A stretch of 34,810 nt of DNA, taken from a virus. The notes beneath the pieces were generated by a model. It did no database searches. It saw only the letters and a list, made by a program, of their open reading frames with translations, and was not told the origin of the DNA. Numbering within the stretch: the stretch's first letter is position 1; every line of letters begins with the position of its first letter. The stretch is taken from the IMG/VR virus record IMGVR_UViG_3300037137_003697, positions 1-34,810 of that record; one strand, given 5' to 3'. Position numbers and translations under genes: made by a program. This document shows positions 1 through 34,810 of this stretch, piece by piece.

Positions 1-216
1 CTACTTCGACATCTCCGTCCTGGCCAGGAACCCCTCACCCTCCGCGATCGCCGCGTTCACGTGCGCCGCGAAGCCCGCGATCACGTCCGCGTCGGTCGGC
101 ACCGTGCCAGCGTGTTCGTCCGCGTAGCGGCGGACCCACTGCATGATCTCGGGCACCAGGACGTCGGTGGCCAGCAGGATCCCGTACTTCGCCAGCGCGA
201 GCAACAGCACGTTCAC
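1..216 (-). CDS. Small hypothetical protein, last gene of the lysis block
   Basis: 71 aa with a GTG start at 216 that overlaps the TGA of the upstream membrane-protein gene (GTGA), so it is probably translationally coupled to it. Residues 1-22 are hydrophobic (LLLALAKYGILLATDVLV) and may form a short membrane-associated helix. The rest is polar and helical, with no motif I recognise. The window begins on its stop codon. Its place at the end of a holin/endolysin/lipoprotein cluster suggests a lysis accessory role, but this is inference from context only. Confidence 0.6.
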   Translation of the reverse strand: MNVLLLALAKYGILLATDVLVPEIMQWVRRYADEHAGTVPTDADVIAGFAAHVNAAIAEGEGFLARTEMSK

Positions 217-905
217 AGGCCACCTCCCGTCACGAATCCGATGAGCGCGTCAATGGTCGGCCCCCAGGGCGCCACCGCGGGCAACTCCACCACCTTCGGC
301 CGGACCTGCCGCCAGCCCTCGCGGACGGTCGCCTCCCAGCCGTTCGGCGACGCCTGGATCGTCCTCAGGGTCGCCACCGTCCAGGCGACGATCGAACGGG
401 CGGTCGTCACTGAAATCACGCCACGATCGGCCAGGTCGACGACGGTGTGCTGGAAGATGGCGACCTGCTGCACGATCTGGTCGGCGGTATACGCCTGGCG
501 GCCGGCGTCGGTGGTGACGCTGCTCGGCATCCCGAACGGCGACCGGAGGTGCAGCTGCGCGCAGCCGCCTGAGCCGAGGCTGGCCAAGCCGAGCGCCGCG
601 GCCAGCAGAATCACCGGCACCGCCTTCGGCGCGCCCGGCTTCACCGGCGCGATCGTTACGCGGAAGGCGAGCTCGTCTGGCGTCGTGCCCGCCGGCGAGG
701 CGAGCGCCGTGAGGAGTTTTACGCGCGCATGGTATTTCTGCCAGAGCGACCAGGCGAGCGTGCCGAGAGCGGTCACGATGCCCGCGGCGAGGAAGGACAC
801 GTACTGGTCCGCCTGCGACTGCGACCACACGCCATGCTGAATCAACCAGCCGGCCTCCAGCATCAGGAACCACCGCACGAACGACGCGACAATCGACCCC
901 CACAT
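213..905 (-). CDS. Membrane protein with an internal lipobox-like segment (possible spanin/holin-type lysis protein)
   Basis: 230 aa; ATG with AGGAGG six bases upstream. Residues about 1-55 contain one or two hydrophobic segments (SIVASFVRWFLMLEAGWLI and FLAAGIVTALGTLAWSLW), followed by a basic linker. A second hydrophobic stretch (VPVILLAAALGLASLGSGGC) ends in a Cys at about residue 115, which looks like a lipoprotein signal placed mid-protein. The C-terminal 110 residues are soluble and helical. It resembles a holin-like protein fused to a lipoprotein. It lies directly after the Ig-like lipoprotein and close to the endolysin, so a role in lysis or envelope disruption is plausible but unproven. 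An internal start producing a separate lipoprotein is possible, although no ATG sits in the right place. Confidence 0.7.
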   Translation of the reverse strand: MWGSIVASFVRWFLMLEAGWLIQHGVWSQSQADQYVSFLAAGIVTALGTLAWSLWQKYHARVKLLTALASPAGTTPDELAFRVTIAPVKPGAPKAVPVILLAAALGLASLGSGGCAQLHLRSPFGMPSSVTTDAGRQAYTADQIVQQVAIFQHTVVDLADRGVISVTTARSIVAWTVATLRTIQASPNGWEATVREGWRQVRPKVVELPAVAPWGPTIDALIGFVTGGGL

Positions 906-944
906 ACAGAGCCTCCTGCGTTCTTCGCGGTGACCGCGAGTGAT

Positions 945-1283
945 CTACGTGACCGTCAGGGTGACCTGGCGCGAGACCTGGTAGACGCCCCGCGTCACCG
1001 TCAGAGTGTAGACGGTGGTCACCCTCGGAGCCACGACGGTGGAGCCGCTCGCCTGCACATCGCCGACGACCGGCGTGAGCGTCTGGCGCGTGGCCTGGTC
1101 CGCGTACTCGACGGTCCAGTGCAGCGTCGTCTGGGTTCCCGGCGCGATGACCGCGGCGTCGGCATAGAGCGAGGTGATGACGGGCAGGTTGCCGGGCGCG
1201 GTAGGCGAATCGCCACATGCGACCGTGACGAGCGCGGCCGCGGAGACGAAGACGAGGACGACGACGAGAGATCGGACTCGCAT
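945..1283 (-). CDS. Ig-like outer-membrane lipoprotein
   Basis: 112 aa; ATG preceded by AAGGAAGG. The first 23 residues form a type II signal peptide: basic MRVRS, a hydrophobic core, then a VTVAC lipobox with Cys at residue 23. The mature protein starts CGDSPTAP and continues as a Thr/Val-rich all-beta domain of about 85 residues (TTLHWTVEYAD, TTVYTLTVTRG) typical of bacterial Ig-like folds. It lies between the endolysin and a membrane protein, so it could act in lysis (outer spanin-like) or be a conversion/superinfection-exclusion lipoprotein. Spanin outer subunits are usually helical or Pro-rich rather than Ig-like, so function is left open. Confidence 0.75.
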   Translation of the reverse strand: MRVRSLVVVLVFVSAAALVTVACGDSPTAPGNLPVITSLYADAAVIAPGTQTTLHWTVEYADQATRQTLTPVVGDVQASGSTVVAPRVTTVYTLTVTRGVYQVSRQVTLTVT

Positions 1284-1298
1284 GGTGACATCCTTCCT

Positions 1299-1724
1299 TC
1301 AGACGGTCTCGACGTCGTGGTCGAGATTGTGGAAACGAATCCGCCCAACTTGCCCGACAAACGTCGCGGGCGTCGCCCACGTCGGCGCCGCGATGCTGAT
1401 GTCGTAGTAGCTGTCCGCGCCTGGCGTCGTCGTGTGCAGGACGTCGGTGAGCAGACCGGACGCGACGTCCAGGCACTCGGCCCATGACCGATCGGCGGCC
1501 GCGGGCCAGGTCGTCAGCTGCGGATCCTTCGGGTCGGTCAGTGAGGAGTACTGCCATTTCATCGTGGCGACGCTGAGCACATCGCGGCCCCACCACGAGG
1601 GCCGGTCCACGCGGTTGAGAATCGAGGCGCCGACCGCGACCTTGCAGGCGCGGGGCTCTCCCCGGGCTTCGCGCCAGATCGTGAGCGCCAGAAAGACGAG
1701 CGACACGGCAAATTGCAAATCCAC
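1299..1724 (-). CDS. SleB-type cell wall hydrolase (endolysin)
   Basis: 141 aa from a GTG at 1724, chosen because GGAGG lies six bases upstream; an upstream ATG at 1760 in the same frame lacks such a site. The sequence LALTIWREARGE...KVAVGASILNRV, a WW pair, and a final FVGQVGRIRFHNL match the Hydrolase_2/SleB fold, with the Glu of WREARGE as the expected catalytic residue. The hydrophobic start (LQFAVSLVFLALTIW) overlaps the domain edge and could be a signal-anchor. This is the likely peptidoglycan-degrading lysis enzyme. It is separated from the upstream holin-like gene by a strong terminator hairpin (1742-1795), suggesting controlled read-through. Confidence 0.85.
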   Translation of the reverse strand: MDLQFAVSLVFLALTIWREARGEPRACKVAVGASILNRVDRPSWWGRDVLSVATMKWQYSSLTDPKDPQLTTWPAAADRSWAECLDVASGLLTDVLHTTTPGADSYYDISIAAPTWATPATFVGQVGRIRFHNLDHDVETV

Positions 1725-1741
1725 GCCACGCCTCCACACCG

Positions 1742-1795
1742 CAAAAGAAAAAGCCGCCACACCAACGCCGGGATGTCCGGCGCCAGCGAAGCGGC
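1742..1795 (-). terminator. Intrinsic terminator or attenuator upstream of the endolysin
   Basis: On the minus strand the segment folds from 1795 to 1753 into a hairpin of about 19 positions. It has a perfect GCCGC/GCGGC base, several G-U pairs, one T-T mismatch, a GC-rich tip and a five-base loop. It is followed directly by TTTTTCTTTT (1752-1743). The G-U pairs only form in the minus-strand transcript, so it is directional. It sits between the holin-like gene and the endolysin ribosome site. Confidence 0.65.
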
Positions 1796-1896
1796 CTCTT
1801 CTTCGCGGCCTCTGTCCGACGGCGGGCCCGGGCCACGGGCCGCTTCAGCGCGGTTGATCAGACCGCGCCTAGCCGACGGGGCAAGGTGCTACGCCA

Positions 1897-2121
1897 TCAA
1901 CGCCCTTTCCACACCAGCGCCAGCACCCCGCCAATGAACCCGCTGAGGATCAGCCCCACGAGCCCATACACGAGCATGCGGATCGGGGCGAACTCCGCGC
2001 GCGTCACGTACTGCGCCTGGGTCGCCTCAAGTATCGCCGCCCGGAGATACGCCACCTCGAGCAGCAACCGATCCAGGGTGACCGGTTCGGTCGACGCGCC
2101 GTCCGCCACTGCCAGCGCCAT
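1897..2121 (-). CDS. Holin-like small membrane protein
   Basis: 74 aa, ATG at 2121 overlapping the stop of the response-regulator gene (TGATG). N-terminal residues 15-45 are a helical segment (LDRLLLEVAYLRAAILEATQAQYVTRAEF), and residues about 48-70 are one membrane helix (MLVYGLVGLILSGFIGGVLALVW) ending in a basic WKGR tail. This layout, a coiled N-terminus with a single C-terminal membrane helix, resembles XhlA-type holins or holin-associated proteins. The position two genes before the endolysin agrees. A longer frame extends upstream to 2259 but would run through the response-regulator gene. Confidence 0.65.
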   Translation of the reverse strand: MALAVADGASTEPVTLDRLLLEVAYLRAAILEATQAQYVTRAEFAPIRMLVYGLVGLILSGFIGGVLALVWKGR

Positions 2122-2606
2122 CACCGGGACCCATGACGGGCGGCCGCGGCGAACGCGGTGAGAGCGCCGGCGAATTGCACCAGGCGGGTGGTGGCCACCG
2201 CCGAGAGCTCCGCCGCGGCCGCCCGAGCCAGCCTGGGCATCTGCAGTTGCCGGCGGCAATGCACCCTAGACAGCAGCCGCTCCAGGTCCTCCATCACGAT
2301 CGGCTTCTGCAGGTAGTCCAGCGCGCCAAGGCTGGCGGCCGCGCGAGCGGGGCCGTACTCGGCGCAGCCGCTGACGACGACGATCGGCAGCTCCGGCCTC
2401 GTGGCGACGACGTGGCGGACGAGTGCCAGCCCGTTTTCGCCCGGCATCGCAAGATCCGTCAGCACCAAATCGAATGCCGCGCGCTCGAGCACCTCGCGGG
2501 CAGCCGCCACCGAGGTGACGCACCTCGGCACGTGTGCGCGCGCGCCAAGCATCGCGGCGAAGAGGCCGAGCGTGTCAAGGTTGTCATCCACGATGAGCAC
2601 GCGCAT
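2121..2606 (-). CDS. CheY-like single-domain response regulator
   Basis: 161 aa. Residues 1-115 are a complete receiver domain: acidic pair D7-D8 in VLIVDDN, phosphoacceptor D51 in LVLTDLAMPGENG, Ser79 at the switch position (IVVVSGC) and Lys101 in LQKPI. The remaining 45 residues are Ala-rich helix (LARAAAAELSAV) with no recognisable output domain. Two-component receivers are not standard phage late genes, yet it sits between the tail-tip protein (2608) and the holin-like gene with one-base spacing or overlap on each side, so it is co-transcribed with them. It could intercept a host histidine kinase, tune lysis timing, or be a lysogenic-conversion gene. All active-site residues are present. 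Confidence 0.85.
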   Translation of the reverse strand: MRVLIVDDNLDTLGLFAAMLGARAHVPRCVTSVAAAREVLERAAFDLVLTDLAMPGENGLALVRHVVATRPELPIVVVSGCAEYGPARAAASLGALDYLQKPIVMEDLERLLSRVHCRRQLQMPRLARAAAAELSAVATTRLVQFAGALTAFAAAARHGSR

Positions 2607-2607
2607 C

Positions 2608-5600
2608 TCACCTCAACAACGCCAGCAGCTGCTCGAACGTGAACCGCTCGCTCGAGGCCTGCACGGTGTAGGTCGGATAGAGGTCGGGGTTCGCCGCGAA
2701 CCTGCTGATCGCGACGCTTTGGATCAAGAAGGGGCCCGTCAGGTTCACGGGCGCCGCGTAGGCGGCCGCCACTGTCCGTCCCGCCTTCGTCAACGGGTCG
2801 CGGGACCTGTAACGCACCTCGACCTGCACGTTCTTCCTGAGCGCCAGCTGGGCGGTCCCGCGTGCGACGGACTCGCCGTGGGACAGTCGGTTGTCCCGCA
2901 GGTAATCCTCGATGATCCCGTCACCGCCCACGAGTGCGGCGAGCGTGGCCTGCGCGGGGAGGTCGTCGACCTGCGCGACGAGGTTGACCTGGTCGCCCTT
3001 GCGGGTCGCATAGAGGATCGCGCCCGCCCCGCTCGCCGGAATGCCCGTCAACTGCGAAGGCACTACGACCGTAGAGTTGTAGTTGATGCTGGCGACGATC
3101 GAGCCGGGGCCACTTGCCGGGATGCCCGTCAGGGTGTTGCCGACGATGCTCGTGTACCTGATCACCTGGCTGCCCGCACTCGCCCATGCATACCCCGCCG
3201 ATGGGAACGCGCCCGCGCCCGCGAGCAGGAGCGAGGTCGACCCCGCGAGGACTTGCCCGCTGGGTTGTGTCAGACCGGAAGTGTCCGACGTCGGCGCATT
3301 CGTCGTGAGCGAACCGTCAGCCGTGCTGTCGGCATAGGTCGTCGCCGTGTTGTTGGCGAGCGTAGTGACCAGCTTCAACTGTGCGCCGCCCACGACCGTC
3401 CGATAGGCGTTGCGAGATATGGTCCCACTCGGGCCAACGGCGATGCCGGTCACGGTCACCTGTTTTGTGAGAGCAGTACCTATCGTCGGCGCATTCGCCC
3501 CCAGAGATCCGTCCGGTGTGATGTCCTGGTAGTTGTACCCCGCGACGTTATCGGCGAAGGTGTACAGCAGCTTGAGCTGCGCGCCGTTCACCTCAGTGCG
3601 GTAGATGTTCCGCGCCGTCGTGCCGGGCGGTCCCACCGGGATGCTGTAGAGATTCACCACGGCGCGTTCGGTGGCGTTCGTCCCGGGCGCGGCCGCTCCC
3701 AGCTGGGCGTCCGTCCAGGGGTCATATACGATGGCGTTGCCGCCCTCGGGCAACGGCCAACTCTTGTACGTGGCCCCGTCCCCCTCCGTCCGATACCACT
3801 GGATGTTCCACCCGTACGGCTTGCCGGTGATGCCCGTCATGTCGATCTTAAGGTAGTGACCGTCAGACACGACGGCGTTGGACACGGGGCTCGGACTCGT
3901 CTCGAACCCGGTGCTGGGGTTCTTGTACGTGTAGCAGTAGCTGTAGGTCTTCGCAGCGGTTGGCCCGTTCCCCGTCGCGGCGTTGCTCACCGGACCGATG
4001 GCCGATGGAGGTGCAACGATCGTGGTTTCGACCTGGGAGGACCGTGTCGGAGCCGTTTCCCCATCGGGGGTGGAAAACGTCAGGCCATAGAAAAACACCC
4101 CAAGGCCAAGGCTTGTCCCATATTCCACGCTCGGCGTTGCCAAGCTCCCCGGGGGCGCCATCACGCCGGTCGTCACCGCCGCGAGTGGGCTGGGCAGCGA
4201 TTCACCGGCCGCAGTCACATGTGTGTAGGCGTATTGGTAGACGCCCGCCCCGAGGCCCGCGCCGACCTTCGCGGCGACGCCCGGCGCGGAGGAGGGCGTC
4301 ATGCCCGGCCCAACCAACGATCCGCCGCCACCGTCCACCTTGCCCGCATACGTGATGCGCTGTGGCCCACACGCCACCTGGCCTCCGCCCGTCTCGTACC
4401 ACGCAGCGTGCTCGACCAGCAGCTCCGTGTCGCCCGCTGCCGCATCAGCCAGTGCATTCGCCCCGCCACCCTCGACGTAGACGCGCGTCACGACTTGGGA
4501 CAGGTCGCGTGCGACCACCAGCCCGGTCAATGACGGATGGGCCAGAGTCAGGGCTCCCGGCGGGGACGCGGCGTCCGTCACGTAGAACCAGACGTCCTTG
4601 ACGTAGTCGATGTACCAGCAGGCCCCGATGCGCCCGGCGAGCCTGGTGAGCGCGGCTGGCAACTCTTCGTTCGTGCAGGTGAACTCGTCCACGGCTGGCA
4701 GATCCGCCTCGACGTGGGCGGTGGTGAATCCCGCGGAGAAGCCGTTCACCAGCGCTTCGGCGATCGTCGTCGCCGATGTCGAGAGCCATCGGCCGTTCAC
4801 CTTGCGGCGGCCGAGCAGCCAAGTATAATCGATGCAGGAGCACTGATGTTGGGCGTGCGCCATTGTGCCGACGTAGGAGTGAGCGACACTCAGGATCACG
4901 CCGCCGAAGATCTGACAGGCGTCGTTCTTCCTCTCGAGGTAGATCTTGACTTCCATCCCCTCGACCGGATCCCATCCCCAGGCGATGAATGAGGCGGTGT
5001 TCGGCATCTCGCCTAGGTGGTCGGCGATCGTGACGCTGTCACCCAGCACGATCGCGTCAGGGAGCGCCGACCCATAGCCGTAATCGACGCCAGCGACCTC
5101 GATGTAGAGCCGATCGGCGTGCGTAATCTTCACTGCCGTCGCCGCCAGCGTCGTCCACGTCGCCGGCGCCGGCGAGGCGGCGGTTGTGACCGCTCCTGGC
5201 GCAGCGGTCGCCGGGGCGGCCTGCCAGGTCGCGCTCGCCGGTTGCGCAGCCTGGACGGCTTGCCCGGTCCCTTCGGCGGTCGCCCATGCGGCCGATGTCG
5301 CCGAGGCCGACACCGATATGGCGGATACCGCAGATGCCGCCGGCGCCGTCCACTGCGATGTCGTCACCGACGCCGAGACCGTCGCGGTCGCCACGGCCGT
5401 CGCGATCGCGACCACCCATGTGGCGAGGGTCGCAGCCGCTTCGATGATGACGGCCCGGAACTGTCCACTTCGAGTGAAGGTGTGGATCGTGTAGGCGCCG
5501 GACGTCGTGATGACTCCACCCACTCCCGCGAGACTGCCTGTCTCGTAGGCGATGATGACAATGCCATCTCCGCCAACGCCGCCAGGACAATCTCCGCCGG

Positions 5601-6990
5601 CATACGCGCCGCCACCACCACCGCCGCCCAGTCCGTCCGTTCCAGCGGCGCCGCTCGTCGTGGCTGAACCCGCACCCCCGCCGCCCGTCCCGGCGGAACC
5701 CGCCGTCACGCCGCTGCCGACACCGCCACCACCGCCGCCCGCATAGGTAACGGATGTCCCGCTGATACTATTGGCGGTTCCGTTTCCACCGCCACCACCG
5801 ACGCCCACTGCCCCATCAGAGCCGACCGCCCCGCTACCACCACCACCGCCGGCGGTTCCAAGGGCCGTCGAGTAGCCCGTGCCACCGTGGTTCCCCTGCG
5901 ACCCGGTCCCATACGCTCCGCTCGACGGCCCACCGCCGCCACCAGACCCGCCGTGCAGTCCGGCTGTCTGCTGATAGCCTCCGCCGCCGCCACCGCCGGT
6001 GGCCGTCACGCCATCAAACGATGAGTCGCCGCCAGAGACGCCCTTCGGCCACATCCCCTGCTGGCCTGGGCCGACACCCCCACCACCGCCGCCGCTCCAC
6101 TGATAGTTTCCACCGCCGTTGCCGCCCGCGTTTCCCTGCCCGTTTGTGCCCACGGCGCCGGCACCTGAGCCTTGTCCAGCGCCACCGCCGCCAGATCCCC
6201 CGGTCGCCCCGGCCTGCACTCCTGCGGTGTAACTGCCGCCGCCGCCACCGCCGATCGCCGTGACCGTGTCGAACACCGAATCCTGGCCGTTTGAGCCCTT
6301 TGCGCCGCGGCTCGTAGAGCCAGCGCCACCGCCACCGACCGTGACCGTGTATGAACCGACAGCTTTTGCAACCGCGTCTGAGAAGATCAGCCCGCCACCA
6401 CCACCGCCGCCGCCCAACCGCCCGCCACCACCACCGCCGGCCACCACGAGAACCGCGACGTTTCCGCTTCCGGCGGTAATCTGGAAGGTGCCGCTCGACG
6501 TGAACGTCCGCACGGTGTAGTCGCCGTCCGTGGCGGACGACCCACCCGCGGCCGTGATCTCCGCCGTGTTGTAGCGCACGATGACGACGCCAGACCCGCC
6601 AGCGCCACCATGTTCGTCACCTCCATAGCCGCCGCCACCACCGCCACCGCCCGTGCTCGCCGTTCCATCGCTGCCGGGATTGCTGACTCCGCCATTGCCT
6701 CCACCACCCCGTCCGCCAGGTGCGGCAGTGATGGCGGTCCCGCCCCCTCCCCCTCCCGCGTAGTACGCGAGCGATCCCGTGATCGCATTCGGCGCGCCAG
6801 GGCCGCCTGGACCACCTGCCGTCCTCCCCACGCCGCCCAGTCCGCCGCCACCGACAATCACGGGATACGTTGTCTGGCTGACGATGGCATGCGCGTCGCT
6901 CGCCTGATACCCGCCAGCGCCGCCACCGCCGCCAACGACGGCTCCGCCTCCACCGCCAGCGCCGATGACTAAAACCTTGACGGTCGCCAT
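2608..6990 (-). CDS. Giant tail-tip/baseplate hub protein with glycine-rich N-terminal domains
   Basis: 1460 aa. Residues 1 to about 510 are extremely glycine-rich (long runs of G), organised in repeated units with GxGGxGxVIVxYxT edges and DGDYTVRTFTSSGTFQ / SGAYTIHTFTRSGQFR linkers, as in glycine-rich phage adhesin domains. An Ala/Thr-rich low-complexity stretch follows (about 510-625). Residues about 630-890 resemble the hub/Tal domain of siphovirus tail tips (GDSVTIADHLGE, GWDPVEGMEVKIYLE). Residues about 890-1290 hold several beta-sandwich repeats (YQYAYTHVTAAGESLPSP, YSYCYTYKNP, NIYRTEVNGAQLKLLYT). A conserved-looking C-terminus ends FEQLLALLR. It likely forms the tail tip and contacts the receptor. 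A single very large ORF with no interruption suggests an intact prophage gene. Confidence 0.8.
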   Translation of the reverse strand: MATVKVLVIGAGGGGGAVVGGGGGAGGYQASDAHAIVSQTTYPVIVGGGGLGGVGRTAGGPGGPGAPNAITGSLAYYAGGGGGGTAITAAPGGRGGGGNGGVSNPGSDGTASTGGGGGGGGYGGDEHGGAGGSGVVIVRYNTAEITAAGGSSATDGDYTVRTFTSSGTFQITAGSGNVAVLVVAGGGGGGRLGGGGGGGGLIFSDAVAKAVGSYTVTVGGGGAGSTSRGAKGSNGQDSVFDTVTAIGGGGGGSYTAGVQAGATGGSGGGGAGQGSGAGAVGTNGQGNAGGNGGGNYQWSGGGGGGVGPGQQGMWPKGVSGGDSSFDGVTATGGGGGGGYQQTAGLHGGSGGGGGPSSGAYGTGSQGNHGGTGYSTALGTAGGGGGSGAVGSDGAVGVGGGGGNGTANSISGTSVTYAGGGGGGVGSGVTAGSAGTGGGGAGSATTSGAAGTDGLGGGGGGGAYAGGDCPGGVGGDGIVIIAYETGSLAGVGGVITTSGAYTIHTFTRSGQFRAVIIEAAATLATWVVAIATAVATATVSASVTTSQWTAPAASAVSAISVSASATSAAWATAEGTGQAVQAAQPASATWQAAPATAAPGAVTTAASPAPATWTTLAATAVKITHADRLYIEVAGVDYGYGSALPDAIVLGDSVTIADHLGEMPNTASFIAWGWDPVEGMEVKIYLERKNDACQIFGGVILSVAHSYVGTMAHAQHQCSCIDYTWLLGRRKVNGRWLSTSATTIAEALVNGFSAGFTTAHVEADLPAVDEFTCTNEELPAALTRLAGRIGACWYIDYVKDVWFYVTDAASPPGALTLAHPSLTGLVVARDLSQVVTRVYVEGGGANALADAAAGDTELLVEHAAWYETGGGQVACGPQRITYAGKVDGGGGSLVGPGMTPSSAPGVAAKVGAGLGAGVYQYAYTHVTAAGESLPSPLAAVTTGVMAPPGSLATPSVEYGTSLGLGVFFYGLTFSTPDGETAPTRSSQVETTIVAPPSAIGPVSNAATGNGPTAAKTYSYCYTYKNPSTGFETSPSPVSNAVVSDGHYLKIDMTGITGKPYGWNIQWYRTEGDGATYKSWPLPEGGNAIVYDPWTDAQLGAAAPGTNATERAVVNLYSIPVGPPGTTARNIYRTEVNGAQLKLLYTFADNVAGYNYQDITPDGSLGANAPTIGTALTKQVTVTGIAVGPSGTISRNAYRTVVGGAQLKLVTTLANNTATTYADSTADGSLTTNAPTSDTSGLTQPSGQVLAGSTSLLLAGAGAFPSAGYAWASAGSQVIRYTSIVGNTLTGIPASGPGSIVASINYNSTVVVPSQLTGIPASGAGAILYATRKGDQVNLVAQVDDLPAQATLAALVGGDGIIEDYLRDNRLSHGESVARGTAQLALRKNVQVEVRYRSRDPLTKAGRTVAAAYAAPVNLTGPFLIQSVAISRFAANPDLYPTYTVQASSERFTFEQLLALLR

Positions 6991-6999
6991 CGCGCCTCG

Positions 7000-7407
7000 C
7001 TAATCTTGCAGATAAAACAGCCCCGCTGCGTTGACCGACACGGTGATGTCACCACCGTTCGGCACGACCGGCGTGAACTCGACGACAGCGATCGGCGTCG
7101 AGCCGGCGTCGTCGGTGACGTACTTGCACAGGATCATCTTGTTCACCTCGGCGCCAGAGGCGACCGCGGAGAACGTCGGATTCGCGCTCCCGTACTTGAC
7201 GCGATCGGTCGAGTCGTCCTTCGTCGGCCCGGTCTTCGTGCCGAGCGACAGGGCCGTCGCCGACAGCCCAAGGCCCGTCATGCTCGTGGCATCCTTGTCG
7301 GGCGTCTCGCTCGTGCGCGACAGCCGCGCCTTGATCACGTCGGTCCCGAACGCGATGTCCCCGTGCAGCAGTCCGTATGCCCCCGCGTTGAACAGATAGC
7401 CGGCCAT
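7000..7407 (-). CDS. Tail-associated structural protein (hypothetical)
   Basis: 135 aa, ATG at 7407 with AGGG a few bases upstream. Beta-rich sequence, Gly/Thr/Val heavy (MAGYLFNAGAYGLLHGDIAFGTDVIKARL), ending VNAAGLFYLQD. It lies between the tape measure and the hub protein, where siphoviruses commonly carry distal-tail or minor tail proteins. The sequence resembles small beta-sandwich virion proteins of this position, but I cannot assign a named family. One of the six GCAGACGTCTGC palindromes lies 38 bases upstream of its start. Confidence 0.7.
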   Translation of the reverse strand: MAGYLFNAGAYGLLHGDIAFGTDVIKARLSRTSETPDKDATSMTGLGLSATALSLGTKTGPTKDDSTDRVKYGSANPTFSAVASGAEVNKMILCKYVTDDAGSTPIAVVEFTPVVPNGGDITVSVNAAGLFYLQD

Positions 7408-7444
7408 GTCACCCTCTCGTCGCCCGTTCGGGGGGCGAGACCGC

Positions 7445-7466
7445 CGTGTGCAGACGTCTGCACACG
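7445..7466. repeat. GCAGACGTCTGC palindrome, copy 1
   Basis: A 22-bp perfect palindrome centred on ACGT. It lies five bases after the tape-measure stop and 38 bases before the next gene start. Arms beyond the core read GTGTG/CACAC. Confidence 0.85.
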
Positions 7467-7471
7467 AACCA

Positions 7472-10384
7472 TCAGAGCCTGCTCGGCAGACGCGTCCCGA
7501 TCGAGCAGACCTTGGCGATGATGGCAGCCGCAATCCGGCCGGCGAGTTTCTGCTGTCCCGCCGGCGTGTCGATGATCGCGTCCTGCAGGACAACCGCGCC
7601 GGCCGCGATGTTGACGGTGATGCCGCCGAATCCGCCGAATCCACCGTTCGGAATGATGCTGGCCCCCCGTGGGACATACTCCAACTCCGGCCCGCGCTCC
7701 CCCACCATTGCCCACCCGCCAGGCGCGTTCCTCACGCCAGTCGCGTAGCCGGGGACCCGGGGCCCCGGCGTGCCCACGTCAACCAGGTAGCCGTAGTTCC
7801 GGGCGGTTCTGAGCGCAAACGCCTGCCACATCGAATAGCCGGCCGAGAGAAACGCCGTGATGCCGGGATTCGCGCGCTCCAACATCTCGCGGTTCTGCAC
7901 CATGGTGGTGTCGCCGTAGTCCATCGAGTTGCCGGCGAGCAGCCGCTTCTGTGCCTCCGCCGCGGCGATCAGCTCGCCCGCGAGCGTGCGGACCTGGCCA
8001 GCCGCGTCCTCGGTTGCCGCGGCACCCTGTTGCATCGCGAGGGTGTAGACGTAGCCGAACTCGCCCGCCTTGGCCGCGGTGTCCGTGAGCGCGGCGCCGA
8101 CGGCTTCCGTGCCGTGTGCCGCATCCCGGGCGGTCTGATCCGCCGCGCGGGCTGCGTCCCGCTGATCCTGAATCGCCTGGCGGGAATAGTCGCCCGACGC
8201 GGCGATCATCTCGTCATACGTGGCCCAGGCCCGGGCGGCCATGTCCTCGTACGTCTTGATCGAGACTTGGCGCAGGTGATTCCAGTCGACCAGCACTGAT
8301 GCGGTCTTCTCGCTCGACAGGGCCTCGAGCGCGCGGTAGAACTCCGCGGTGTCGGTGCCGGCCTTATGCGCTTGCGCCGTCACATCCGCTGCCCATCGGT
8401 CGATCTGGGCGATCGCCGCCTCGGTAGCTGTGCCGCCATGCGCCATGCGCAACGCCTCATATTCGGCCCAGAGCTTCGTGCTCTGGAGAATCGCCGCCTG
8501 TTCGTGCTCGTGCGCCTTCTTCTCCTCCTCGAGCGAGGAGGCGACGGCCCGCACCTGCGTCGCGGTCAGATGGTAGTACTCGGCGAGCGCGGCCTGTGAG
8601 ACGCCGGCCTCGAGGTAGAGCCGCACCGATGCGACGACGGCCCCGGCGATGCCTTCCAGCGTGCCGCGCCAGCCGAGGCCGGCCGTCCTGATCTCCTCGA
8701 ACGCCGCGTAGTGCTTCTTCATCGCCTCATTGTTCGCCTGCCATGAGGCGTGGAGGAGATTGAGCGCCGCCGCATCCTTGTCGGTCGCCAGGCCGTGCGC
8801 CTCGAGCAGCGTCGACGCCGCCGCGACTGACCGCCCGTGATTGAAGGCATCGACCGCCGCCGCCTGCGTCTCCTTGCTGAGAGACGAGACGGCAGCCTTG
8901 AGGAGATCGGCATGCACGGCCGCGGCGCCGTTCGCCTCGCCCGCGGCCGTCGTCGCCATGCGGTTGACCTCGACGGCTTCGGCATACGTGATGTTGGCGT
9001 CGGCGCCGTCGCGGATCGCCTTGGCGATGGACATCTGTTGCGCCTCCGCCGTCGCCTGCGCAAGCGTCCAGCCATTCAGCCGGTTGAGGAAGTTGGCGAT
9101 CCGGCTGTCCATGTCGGTGAGCTCGGCGATCCACCGACCGAACGACCACCCGGCGAACGCGGCCGTCGCGACCAGGGCGCCCTGCTGGAGCTTGCTGAGC
9201 CCGCCGGCGGTATCGAACGCCGCGCCCGTCAGATCCCGCATTGACGTGACGCCCAGCGCGGCCGCGGCCTTCAGCGCCATCACGGGCCCGACGACGCTCG
9301 CGATCGCGAGGCCGACCGTGTCGAAGAGGCCTGGCGCCAGCGTGACCACCTTCAGAAAGGTCGTCCACACCGTGACGCCCACCCCCACCGCGGGCAGCAG
9401 CTTCTGGCCCAGTGCATTTTGCGTCTCCTCGGTATAGCGGGCGAGACTTGCCATCTGCTTGCCGACGTAGCCCATGCTCAGCTCGTAGACGCCATTCAGC
9501 TTGGCGCCCTCGGCGAGCACCGCTTGCAGAAGGATCTCCTGCTTCTGGCGGCTGGTCAGGTTGGCGATGGTGCCGCCATGGGCCGCGGTGTAGGCCTTCT
9601 CCGCCTGCTCGAGGGACACGGTGATGCCGGCCGATCGAATCAGCTCCGGTTGCAGCGTCACAACGCCCTGCAGCAGCAGACCCAGTGCCTCGCTGGTGCT
9701 CATGCCGGCGATGAAGGCGGAGTTCTGCGCGGTCGTGGCGAGCTTGGTGGCGTGCTCGAGGCCGATGTTCGCCTGCGAGAGCCGAATCACGAGGTTCGCC
9801 GATTCCTGCGTCGTGATGCCCTGGTGCTTCAGGCTGTCGATCAGTCCATCAATTTCCTTCCGCGACTGTCCGGACCGGGTGCCCAGGTATTCCGCGACGG
9901 CAGTCAACCCCTCGGTTCGCGCAGCCGTGGTGACCATCTCGGCCGCCATCTGCATCAGGCCAGAGGCCGCCCGTTCGGCCATGAGACCGAATGCCACGCC
10001 CGCCCCGATCGACGCGTCCTCCGCCCCCGAGGCGGCGCCCCGAACCTGCTCGGTGGCCTCCACGGCGTTCCTGGCCTGCAGCTCCATCGTCCGCATGGCC
10101 GCCGGCGCTTGCTCGCCGATCCGCTCGTATTGCTGGATGGCCTCCGCCAGGGTCCGGGACAGCTTGGCCTGGTTGGCGTCGGTCAAGGCAAAGACGCCGC
10201 CGAGGCTCTCCACCGCGGCGACCATGTTGTGCGCGTTCTTGAGCAACGCGTCGTTGCCCAGCTGCCGCTCGTACCGGCCGATCGTCGAGGCGACGCCGAC
10301 GATGACGTCGCCGTACTCGCGGATCTTGGCGATGGCGTCGCGGGCGTCCTCGGCGATCTTGACGGTGTGGACAATGTTGCCCAT
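7472..10384 (-). CDS. Tail tape measure protein
   Basis: 970 aa, the longest helical protein of the tail block. The N-terminus has long Ala/Glu/Gln-rich helices (VKIAEDARDAIAKIREYGD). There is a central hydrophobic region at about 330-420 (VGLAIASVVGPVMALKAAAALG, GALVATAAFAGWSFGRW) and further coiled helices. The C-terminal GWAMVGERGPELEYVPRGASIIP element is seen at the end of many tape measure proteins. It sets tail length and helps DNA entry; at the usual 0.15 nm per residue the tail would be about 140-150 nm. The ATG lies three bases after the stop of the gp10-like gene. Confidence 0.9.
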   Translation of the reverse strand: MGNIVHTVKIAEDARDAIAKIREYGDVIVGVASTIGRYERQLGNDALLKNAHNMVAAVESLGGVFALTDANQAKLSRTLAEAIQQYERIGEQAPAAMRTMELQARNAVEATEQVRGAASGAEDASIGAGVAFGLMAERAASGLMQMAAEMVTTAARTEGLTAVAEYLGTRSGQSRKEIDGLIDSLKHQGITTQESANLVIRLSQANIGLEHATKLATTAQNSAFIAGMSTSEALGLLLQGVVTLQPELIRSAGITVSLEQAEKAYTAAHGGTIANLTSRQKQEILLQAVLAEGAKLNGVYELSMGYVGKQMASLARYTEETQNALGQKLLPAVGVGVTVWTTFLKVVTLAPGLFDTVGLAIASVVGPVMALKAAAALGVTSMRDLTGAAFDTAGGLSKLQQGALVATAAFAGWSFGRWIAELTDMDSRIANFLNRLNGWTLAQATAEAQQMSIAKAIRDGADANITYAEAVEVNRMATTAAGEANGAAAVHADLLKAAVSSLSKETQAAAVDAFNHGRSVAAASTLLEAHGLATDKDAAALNLLHASWQANNEAMKKHYAAFEEIRTAGLGWRGTLEGIAGAVVASVRLYLEAGVSQAALAEYYHLTATQVRAVASSLEEEKKAHEHEQAAILQSTKLWAEYEALRMAHGGTATEAAIAQIDRWAADVTAQAHKAGTDTAEFYRALEALSSEKTASVLVDWNHLRQVSIKTYEDMAARAWATYDEMIAASGDYSRQAIQDQRDAARAADQTARDAAHGTEAVGAALTDTAAKAGEFGYVYTLAMQQGAAATEDAAGQVRTLAGELIAAAEAQKRLLAGNSMDYGDTTMVQNREMLERANPGITAFLSAGYSMWQAFALRTARNYGYLVDVGTPGPRVPGYATGVRNAPGGWAMVGERGPELEYVPRGASIIPNGGFGGFGGITVNIAAGAVVLQDAIIDTPAGQQKLAGRIAAAIIAKVCSIGTRLPSRL

Positions 10385-10387
10385 CGG

Positions 10388-10810
10388 CTAGTCCCCGAGC
10401 GTGCGCAGCACCGCTTCGATGCGCGCGTTGAATCGCGCGACCGCCATCCGCCAGGCCGGGACGAGGTGCGGCCGTCTCGACATCAGGGCCGTGCCGTATT
10501 CGAGCCAGACCGGCAACAGCTTCGGCCGCGCGCCGCGCCCGCTCTCGACCGGGTAGGAGACGAACACCTTCCCGGTGTGCCCGTCATCAAAGAAGATCTG
10601 GCGGATGGCCTCGCGATAGCGCTGGGTCCGGTGCGTCGTGCGGTATCCCGCGTTGCGGCGCGAGAGGCCGGCCGTCGCGTCCCACTCGGCGACCGCGGCG
10701 CCCTGCATCGCCTCGGTCGCGTCACGGACCGCCCCGGTCATCTCGTCGCCGCTCAACCGCGCCACCGCCTGGCGCGCCCAGGCGACTTCTTCGTCGATGC
10801 CGGTCAACAT
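10388..10810 (-). CDS. HK97 gp10-like tail completion/minor tail protein
   Basis: 140 aa from ATG 10810. This start overlaps by seven bases the end of the G-T chaperone frame; longer upstream readings run through that frame and are rejected. Sequence features such as LLPVWLEYGTALMSRRPHLVPAWRMAVARFNARI match the HK97 gp10 family, in which a compact (W/L)EYGT...PRPHLxPA element is typical. It probably acts at tail completion or head-tail joining. The neighbours (chaperone before, tape measure after) are as expected for long non-contractile or contractile tails; no sheath protein is present, so siphovirus. Confidence 0.8.
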   Translation of the reverse strand: MLTGIDEEVAWARQAVARLSGDEMTGAVRDATEAMQGAAVAEWDATAGLSRRNAGYRTTHRTQRYREAIRQIFFDDGHTGKVFVSYPVESGRGARPKLLPVWLEYGTALMSRRPHLVPAWRMAVARFNARIEAVLRTLGD

Positions 10811-11112
10811 GCGTCGCGCTCCGCCTGCAGCTGAAACTCGATGTCGATGACGCGCGTGATCCAGACCGATGGGGGCAACTCGCGCTCGGTCGTCCCCCGC
10901 TTCGCGGCGTCGTCCACGATCCGCTTGGCCCGCGCGTACTGCCTGGCCTCGAGCACCCGCCAGAGCAGACCGTCTTCGTCCTGCGCCAGCTCGGTCCGGG
11001 CGGCCGACGGCAGGCACCCGAACTCCTCGCAGATCCGCCCGATGAGCAGCTCCTCGGGCGCCTCGCCCCGGCCCTCTAGCGCGAGGTGGACGCGGCGCCA
11101 GAGGGCAAAGGG
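10804..11112 (-). CDS. Tail assembly chaperone T extension, made by -1 frameshift from the upstream gene
   Basis: A 102-codon frame without a usable start codon, read as PFALWRRVHLALEGRGEAPEE... and ending EFQLQAERDAC at TGA 10806-10804. It overlaps the end of the preceding chaperone frame in the -1 frame, and the shared segment contains the slippery heptamer CCCTTTG (11112-11106) in the phase C CCT TTG. A ribosome that slips gives a fusion of about 236 aa running from 11513 to 10804. This is the arrangement of lambda G/GT. Such fusion products bridge tape measure and tail-tube subunits during tail assembly. The coherent helical sequence and absence of a start make independent translation unlikely. 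Confidence 0.85.
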   Translation of the reverse strand, partial: PFALWRRVHLALEGRGEAPEELLIGRICEEFGCLPSAARTELAQDEDGLLWRVLEARQYARAKRIVDDAAKRGTTERELPPSVWITRVIDIEFQLQAERDAC

Positions 11113-11513
11113 TCGTGCAGCTCCAGGAGCGCCGCCCAGACGATGCGGGCGGTCTCGACGTCCAGCGCGTCCTTGTTGGCGTCGGTCAGGTCGGCGGCAT
11201 ACGACCAGCCGCAGATGCCGGCCCGCATCGCCGTCCGCTTGTCACAGAAGGTGAGCGGGTTGATCGGCGCCGAGGCGGAGGGCTCCGGCCCGGACTCCGC
11301 CTGGTCCGCCTTGGCCGTCTGACCGGCCAAGGCTACGGCAGCGATGGCGTCGCGCACGGCGGGAGCCATCGTCTCGAGGGTAGCGAAGTATGCGTCGGCG
11401 GCCACCCGGCGCGCCGCCTCCAGCTCGAGCCAGGACAGTCGGCGGATGCTGACGGACTGACCCGGCTCGTGCGGCAGCGGCACGAGCACGGGCGTTGCGG
11501 ACGTGACGATCAC
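11076..11513 (-). CDS. Tail assembly chaperone (G-like)
   Basis: 145 aa, ATG 11513. N-terminal residues 1-35 are beta/acidic (VLVPLPHEPGQSVSIRRLSWLELEAARR), with a helical middle and C-terminal helix VETARIVWAALLELHDP, the usual layout of GpG-type chaperones. The frame stops at TAG 11078-11076, about 10 codons after a CCCTTTG slippery site that allows the longer G-T product. It lies between the tail-tube genes and the gp10/tape-measure genes. A GCAGACGTCTGC palindrome sits 26 bases upstream of the start. Confidence 0.8.
   Translation of the reverse strand: MIVTSATPVLVPLPHEPGQSVSIRRLSWLELEAARRVAADAYFATLETMAPAVRDAIAAVALAGQTAKADQAESGPEPSASAPINPLTFCDKRTAMRAGICGWSYAADLTDANKDALDVETARIVWAALLELHDPLPSGAASTSR
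11106..11112 (-). promoter_or_regulatory. -1 frameshift slippery heptamer CCCTTTG
   Basis: Read on the minus strand in phase C CCT TTG it fits the canonical X XXY YYZ pattern. Slippage puts the ribosome in the start-less downstream frame that ends at 10804. GC-rich sequence follows (GCCCTCTGGCGCCGCG), which could form a stimulatory structure. Confidence 0.8.
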
Positions 11514-11538
11514 AATCCCTCCACCGGACAGGCCGAGC

Positions 11539-11564
11539 GAGGCGCGCAGACGTCTGCGCGCCTC
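11539..11564. repeat. GCAGACGTCTGC palindrome, copy 2
   Basis: A 26-bp perfect palindrome, the longest copy; arms outside the core read GAGGCGC/GCGCCTC. It lies between a tail-tube gene stop (11596) and the chaperone start (11513). Confidence 0.85.
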
Positions 11565-11595
11565 CTTGCGGCCACGAATGATGCCCTGCCTCTCG

Positions 11596-11988
11596 CTAGG
11601 CCTCGACCACCGAGCCCGTCGGCTGGAAGGTCACGTGGAACAGGTGCAGCTTCTCGGACGCGATCGTGGACTTGTAGGACGTCACCAGGCAGGTGACGGT
11701 CGTCGTCTTGGTCCCGCCGTAGGTCACGATCCAGGCGCCGCTGGTGCCCTCGGCGAACTTCGCGCGCGAGCCCGTGACGGCCGTGAAGTCCTCGACGCCC
11801 GTCAGGGTGAACGGCGCCATCTCGCGGAACCCGGTGTCGAGCCACTGCTTCCAGGCGACGCCGGCCGGCGTGAACTCCTGCAGGAGCGCCTTGCGCTCCA
11901 CGTCGATCTTCGGCTCGAACATCGCCGTCACGTTCGTGCCCCCGTACGAGTACGCCACATCTTTCGCCGCGTAGTTGAGGATCGCCAT
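11596..11988 (-). CDS. Tail tube-like structural protein
   Basis: 130 aa, ATG 11988. Beta-rich sequence (MAILNYAAKDVAYSYGGTNVTAMFEPKIDVERKAL, LFHVTFQPTGSVVEA). It follows a second protein with the same opening pattern (the upstream gene starts SINYGSKDVGACLVGG), so the two look like paralogous tail-tube/major-tail subunits. The position just before the chaperone pair is where siphoviruses encode the major tail protein. Which of the two is the main tube subunit cannot be decided from sequence. Confidence 0.7.
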   Translation of the reverse strand: MAILNYAAKDVAYSYGGTNVTAMFEPKIDVERKALLQEFTPAGVAWKQWLDTGFREMAPFTLTGVEDFTAVTGSRAKFAEGTSGAWIVTYGGTKTTTVTCLVTSYKSTIASEKLHLFHVTFQPTGSVVEA

Positions 11989-11998
11989 GTCTCTTCTC

Positions 11999-12739
11999 CT
12001 AGCCCCGTGCGAAGGCCACCATGAAGGTGAGCGACGGCCCACTGCCGGAACCGGTCAACGCCCGGGACGTCGCCAGATACTGGTAAACGGCGCCGGTGAC
12101 CGTCTTGCGCTCGGCCGCGGGACCGGCCGTCAGCGCCTCGAACGACAACAGATCGACGAAGGTCGCGTTGTTCGTGCTGTGGCGGACTTTCACGGTCCAG
12201 TCGGTATAGCCGCCCAGGGTCAGGGCCGGGACCTGCACGTAGCCCGCGCCGCCGTTCGCGGTCGCAGCGCCGTTGTCCACGCTGCTGCCCTCGGTGTTGC
12301 CCGCGGTGGTCACGGTGGCGAGGGGCTGCAGGATCGCGCCGTCCTCGACCACGCCGCTGGCGCTGTAGGTCGCCTGGGCTTTGTGTCGTGACCCGCGCGA
12401 GGCCAGGCGCTTGTAGGCGCCGGCGAAGGCGCCCTGGGCGCACACGGCGCGGCGGCCGGCGACGTTGCCTTCGTTCAGCAGGCAGAGCACCTGGCTGGTG
12501 CCCTCCTTCTCGCAGAGCGCGTTGTTGGACCCGTCGGCGGACGCGTCGAAGAAGCCCGACTGCGCGATGCTGGCCGACTTGTCGCCCGTGGCGACATAGG
12601 TGGCGGCCGCGACGCCCACGGGCGTCTCGCGCGCGACCTCCGCCGTGCGGTCGACCTCGAGCTGCGTGATCGACCCGAGGATCTGGCGGCCTCCGACGAG
12701 GCACGCCCCGACGTCTTTCGAGCCGTAGTTGATGCTCAT
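11999..12739 (-). CDS. Major tail protein candidate (tail tube)
   Basis: 246 aa, ATG 12739, overlapping the TGA of the preceding 59-aa gene. Beta-rich, Gly/Ala/Thr-heavy, with a VGVAAATYVATGDKSASIAQSGFFD region and C-terminal YQYLATSRALTGSGSGPSLTFMVAFARG. Its opening (SINYGSKDVGACLVGGRQI) resembles that of the next gene (AILNYAAKDVAYSYGGTNV). Order and size fit a siphovirus major tail protein. The low-charge composition is usual for virion proteins. Family membership is inferred from position and general fold, not from a diagnostic motif. Confidence 0.7.
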   Translation of the reverse strand: MSINYGSKDVGACLVGGRQILGSITQLEVDRTAEVARETPVGVAAATYVATGDKSASIAQSGFFDASADGSNNALCEKEGTSQVLCLLNEGNVAGRRAVCAQGAFAGAYKRLASRGSRHKAQATYSASGVVEDGAILQPLATVTTAGNTEGSSVDNGAATANGGAGYVQVPALTLGGYTDWTVKVRHSTNNATFVDLLSFEALTAGPAAERKTVTGAVYQYLATSRALTGSGSGPSLTFMVAFARG

Positions 12740-12915
12740 CTGTCCTCACCAGGTGGCGCGGGCTGCTTCACCGGCGCGATGTGGCCGCCTTTCAGCAGCC
12801 ATTCCAGGTCCTCGGGACCGATGCGTTCGCAGGTCTGGCCCGGTTCGGCGAGCGTCTCGTCCTCGGTCGCGCCACGGCTGATGCGCTGAAGCGCCACGTA
12901 ATCGGCTCCGTTCAT
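12736..12915 (-). CDS. Small tail-region protein
   Basis: 59 aa, not obvious by length but framed at both ends by overlaps. ATG 12915 overlaps the stop of the tail completion gene (ATGA), and its TGA overlaps the ATG of the major tail gene. It reads MNGADYVALQRISRGATEDE, continuing with LAEPGQTCERIGPEDLEWLLKGG. The C-terminal part (EDLEWLLKGGHIAPV) resembles a short acidic/helical module seen in small phage head-tail region proteins. No function assigned. Confidence 0.7.
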   Translation of the reverse strand: MNGADYVALQRISRGATEDETLAEPGQTCERIGPEDLEWLLKGGHIAPVKQPAPPGEDR

Positions 12916-13343
12916 GACTGCCTCACTTGCACCAGGAAGGTCGCGGTGCCAACGTAATTCATCGTCCCATCAGCCTGCGGGTCCTCCGCGATCCGGTTCC
13001 CCCGCCACCAGATGTCGAGGACCTGCCAGCCGGTCACGGTCAGCGACGTCCGCAGGTCGAGCAACCGCATCGCCTCGTCGAGAATCGACGCCGCCCGCGA
13101 CTCGCCGTTGGCCGCGTCTCCGCCGGTGATGACGCGTACCGGCACAGTGACGTCGGCGCCGTAGTTCGTTCCCGCGGCGTCTGCCGCCACTTCACTGCAC
13201 GGCCCCAGCGAGACGTAGGGCGGCACCTGGTTGGCCGGCCGGTTCCGACTGACGCCTCCCGGAGCGAGCGCCCGCAGCGTCGTCACGTTGAGGGCGACGA
13301 CCACCGCATCCGCGACGGGATTGATCGCCGAGCGGCGCGCCAT
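12912..13343 (-). CDS. Tail completion / tail terminator protein
   Basis: 143 aa, overlapping the connector gene stop at 13343. Alternating beta/helix sequence with ADAVVVALNVTTLRALAPGGV near the start, VPPYVSLG in the first third, and ESRAASILDEAMRLLDL...GWQVLDIWWRGN. This resembles the DUF3168 / HK97 gp10-neighbour tail completion family, in which N-terminal PPYVxLG and a central helix are characteristic. It caps the tail tube and joins the head connector. The position right after the gp6-like connector agrees. Confidence 0.75.
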   Translation of the reverse strand: MARRSAINPVADAVVVALNVTTLRALAPGGVSRNRPANQVPPYVSLGPCSEVAADAAGTNYGADVTVPVRVITGGDAANGESRAASILDEAMRLLDLRTSLTVTGWQVLDIWWRGNRIAEDPQADGTMNYVGTATFLVQVRQS

Positions 13344-13942
13344 CAGGCCAACTCCAGTCTGCGGTAGGGTGCCAACAGCGCGTCATAGCCAAACCAGGAC
13401 GGGAGCGGCGGATAGACCGCCGCGTCCCGATGCCGATACCAGTGCGTCACGAGCTGCAGCATCGCCTGGAGGATCGGATCCGGCACGGCGGTTCCGGCCG
13501 TGCCGTAGCCACAGGCGCACCGGATCGCGATCGCGTTGACAGTCCGGAGGTCGGTCGGCCAGCTGCCGCCATCGGCCAGGACGATCCGCCCGGGCGTCGA
13601 CGCGGCATCCACCACGTAGGTCGCCGCGGCCAGCGTGGACTCGACGCCGGCCGCGCTGGTCGTCTTGATCGAGGTCACCGACTGCAGGGGCACGAAGGGT
13701 GGCCGGATCGCGTCGCGCGGAAACGCGTCGAACAGCAGGTCCCAGCTCTGGGTGATCAGCCGGCGGCCGGTGTCCGTTTCGACCTTCGCGCGCGCCGCGC
13801 GAATCAAGGGCTCGACGATCGTGGTCTGGTCCGTATCGTCCAGCAAACGCATGTACGCCTTCGCCTGGGCGTAGGTCAGCGGCTCCGCCGCCGGCGCCGT
13901 CGCCAGCACGACCGCATAGCGCATCCCGGCCCAGAGACGCAT
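13343..13942 (-). CDS. Head-tail connector protein (gp6-like)
   Basis: 199 aa from ATG 13942; the same frame continues upstream through a palindrome to 14044, but AGGA-type Shine-Dalgarno bases precede 13942. The motif run PLTYAQAKAYMRLLDDTDQTTIVEPLIRAARAKVETDTGRRLITQSW and the end ILQAMLQLVTHWYRHRDA are diagnostic of the HK97 gp6 / DUF3199-like connector family. The protein forms the ring below the portal. An alternative start at Met7 (MRYAVVLATAPAAEP) is possible. Confidence 0.9.
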   Translation of the reverse strand: MRLWAGMRYAVVLATAPAAEPLTYAQAKAYMRLLDDTDQTTIVEPLIRAARAKVETDTGRRLITQSWDLLFDAFPRDAIRPPFVPLQSVTSIKTTSAAGVESTLAAATYVVDAASTPGRIVLADGGSWPTDLRTVNAIAIRCACGYGTAGTAVPDPILQAMLQLVTHWYRHRDAAVYPPLPSWFGYDALLAPYRRLELA

Positions 13943-13967
13943 CGACGCTCGTCCTTTCTGCCTGCGT

Positions 13968-13991
13968 CCCCGCGCAGACGTCTGCACGGGG
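13968..13991. repeat. GCAGACGTCTGC palindrome, copy 3
   Basis: 24 bp with one mismatch; the arms outside the core read CCCCG/CGGGG. It is 26 bases upstream of the connector start and 90 bases after the previous stop. Confidence 0.8.
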
Positions 13992-14080
13992 CGTGTCCGA
14001 AACCCGGGGAGGCCAGCGCGTCGAGCCCCATCACGGTCGCGCACCGCCCGCCCCTCATCGATCCGACCGACGGCAGTCGC

Positions 14081-14743
14081 CTACGTGGTCGGGATGGCGA
14101 TTACGGTCACGGTCGCCGCGCCCGTGCCCGTGCCGGCCGCCGCCGTCAGCGTGACCAGCACCGCCTTCGTCGCCAGATTCGTGAACGCGAACACGAAGAC
14201 CGCGCCCAGTGCCGCGTTCGTGAAGCTGGCCGCCGCCGCGCATTTCTCGATCGTGCTCGTCTCCCCGACCTTGAGAATCAGTTGAGACGTGTCGCCCGTC
14301 GCGAAGACTTCATCGATGCGCACGACCACGAGACACGCTCTGGCTTTTGTCGCATGCGCCGCCAGGAGCGTCTTGGTGCCCGTATCGGTCTTGACGTAGG
14401 AGGCCGCGGCGCCCAGGCCGCCGGCCAGCACGGAGGCGATCCCGCTCGAGGCGCCGGCGAGGGTGTTCAGTTGCGCCGCGGTCGCTGTGACGGCGTGGAG
14501 CTTGACGGCATCGGCCGCCGTGACCCCGGCGCCAGCCAGCGCGTTCAGTTCGTCGGCCGTGGCGGTCACGGCGTGCACCTTCGTCATGTCGGCCACGGTG
14601 ACCGGCATCGCGACGCCTCCGAACTTGACGCCGGTCGGCACCGGAAAATCGACTGTGCCGTTCTCGTCGTCGAGGTCGAGCAGCGAGCCGCCGCGGGAGA
14701 GGAACCGCAGCACCTCTCCCGCGGGGGTGACCTGGATGGGCAT
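14081..14743 (-). CDS. Head decoration / virion protein with internal repeats
   Basis: 220 aa. Residues 1-45 are a conserved-looking start (MPIQVTPAGEVLRFLSRGGS). Two tandem repeats follow, MTKVHAVTATADELNALAG and AVKLHAVTATAAQLNTLAG, and then an Ala/Thr-rich region ending in beta strands (TVTVIAIPTT). The (V/L)HAVTATAAxLNxLAG repeat is common in phage fibre/structural proteins and in head-associated proteins. It lies between capsid-associated genes and the connector, so it is most likely a virion surface protein. Exact role unknown. Confidence 0.7.
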   Translation of the reverse strand: MPIQVTPAGEVLRFLSRGGSLLDLDDENGTVDFPVPTGVKFGGVAMPVTVADMTKVHAVTATADELNALAGAGVTAADAVKLHAVTATAAQLNTLAGASSGIASVLAGGLGAAASYVKTDTGTKTLLAAHATKARACLVVVRIDEVFATGDTSQLILKVGETSTIEKCAAAASFTNAALGAVFVFAFTNLATKAVLVTLTAAAGTGTGAATVTVIAIPTT

Positions 14744-14755
14744 GTTCCCCTCCGG

Positions 14756-15229
14756 TTACGCGGCCACGACGGACGCGCCGTCTTCGAGCGGCCAGTAGAC
14801 GCATTCCCACTTCACGCGGCCCGTCCCGCCGTCACTGCCTGCGCAGGCGACCTTGATGACGCCGGGCGGGCAGACGATCTCCGTGGCCTGCTTGCCCGCA
14901 AGCGGGAGATTTGCCGTGAGCACCATCGCGTTGGCGAACGTGCCCGTGATGGTGAACATCCCGTCGACCAACGCGGCGTTGATGTCGAGCGCGGCACAGA
15001 TGTCGGTGTCGGCGCCCACGCCGTCCGGGTTCACCAGGAGCTTGGTCGCGTTGGCGACCGCCCCGATGGCCACCGTGATGATGCCGATGATCTGCCGGAC
15101 CACGACGTGCCCGGTCACGGTGAAGAGCGTCTCCTGGGCGGTCTGCGGCAGCGCCGCCGCGGCCCGCTCCACGCGGATGATGTCGTTGACGAGCGCCTGC
15201 GCCGGAACCGGCAAGGCTGAAGCCGCCAT
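14756..15229 (-). CDS. Head-region structural protein (hypothetical)
   Basis: 157 aa, ATG 15229 with GAGGAG seven bases upstream. N-terminal helix (LVNDIIRVERAAAALPQTAQ) followed by beta-rich sequence with hydrophobic strands (VVRQIIGIITVAIGAVANATKLLVNP) and a C-terminal VKWECVYWPLEDG. It is part of a set of three similar-sized, Ala-rich proteins between the capsid and connector genes. It may be a decoration or cement protein. No named family recognised. Confidence 0.65.
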   Translation of the reverse strand: MAASALPVPAQALVNDIIRVERAAAALPQTAQETLFTVTGHVVVRQIIGIITVAIGAVANATKLLVNPDGVGADTDICAALDINAALVDGMFTITGTFANAMVLTANLPLAGKQATEIVCPPGVIKVACAGSDGGTGRVKWECVYWPLEDGASVVAA

Positions 15230-15305
15230 GGAAGTCTCCTCTTCTCGGAAGGGGGCGCCGGCCCAACCCGGCGCCCCGTCATGTTCGCCGCTGCCGCTGC
15301 CGGGC

Positions 15306-15776
15306 TCAGTCGATGATCGCGCTGGCCGGCGGGGTGCTCTTCGTCCAGATCATCGCCTGGGCGGCGCAGAAGTTCGTGGCCTCGGCCGAGTTCGACACCG
15401 TGGCGTAGACGCACGGGTAGCCGTCCGTCAGCGCCGCGGGGTCGATGTCGAAGACGACGATCTTGTGCTTGATGTCGGCCGTGACGGTGTAGTTGGCCGC
15501 CGCGGTCTTGGCGGCAAGCGTGTCAGACGTCGCCACGTCCTCGTTCGCCTTGATGGGCATCACGGGCATGACAGCCGTCGCGCCCAGGGCCACGGTCGTC
15601 GCCTGGCGCGGGGTGATCAGCGTCGCGTGCGCGGCCGCCTGCGTCAGGTGGAACACCAGCTCGCACCAGAGGGCGTCCTTGAGGCTCACGACGTCGGTCG
15701 TGAACCCGGCGTTCGTGGTGCGGGGCTGGATGAGGTGCACGATGTGCGGAATCGATCCGTTGGCTGGCCTGCTCAT
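15306..15776 (-). CDS. Head-region structural protein (hypothetical)
   Basis: 156 aa, ATG with GAGGAG upstream. Reads MSRPANGSIPHIVHLIQPRT and ends MIWTKSTPPASAIID; beta-rich, low charge, one central Ala/Thr stretch. It follows the major capsid gene at about 70 bases, with a GC-rich hairpin between them. A role as capsid decoration protein is suggested only by its place. Confidence 0.65.
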   Translation of the reverse strand: MSRPANGSIPHIVHLIQPRTTNAGFTTDVVSLKDALWCELVFHLTQAAAHATLITPRQATTVALGATAVMPVMPIKANEDVATSDTLAAKTAAANYTVTADIKHKIVVFDIDPAALTDGYPCVYATVSNSAEATNFCAAQAMIWTKSTPPASAIID

Positions 15777-15810
15777 GAGTCGTTCTCCTCTGTGCCGACG
15801 CGTTATCGCA

Positions 15811-15832
15811 GGCCGCCCGTCAGCGGGCGGCC
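15811..15832 (-). terminator. GC-rich hairpin after the major capsid gene
   Basis: A perfect 9-bp stem, GGCCGCCCG with CGGGCGGCC, and a four-base loop, 16 bases after the capsid stop codon. No U-tract follows, so it is more likely an mRNA-stabilising or partial attenuation hairpin than a full terminator. Confidence 0.4.
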
Positions 15833-15848
15833 CATTTCACGCCGCCAT

Positions 15849-17165
15849 CTAGCGGGCGGCCAACGTGACGAAGGGGCTCAGCGACGTCGCCGAGGTCGCC
15901 TTGTAGGGGGTGATCTTGCTCGCGAGCTTCGGCTTGCCGCACACCGGCCAGGTCCACCGGAACGTCATCTCGTCGTAGATGAACCGGACGTGCATCGACG
16001 AGGCCTGGCCCGCCGGCTTGTCGATGAGGATGTACTCACCCATGTCGGCCAGCACGATGTCGCCCACGTCTCCGAGGCCGGAGGCCTGCTCGATCGGATT
16101 CACGGGCCGGCCGAACAGCGTCCCGAAGGGCGCCGCGCTCAGCCCGTTCGCCGGCATGTAGACCGGCACGCCGCCCACGCCGACCGTGATGGCCATCGTG
16201 TAGAGCTGGGGCAGCGTCTCCTGGTTGATGAACCACTCCGCCCCGCCCATGTTCTTGGCGAGCAGGCGCGAGTGCATCTTCATGACGTTCTCGGCGACGA
16301 TGGTGTCGGCCACCTGGGCCGGCACGGTCTCCGCGGCCACCGTCACGAGCGCCGGGCTGTTCAGGATGCCGAGGCAGCGCCCGGCTCCGTCGCCACGCAG
16401 GATCTCGTCGTCGAGCACGAACGAAAACTCCTCGGCGAAACCCTGCTCGATGATGCTCTGGAGCGAGGTGGCATCGCGGAGCGATCGCTCTGTCGCGTAG
16501 CACAGACCCTTCAGGTCTTCCAGGCGCAGCTCGAACCGGCCCAGCTTCGGCTTCGAGGCCGTCACGCTGTCGCCGTCGGCGGCGCGGTAGACCCGAATGC
16601 CGCCCCAGCGGGAGCCCGTCGCCCGGCTGGTCTCGTCCACCAGGGGCGCCTCGAGACCGTCGAACCCGTCCCCGATCGGGATGCGCATGCACCGCTGCGC
16701 GAGGACGCTAGCCTTGATGGCCCGCGCAATCAGGGCGTCGCTCCACTGCGTCCTCACGGCGTAGCCGCCCTCGGCGCCCACCGTCGTGTTCAGACCGGAG
16801 GCGGCCATGGGTCCGCTGGCCATGAGCCGCGGGTCGACCTGGTGGCCGGGCATGCTGGCGTACGCGACCGCCTGCAGGAACTCGCCGAAGGCGGCGAACT
16901 CGACCCGGGTATCCACGGGACGGGCCGGCGCCTGGCGCCCGGCGACGTCGAGCGGGGCCCCGAGTGCGGTCAGCTGCGCGCGCATGTCATCGACGGCCTG
17001 CAGGTCGTCGAGGCGAGTCTTCAGCTGCTTCGCCTCGTCCAGGTGCGCCTTGACCTGGGCCCGCTCTTCGGTAGTGGGTTCACGGTTGTCCTTCTCCGCC
17101 GTGGCGAGAATCGCCTTTGCCTGGGCGACGGCCTCGGCCTTCTGGGCCTCGAGCTTCTTCTTCAT
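15849..17165 (-). CDS. HK97-type major capsid protein
   Basis: 438 aa. Residues 1-70 are a charged coiled-coil delta/scaffold domain (MKKKLEAQKAEAVAQAKAIL, AQVKAHLDEAKQLKTRLDDL), expected to be cleaved by the S49-like prohead protease next door. The remainder carries HK97-fold signatures: LRDATSLQSIIEQGFAEEFSFVLDDEILRGDGAGRCLGILN, WFINQETLPQLYTM, GTLFGRPVNPIEQ and GDIVLADMGEYILIDK. About 330 residues remain after processing, normal for the family. It builds the icosahedral head. Confidence 0.95.
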   Translation of the reverse strand: MKKKLEAQKAEAVAQAKAILATAEKDNREPTTEERAQVKAHLDEAKQLKTRLDDLQAVDDMRAQLTALGAPLDVAGRQAPARPVDTRVEFAAFGEFLQAVAYASMPGHQVDPRLMASGPMAASGLNTTVGAEGGYAVRTQWSDALIARAIKASVLAQRCMRIPIGDGFDGLEAPLVDETSRATGSRWGGIRVYRAADGDSVTASKPKLGRFELRLEDLKGLCYATERSLRDATSLQSIIEQGFAEEFSFVLDDEILRGDGAGRCLGILNSPALVTVAAETVPAQVADTIVAENVMKMHSRLLAKNMGGAEWFINQETLPQLYTMAITVGVGGVPVYMPANGLSAAPFGTLFGRPVNPIEQASGLGDVGDIVLADMGEYILIDKPAGQASSMHVRFIYDEMTFRWTWPVCGKPKLASKITPYKATSATSLSPFVTLAAR

Positions 17166-17192
17166 GATCCATGTCTCCTATCGTGGGGACCG

Positions 17193-18170
17193 TTAGTCGA
17201 GATCCACCAAGTTCACGTCGACCTGGCCGCGCCAGAGACCAGGAGGCGGATCCTGGGTCGTGGCCCTTTCGGGCTCCTGGACCGTGTCCGCCGCCGTCGC
17301 GGCTGCCGGGCTCAAGAGGGCGCGCTGCGCCCGTCGGCTGGCGAGCCGGTTCACCGTGTTCGCCAGCGTGTCGATCCGATCGGCCATGCGCGCCGCAACG
17401 GCATCCTTCGCCGTGACGACGCGGCCTTCGCCGAAGCCCCCGCGCACATCGCCGACCGACACGCCGCGGCCGCGCGCCACCGCCTTGACGAAAAGGCCGT
17501 AGTACTGGTCGACGGTGTCCTGCATGGCCGCGCGCGCATCGTCCGTCAGCGGCCCGTAGGGGTTGCCTTCGGTCTTGTACTTGCCCGCACTGATGAGCGT
17601 GTGCTTCATCCCGGCGTCCGCGTAGGCCTTCGACAGGTCGCGGTGGGCGGCAAACACGCCGATGCTGCCGACCTGGCCGCCGGGCGTCACGACGAGCTCG
17701 CTCGCCTGCGCCGCGAGCCAGTAGGCAGCGCTTGCCGCCAGGCTGTCGGCGACAGCCACGATCGGCTTCTGGCTCCGGGCGTCGAAGATCTCGGCTCCGA
17801 GTTCGTCAATGCCGAAGACGCTGCCGCCCGGCGAATCCACCGCCAGCACAATGGCTTCGACAGCCGGGTCGGCGACGGCCTCGCGGAACGCGCGACCGAA
17901 GGCCTCAGTGGAGGTGCCCCCGCTCACGTCGGTCATCATGTTCATGCGCTGGCTGATGACCCCGAAGAGCGGCAGGATGGCCACGACCCCGGCGCGTTCG
18001 GCCGCGGGCTTGGCGGCCGCGCCGATGCGGGCCTGGATTTCCTCGGGCGTGAAGCGCTCGCCGGCGGCGTGGAGGGAGACCACGTCCAGGATGGCCTCGA
18101 GCGTGGCCGGGAGAATCGCCCAGGGACGCTCTTGGACCAGGCGGACAACGTGCGGGATGCGCTGGCTCAT
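17193..18170 (-). CDS. S49-family prohead protease (SppA-like)
   Basis: 325 aa from ATG 18170, which overlaps the portal stop (ATGA); a longer reading in the same frame lies inside the portal gene. Peptidase S49 features in order: AIVLAVDSPGGSVFGIDELG at about 106-125, the serine motif ADSLAASAAYW with probable nucleophile S147, the VGSIGVFAAH strand, and SAGKYKTEG with the probable catalytic lysine at 197 or 199. Phage versions mature the capsid by removing the N-terminal coil of the major capsid protein. The C-terminus is Ala/Pro/Thr-rich and possibly disordered. Confidence 0.9.
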   Translation of the reverse strand: MSQRIPHVVRLVQERPWAILPATLEAILDVVSLHAAGERFTPEEIQARIGAAAKPAAERAGVVAILPLFGVISQRMNMMTDVSGGTSTEAFGRAFREAVADPAVEAIVLAVDSPGGSVFGIDELGAEIFDARSQKPIVAVADSLAASAAYWLAAQASELVVTPGGQVGSIGVFAAHRDLSKAYADAGMKHTLISAGKYKTEGNPYGPLTDDARAAMQDTVDQYYGLFVKAVARGRGVSVGDVRGGFGEGRVVTAKDAVAARMADRIDTLANTVNRLASRRAQRALLSPAAATAADTVQEPERATTQDPPPGLWRGQVDVNLVDLD

Positions 18171-19666
18171 GATGTTCTCTCCTCCGGGGCGGCGAGGCGC
18201 TCGACGATCGCCGCCGCGCGCGCCGACACCCAGGGGTCTTCTCCCGCCTCGAGGAGCGCCGCCGTCTCCGCGTTGATCTGGACCGCCGATTCCGCGGAGA
18301 GGCCGAACGGCGCCAGGTCGGCGGCGAGTTCGCGATCCCACCTAGCCCGCGCGCCATCGAAGGCCTCGATCGGCGACTCCGCCTTCACCGTGCGCGCGGA
18401 CTGCCGGGCAAAGTGGCGGTGCACGACAGCAGCAAGTGCCGAGTGGTCCGCGGCGAACCGGCCGCCGGAGGTGCTCCCCGTCGCCTGGTTGAGATTGCGG
18501 GCGATGCGGTCGCTCTCGGGATCCGGATCGCGGGGCAGATTCAGGCGTGCGCGCCCTTCGTTCGGCGACATGTACGGCCGGCCGATCGCCTTGCTCAGCG
18601 ACTCCGACTGCTCCTCGAAGGAGCCCTTCAGCTTCTCCGCGATGTTGAACTCGAGGTAGACGCCCTCGACGTCGTCGAACTCCGGCAGCAGCTGCAGCTC
18701 GAGTTCCTCCTCGATCATCACGGTCCACGGCGCCAGACAGTCCTGGTAGAGGTTCTTGTGCTGCTCGCGGATGTTGCTGAACGTCGCGTGATCGAGGATG
18801 CCGACCATCGGAAGCGGGATGTGGTACGCCGCCGCACAGATTTCTCGTCCGAGCTTCACGCCCTCGAGGTACTGGGAATCCTTCGCGTTGAAGCCGATCA
18901 CCTTCGGCTCCATGCCGTCCTCGAGCACGGGGGCCTTGCCCGCCTTGACGCCGGCGCCGGCGAACTCCTGCCACTCATCCCGGAACTGCTTGCGCTGGTC
19001 CGCCTTCCACGGCGGCGCGGCGGCCGGCCGCGTCAACACGATTTCCGTGCGCGCGGCGTTGCCCCAGAACTGCTCGCGGTACTCGGCGGCGGCATGCGCT
19101 TCGGCCAGGATGCGCCGGAGCGTCTCCATCGGCGAGAGGCCGAAGAGCGGGGACGCCGGGTTGAACCCGCGGAAGTGGACGATCTCACTCGGCGCAAAGT
19201 CAGTCGGCGCGGCCTGGGTCGGCGACCAGCGGTACTGCGTCGGAATCAACCCGCCCTTGACGGTGACCTGTTCCGGCGGCAGCCGCACCAGGCCGAGCCG
19301 GCCCGGGGTCCGCACCTTCAGCCAATAGGCGTTAAAGTGGATCCCGAGGTCGGCCACGAGCGCTTCGATCAGCCGGTAGCGCGTCGTCGCGGGATTCGGC
19401 CGGCCGAGCGTCTGCACCAGCGAATGGCCTGTCAACCGCTCCCGGTCTGTCCCGGAGAGGCGCCGGAACGCGTGGAGCCCGATCTGCGCCAGGTTGCGGC
19501 TCAAGAAGTCCACGACGATGCGGACGTTCGGCTGGGTGCGGTAGATCGTCAGGTAGTCATGCCAGTAGCCGGCATACAGGCGCAGACCGCGCTCCTGGCC
19601 TTCCCACCAGACGGGGCGGAGCCCCTGGAGCGTTGCGAGTGCGCCGTAACTGGATACGACAGCCAT
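18167..19666 (-). CDS. HK97-family portal protein
   Basis: 499 aa. The N-terminus has SYGALATLQGLRPVW, then YLTIYRTQPNVRIVVDFLSRNLAQIGLHAFRR. Core portal motifs follow: GRLGLVRLPPEQVTV, APSEIVHFRGFNPASPLFGLSPME, LREILAEAHAAAEY-like helix, and EICAAAYHIPLPMVGILDHATFSNIREQHKNLYQDCLAPW. It forms the dodecameric DNA gate at one capsid vertex and binds terminase. The family usually spans 400-500 residues. The gene is coupled to the protease by a 4-base overlap. Confidence 0.93.
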   Translation of the reverse strand: MAVVSSYGALATLQGLRPVWWEGQERGLRLYAGYWHDYLTIYRTQPNVRIVVDFLSRNLAQIGLHAFRRLSGTDRERLTGHSLVQTLGRPNPATTRYRLIEALVADLGIHFNAYWLKVRTPGRLGLVRLPPEQVTVKGGLIPTQYRWSPTQAAPTDFAPSEIVHFRGFNPASPLFGLSPMETLRRILAEAHAAAEYREQFWGNAARTEIVLTRPAAAPPWKADQRKQFRDEWQEFAGAGVKAGKAPVLEDGMEPKVIGFNAKDSQYLEGVKLGREICAAAYHIPLPMVGILDHATFSNIREQHKNLYQDCLAPWTVMIEEELELQLLPEFDDVEGVYLEFNIAEKLKGSFEEQSESLSKAIGRPYMSPNEGRARLNLPRDPDPESDRIARNLNQATGSTSGGRFAADHSALAAVVHRHFARQSARTVKAESPIEAFDGARARWDRELAADLAPFGLSAESAVQINAETAALLEAGEDPWVSARAAAIVERLAAPEERTS

Positions 19667-19672
19667 GAGTGG

Positions 19673-20014
19673 CTACACCGGCACGATCTGAGTGAATGAG
19701 ATGCGGTCCCGATGGACCACGACCTCGCCGTCCGCCGCGACGGCGGGCCGCTCCCCCTGCAGGACCTGGACGTCGCGCAGCACGAGCCAGGGCCCGCGCT
19801 GCGCCCACAGAACGCCCTTCAGCGTGGTCTCATCGCGATCCTCCAGGTTGACGATGATTCGGCATCGGAGGTGAGGCGGGCGCCGCTGCCACAGGCAGAA
19901 GCCAATCGCGATCACCGCCACAACGAAGCCCAGAAGCATCAGCGCGAACGTCACGCTGGCCAGTGAAGCAGCTTGGCAAGAGAAAAAGAAGAGGGTTGTT
20001 GTAGCAGACGACAC
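19673..20014 (-). CDS. Small membrane-anchored protein between terminase and portal genes
   Basis: 113 aa if the GTG at 20014 is used; 88 aa from the in-frame ATG at 19939. Residues about 16-42 of the longer form are one membrane helix (ASLASVTFALMLLGFVVAVIAIGFCLW), then a basic stretch. The conserved-looking C-terminal domain is GVLWAQRGPWLVLRDVQVLQGERPAVAADGEVVVHRDRISFTQIVPV. Proteins with this C-terminal pattern (RGPWLxL...DGExxxxRxxIxFxQ) are common just before portal genes in actino- and proteobacterial phages, role unknown. The long-form start lies inside the tandem repeat at 20011-20040, so the shorter start may be the real one. Confidence 0.65.
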   Translation of the reverse strand: MSSATTTLFFFSCQAASLASVTFALMLLGFVVAVIAIGFCLWQRRPPHLRCRIIVNLEDRDETTLKGVLWAQRGPWLVLRDVQVLQGERPAVAADGEVVVHRDRISFTQIVPV

Positions 20015-20040
20015 TAACCGACACTAACCGACACTAACCG
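20011..20040. repeat. Three tandem 10-bp repeats, ACACTAACCG
   Basis: Three identical head-to-tail copies, with a partial fourth (ACG...) before. They span the stop codon of the upstream HTH gene (TAG at 20036-20034) and the possible GTG start of the next gene. Confidence 0.85.
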
Positions 20041-20276
20041 GTAGTATTTATCCGACGAGCAGTGCGCGGATCCGGGGTCGACGCGTCATCGTCGACGCGG
20101 CCGAACGCCCTGGCGTCTTCGGTGAGGATGCGATACGACCTCCCGATCTTCACGGCTGGCAGAGCCCCCTTCGAGATCAGGTGGTACACGATGCGGCACT
20201 TCACGCCCCAGTAGTCGGCGAACTGCTCCACCGTGATCGTCGCGGCGGGGTGCGTCGGCAGATAGATTTGCGTCAT
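20034..20276 (-). CDS. Excisionase/MerR-like helix-turn-helix protein
   Basis: 80 aa, ATG 20276. Residues 13-60 form an HTH_17-type winged helix (TITVEQFADYWGVKCRIVYHLISKGALPAVKIGRSYRILTEDA), in which the VYHLISKGxLPAxKIGRxYRI signature binds DNA. A polar tail follows. It sits between the large terminase and the portal region, an unusual place for an excisionase, so it may regulate late genes or aid packaging. A GCAGACGTCTGC palindrome lies 24 bases upstream of its start. Confidence 0.8.
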   Translation of the reverse strand: MTQIYLPTHPAATITVEQFADYWGVKCRIVYHLISKGALPAVKIGRSYRILTEDARAFGRVDDDASTPDPRTARRINTTG

Positions 20277-20299
20277 CGCGCGGCGTCCTCTGGAAACGA

Positions 20300-20315
20300 G
20301 TGCAGACGTCTGCAC
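20300..20315. repeat. GCAGACGTCTGC palindrome, copy 4
   Basis: A 16-bp perfect palindrome, two bases after the large-terminase stop codon and 24 bases before the HTH gene. Confidence 0.85.
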
Positions 20316-20317
20316 GC

Positions 20318-22375
20318 TCACACCACCATCAGCCCGTGGCCATCGGCGTAGGCGGACGTGCCAGCGTCGGTTTGTAGCGTCGCGCGTTGCAGGGCCATGA
20401 CCAGCGCGACGATGCCGTCCACCTTCTCCTTCGACCGTTCCTTGTCGATGCGCAGGTCCCGCTCCCGGCCAACCCGGGTCACGACATTGTCCGCCATCCA
20501 TCCGAGGATGAGGTTGCCGCCGTGGCAGAGGCGGCCCGAGGCGACCAGGCCGCTGAGCGTGCGAATGCCCTGGTTGAGCGCGAAGCCTTGCGGCTGGTCG
20601 ATCGCCTGGATGCCGGCCCCGCGAAGGCCGAGCGCCATCTGTTCGGCAAACTTCTTGTCATAGGCCAGGTCGCGCACGCCGGAGGCCAGACAATCCTCGA
20701 GGACGGCGTCCTCGACGACGTCGTAATCGGTCGTGTTGCCGTCCGTCACCTCGAGCAGGCCGGCGCGCTGCCACTGGTCGTATGGACGGTCCTTGAACCG
20801 CCTCAGCGCACTCTCCGGGAGCCAGAACCGCATGCGCACAGCGACGCGACCGTCATCCAGCATCCACACGCGCGCGAACGCCGAGAAGTCATCCGTCTGC
20901 CCAAGATCCAGACCCGCGTAGCACGGGAGCCCCTCGAGTTCGTCGGCCGGCACGAAGTCGTTGCACGCGTCCCATTGCACAGGCTGAAGAAACCGCGTGG
21001 TCGCCTGCGTCCACTGGCAGAAGTTCAGACGCAGCACCGTGTTCATCTCTGCCGGAATAGCGTTCGCCTGCTGGACCTGCTCGTGCAAGTACTCGCCGGT
21101 CGGCAGCAACGGCAGCCCTGGATTCGCTTTCAGCCAGCATCCATGATCCGCCAGGGGCTCATCCCCCTTGTCGAGGCCGCACACGTAGGCGAACAGGCGA
21201 TCGTCCGCGGCGATCTGCTCGAGCACGCGGCGAGCGTGCTCGTGGTGCTGCCAGCACACCGACGTGCGATCGGTGCCACTGTTCGTCGTCTCGAGGAAGA
21301 GCGGCTGGCGGCGGCGCTTGGCACCCGCGCGGATCTTGTTGACGACGTTCGCGGTCGGGTGTTCCTGGACCTCGTCCATGAGGCCCATGTGCGGACGCTT
21401 GCCATCCAATCCGCGGTGTTCGGAGCTCACAATGCGGAACCACGACGAGCCGAAGGTCAGGCCGGTCGCCGCGTGCTGCACCACGCGGGCGAGCTCCGGG
21501 CTGGCATCCACCATCCCGGCGGCGTCATCCCACAGGATGTGCGCCTGGTCTCGTGTGGTGGCGGCCGCGCAGATTTCCGCTTTGCGTTCGCCGTCGAGCG
21601 TGAGGCCGTAGAGACCGACGCCGGCCGAGAGCGGCGTCTTGCCGCTGCCTTTGCCAATCTCGAGAAACGCATAGCGGAACCGCCGGAACCCGTTCGCGCG
21701 CCGCCATCCGAACAGGCTGCCGACGATAAACGCCTGGAACGGCAGCAGGTAGAACGGCTGCGCCTCGCTGCCAGCCTCCGCTTGGCGCCGGTGGCAGGTG
21801 CACTCGAGCAGTTCGTCATCAACGTCCGGGTCCCACTCCGCGTCGATCGACAGCGGGCACCCGGGCTCGTGCTCACGGTCGGAGTCCGGCAGTTTGACCA
21901 CCGCTTCGAAGAATGTGAACGCGTGGTCTGCCGCGGCCGGCGAGAACCAGATTCCATCTGGATGGGCGCCGGCCTCCGCGCCGCGCTCGAGGTCGCGCAG
22001 ATGGCGATCGCAGGCAAGCCGCACGAGCGGGCCCGCGAGTGTCCTCTTGGCGATGACGTCTTCGGCGTAGGCGGTTGCGCGGTCGACGAGCGGCACCGGC
22101 GCCAGCGCCGACAGCGTCGCATGGCGGGCGCGCACGCCGGCCGCCAGCGGCTCGTCGAACAGCCTGGCGACCCAGGCCAGCTCGCCGGCGCCGCGCGCCT
22201 GCGATGCGCGCCAGAGCTGCTCGAGCGCCTGGCCTCCCCGCAGGTAGTCGCCCGTCAGCTGCAACCCGTCGAGGACGTGGCCCGGAACATAGTGGCCGGT
22301 CGACAGAAACGGCGCATGCCAGTCCTCGGCCCTGGCGCGCCGCGTCTTCGTTCGGAATCGTCGGTTCGTGGGCAT
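20318..22375 (-). CDS. terL: Terminase large subunit
   Basis: 685 aa. ATPase half: Q-like FYLLPFQAFIVGSLFGW, Walker A GKGSGKTP at 241-248, Walker B MGLMDEVQEH with D334-E335, coupling LETTNSG at about 361. Nuclease half: YAGLDLGQTDDFSAF with D490, RDLAYDKKFAEQM with D573, and KVDGIVALVMAL with D653. This is the Terminase_1 (HK97/phage lambda-type fold) layout. The ATPase half is preceded by about 200 residues including an inserted CxC-His segment (ECTCHRR). The start codon lies inside the 8-bp target duplication of a MITE-like insertion, so its original leader has been replaced by element sequence (AAGAG about 8 bases upstream). Confidence 0.95.
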   Translation of the reverse strand: MPTNRRFRTKTRRARAEDWHAPFLSTGHYVPGHVLDGLQLTGDYLRGGQALEQLWRASQARGAGELAWVARLFDEPLAAGVRARHATLSALAPVPLVDRATAYAEDVIAKRTLAGPLVRLACDRHLRDLERGAEAGAHPDGIWFSPAAADHAFTFFEAVVKLPDSDREHEPGCPLSIDAEWDPDVDDELLECTCHRRQAEAGSEAQPFYLLPFQAFIVGSLFGWRRANGFRRFRYAFLEIGKGSGKTPLSAGVGLYGLTLDGERKAEICAAATTRDQAHILWDDAAGMVDASPELARVVQHAATGLTFGSSWFRIVSSEHRGLDGKRPHMGLMDEVQEHPTANVVNKIRAGAKRRRQPLFLETTNSGTDRTSVCWQHHEHARRVLEQIAADDRLFAYVCGLDKGDEPLADHGCWLKANPGLPLLPTGEYLHEQVQQANAIPAEMNTVLRLNFCQWTQATTRFLQPVQWDACNDFVPADELEGLPCYAGLDLGQTDDFSAFARVWMLDDGRVAVRMRFWLPESALRRFKDRPYDQWQRAGLLEVTDGNTTDYDVVEDAVLEDCLASGVRDLAYDKKFAEQMALGLRGAGIQAIDQPQGFALNQGIRTLSGLVASGRLCHGGNLILGWMADNVVTRVGRERDLRIDKERSKEKVDGIVALVMALQRATLQTDAGTSAYADGHGLMVV

Positions 22376-22379
22376 CGGT

Positions 22380-22712
22380 GGCTCTTCAGCAGAATCTGTG
22401 GGTCAGAACAGGCGCTCCGACGTGCCTTGATCCCTTGGATTGGGCCGAAATCCTGGACTTGTGACCCTGGGCGGGAGGCGCGGTTCCGATATTCGCTTTC
22501 GGGGGCGGACCCCGGTCGGGCTCAGGACCGGCCTGGGGAAGCTGCCGGACCTGTGGACGCAGAGAGCGCGCCCACAAGGTCCTTGGAAAACCGCACAGAA
22601 CGCGGTTTTCGCACAGCTACCCCAGGCTCTTTCGCATTTCACAAGGAACCAAGACCCGCCCGCGCCGCCCGGCGGAACAGCCTTTCCTACCCACAGATTC
22701 TGCGGAGGAGGC
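22380..22712. mobile_element. MITE-like insertion with inverted ends and 8-bp target duplication
   Basis: About 333 bp filling the whole terL-terS junction. The ends carry 15-bp perfect inverted repeats (22389-22403 and 22689-22703, GCAGAATCTGTGGGT), extendable to 24 bp with a few mismatches. They are flanked by a perfect 8-bp direct repeat GCATCGGT at 22372-22379 and 22713-22720. Removing the element and one copy of the repeat restores a stop-TAA, CCG, start-ATG junction between small and large terminase. It holds no convincing gene. It contains a 9-bp hairpin (22584-22608). A transposase in the host presumably moved it. Confidence 0.8.
22584..22608 (-). terminator. Hairpin inside the MITE-like element, possible terminator
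   Basis: A perfect 9-bp stem, GAAAACCGC with GCGGTTTTC, and a 7-base loop. The stem itself ends in TTTT on both strands, so it may act as a weak bidirectional terminator between the terminase genes. Confidence 0.4.
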
Positions 22713-22719
22713 GCATCGG

Positions 22720-23370
22720 TTAGGTCCCGGGCGGCCGGCCGGCCTTGTCTCGCAGCGGTTCCCAGTCCAGGTGCAGCGCCTTCAAAGCGTCGAGATACTG
22801 CCGATGGGCGGTCTTCGCGATCGCGATCGCCGGGTGCTGTTTCTGCCGGCCCTTCTCGCGAATGACCTGTCCCTCGGTGTCGACGATCGCTGACGCACGG
22901 AGATAGCCGTCGAACCACTTCACCGCGGTGTTCAGGAGCGAGAGCGCCGCCGGGTCTCCGTCGATGTCGGAGTACTCGGCCAGGATCTGCTTGCGGAGCT
23001 TTCCGGCCTCGGTTGAGAGCTGACGGCGCCTGGGCCGTTTCGGCTGGCCATCCCGCAGCCGCATCCGCTCGCGAGCGAGTCGAGCGACCTCAGTGGTCGC
23101 CCGGTCCCGCTCCTCGAGCGTCTCAGCGCTGCGCGACGTGTCCGCGAGGGTCTGCATGCGCTCGGCGAGCTCGAGCAGCTCCGCGCGACCCCGGTCCCTG
23201 ACACGGTCGGCGACCCGCTCCTGGTGCACGGGCACCTCCTCGCGACACCGGACGTCCATGCAGGACTCACCGGCGACCGCGTGGCAGTGCGGGCAATCAA
23301 CCGTGAGTGGGTCCGTCTCCCCAGCCGTCATCGTCAATCCGTTGTCCGTTCCCGATCCTTCATTTCTCAC
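22720..23370 (-). CDS. terS: Terminase small subunit with N-terminal zinc ribbon
   Basis: 216 aa, ATG overlapping the stop of the previous gene. Residues 23-55 carry a CPHC-x8-C-x4-C...H pattern (VDCPHCHAVAGESCMDVRC...VPVHQER), a small zinc ribbon. Residues 57-110 are a charged coiled coil. Residues about 115-205 match P27-type small terminases (RKQILAEYSDIDGDPAALSLLNTAVKWFDGYLRASAIVDTEG, KQHPAIAIAKTAHRQYLDALKALHLDWEP). P27 proteins bind packaging sites; the extra zinc ribbon may add DNA contacts. It is followed by the MITE-like insertion rather than directly by the large subunit. Confidence 0.85.
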   Translation of the reverse strand: MRNEGSGTDNGLTMTAGETDPLTVDCPHCHAVAGESCMDVRCREEVPVHQERVADRVRDRGRAELLELAERMQTLADTSRSAETLEERDRATTEVARLARERMRLRDGQPKRPRRRQLSTEAGKLRKQILAEYSDIDGDPAALSLLNTAVKWFDGYLRASAIVDTEGQVIREKGRQKQHPAIAIAKTAHRQYLDALKALHLDWEPLRDKAGRPPGT

Positions 23371-23774
23371 GCATCGTCGGCCAGCGCGGTCTCCGAGCCG
23401 TCAGCCGCCAGCGATTTCGACCGCCCCTCCCCCGCCGCCGCCGCCCGATCTCGCTCCTCGGCCAAGGTGTTGACACAGACCGCCACGCAGCGCAACTCGC
23501 CCACCACCGTCCGCAGTTCTGCCACCAGGGCCCGCGGCCGTTCCGCGCCTGGGTACTCTGGGACCGCCGCGGCCTCGTTCCGCCGTGCGTAGCCGTCCTT
23601 CTGGCCACCATGGAACTCATGATAGAACTCCAGGTCGTGCAAGACCCTCCCGGCCCGCTCCAACAGCTGCGCCATCTCGCGCGCCTCTGACATCAACGCG
23701 GCCCGGCGCTTCTTCAGCTCGGAGTAGCGGTTCACCATCCGCCCGATCGCAGCGTCCTGATCACGCTCGCCCAC
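23367..23774 (-). CDS. Coiled-coil protein of unknown function
   Basis: 135 aa from GTG 23774, chosen because GGGGAGG sits eight bases upstream; the frame runs further up but into the HNH gene. Residues 5-60 are heptad-like (GRMVNRYSELKKRRAALMSEAREMAQLLERAGRVLHDLEFYHEF), and a second helix (ALVAELRTVVGELRCVAVCVNTLAEE) follows. Coupled to the small terminase by a 4-base overlap. No catalytic motif seen. Confidence 0.7.
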   Translation of the reverse strand: MGERDQDAAIGRMVNRYSELKKRRAALMSEAREMAQLLERAGRVLHDLEFYHEFHGGQKDGYARRNEAAAVPEYPGAERPRALVAELRTVVGELRCVAVCVNTLAEERDRAAAAGEGRSKSLAADGSETALADDA

Positions 23775-23809
23775 GAAGCAGCCTCCCCGAGCCGAGCATG
23801 TTATTCGGC

Positions 23810-24151
23810 TCATCGTCCGAACCCGCCTTCCTCGTTCGCACACTTCCGGCTGTTGCACGGGACACAACTCGGAATCCAGTTGCTCCGGTCCCAGAACCAC
23901 GCTCGGTCTCCGTGATGCGGAATCCGGTGATCGACCGCATTCGACCTCCGGCCGCAGTAGACGCAGACTTCGTGGCCGGGCTCCTGCAGCCAGGCCTTCG
24001 ACTCGCGGCGCCACTCAGCGTCATACAGCCGCACGGCTGCCGAACCCCGCGCCTGCTCCACCGCTTGGGCGTGACGCCGGCAGCGGCCGCGGTAGACCGC
24101 GTATGCCGGGCAGCCACGGGCGACGCACGGCGAAGGCGGCTTCATCGGCAT
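23810..24151 (-). CDS. HNH endonuclease
   Basis: 113 aa. The N-terminus has a Cys/His cluster (CVARGCPAYAVYRGRCRRHAQ), and the C-terminal half is the HNH fold: CVYCGRRSNAVDHRIPHHGD...WIPSCVPCNSRK. Here CVYC and CVPC bind structural zinc, the DHRIP histidine is the first catalytic residue, and the N of CNSRK completes the motif. HNH proteins placed next to terminases are required for cos cleavage in many HK97-like phages. The position just upstream of the small terminase fits that role. The end reads ANEEGGFGR. Confidence 0.9.
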   Translation of the reverse strand: MPMKPPSPCVARGCPAYAVYRGRCRRHAQAVEQARGSAAVRLYDAEWRRESKAWLQEPGHEVCVYCGRRSNAVDHRIPHHGDRAWFWDRSNWIPSCVPCNSRKCANEEGGFGR

Positions 24152-24154
24152 CGG

Positions 24155-24385
24155 CTACCGGCCTTGCCTCCACTTCGCCGCGTCCGGGCACGTCGCCCAA
24201 TGGCTGCGGTCGAGGTCCACCCGCTGCACGGCCTGGCCGCCAACGCTCGCCTCGCCGATGACGACCACCTGGTCGAACGGCATGCGCTTGCCGCTGGCGT
24301 AGACCTCGGCCCACTCCACGCGTGCGCCGCAGGAGCGGCAGATAGCACGGTTGCGACTGGCGGCGATGATGTCCACGGTCTTCAC
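24155..24385 (-). CDS. Small zinc-ribbon protein
   Basis: 76 aa, GTG start. It contains CRSCGARVEWAEVYASGKRMPFDQ and a later HWATCPDAAKWR, so it has one CxxC pair plus a His/Cys pair (C16, C19, H62, C65), a likely zinc site. Similar phage-encoded proteins with CxxCGAxIxWAxTxxGKxMPxD recur in mycobacterial and proteobacterial phages near replication genes. Function unknown. It lies directly upstream of the HNH gene. Confidence 0.8.
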   Translation of the reverse strand: MKTVDIIAASRNRAICRSCGARVEWAEVYASGKRMPFDQVVVIGEASVGGQAVQRVDLDRSHWATCPDAAKWRQGR

Positions 24386-24395
24386 GGCCGCCTCC

Positions 24396-24545
24396 TCACC
24401 GTCCCAGGAACAGCCACTTCAACCGGCCCCAGAACGTCCGCATGTGCAGGATCTCGAAGCTCTGCAGCGCGAGGTAGCCGGCGTCGCTACCGAGCGCCTT
24501 CCGCGCCTGGCGCCGCATTTCCTTGACTCGCTGTTCGTGTCCCAC
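24396..24545 (-). CDS. Small basic helical protein
   Basis: 49 aa, GTG 24545 with a perfect AGGAGG six bases upstream, TGA at 24398-24396. Sequence starts MGHEQRVKEMRRQARKALGS and ends FWGRLKWLFLGR. Amphipathic helices with a hydrophobic/aromatic C-terminus could associate with membrane. It lies between the replication initiator and the zinc-ribbon gene, 38 bases downstream of a GCAGACGTCTGC palindrome. No family recognised. Confidence 0.65.
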   Translation of the reverse strand: MGHEQRVKEMRRQARKALGSDAGYLALQSFEILHMRTFWGRLKWLFLGR

Positions 24546-24582
24546 CGCGTCCTCCTAGCCAGGTCCTGTCCGACGCCCGCTC

Positions 24583-24596
24583 TGCAGACGTCTGCA
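24583..24596. repeat. GCAGACGTCTGC palindrome, copy 5
   Basis: A 14-bp perfect palindrome, 26 bases after the replication-gene stop codon and 38 bases before the next start. Confidence 0.85.
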
Positions 24597-24621
24597 CCAC
24601 TCAGGGCTCCAGGCTCAGGGC

Positions 24622-25260
24622 TCAGGGCGGCACGGCCGTCAACGCCGCGTCGGTCTCCCGCCGCCAGCCGATGACCAGGCGGGCGATGCACTCGTCCTCG
24701 GTCGTGCACCGCGGGTCACCATGCGGGCACCCGCCCCACGTCACCGCCCGCATCCGCTCCGCCCGCTTCCGTTCGGCCCTCGTCGGCCGCCGTCCGGACA
24801 CGCCCCCCGCGCGCGGGGGGTTGGGGGGATCTTCTTGTACTGGACGGATCAAGGACGGATCATCCTTTATGCGATGTCGCGTTTTGCACCCCTGGGGTGC
24901 AACCTGCTTCACCCCTGGGGTGCAACCATTGCACCCCTCGCCACTATCGAGGGGTGCAGATTTTGCACCCCTCGTCTCCGGCCCGTTGCCGGCCGCGATG
25001 TCCGGGAAGACGCAGTACGTCACCGACCGCCGGCCGCCGCCTGGCACCTGAAGGGCGAGCCAGTGCTGCGTGCGCAGCCGGGCGACAGCATACTGGACGG
25101 CCCGCTCGGAGAGTTCGCAGGACTGACCCACGGACCGCACCGACGGAAAACTGTTGCGCCCATCGTCATCGGCAGAGTCGGCGAACTTCAGCAACACCAG
25201 CCGCTCGGCCGACGTCAGGCCCTTCACCCTCCACGCGCGGGCCATCATCAAGACGCTCAC
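24622..25260 (-). CDS. Lambda-O-like replication initiator (winged-helix)
   Basis: 212 aa, GTG 25260 behind a G-rich ribosome site. Residues 8-80 are a winged helix typical of phage replication proteins: VKGLTSAERLVLLKFADSADDDGRNSFPSVRSVGQSCELSERAVQYAVARL followed by wing QVPGGGRRSVTY. The middle (about 92-125, APLDSGEGCNGCTPGVKQVAPQGCKT) is low in conservation and is encoded by inverted/direct repeats that look like iterons. The C-terminus is basic and ends with a Cys/His cluster (WGGCPHGDPRCTTEDEC). Like lambda O, this protein would bind the repeats in its own gene and recruit the replicative helicase. No helicase loader or helicase is seen, so host DnaB/DnaC would be used. Confidence 0.8.
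   Translation of the reverse strand: MSVLMMARAWRVKGLTSAERLVLLKFADSADDDGRNSFPSVRSVGQSCELSERAVQYAVARLRTQHWLALQVPGGGRRSVTYCVFPDIAAGNGPETRGAKSAPLDSGEGCNGCTPGVKQVAPQGCKTRHRIKDDPSLIRPVQEDPPNPPRAGGVSGRRPTRAERKRAERMRAVTWGGCPHGDPRCTTEDECIARLVIGWRRETDAALTAVPP
24884..24974. repeat. Iteron cluster, candidate replication origin
   Basis: Seven copies of a TTGCACCCC half-site in 91 bases, in both orientations: 24884-24892 with 24894-24902 (inverted), 24908-24916 with 24917-24925 (inverted, one base missing), 24929-24937 with 24950-24958 (inverted), and 24963-24971. All lie inside the initiator gene. A less GC-rich segment (GGATCATCCTTTATGC) lies beside them at about 24857-24872, on the downstream side of the gene. 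The layout copies the lambda origin inside gene O. Confidence 0.7.
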
Positions 25261-25270
25261 CGCCCCCCCC

Positions 25271-25576
25271 TTACTCGGCCCATCCGCATGACCCGTCGCC
25301 GTCCTGGCCGGCAGCGCTCATCTGCCGCGCCATCTCGGCCGCGGTCGGTTCCCGCTGCAGCCGCGGCTGCAGGTAGAGCACCTGGTCCGGGTCGGTCGGG
25401 AAGTCGTGTTCGTCGGCCTTGACGATCAGGACGCTGATCAGGTTGCCCTGGTCGCGCAGCTGCTCGAGCGCCTGCTCCAGCAGCGCCCTTGAGAAGACGC
25501 CCACCAGCACTCGCCCGGCCGACGTCTCCCGCTCCCACAAGCCGCCCAGACGAATGCGGGGGCGTCCGTCGCTCAT
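25271..25576 (-). CDS. Hypothetical early protein
   Basis: 101 aa, ATG overlapping the stop of the frame upstream (ATGA). Starts MSDGRPRIRLGGLWERETSAGRVLVGVFSRALLEQAL, then a beta segment (NLISVLIVKADEHDFPTDPDQVLYLQPRL), ending in an acidic tail (DGDGSCGWAE). The (I/V)RLGGLWExxTxxGRxxL...D(Q)VLYL pattern is found in small phage early proteins of unknown function. It lies immediately upstream of the replication initiator. Confidence 0.7.
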   Translation of the reverse strand: MSDGRPRIRLGGLWERETSAGRVLVGVFSRALLEQALEQLRDQGNLISVLIVKADEHDFPTDPDQVLYLQPRLQREPTAAEMARQMSAAGQDGDGSCGWAE

Positions 25577-25738
25577 GGCCTCACCTCACGTGCCTGCTCA
25601 AGCAACGCCGCATAGCGCCGGAGGAAGAGAACTTCCGCCTTCGGCGCCTCAAGCGCCCAGCACCAAGCCGTCGGCGCGAATCACGGACGCCGGCATGAAC
25701 GCTGGGAGGCCGAAGGCCTCACAGATCGCCCGTTCCAC
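25573..25738 (-). pseudogene. Frameshifted small gene between parB and the next gene
   Basis: A GTG-started frame (25738-25649) reads VERAICEAFGLPAFMPASVI then RADGLVLGA and stops at TGA. A +1 shift exactly at GGC GCT TGA continues as LEAPKAEVLFLRRYAALLEQ then AREVRP and ends in an ATGA overlap with the next gene at 25576. The second half has no usable start codon. The joined product (about 55 aa) reads as one sensible small protein. Either a single-base indel broke it or a GCU UGA +1 programmed shift joins it. Overlap with the 3' end of parB makes a simple sequencing artefact possible too. Confidence 0.4.
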
Positions 25739-27045
25739 GGCGTCGCCGGCTTGCTCGCGGCGGGTGCCTTCGCCGCCTTGACCTTGCCCGTCTTCTTCGG
25801 CGTGTCGGCGGCCGCCGGCGGCGCCATCTGCGCCTCGAGCTTCTTCAGGTCAACGCCGTGCTGCTTGGCGACCGATGCGAAGCCCTCCATGGTGTAGGCC
25901 TGGCTGAGCGCATCGGCCACAGCGAGGCCCTGGGCAAACGTCGCCAACGTGACCGGCCCCATCAACGCGATGATGTCCTTGGCCGGATGGCGCGACCGCT
26001 CCACAAGCACCGCCTCGAGCAGCTTGTTAGTGATCTTGAGCCCCCTGGCCTTCGCCACGACGGCCTTCAGCGCCTCCTTTCGCACGCGGTTCCAGATCTT
26101 CGCGTTGCGCTGGCGCGTCTCCAAGTCCTTCTTCCAGCGTGCCGCGTCGTCCGCCCTCGCCTTTTTGTAGTCGGGCCCCTTGGGCTTCGGCGGGAAGTGC
26201 TTTTTGCAACGGGCCATCTCCGCACAGACGTCCAGGACCTCGCCGCCACCGGCATCGGCCTGGCGCATAACCTCCGCGAGTGCCGGCAGCGTCTCCTGAA
26301 CTTCGCTGGCCCGGATGTCCAGGCGACAGTGCTGCTCGATCCAGCGGTCCAGCTCGCGGACGCTGATGGCGACCTTCGGCCGCGCGACTGCCGGCGCATC
26401 CTGGTCCCCGCCATCCTCATCGTCGTCGCCCGCGTCGCCGGCGTCCCACAGCGTGTGGAACGCCGCCTCGAGCGCGCGCTCCTGGTCACCTGGCTGCAGG
26501 CGGGCAATGAGGATCGCGTGGCCAGCCGTGATCTGGTCGGTCGCGAACGCATCCTTCGCCTCCGGGATGAGCGCTGCGAACTTGAGCCGGTCGTAGACGT
26601 ATTTCTTGGACTTGCCGACTTTCGCGGCGACCGCCTCCGGCGTGTACGACGGATCCAGATCCATCAGCGCGCGGAACCCCTCGGCCTCGTCGAGCGGATG
26701 CAAGTCCGAGCGCTGCAGCCCGGTGATGAGCTGCACTTCGCGCATCTCGGCGTCGCTCATGTCCTGGACAATGACATCCACCTCGACGAGGTCGGCGGCC
26801 ACGGCCGCGCGATAGCGGCAGGCACCGTCCACGATTTCGAACTGCACCGACGGCGCTTCGGCGATCGGCGCGTGCGGGCGCACGAGCAACGGCTGCAGCA
26901 CACCCTTGGCCCTGACCGATTCGGTCAGTTCAGCCATCGCCGCCTGGTTGAAGCGGGTGCGCGGATTGGTCAACGATTCGATGAGCGAGGCCAGCGGCAC
27001 GCGGCGCAGACGCCCGCCGGCCGCCGGCGAGGTGACAGACTTCAT
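25681..27045 (-). CDS. ParB/RepB-like partition or nucleoid-occlusion protein
   Basis: 454 aa. Residues about 17-105 form a ParB N-terminal domain: PLASLIESLTNPRTRFNQAAMAELTESVRAKGVLQPLLVRP, and the GACRYRAA nucleotide-binding box. Residues about 115-190 hold the HTH: LQRSDLHPLDEAEGFRALMDLDPSYTPEAVAAKVGKSKKYVYDRLKFAALIPEAKDAF. The following 260 residues are charged and acidic then basic, with an Ala/Pro/Lys-rich end. No ParA is visible. In phage genomes, solitary ParB-like proteins sit in early operons beside DUF2303 proteins and may act as DNA-binding regulators or CTPase switches rather than in partition. Confidence 0.85.
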   Translation of the reverse strand: MKSVTSPAAGGRLRRVPLASLIESLTNPRTRFNQAAMAELTESVRAKGVLQPLLVRPHAPIAEAPSVQFEIVDGACRYRAAVAADLVEVDVIVQDMSDAEMREVQLITGLQRSDLHPLDEAEGFRALMDLDPSYTPEAVAAKVGKSKKYVYDRLKFAALIPEAKDAFATDQITAGHAILIARLQPGDQERALEAAFHTLWDAGDAGDDDEDGGDQDAPAVARPKVAISVRELDRWIEQHCRLDIRASEVQETLPALAEVMRQADAGGGEVLDVCAEMARCKKHFPPKPKGPDYKKARADDAARWKKDLETRQRNAKIWNRVRKEALKAVVAKARGLKITNKLLEAVLVERSRHPAKDIIALMGPVTLATFAQGLAVADALSQAYTMEGFASVAKQHGVDLKKLEAQMAPPAAADTPKKTGKVKAAKAPAASKPATPWNGRSVRPSASQRSCRRP

Positions 27046-27152
27046 GACCTGGCGTTACTCCTTACAGTTCCAAAGGTGGTTCCGGTCCTACCTGCCCTCC
27101 AACTCGTAGTCACCGCGTTGCGTCTCGTAAGGGCTCCTGGCCACGTGCGCGG

Positions 27153-27995
27153 CTACTTGGCCGCTGCCGTGGGGTCCGGCCACTCTGCCAACAAGCCAGC
27201 CAAAACCTCGATCGACGTCTTCTCGGCGACCTCCGCACGGATCCGGGTGAAGGCGTCCTCGAGCACCAGATCCGAGCGCACCAGGTCCACCCACATCGCC
27301 AAGCCGCCGTCCTTGATGCGGTACCTCAGCCGCGCCTCGAGCGCGTACTTCTCGCCGCCCTGGAAGACCGGCAGGCCCAGCGTGAAGCGGTCCGGCACCT
27401 TCAAGGTGCCGCGCGCGGCCGTCCCGGAGATCTGCTCTTCGTAGGTGAATTGCTGCTCGCCGTTGTCGAGGCGCACGGCCGAGGCAAAGCTGACGTTCAT
27501 CTTCGCTTCGAGCGAGCGCGACACCTCGATGATCTCCGCGCCACTCGGCCAGGCGACGTCGAGAAGGTTGTCTTCGATGAACTGGGCGAAGACGATCTGG
27601 GCCATCGCCCTGCCGCTGGCGGCGGTCCACCGTTTCCACGATTCGCTGTGCTGCAGGGTCAGCACGGCCCGATGCTCGCACCAGCGCGGCTCGACGCCGC
27701 TGATGTGATAGTCGAGCACCGCCTCGAGGTCGCGCTCGGCGATGTCCGCGAAGATGCGCGAGGAGTGATCCTTGAACTCGTTCACGTACGCGATAAAGCT
27801 GTGGACTTCGTGCAGCGTGAGGCCCTGGCGGACCCGCGGCGGCTGCTCCAGGCGGAGAGGCGCGAGCGATTCCACGCGCGCGCCGCCGTCACCGGTGGGC
27901 AGCACGACGAACGCCTCGTGTTGGCCCAGCTGTCGGATCTGCCCGAGCTGCATGCCCGCCTCGATCAGGACTGTCGTGTCTGGCTTGTCCCTCAT
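27153..27995 (-). CDS. DUF2303 family phage protein
   Basis: 280 aa. Family features: VESLAPLRLEQPPRVRQGLTLHEVHSFIAYVNEFKDHSSRIFADI near residues 55-100, LEAVLDYHISGVEPRWCEHRAVLTLQHSESWKRW, FAQFIEDNLLDV, and C-terminal FQGGEKYALEARLRYRIKDGGLAMWVDLVR. DUF2303 proteins are restricted to phages and prophages and occur in early operons. Their function is not established. The start overlaps the stop of the upstream 120-aa gene (ATGA), showing coupled translation. Confidence 0.85.
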   Translation of the reverse strand: MRDKPDTTVLIEAGMQLGQIRQLGQHEAFVVLPTGDGGARVESLAPLRLEQPPRVRQGLTLHEVHSFIAYVNEFKDHSSRIFADIAERDLEAVLDYHISGVEPRWCEHRAVLTLQHSESWKRWTAASGRAMAQIVFAQFIEDNLLDVAWPSGAEIIEVSRSLEAKMNVSFASAVRLDNGEQQFTYEEQISGTAARGTLKVPDRFTLGLPVFQGGEKYALEARLRYRIKDGGLAMWVDLVRSDLVLEDAFTRIRAEVAEKTSIEVLAGLLAEWPDPTAAAK

Positions 27996-28354
27996 GGCCC
28001 GGTCCCTTCCTTGGTGGCCCGTTGCGCCACGAAGTGCTGTACGACCTGGCGCAAGCCGGAGAGTTCCGGCTGCCGCGGATCGTGGCGCTGCAGGACGTTG
28101 TCATCGGTGGCGAAGAAGACGGTGCCGCCTTTCTCCGGGTTTGGCAGGGTCACCTTCACCTGGTCTTCGATCATCAGCATCTCGACGTTGCCCTTCGACG
28201 CCGGCTTGACGAGCAGCGTCACCACCAGCTTGCCCGGCCGGCCAGTCGATCGCACGGCAACCACGAGGGCCGTCAACTGCTCGGTCAGATCGGCGGCCGC
28301 CTGGCCCTTGCGGATGTCACGGAAGAAGTCCACGAACGTGTCGCTGTTTGCCAC
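27992..28354 (-). CDS. Hypothetical partner of the DUF2303 protein
   Basis: 120 aa from GTG 28354, chosen because AAAGGGG sits nine bases upstream; two further in-frame GTGs overlap that site. Helical N-terminus (FVDFFRDIRKGQAAADLTEQLTALVVAVRSTG), then beta strands (GKLVVTLLVKPASKGNVEMLMIEDQVKVTLP) and a VFFATDDNVLQRHDPRQPEL segment. The K(V)TLLVKPA...VEV...P...TVFFATxDGxLxRxDPxQ pattern accompanies DUF2303 genes in many phages. Function unknown. Confidence 0.75.
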   Translation of the reverse strand: MANSDTFVDFFRDIRKGQAAADLTEQLTALVVAVRSTGRPGKLVVTLLVKPASKGNVEMLMIEDQVKVTLPNPEKGGTVFFATDDNVLQRHDPRQPELSGLRQVVQHFVAQRATKEGTGP

Positions 28355-28386
28355 GCTCACCACCCCTTTCAACAACGGGCGGTCCG

Positions 28387-28408
28387 GCTCCCGGCCCACA
28401 CCGGGAGC
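28387..28408. repeat. Inverted repeat between the membrane-protein gene and the 120-aa gene
   Basis: A perfect 8-bp stem, GCTCCCGG with CCGGGAGC, and a 6-base loop, in the 124-base gap. No T-run follows on either strand, so it could be an operator or a mRNA hairpin. Confidence 0.5.
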
Positions 28409-28478
28409 GATCGGCCACCCTGTTCCTTCTCTTCCACTGCCGACCCTGGACGGACCACCGAACCACTGAACGCTGCCG

Positions 28479-28811
28479 TCACCACAGCCACAGCACCGCC
28501 GCGATCGTGCCGAGCACCGTGAAGCAGCCGATCACGACGTAGCCGGGAGCGTCGTTGGCATCGCGCTGCAGGCGCGCGAGCCGGGCCCGCCGCTCGGTGA
28601 CGCAGGCATCTCCTGCACCGAGCGAGCCCGCGGAGCGGGGCCAGGGCTCGGTCGGGATGACGCCACCGATGCGAGATCCCAACCGCGGATCTCGCGCAGG
28701 CATTGACCTGACGCGCCGCGCCAGCTGGCAGGCCGCGTGCACCCAGCACGCGACGAGCGTCGCCAGCGCGACCACCACGGCCACAGCCGCCACCATCAGC
28801 ACTCGGTCCAT
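28479..28811 (-). CDS. Small double-membrane-helix protein
   Basis: 110 aa, ATG with GGGAGG seven bases upstream. Membrane helix 1 at about 5-25 (LMVAAVAVVVALATLVACWV); a basic, helical soluble centre (ACVTERRARLARLQRDANDA); membrane helix 2 at the C-terminus (YVVIGCFTVLGTIAAVLWLW). Both ends are hydrophobic, so it is probably an inner-membrane hairpin-like protein. It lies in the early region, so superinfection exclusion is conceivable, but no family is recognised. Confidence 0.65.
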   Translation of the reverse strand: MDRVLMVAAVAVVVALATLVACWVHAACQLARRVRSMPARDPRLGSRIGGVIPTEPWPRSAGSLGAGDACVTERRARLARLQRDANDAPGYVVIGCFTVLGTIAAVLWLW

Positions 28812-28847
28812 GTCACGCCTCCCGTTTCAGTCGTCGCCGACGAACGG

Positions 28848-28873
28848 GCCTGCCGGTGGGGGCTCCGGCAGGC
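28848..28873. repeat. Inverted repeat in the divergent gap
   Basis: A perfect 9-bp stem, GCCTGCCGG with CCGGCAGGC, and an 8-base loop. It lies in the 189-base gap between a minus-strand membrane-protein gene and a plus-strand small gene, so it could be a shared operator or an mRNA hairpin. Confidence 0.5.
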
Positions 28874-29000
28874 GATTGCGATGAGGGGCCCCGGGGGCGA
28901 TCTGTGCGACGCGCCGCACCCATCGCGGCGGCAGGGCTGCAGGCCGGTGCCTCACAACTCGTGTTCCGGGCTACAATCGCCACCCGGAGGCCATCAACCG

Positions 29001-29171
29001 ATGCCCGACGACACGCTGCACGCGCTGCTCATCCGGCTGGCGGACACGCTGCGCGACCTGCCAGACCATCCCGTCGCGCTGCCGGCACGGCAGCGCTTCC
29101 TGCAACTCGTCGCCTACCTCTCGGAGATTCGCCAGATTCCAGACGGCTCGTGGAACGTGGGGCCCCGGTAG
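29001..29171 (+). CDS. Isolated plus-strand small helical protein
   Basis: 56 aa, ATG with GGAGG 11 bases upstream and a TACAAT box at 28972-28977 that could be a -10 element (no clear -35). Sequence begins MPDDTLHALLIRLADTLRDL and ends IPDGSWNVGPR. It is the only plausible plus-strand gene inside 30 kb of minus-strand genes. Its last 140 bases are antisense to the 3' end of the opposing gene. No family recognised. Confidence 0.45.
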   Translation: MPDDTLHALLIRLADTLRDLPDHPVALPARQRFLQLVAYLSEIRQIPDGSWNVGPR

Positions 29172-29382
29172 TCGCGCTCCCATCCACCGCCGCGGGAAGG
29201 AACGTCTCGAGCGCCGCCACCGCCTGCAACCCGTCCGCAAGCTGCGCCGCCGCACGCAGCACGGCCGGCAGCTCGGCGAGCGGTACGCGCAGCGCCTCGA
29301 GGCCATGTCGCACCACGCGGCCGCCGCGACTCTCCATCAGGACTGTCACTGCACTGATGACGTCTGCCGACATGGTCGTCAT
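29029..29382 (-). CDS. Hypothetical early protein with antisense-overlapped 3' end
   Basis: 117 aa, ATG 29382 with GGAGG upstream. Residues 1-70 look genuine (SADVISAVTVLMESRGGRVVRHGLEALRVPLAELPAVLRAAAQLADGLQAVAALETFLPAA), Ala/Leu-rich helices. The last 45 residues are Arg/Ser/Gly-rich with the character of a reverse-strand shadow of the plus-strand gene at 29001-29171. One of the two overlapping reading frames may be shorter than drawn. Confidence 0.55.
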   Translation of the reverse strand: MTTMSADVISAVTVLMESRGGRVVRHGLEALRVPLAELPAVLRAAAQLADGLQAVAALETFLPAAVDGSATTGAPRSTSRLESGESPRGRRRVAGSAAVPAARRDGLAGRAACPPAG

Positions 29383-29399
29383 CGGAGTCGAGTCCTCCC

Positions 29400-29681
29400 T
29401 CAGTTCCGCGCGATGACGCGCGTCGCCGCGACGTAGCGGCGCAGACGTTCGTTCTCTTCGAGCACCCGGCGCTCGGCGGTCCGCTTGCCGGCGACCAGGA
29501 GCGCGTTCTCGGTCAGGAGCGCATCGCGCAAGGCCGCCTGGCGCCGCAACAGAGACGCCGCGTTCACCATCCCCAGACGGAGCTGCGCCGCGACCTCGCG
29601 CTCCAGCTCCACATCCCAGGCCAGCCAGGCGTCGTCCGGGACCGTCACGACCGTCGAGACACACGGGCAGGCGGTGGCCAT
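29400..29681 (-). CDS. Hypothetical helical early protein
   Basis: 93 aa. Starts MATACPCVSTVVTVPDDAWLAWDVELEREVAAQLRLGM; from residue 40 on it is one long helix with coiled-coil character (LLRRQAALRDALLTENALLVAGKRTAERRVLEENERLRRYV). Ten bases separate it from the upstream coiled-coil gene. No family recognised. Confidence 0.65.
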   Translation of the reverse strand: MATACPCVSTVVTVPDDAWLAWDVELEREVAAQLRLGMVNAASLLRRQAALRDALLTENALLVAGKRTAERRVLEENERLRRYVAATRVIARN

Positions 29682-29691
29682 GGCGCGCGCC

Positions 29692-29895
29692 TCAGACTGT
29701 GGCCTCGAGCGCCGGCACGATGACCTGGTCGAGCCGATCGAGGCGGTCGCGCAGCTCGTCGTCGCCGGCGCGCGCCGCCCGCAGCTCCTGGCGCAGCCGC
29801 TCGTTGTCCTGGGCCAGCTCGAGAATCCGCCGGTCCGCCTCGCGCAACTGCGCGCGTGCGGCGGCCAGTTCGCCGATCAACACCGTCTGAGTCAT
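29692..29895 (-). CDS. Small coiled-coil protein
   Basis: 67 aa, almost entirely one predicted coiled coil (ELAAARAQLREADRRILELAQDNERLRQELRAARAGDDELRDRLDRL). The ATG overlaps the TGA of the CII-family regulator gene (ATGA), so the two are co-translated. It may be a partner or modulator of that regulator. No enzymatic motif. Confidence 0.7.
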   Translation of the reverse strand: MTQTVLIGELAAARAQLREADRRILELAQDNERLRQELRAARAGDDELRDRLDRLDQVIVPALEATV

Positions 29896-30395
29896 GCCGC
29901 CCCATCCCTTCGTTCAGCCAGGCACCGCACGACCGCCTCGAGGGCCGCGGCTGCCTGGTGCATCTGGTGCACTTCGCAATCGATCCGGTCGACTTCTTCC
30001 GCCGTGATGCGGCCGTCGGCCACTGCTGCCCGCACGGCGTCCAGGGTGTCGCCCACTTCCTTGACCAGGCGTGCGCTCATCGCGAACAAGTCGACGTCGG
30101 CGACGTCGACGTCCGGCAGACGCACCGCGACGCGTCCCACCATGCGCTCCATGAAGTCGAGCAACGCGAAGTTGCCGGTGGCCACCGTGATGGGGACGAT
30201 GAGGCGCGCCTGCAGCTGGTGGGTCTCGTCGTACTGGCTGGCCGCGGCGCGCAGATAGGCCACGTTCGTGCCGACCCGCTCGGCGATGTCCGCCAACGGC
30301 AGGGCGGAATGGTGCAGCGCGCAGTCCACCGCTTCGGCCCACGTCCGAGGTTCGCAGCGCTGTCCCGACCGGCACGCCTTTCGACCGTGTGTCAC
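29892..30395 (-). CDS. Phage CII-family transcriptional regulator
   Basis: 167 aa from GTG 30395, chosen because GGAG lies seven bases upstream; the same frame runs further up through the tRNA-like element. The run AVDCALHHSALPLADIAERVGTNVAYLRAAASQYDETHQLQARLIVPITVATGNFALLDFMERMVGRV matches the phage regulatory CII family (Phage_CP76), in which an HTH is followed by an LIVPITxxTGNFxLLDxME segment. It would act as an activator/decision protein next to the immunity region. The C-terminal helix is acidic and rich in Ala. Confidence 0.85.
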   Translation of the reverse strand: MTHGRKACRSGQRCEPRTWAEAVDCALHHSALPLADIAERVGTNVAYLRAAASQYDETHQLQARLIVPITVATGNFALLDFMERMVGRVAVRLPDVDVADVDLFAMSARLVKEVGDTLDAVRAAVADGRITAEEVDRIDCEVHQMHQAAAALEAVVRCLAERRDGAA

Positions 30396-30444
30396 CGGAT
30401 GCTCCAATGGGGGCGGTTGAGTGCCGGTCTCTCCCGGCTTGTCA

Positions 30445-30747
30445 CTACGCTCGGTTTGTATCCCGGCAGCGTGGTCGGTCCGGTTTGCCGTGCTCTGCCA
30501 CTGAGCTACACACGCGACGCGTGCGGATGGATTCGAACCATCGACCTCGGCTCCTGTGGGCACGGGCAGGCGGCTCGGCCGCACGCGCCGGATACTCGCT
30601 CACAGCGCCAACGCAGCGCGGCGTTTTGTCCTCACAGTGAGTCCACCCGCACGACGGGAAGGGGTTCTGCTGCGCCGGCTCCGGACGCGGCCCGTCTTGG
30701 TGGACTTCCCGCCTGCACGTGCTGCACACGACGATTCCCGTACTCAT
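30445..30747 (-). CDS. Small Cys-rich (zinc-finger-like) protein
   Basis: 100 aa from ATG 30747, which has an excellent GGAGGAG eight bases upstream. Residues 7-45 hold VCSTCRREVHQ and PSCGWTHCEDKTPRC, so CxxC, C, HC and C could bind zinc. The last ~40 residues are translated from the permuted tRNA-like element and are unlikely to be conserved as protein. The true gene may end earlier in related phages. An upstream ATG at 30900 in the same frame has a much weaker ribosome site. Confidence 0.5.
   Translation of the reverse strand: MSTGIVVCSTCRREVHQDGPRPEPAQQNPFPSCGWTHCEDKTPRCVGAVSEYPARAAEPPARAHRSRGRWFESIRTRRVCSSVAEHGKPDRPRCRDTNRA
30486..30552 (-). tRNA. Circularly permuted tRNA-like element
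   Basis: Minus strand, in order: half anticodon stem GCCG (30551-30548), five-base variable region AGGTC, T-arm GATGG/TTCGAAT/CCATC (30542-30526), acceptor 3' strand CGCACGC (30525-30519), three-base GTC linker, acceptor 5' strand GCGTGTG (30515-30509), TA, D-arm GCTC/AGTGGCA/GAGC (30506-30492), A, and anticodon stem half CGGC (30490-30487). The acceptor strands pair at 7 of 7 (one G-U) and the anticodon-stem halves at 4 of 4. Every tRNA part is present, but the 3' half precedes the 5' half, so the acceptor stem is closed by a GTC loop and no CCA end exists. Confidence 0.6.
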
Positions 30748-30781
30748 GCTCGTTCTCCTCCATGGCTCTCCGCCGCTCAGT

Positions 30782-30958
30782 TCATGTCGCCCGTCCAGCC
30801 GTCGTCCCGCGCGGCAGCGCTGGGTGCGGCCCTTCGCGTGTTTCTTCGACTGCAGGCTTTCGTTGCCCGCCTGGCTGCGCTGCCGGAGACTGGTGCTCAT
30901 GCAGCATCTGTCTCAAGGCCGGCGGGCAGAGCGAGGCGAGGCGTTCGCAGTTGGCCAT
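30782..30958 (-). CDS. Small early ORF downstream of the HTH gene
   Basis: 58 aa, ATG 30958 nine bases after the stop of the HTH gene, TGA at 30784-30782. Starts MANCERLASLCPPALRQMLH, then Pro/Ala/Gly/Arg-rich. The tight spacing supports it; the weak ribosome site and the overlap with an alternative frame (start 30900) argue against. No family recognised. Confidence 0.4.
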   Translation of the reverse strand: MANCERLASLCPPALRQMLHEHQSPAAQPGGQRKPAVEETREGPHPALPRGTTAGRAT

Positions 30959-30967
30959 CGTCGTGTC

Positions 30968-31201
30968 TCAGGCGGCCTGGCGCCGGCGCCGCTGCCCGCG
31001 CAGCAGCACCGCGTCGACGTCGGCCCGGGCGTAGAGCGGCTTGCGCCCGCGGTGCGCGGGGACGATGCCGTTTCGCGCCGCCCACTTGCGCGCGTTCTCG
31101 GCGTAGGGCGTGCCCGTGTCCTTGCGGTACATCGAGAGGTGCACGGCGAGGCGCTCGGAGTCGAGCCAAGGCGAGAGTGCAGACGTCTGCACGGGGGTCA
31201 T
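30968..31201 (-). CDS. Small helix-turn-helix DNA-binding protein
   Basis: 77 aa, ATG overlapping the repressor stop (ATGA). The segment LAVHLSMYRKDTGTPYAENARKWAARNGIVPAHRGRKPLYARADVDAVL looks like a winged/excisionase-type fold in which the ARKWAARNGIVPxxRxxKPLYARxDVD run selects a helix and wing. A basic tail follows (RGQRRRRQAA). It may act as Xis, a Cro analogue or an early regulator. The first ten codons overlap a GCAGACGTCTGC palindrome, so the protein reads VQTSA there, and autoregulation is possible. Confidence 0.7.
   Translation of the reverse strand: MTPVQTSALSPWLDSERLAVHLSMYRKDTGTPYAENARKWAARNGIVPAHRGRKPLYARADVDAVLLRGQRRRRQAA
31177..31192. repeat. GCAGACGTCTGC palindrome, copy 6
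   Basis: A 16-bp perfect palindrome inside the first codons of the small HTH gene, directly after the repressor stop codon. It is the only copy inside a reading frame. Confidence 0.85.
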
Positions 31202-31431
31202 GCGGCCTCCGTGATGACGTCGAGCAGATACCGCTCGACCGGTTGCCCCAGCGCGGAGGCGATCGCTGTAGCCGTTTTGGTCGTCTGGATTTCGGACTTG
31301 AGAAACCGGCGGATAGTCATCGGCGACTTCTTCGCCGCCTGCGCGAGGTCCTTGGTTTCCCAGCCCTTGGCGACCATGTCACCGACGACTTTGGCGGCGT
31401 CGAATTCTGGCTTGGGCTGTTGCGTCCCCAT
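31198..31431 (-). CDS. Cro/CI-like prophage repressor
   Basis: 77 aa from ATG 31431. Residues about 13-55 are a five-helix HTH (VVGDMVAKGWETKDLAQAAKKSPMTIRRFLKSEIQTTKTATAIASALGQPV), typical of XRE/CI repressors, with the recognition helix in SPMTIRRFLKSE. Short for a CI with a dimerisation domain, so it may be a Cro-like or CI-short protein. It is divergent from an HTH regulator at 31519. A consensus -35 TTGACA and -10 TATCGT place the transcript start within a few bases of the ATG, suggesting a leaderless mRNA. A GTG at 31443 is in frame but lies inside the -10 box. Confidence 0.8.
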   Translation of the reverse strand: MGTQQPKPEFDAAKVVGDMVAKGWETKDLAQAAKKSPMTIRRFLKSEIQTTKTATAIASALGQPVERYLLDVITEAA

Positions 31432-31440
31432 AACGGGGAC
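31424..31440. promoter_or_regulatory. Candidate operator over the repressor start codon
   Basis: A perfect inverted repeat GTCCCC-ATAAC-GGGGAC. It covers the repressor start codon and the predicted transcript start, which would allow autorepression. Confidence 0.55.
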
Positions 31441-31441
31441 C

Positions 31442-31471
31442 ACGATAGCCCTTCAGCATCCGTAATGTCAA
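31442..31471 (-). promoter_or_regulatory. Sigma70-like promoter of the repressor
   Basis: TTGACA (31471-31466), 18-base spacer, TATCGT (31447-31442). The predicted start falls about four bases before the repressor ATG. Confidence 0.65.
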
Positions 31472-31518
31472 CTACTTTTCTACCAGAATCGAACAGCCCG
31501 GCAGCCGGAGCGTTGGCG

Positions 31519-32022
31519 GTGGGTTACGCTCTTGCCGGAATGCCGAAGCCGAAGCCGAAACGCAGCCCGTACCTCGCAGACCTGCGCGAACAGAGGGGCC
31601 TAAAGCCGGCAGAGGTGCTGAAGAAGCTGAGGGCTGGCGGAGTCCGGCTCCCGCGCTCGAATTTCAATCGCTGGGAGACGGGACAGCGCCACTGCCCGGT
31701 ATGGCTGCAGTGGGAGTTGGCGAAGATATACCAGGTGCCCCTTGTAACGGTTCTGCAACACACCGAGGGCCTGCCCAAAGACGTATCATCCCAAGCGACC
31801 ATCCCTGTCACGGCGTCTAACGAGAATGCCGGCGCCGCGCCACTAGGGGAGATCCGCCGCATGCCGTGGGACAAACTCTCGTTCGAACAGCAGCGGGCGA
31901 TCCTGTATCTGGAATCACTCCCGGAGGAGGACTGGCCGGGGCTTCGGCGTGCCGTGGAACACTGCATCGTGGCGCGTCGCGCGGGAAGGGAGTCGAGCGA
32001 CCGCGCCTCGGGAGACGATTGA
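31519..32022 (+). CDS. XRE-family HTH regulator, divergent from the repressor
   Basis: 167 aa from GTG 31519 (GGAG eight bases upstream); 160 aa from the in-frame ATG 31540, which lacks a ribosome site. Residues about 10-75 (SPYLADLREQRGLKPAEVLKKLRAGGVRLPRSNFNRWETGQRHCPVWLQWELAKIYQVPLVTVLQH) are an HTH_3 domain with the SNFNRWETG recognition region. The tail carries FEQQRAILYLESLPEEDWPGLRRAVEHC, probably a dimerisation helix. Together with the opposite-strand repressor this is the lysogeny switch. Confidence 0.8.
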   Translation: MGYALAGMPKPKPKRSPYLADLREQRGLKPAEVLKKLRAGGVRLPRSNFNRWETGQRHCPVWLQWELAKIYQVPLVTVLQHTEGLPKDVSSQATIPVTASNENAGAAPLGEIRRMPWDKLSFEQQRAILYLESLPEEDWPGLRRAVEHCIVARRAGRESSDRASGDD

Positions 32023-32047
32023 CCGCCGCACGGTCCGCGCGTATACT
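32019..32047 (+). promoter_or_regulatory. Sigma70-like promoter of the accessory/integrase operon
   Basis: TTGACC (32019-32024), 17-base spacer, TATACT (32042-32047). It matches the consensus at five of six positions in each box and overlaps the end of the HTH gene. It should drive all genes to the integrase. Confidence 0.75.
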
Positions 32048-32053
32048 CCACCT

Positions 32054-32132
32054 GGTGCCGCGGCCGAAGCCTGCTCGAGCGCCGCTGGAACGTGACCAGC
32101 AGCAGGGTGTTGAACTGGTGAGGACGCCATGA
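32054..32132 (+). CDS. Possible leaderless 25-aa leader peptide
   Basis: A GTG exactly at the predicted transcript start (seven bases after the -10 box) opens a 25-codon frame, MPRPKPARAPLERDQQQGVE then LVRTP, ending in an ATGA overlap. No ribosome site. It could be a leader peptide or chance. Low confidence. Confidence 0.3.
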
Positions 32133-32174
32133 GAACGCCGCGCGGCGTCGGTCCGTCCTTGGAGGAGTAAGGCG

Positions 32175-32549
32175 ATGCCCAGGACGCGGCGCTGTCCGCA
32201 GTGCACATCGGTCAACCCGGACAACATCGCCACGTGTCGCAAGTGTGGCGCCCGCATGGACGGCCCGGCGCCGCCGGCATCACCAGGCGGCAACCGAACG
32301 GTTCCGGCAGGGTCCCAGTATTGCCCGACCTGCGGAACGGTCGCACCCCCCAGGAGCTTCACGAAGGGCTCGTTCGTCTACGAACTCGCTCTCTGGATCT
32401 GCTTTCTCCTCCCCGGCGTGCTTTATTCCATTTGGCGTCTCACGAGCCGGACGAAGGGCTGTCCGGCTTGCCGCAGCACAATGATTCCGCTCGATTCGCC
32501 AAAGGCGAGAGCACAATGCGGCTACGGTTCCGCGGGTAAGGCCTCATGA
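32175..32549 (+). CDS. Zinc-ribbon membrane protein
   Basis: 124 aa, ATG with GGAGGAG upstream. Two zinc ribbons frame a membrane helix: CPQCTSVNPDNIATCRKCG near the N-terminus, CPTCG at about 52-56, then a hydrophobic helix VYELALWICFLLPGVLYSIWRL (about 70-90) and a second CPACRSTM pair. This is the layout of membrane-bound zinc-ribbon proteins with C-terminal CPxC, functions mostly unknown. First clear gene of the plus-strand cassette; its stop overlaps the methyltransferase remnant. Confidence 0.75.
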   Translation: MPRTRRCPQCTSVNPDNIATCRKCGARMDGPAPPASPGGNRTVPAGSQYCPTCGTVAPPRSFTKGSFVYELALWICFLLPGVLYSIWRLTSRTKGCPACRSTMIPLDSPKARAQCGYGSAGKAS

Positions 32550-32617
32550 ACCGCCTCTACTACGGCGACAATCTTGCCGCCCCAAAGACGCCCGCCATGC
32601 CTGGGAGGGCGCTGTGA
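32546..32617 (+). pseudogene. Remnant of a site-specific DNA methyltransferase start
   Basis: A 23-codon frame reads MNRLYYGDNLAAPKTPAMPG then RAL. The first ten residues, MNRLYYGDNL, are a common opening of phage and bacterial N4/N6-adenine methyltransferases, normally followed by VLR...DESVDLIYLDPPFNS, which is absent. ATGA overlap with the upstream gene and GTGA with the next show it once headed a coupled gene. It looks like the stub left by an internal deletion. Confidence 0.6.
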
Positions 32618-33249
32618 CTCTCGTTGGCGACGGAAGCCAGGCCAGCCACTTCGCCCGCCAAGCGGCCCGGTACGCCAACGAGTCCAAGAACTCGCTAAGG
32701 ACCCTCGTTGGAATCGCGATCGGCATCCTGGCGGATAAGCGCCTCAACGATGACGAGATCCGGTTCTTGAGCACGTGGCTCCAAACGAACGACGCGGCCG
32801 CGTACGAGTGGCCGGGCGACGTGCTGCACGCGAGAATCAAGGCGGCGCTCGCAGACGGGAGGATCACAGAGGCCGAGCGGTCCCACCTGGTGCAGACCCT
32901 CCAGGCCCTCATCGGCGGCGACATGGACGCCTTGGCCGCCAGCACGCACGTTACGGATCTCGCTTTCGACGCGGTGCAAAGTGTTCAACACCAGGGGTTC
33001 GGCTTCTGTCTCACCGGAGGCTTCGTGTACGGCCCCAGGGAGACGTGCGTGTCCGCGATCGAAAGTCGTGGTGGGGTCGTCAGAAGCGCCGTGTCGAGAA
33101 ACGTCCACTACCTGGTCGTTGGCGGCCTGGGCAGTGAGGAATGGAAGCACGGCAGCTTCGGGACGAAGATCGCGCAGGCGATGAAGTACAAGCAGGAAGG
33201 CGTGCCGATCCTGGTGGTGCACGAAGACAAGTGGGCAGCATCGCTATGA
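32614..33249 (+). CDS. TerB-like and BRCT domain protein
   Basis: 211 aa, GTG with GGGAGGG upstream. Residues about 25-100 are helical and resemble the TerB-like region found with BRCT domains (LVGIAIGILADKRLNDDEIRFLSTWLQTNDAAAYEWPGDVLHARIKAALADGRITEAERSHLVQTLQALI). Residues about 127-211 are a BRCT domain: GFCLTGGFVYGPRETCVSAIESRGGVVRSAVSRNVHYLVVGG...ILVVHEDKW. BRCT modules bind phosphoproteins or DNA ends. Such TerB-BRCT proteins occur in mobile elements and near defence genes; role here unknown. Confidence 0.8.
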   Translation: MTLVGDGSQASHFARQAARYANESKNSLRTLVGIAIGILADKRLNDDEIRFLSTWLQTNDAAAYEWPGDVLHARIKAALADGRITEAERSHLVQTLQALIGGDMDALAASTHVTDLAFDAVQSVQHQGFGFCLTGGFVYGPRETCVSAIESRGGVVRSAVSRNVHYLVVGGLGSEEWKHGSFGTKIAQAMKYKQEGVPILVVHEDKWAASL

Positions 33250-33548
33250 GCGCTCCATCTACACTGCGCCTGCATCGCTCGATCCTCAAACCGCTGTCTG
33301 AGCGAGGCCGCACGTTCAAGGCGCGGTGGCACGGCCCAGACCGGGGGCTGATCGCCGCGTGGGAAGCCGGCCGCGAATTCGCCTACGAACACCCCGACCT
33401 CGCGTCTCGGGCGCAAGCCGGTGAGCTCGTCACTCTGCCCTGGAAAGGCGGACTGAGCCACCTCGTGAAGGATAAGGACATCCAGAACGCGCGGAAGCGG
33501 AAATTGGCTGGGTCGCTCTGGCTGCAACGAGAGCGGCCGACGGCATGA
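33246..33548 (+). CDS. Small hypothetical protein before the integrase
   Basis: 100 aa from ATG 33246, overlapping the BRCT stop (ATGA); its own stop overlaps the integrase ATG in the same way. Basic and helical: MSAPSTLRLHRSILKPLSER, RWHGPDRGLIAAWEAGREFAYEHPDLASR, and a Lys/Arg-rich end. No motif recognised. Coupling to the integrase suggests an early or integration-linked role. Confidence 0.7.
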   Translation: MSAPSTLRLHRSILKPLSERGRTFKARWHGPDRGLIAAWEAGREFAYEHPDLASRAQAGELVTLPWKGGLSHLVKDKDIQNARKRKLAGSLWLQRERPTA

Positions 33549-34810
33549 CGCGCGAGAAGGGCATCCGCTGGCTGCCGGACCGGCAGCGTTGGCTGGTCTA
33601 TGGCCGCGTGAAGATCAAGGGCCAGCCCGGGCCCGGTCGGTATTTCTCGCGCTCCTTCCTGCCCACGAGCACCGCGAAGGAACGGCGCGAGTGGCGCGAG
33701 GACCAGCGCGTCAAGATCCGGATCGGCCTCGAGGACGAGGCGAAGGCCCGGGCGATCGCGCCTGGCTTCCGCGCCGACGCGCTCGAGTATCTGCAGACGG
33801 TGCGCGCGCTGCCCACCTGGTCGGAACGTAAGCAGCACATCGAGGAGTGGATCGAAGCCTTCGGCGATCGCGCCCGGAGTTCGATCACGTCTGCCGACAT
33901 CCGCAGGCAGCGCGACGAGTGGCTGACCATCGGTCCCCGCCGCGAACGCAAGCGGCAGAGCAACGGCAAGATGGCCTGGGTGCAGGTCAACAAGCCGCTC
34001 GCTCCGTCGAGCGTCAACCACCGGCTCCGCGCGCTACAGAACCTCTGGACTGTGCTCGACGGTCGCCACGCGAAGAACCCCGTCCGCGAGGTCCCCGAGG
34101 CCGACGAGCCCGAGGGCGAGCCGCGCGGGATCCCCGTGGCGCTCATCGTGCAGATCCTCGCCGCGGTCTCGAATCGCGGCTTCGCGACGAAGGGCGCCAA
34201 GCGTCACGGCTGGTCGAAGGCGAAGGCGCGACTCGAGGTGATGGCCTGGCTGGGGCTCCCGCCGGCACAGCTGGCGCTCCTGCGTCCCGAGGACGTCGAC
34301 TGGGACGGCGGCACGGCGTACGTCCGCCGGCGCAAGAAGGGCAAGGGCGTCGCCGGCGCCAAGCGGCCGCTCACGGCGAAGGGCCTCGAGGCGCTGAAGG
34401 CGCTCGACACGGTAGGGGCCTGGGGCGCGTTCACCATGACGCCAGTCCGCCGCGCGTGGGACCGCGCATGCCGCAAGGTCGAAGAGGACGCAGCCGCGGC
34501 CGGCGTCACCCTCTCGCTCGAAGCGGTTACGCCCTACGCCCTGCGCCACAGCTTCGGGACCTCGACGTTGGCAGCGACCAAGAGCCTGCCAGCGACTCAG
34601 GCTCTGCTCGGCCACGCCGACGCGCGGACGACGCTCCGGTATGCGCGCGCGGCGGTGCCGGCTTGGCTGCAGGCTGCGGCCGAGCAGCTGGACGCCCACC
34701 TCGCCAAGCAGGCGAAGAAGGGCAAGGCGACCGGTCGCGGCGGCGCCAAAAAGAGGGTCAGAAAGTTGCGCGGCAAGTCGCGCAAGTCAAAATCAGGCCG
34801 GAAGCGCTGA
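33545..34810 (+). CDS. int: Tyrosine recombinase (phage integrase)
   Basis: 421 aa, ATG overlapping the previous stop. N-terminal 1-100 DNA-binding, core-binding region to about 180 (VNHRLRALQNLWTVL), catalytic domain from about 190. Seen: Lys on the beta-turn (RRKKGKG), Arg II R334 in TPYALRHSF, His357 in LLGHAD, nucleophile Y366 in TLRYA. The usual first catalytic Arg (TGxRxxE) is replaced by Pro239 (LGLPPAQL), and position 331 is Tyr where His is frequent. The long Lys/Arg-rich C-terminal tail is unusual. It would integrate or excise the prophage; activity may be reduced or may follow a variant active site. Confidence 0.85.
   Translation: MTREKGIRWLPDRQRWLVYGRVKIKGQPGPGRYFSRSFLPTSTAKERREWREDQRVKIRIGLEDEAKARAIAPGFRADALEYLQTVRALPTWSERKQHIEEWIEAFGDRARSSITSADIRRQRDEWLTIGPRRERKRQSNGKMAWVQVNKPLAPSSVNHRLRALQNLWTVLDGRHAKNPVREVPEADEPEGEPRGIPVALIVQILAAVSNRGFATKGAKRHGWSKAKARLEVMAWLGLPPAQLALLRPEDVDWDGGTAYVRRRKKGKGVAGAKRPLTAKGLEALKALDTVGAWGAFTMTPVRRAWDRACRKVEEDAAAAGVTLSLEAVTPYALRHSFGTSTLAATKSLPATQALLGHADARTTLRYARAAVPAWLQAAAEQLDAHLAKQAKKGKATGRGGAKKRVRKLRGKSRKSKSGRKR

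What the first reader, a model, noticed from the sequence alone, without database searches (positions are those of the whole stretch)
30486..30552. Circularly permuted tRNA-like element with closed acceptor stem
Canonical T-arm and D-arm are present, acceptor strands pair 7/7 and anticodon-stem halves 4/4, but the 3' half precedes the 5' half, joined by only three bases. Permuted tRNA genes are established in some algae and archaea, and permuted layout is known for two-piece tmRNA. A phage-borne copy without a free acceptor end looks more like a tRNA mimic than a charged tRNA.
Basis: partly seen in the sequence, partly recalled or inferred. Interest (0 to 1): 0.75.

Follow-up and report, generated by a model that had tools for sequence, protein, structure and literature searches.

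The report
Orphan Y-RNA-like tRNA mimic in phage
A phage genome carries a small RNA element that folds like a tRNA with its amino-acid end sealed shut; it matches the tRNA-imitating part of bacterial Y RNAs, a known class, but its usual protein partner Ro60 is not in the sequenced fragment.

Summary
On the minus strand, 30487-30551 is a complete tRNA cloverleaf in circularly permuted order: T-arm 5/5, acceptor 7/7 closed by GTC, D-arm 4/4, anticodon stem 4/4. No shuffled window gives one (0 of 300). None of 915 ordinary adjacent tRNA pairs cross-pairs 7/7. No tRNA model matches the site, even at E 10. Homologues show what it most likely is. Elements of this layout are abundant in phages and bacteria. 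Those with one shared flank (class A) go with Ro60/TROVE genes: 24 of 31 phage records, against 0 of 30 ordinary tRNA-array phages; 4 of 4 bacterial genomes tested carry one, adjacent in the two read. That is the setting of bacterial Y RNAs, whose tRNA-like domain is published as a tRNA mimic. Rfam's Y-RNA model YrlA matches the window element at 36.8 bits (class A 32-43; tandem tRNAs 27-30). So this is most likely a YrlA-like tRNA mimic, not a permuted tRNA gene or permuted tmRNA. Differences: no Ro60 gene in the 34.8-kb fragment, no recognisable Ro60-binding motif, a statistically modest basal stem, no close homologue. Function is inferred.

The parts
30526..30542 (-). T-arm, GATGG-TTCGAAT-CCATC, 5/5 pairs, canonical TTCGAAT loop
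   Evidence: sequence; fold; Rfam YrlA alignment
30509..30525 (-). closed acceptor stem: 3' strand CGCACGC (30519-30525), loop GTC (30516-30518), 5' strand GCGTGTG (30509-30515), 7/7 pairs with one G-U
   Evidence: chance and control
30492..30506 (-). D-arm GCTC-AGTGGCA-GAGC, preceded by TA (30507-30508)
30487..30490 (-). anticodon-stem-like helix, downstream strand CGGC
   Evidence: same 4-bp stem in the YrlA model
30548..30551 (-). anticodon-stem-like helix, upstream strand GCCG, followed by variable loop AGGTC (30543-30547)
30553..30570 (-). possible small hairpin CCTG-N10-CAGG just upstream of the tRNA-like core
   Evidence: constrained fold only; weak
30579..30595 (-). possible basal stem, 5' strand GTATCCGGCGCGTGCGG
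   Evidence: duplex -31.4 vs -22.7 +/- 3.3 in shuffles, 7 of 1000, flanks chosen after the fact and not significant with wider flanks; placed in the basal stem by class A model R1
30458..30478 (-). possible basal stem, 3' strand CCGACCACGCTGCCGGGATAC
   Evidence: as above
29895..30395 (-). downstream gene on the same strand: CII-like phage regulator (PF06892, 78 bits; phrog_101)
31201..31443 (-). upstream gene on the same strand: small HTH repressor-like protein (phrog_769)

Best explanation
The element is the tRNA-like module of a bacterial Y-RNA-like (YrlA-type) small RNA encoded between regulatory genes of a temperate-phage-like genome (integrase, CII-like and repressor-like genes present). 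The transcript folds as it stands: its two flanks probably pair into a basal stem, and the rest folds into a cloverleaf whose acceptor stem is closed by GTC. It therefore has no 3' CCA end, cannot be aminoacylated, and needs no splicing. By analogy with YrlA it would be modified by tRNA enzymes and bind PNPase with the tRNA-like face, or compete with tRNAs for a tRNA-binding protein such as an anticodon nuclease, while the basal stem would hold a Ro60 ring. Shown: sequence, pairings, YrlA-model match, and the Ro60 linkage of class A homologues. Inferred: transcription, the basal stem, any protein partner, and function. No Ro60 gene is in the fragment, so a partner would have to come from the host or from missing phage sequence, or the RNA works without Ro60.
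For: Rfam YrlA matches 30486-30550 over model positions 23-87 of 114, 36.8 bits, E 8.7e-7 (E 2.6e-8). Same model on class A elements: 43.4, 41.7, 39.9, 39.4, 32.0 bits; on tandem tRNAs: 27.5 and 30.5. Class A elements have the same closed-acceptor layout, and their basal helices covary although they were not selected for pairing (P1 86% paired, 6 of 7 pairs with changes on both sides; P2 75%, 6 of 9). TROVE/Ro60 occurs in 24 of 31 class A phage records, 0 of 30 tandem-tRNA phages (Fisher 5e-11) and 4 of 4 class A bacterial genomes tested. In Paenibacillus L517 and Streptomyces L474 the element lies directly upstream of a gene I read as TROVE by sequence, and one search finds a TROVE match in both genomes. 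Literature: the YrlA tRNA-like domain has D, T and acceptor arms and binds PNPase (PMC8394870); it may act as competitive inhibitor of an anticodon nuclease (PMC7790460).
Against: 36.8 bits is below Rfam's gathering score of 69 and only the core matched; Ro60-linked class A elements also fall below it. The class A full-length model gives 55.8 bits to the window but up to 57.8 to tandem tRNAs, so that score does not discriminate. No TROVE gene in the 34.8-kb record. The class A motifs (GUGCGNA, UUACUUC, CUUGAUCU) are absent. The basal stem is significant only with narrow, post hoc flanks. No close homologue was found, so no covariation test on the element itself. No promoter or terminator was recognised for it.
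Confidence: 0.72

Rival explanations
1. A true circularly permuted tRNA gene: the transcript is cut and joined at the anticodon side and opened at the acceptor by RNase P and RNase Z, giving a working tRNA.
For: Complete cloverleaf in permuted order. In many class A and B homologues the two halves join into perfect anticodon arms: U33 in 45 of 46 (A) and 24 of 26 (B) of those with an early split; positions 27-28 pair with 42-43 in 1.68 of 2 cases against 0.57 for swapped partners.
Against: The window's own arm is not canonical: only 4 bp, no U33 in the 7-nt loop read (CCACAGG). Class A are Y-RNA-like and linked to Ro60, and the same pairs form as a three-way junction without splicing. No known bacterial enzyme for the splice; no RtcB in 30 permuted-element phages and an RNA ligase in only 6 of 30.
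Confidence: 0.09
2. Fossil of a tandem tRNA array: 3' half of one tRNA followed by 5' half of the next, outer halves lost.
For: Each half looks like an ordinary tRNA half; the class A model scores tandem tRNAs as high as the window.
Against: 0 of 915 adjacent tRNA pairs cross-pair 7/7; the 3-nt spacing leaves no CCA; no trace of outer halves.
Confidence: 0.05
3. A phage-specific tRNA-like decoy that evolved on its own or drifted far from Y RNAs, working without Ro60, for example against an anticodon nuclease or on PNPase.
For: No TROVE in the record, and none in the records of L366 and L075, other closed-acceptor elements without class A/B motifs; class B elements show that closed-acceptor tRNA-likes without Ro60 are common in phages (0 of 19 records with TROVE).
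Against: YrlA model match; the record is an incomplete fragment; no functional data.
Confidence: 0.14

Closest known systems
Bacterial Y RNA YrlA (Rfam RF02553; Salmonella YrlA, PDB 6CU1)
   Same: D-arm, T-arm, closed acceptor stem, 4-bp anticodon-like stem, strands in permuted order; core matches at 36.8 bits
   Different: Acceptor loop only 3 nt; no recognised Ro60-binding stem; no Ro60/RtcB operon in the fragment; score below the gathering threshold
Class A elements found here (Ro60-linked, in phages and in Actinobacteria, Firmicutes and others)
   Same: Same closed-acceptor cloverleaf, basal stem from the flanks
   Different: Class A has an anticodon arm split 27-28 / 29-31 with canonical loop, and GUGCGNA and UUACUUC motifs; the window has none of these
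Circularly permuted tRNA genes of Cyanidioschyzon and Thermofilum (from general knowledge)
   Same: 3' half before 5' half
   Different: Those are processed at a splicing motif into real tRNAs; nothing like it is shown here
Permuted (two-piece) tmRNA
   Same: acceptor strands in swapped order
   Different: tmRNA and tmRNA_permuted models do not hit the window; canonical D-stem present; a tag reading frame was not sought separately

Membership tests
Bacterial Y RNA (YrlA type) | tRNA-like domain with D, T and closed acceptor arms | tested here: met
Bacterial Y RNA (YrlA type) | basal stem made by pairing of the 5' and 3' ends | tested here: inconclusive
   possible 15-17 bp stem, 7 of 1000 shuffles with narrow flanks but not significant with wider ones; no homologues for covariation
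Bacterial Y RNA (YrlA type) | Ro60 (Rsr/TROVE) gene nearby | tested here: inconclusive
   none in the 34.8-kb record, but the record is a linear fragment and the host may supply it
Bacterial Y RNA (YrlA type) | binds Ro60 and PNPase; carries D and pseudouridine | not testable with these tools
   needs biochemistry
Bacterial Y RNA (YrlA type) | reaches the Rfam gathering score for YrlA (69 bits) | tested here: not met
   36.8 bits; Ro60-linked class A elements also score only 32-43, so the cut-off is narrow. The window is therefore described as YrlA-like, not filed as a full member
Permuted tRNA gene | canonical anticodon loop after joining the halves | tested here: inconclusive
   best reading gives 4 pairs and loop CCACAGG, no U33
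tmRNA (permuted) | match to tmRNA covariance models | tested here: not met
   no hit at E 10
Ordinary tRNA | match to tRNA model or ARAGORN | tested here: not met

The most novel reading that the evidence does not exclude
The element is a Ro60-independent phage tRNA decoy, or a real permuted tRNA gene whose product is released by an unknown bacterial splicing route, which as far as I know would be the first in Bacteria or their viruses.
Probability: 0.15. Interest if true: 0.75.

Novelty: new variant of a known kind. Interest (0 to 1): 0.38.

Why it matters
Y RNAs and their tRNA-like domain are known from bacteria with Ro60. A phage copy in a regulatory region without Ro60 in reach would suggest that phages use the tRNA-like module on its own, for instance to engage PNPase or to protect tRNAs from host anticodon nucleases. 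The survey also shows that such closed-acceptor tRNA-likes are common in phages and bacteria and are missed by tRNA finders and by Rfam's default cut-off.

Tried and rejected
Permuted group I intron flanks: no Rfam intron hit, and repeated units only about 140-170 nt apart leave too little flank. RNA ligase/RtcB as partner: RtcB 0 of 30, RNA_ligase 6 of 30 permuted-element phages. Permuted tmRNA: no model hit. Splicing as the general explanation of canonical anticodon arms in class A: set aside once the Ro60 linkage appeared, since the same pairs form as a three-way junction. Close homologues of the window locus: CII-like protein, phrog_210 protein and an acceptor-specific DNA pattern gave none in IMG/VR, no phage record, and only 29-33% identical CII proteins in 4 of 398 Pseudomonadota (none of those loci turned up a closed-acceptor element). 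The full-length class A model as a classifier: tandem tRNAs score as high. Three papers on bacterial Y RNAs were sought by DOI or PMC id but are not held.

Full report
What is there. On the minus strand of the window, between an upstream repressor-like gene region and a CII-like regulator, 30487-30551 reads GCCG-AGGTC-GATGG-TTCGAAT-CCATC-CGCACGC-GTC-GCGTGTG-TA-GCTC-AGTGGCA-GAGC-A-CGGC. Folding this stretch gives exactly T-arm, acceptor hairpin, D-arm and a 4-bp anticodon-like stem. It is a tRNA cloverleaf cut in the anticodon loop and sealed at the acceptor. Shuffled windows never give it (0 of 300), and 915 adjacent ordinary tRNA pairs never cross-pair 7/7. No tRNA finder or tRNA/tmRNA covariance model matches it, even at E 10.

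A survey of relatives. Pattern scans of IMG/VR and of bacterial genomes, filtered for acceptor pairing, gave 278 hits to closed-acceptor elements in the fetched loci, some of them overlapping copies. Two flank types dominate. Class A: P1 - GUGCGNA - P2 - UUACUUC - 3' half - closed acceptor - 5' half - P2' - CUUGAUCU - P1'. Class B: P1 - ACAGCAA ... P1' - CUGUU. The acceptor, T- and D-stems and, in alignment A3, the anticodon stem were selection criteria, so their covariation is not independent evidence; P1 and P2 were not selected and do covary. In class A the anticodon stem is split: positions 27-28 come from the downstream half and 29-31 from the leader. Over classes A and B, own partners pair at 27-28 in 1.68 of 2 cases, swapped partners in 0.57.

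What class A is. In Paenibacillus (L517) and Streptomyces (L474) a class A element sits directly upstream of a gene I read as TROVE/Ro60; in L517 an RtcB-like ligase lies in the same run of genes (reading from sequence). The TROVE model confirms a match in both genomes and in two others tested. Among phage records, 24 of 31 with class A elements carry TROVE, against 0 of 19 with class B and 0 of 30 with ordinary tRNA arrays. This is the genomic setting of bacterial Y RNAs. Published description: a basal stem that holds Rsr/Ro60 and a tRNA-like domain with D, T and acceptor arms that binds PNPase and is modified by DusA and TruB (PMC8394870); in Salmonella yrlBA lies with rsr and rtcBA, and the tRNA-like domain may inhibit an anticodon nuclease (PMC7790460). 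From memory, Chen et al. 2014 reported Y RNAs near Ro60 in more than 250 bacterial and phage species; that paper is not held here.

The window element against this class. Rfam YrlA matches 30486-30550 at 36.8 bits, E 8.7e-7, with the same 4-bp anticodon-like stem. Class A elements score 32-43 bits with the same model and tandem tRNAs 27-30, so the window lies inside the range of Ro60-linked elements, though all are below Rfam's cut-off of 69. The class A model R1 aligns full length to 30453-30598 at 55.8 bits and places 30579-30595 / 30458-30478 as basal stem, but tandem tRNAs reach 57.8 with it, so I do not lean on that score. The basal stem has 7 of 1000 shuffles as good with narrow flanks, and is unremarkable with wider ones. 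The class A motifs are absent. L366, a phage contig without TROVE, holds another such element (YrlA 33.0 bits).

Reading. The best account is an orphan YrlA-like tRNA mimic. It needs no splicing and cannot be charged, because the acceptor is closed by GTC. How it acts is inferred by analogy: a handle for PNPase, with or without a Ro60 ring from the host, or a competitor for tRNA-binding proteins. A true permuted tRNA gene is less likely: the window's anticodon arm is not canonical and no processing enzyme is known.

Limits. The record is a 34.8-kb linear fragment, so absence of Ro60 is not proof. No close homologue was found, so covariation could not be tested on the element itself. Nothing here shows that it is transcribed.

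Noticed in passing
class B elements, e.g. L118:8726-8850, L248:1136-1218, L352:8233-8369: A second family of closed-acceptor tRNA-likes in phages with a conserved P1 - ACAGCAA ... P1' - CUGUU frame; P1 covaries, no TROVE in 19 records, and YrlA matched only weakly in the few tested (25-28 bits, like tandem tRNAs). I found no Rfam family for it.
   Followed up: partly
L021 (minus, near 433), L279:2119-2240, L322:2258-2370, L357:438-553 (Vibrio phage PhiImVa-1, annotated tRNA-TERM of 115 nt); probably Pectobacterium phage CBB KU574722.1:302668-302768 (annotated tRNA-Ser): The same ACAGCAA hairpin occurs as a 30-52-nt insertion in the anticodon stem of tRNA genes in normal order; 14 of 23 give a 5/5 anticodon stem once it is removed. 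It looks like a small unrecognised tRNA intron or extra arm.
   Followed up: partly
L095 near 1429, L007 near 811, L241 near 8187: Class B-like elements with T-arm, acceptor hairpin and a D-arm-like hairpin but apparently no anticodon arm (read by eye).
   Followed up: no
class A elements in bacterial genomes, e.g. L517, L474, L486: Ro60-linked Y-RNA-like elements often carry a canonical anticodon loop (U33 in 80 of 86), mostly CUNNUAA with A37, as if they mimic tRNAs down to the anticodon loop. Rfam's default cut-off misses them.
   Followed up: partly
Caulobacter phage CcrColossus JX100810.1:109217-109284 (L354:406-473): Annotated tRNA-Gln is probably a misread of a class A closed-acceptor element (leader plus 3' half); the class A model covers 398-572 of L354 at 92 bits and TROVE lies about 1 kb away.
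   Followed up: partly
L018:5852-6267 and L277:905-1499: GOLLD and ROOL giant RNAs lie next to tRNA genes in these phage contigs.
   Followed up: no
window 29892-30584 minus: An open frame runs through the element (..GSNPSARVACVAQWQS..); it is probably a translation artefact of tRNA-like sequence upstream of the CII-like gene.
   Followed up: no
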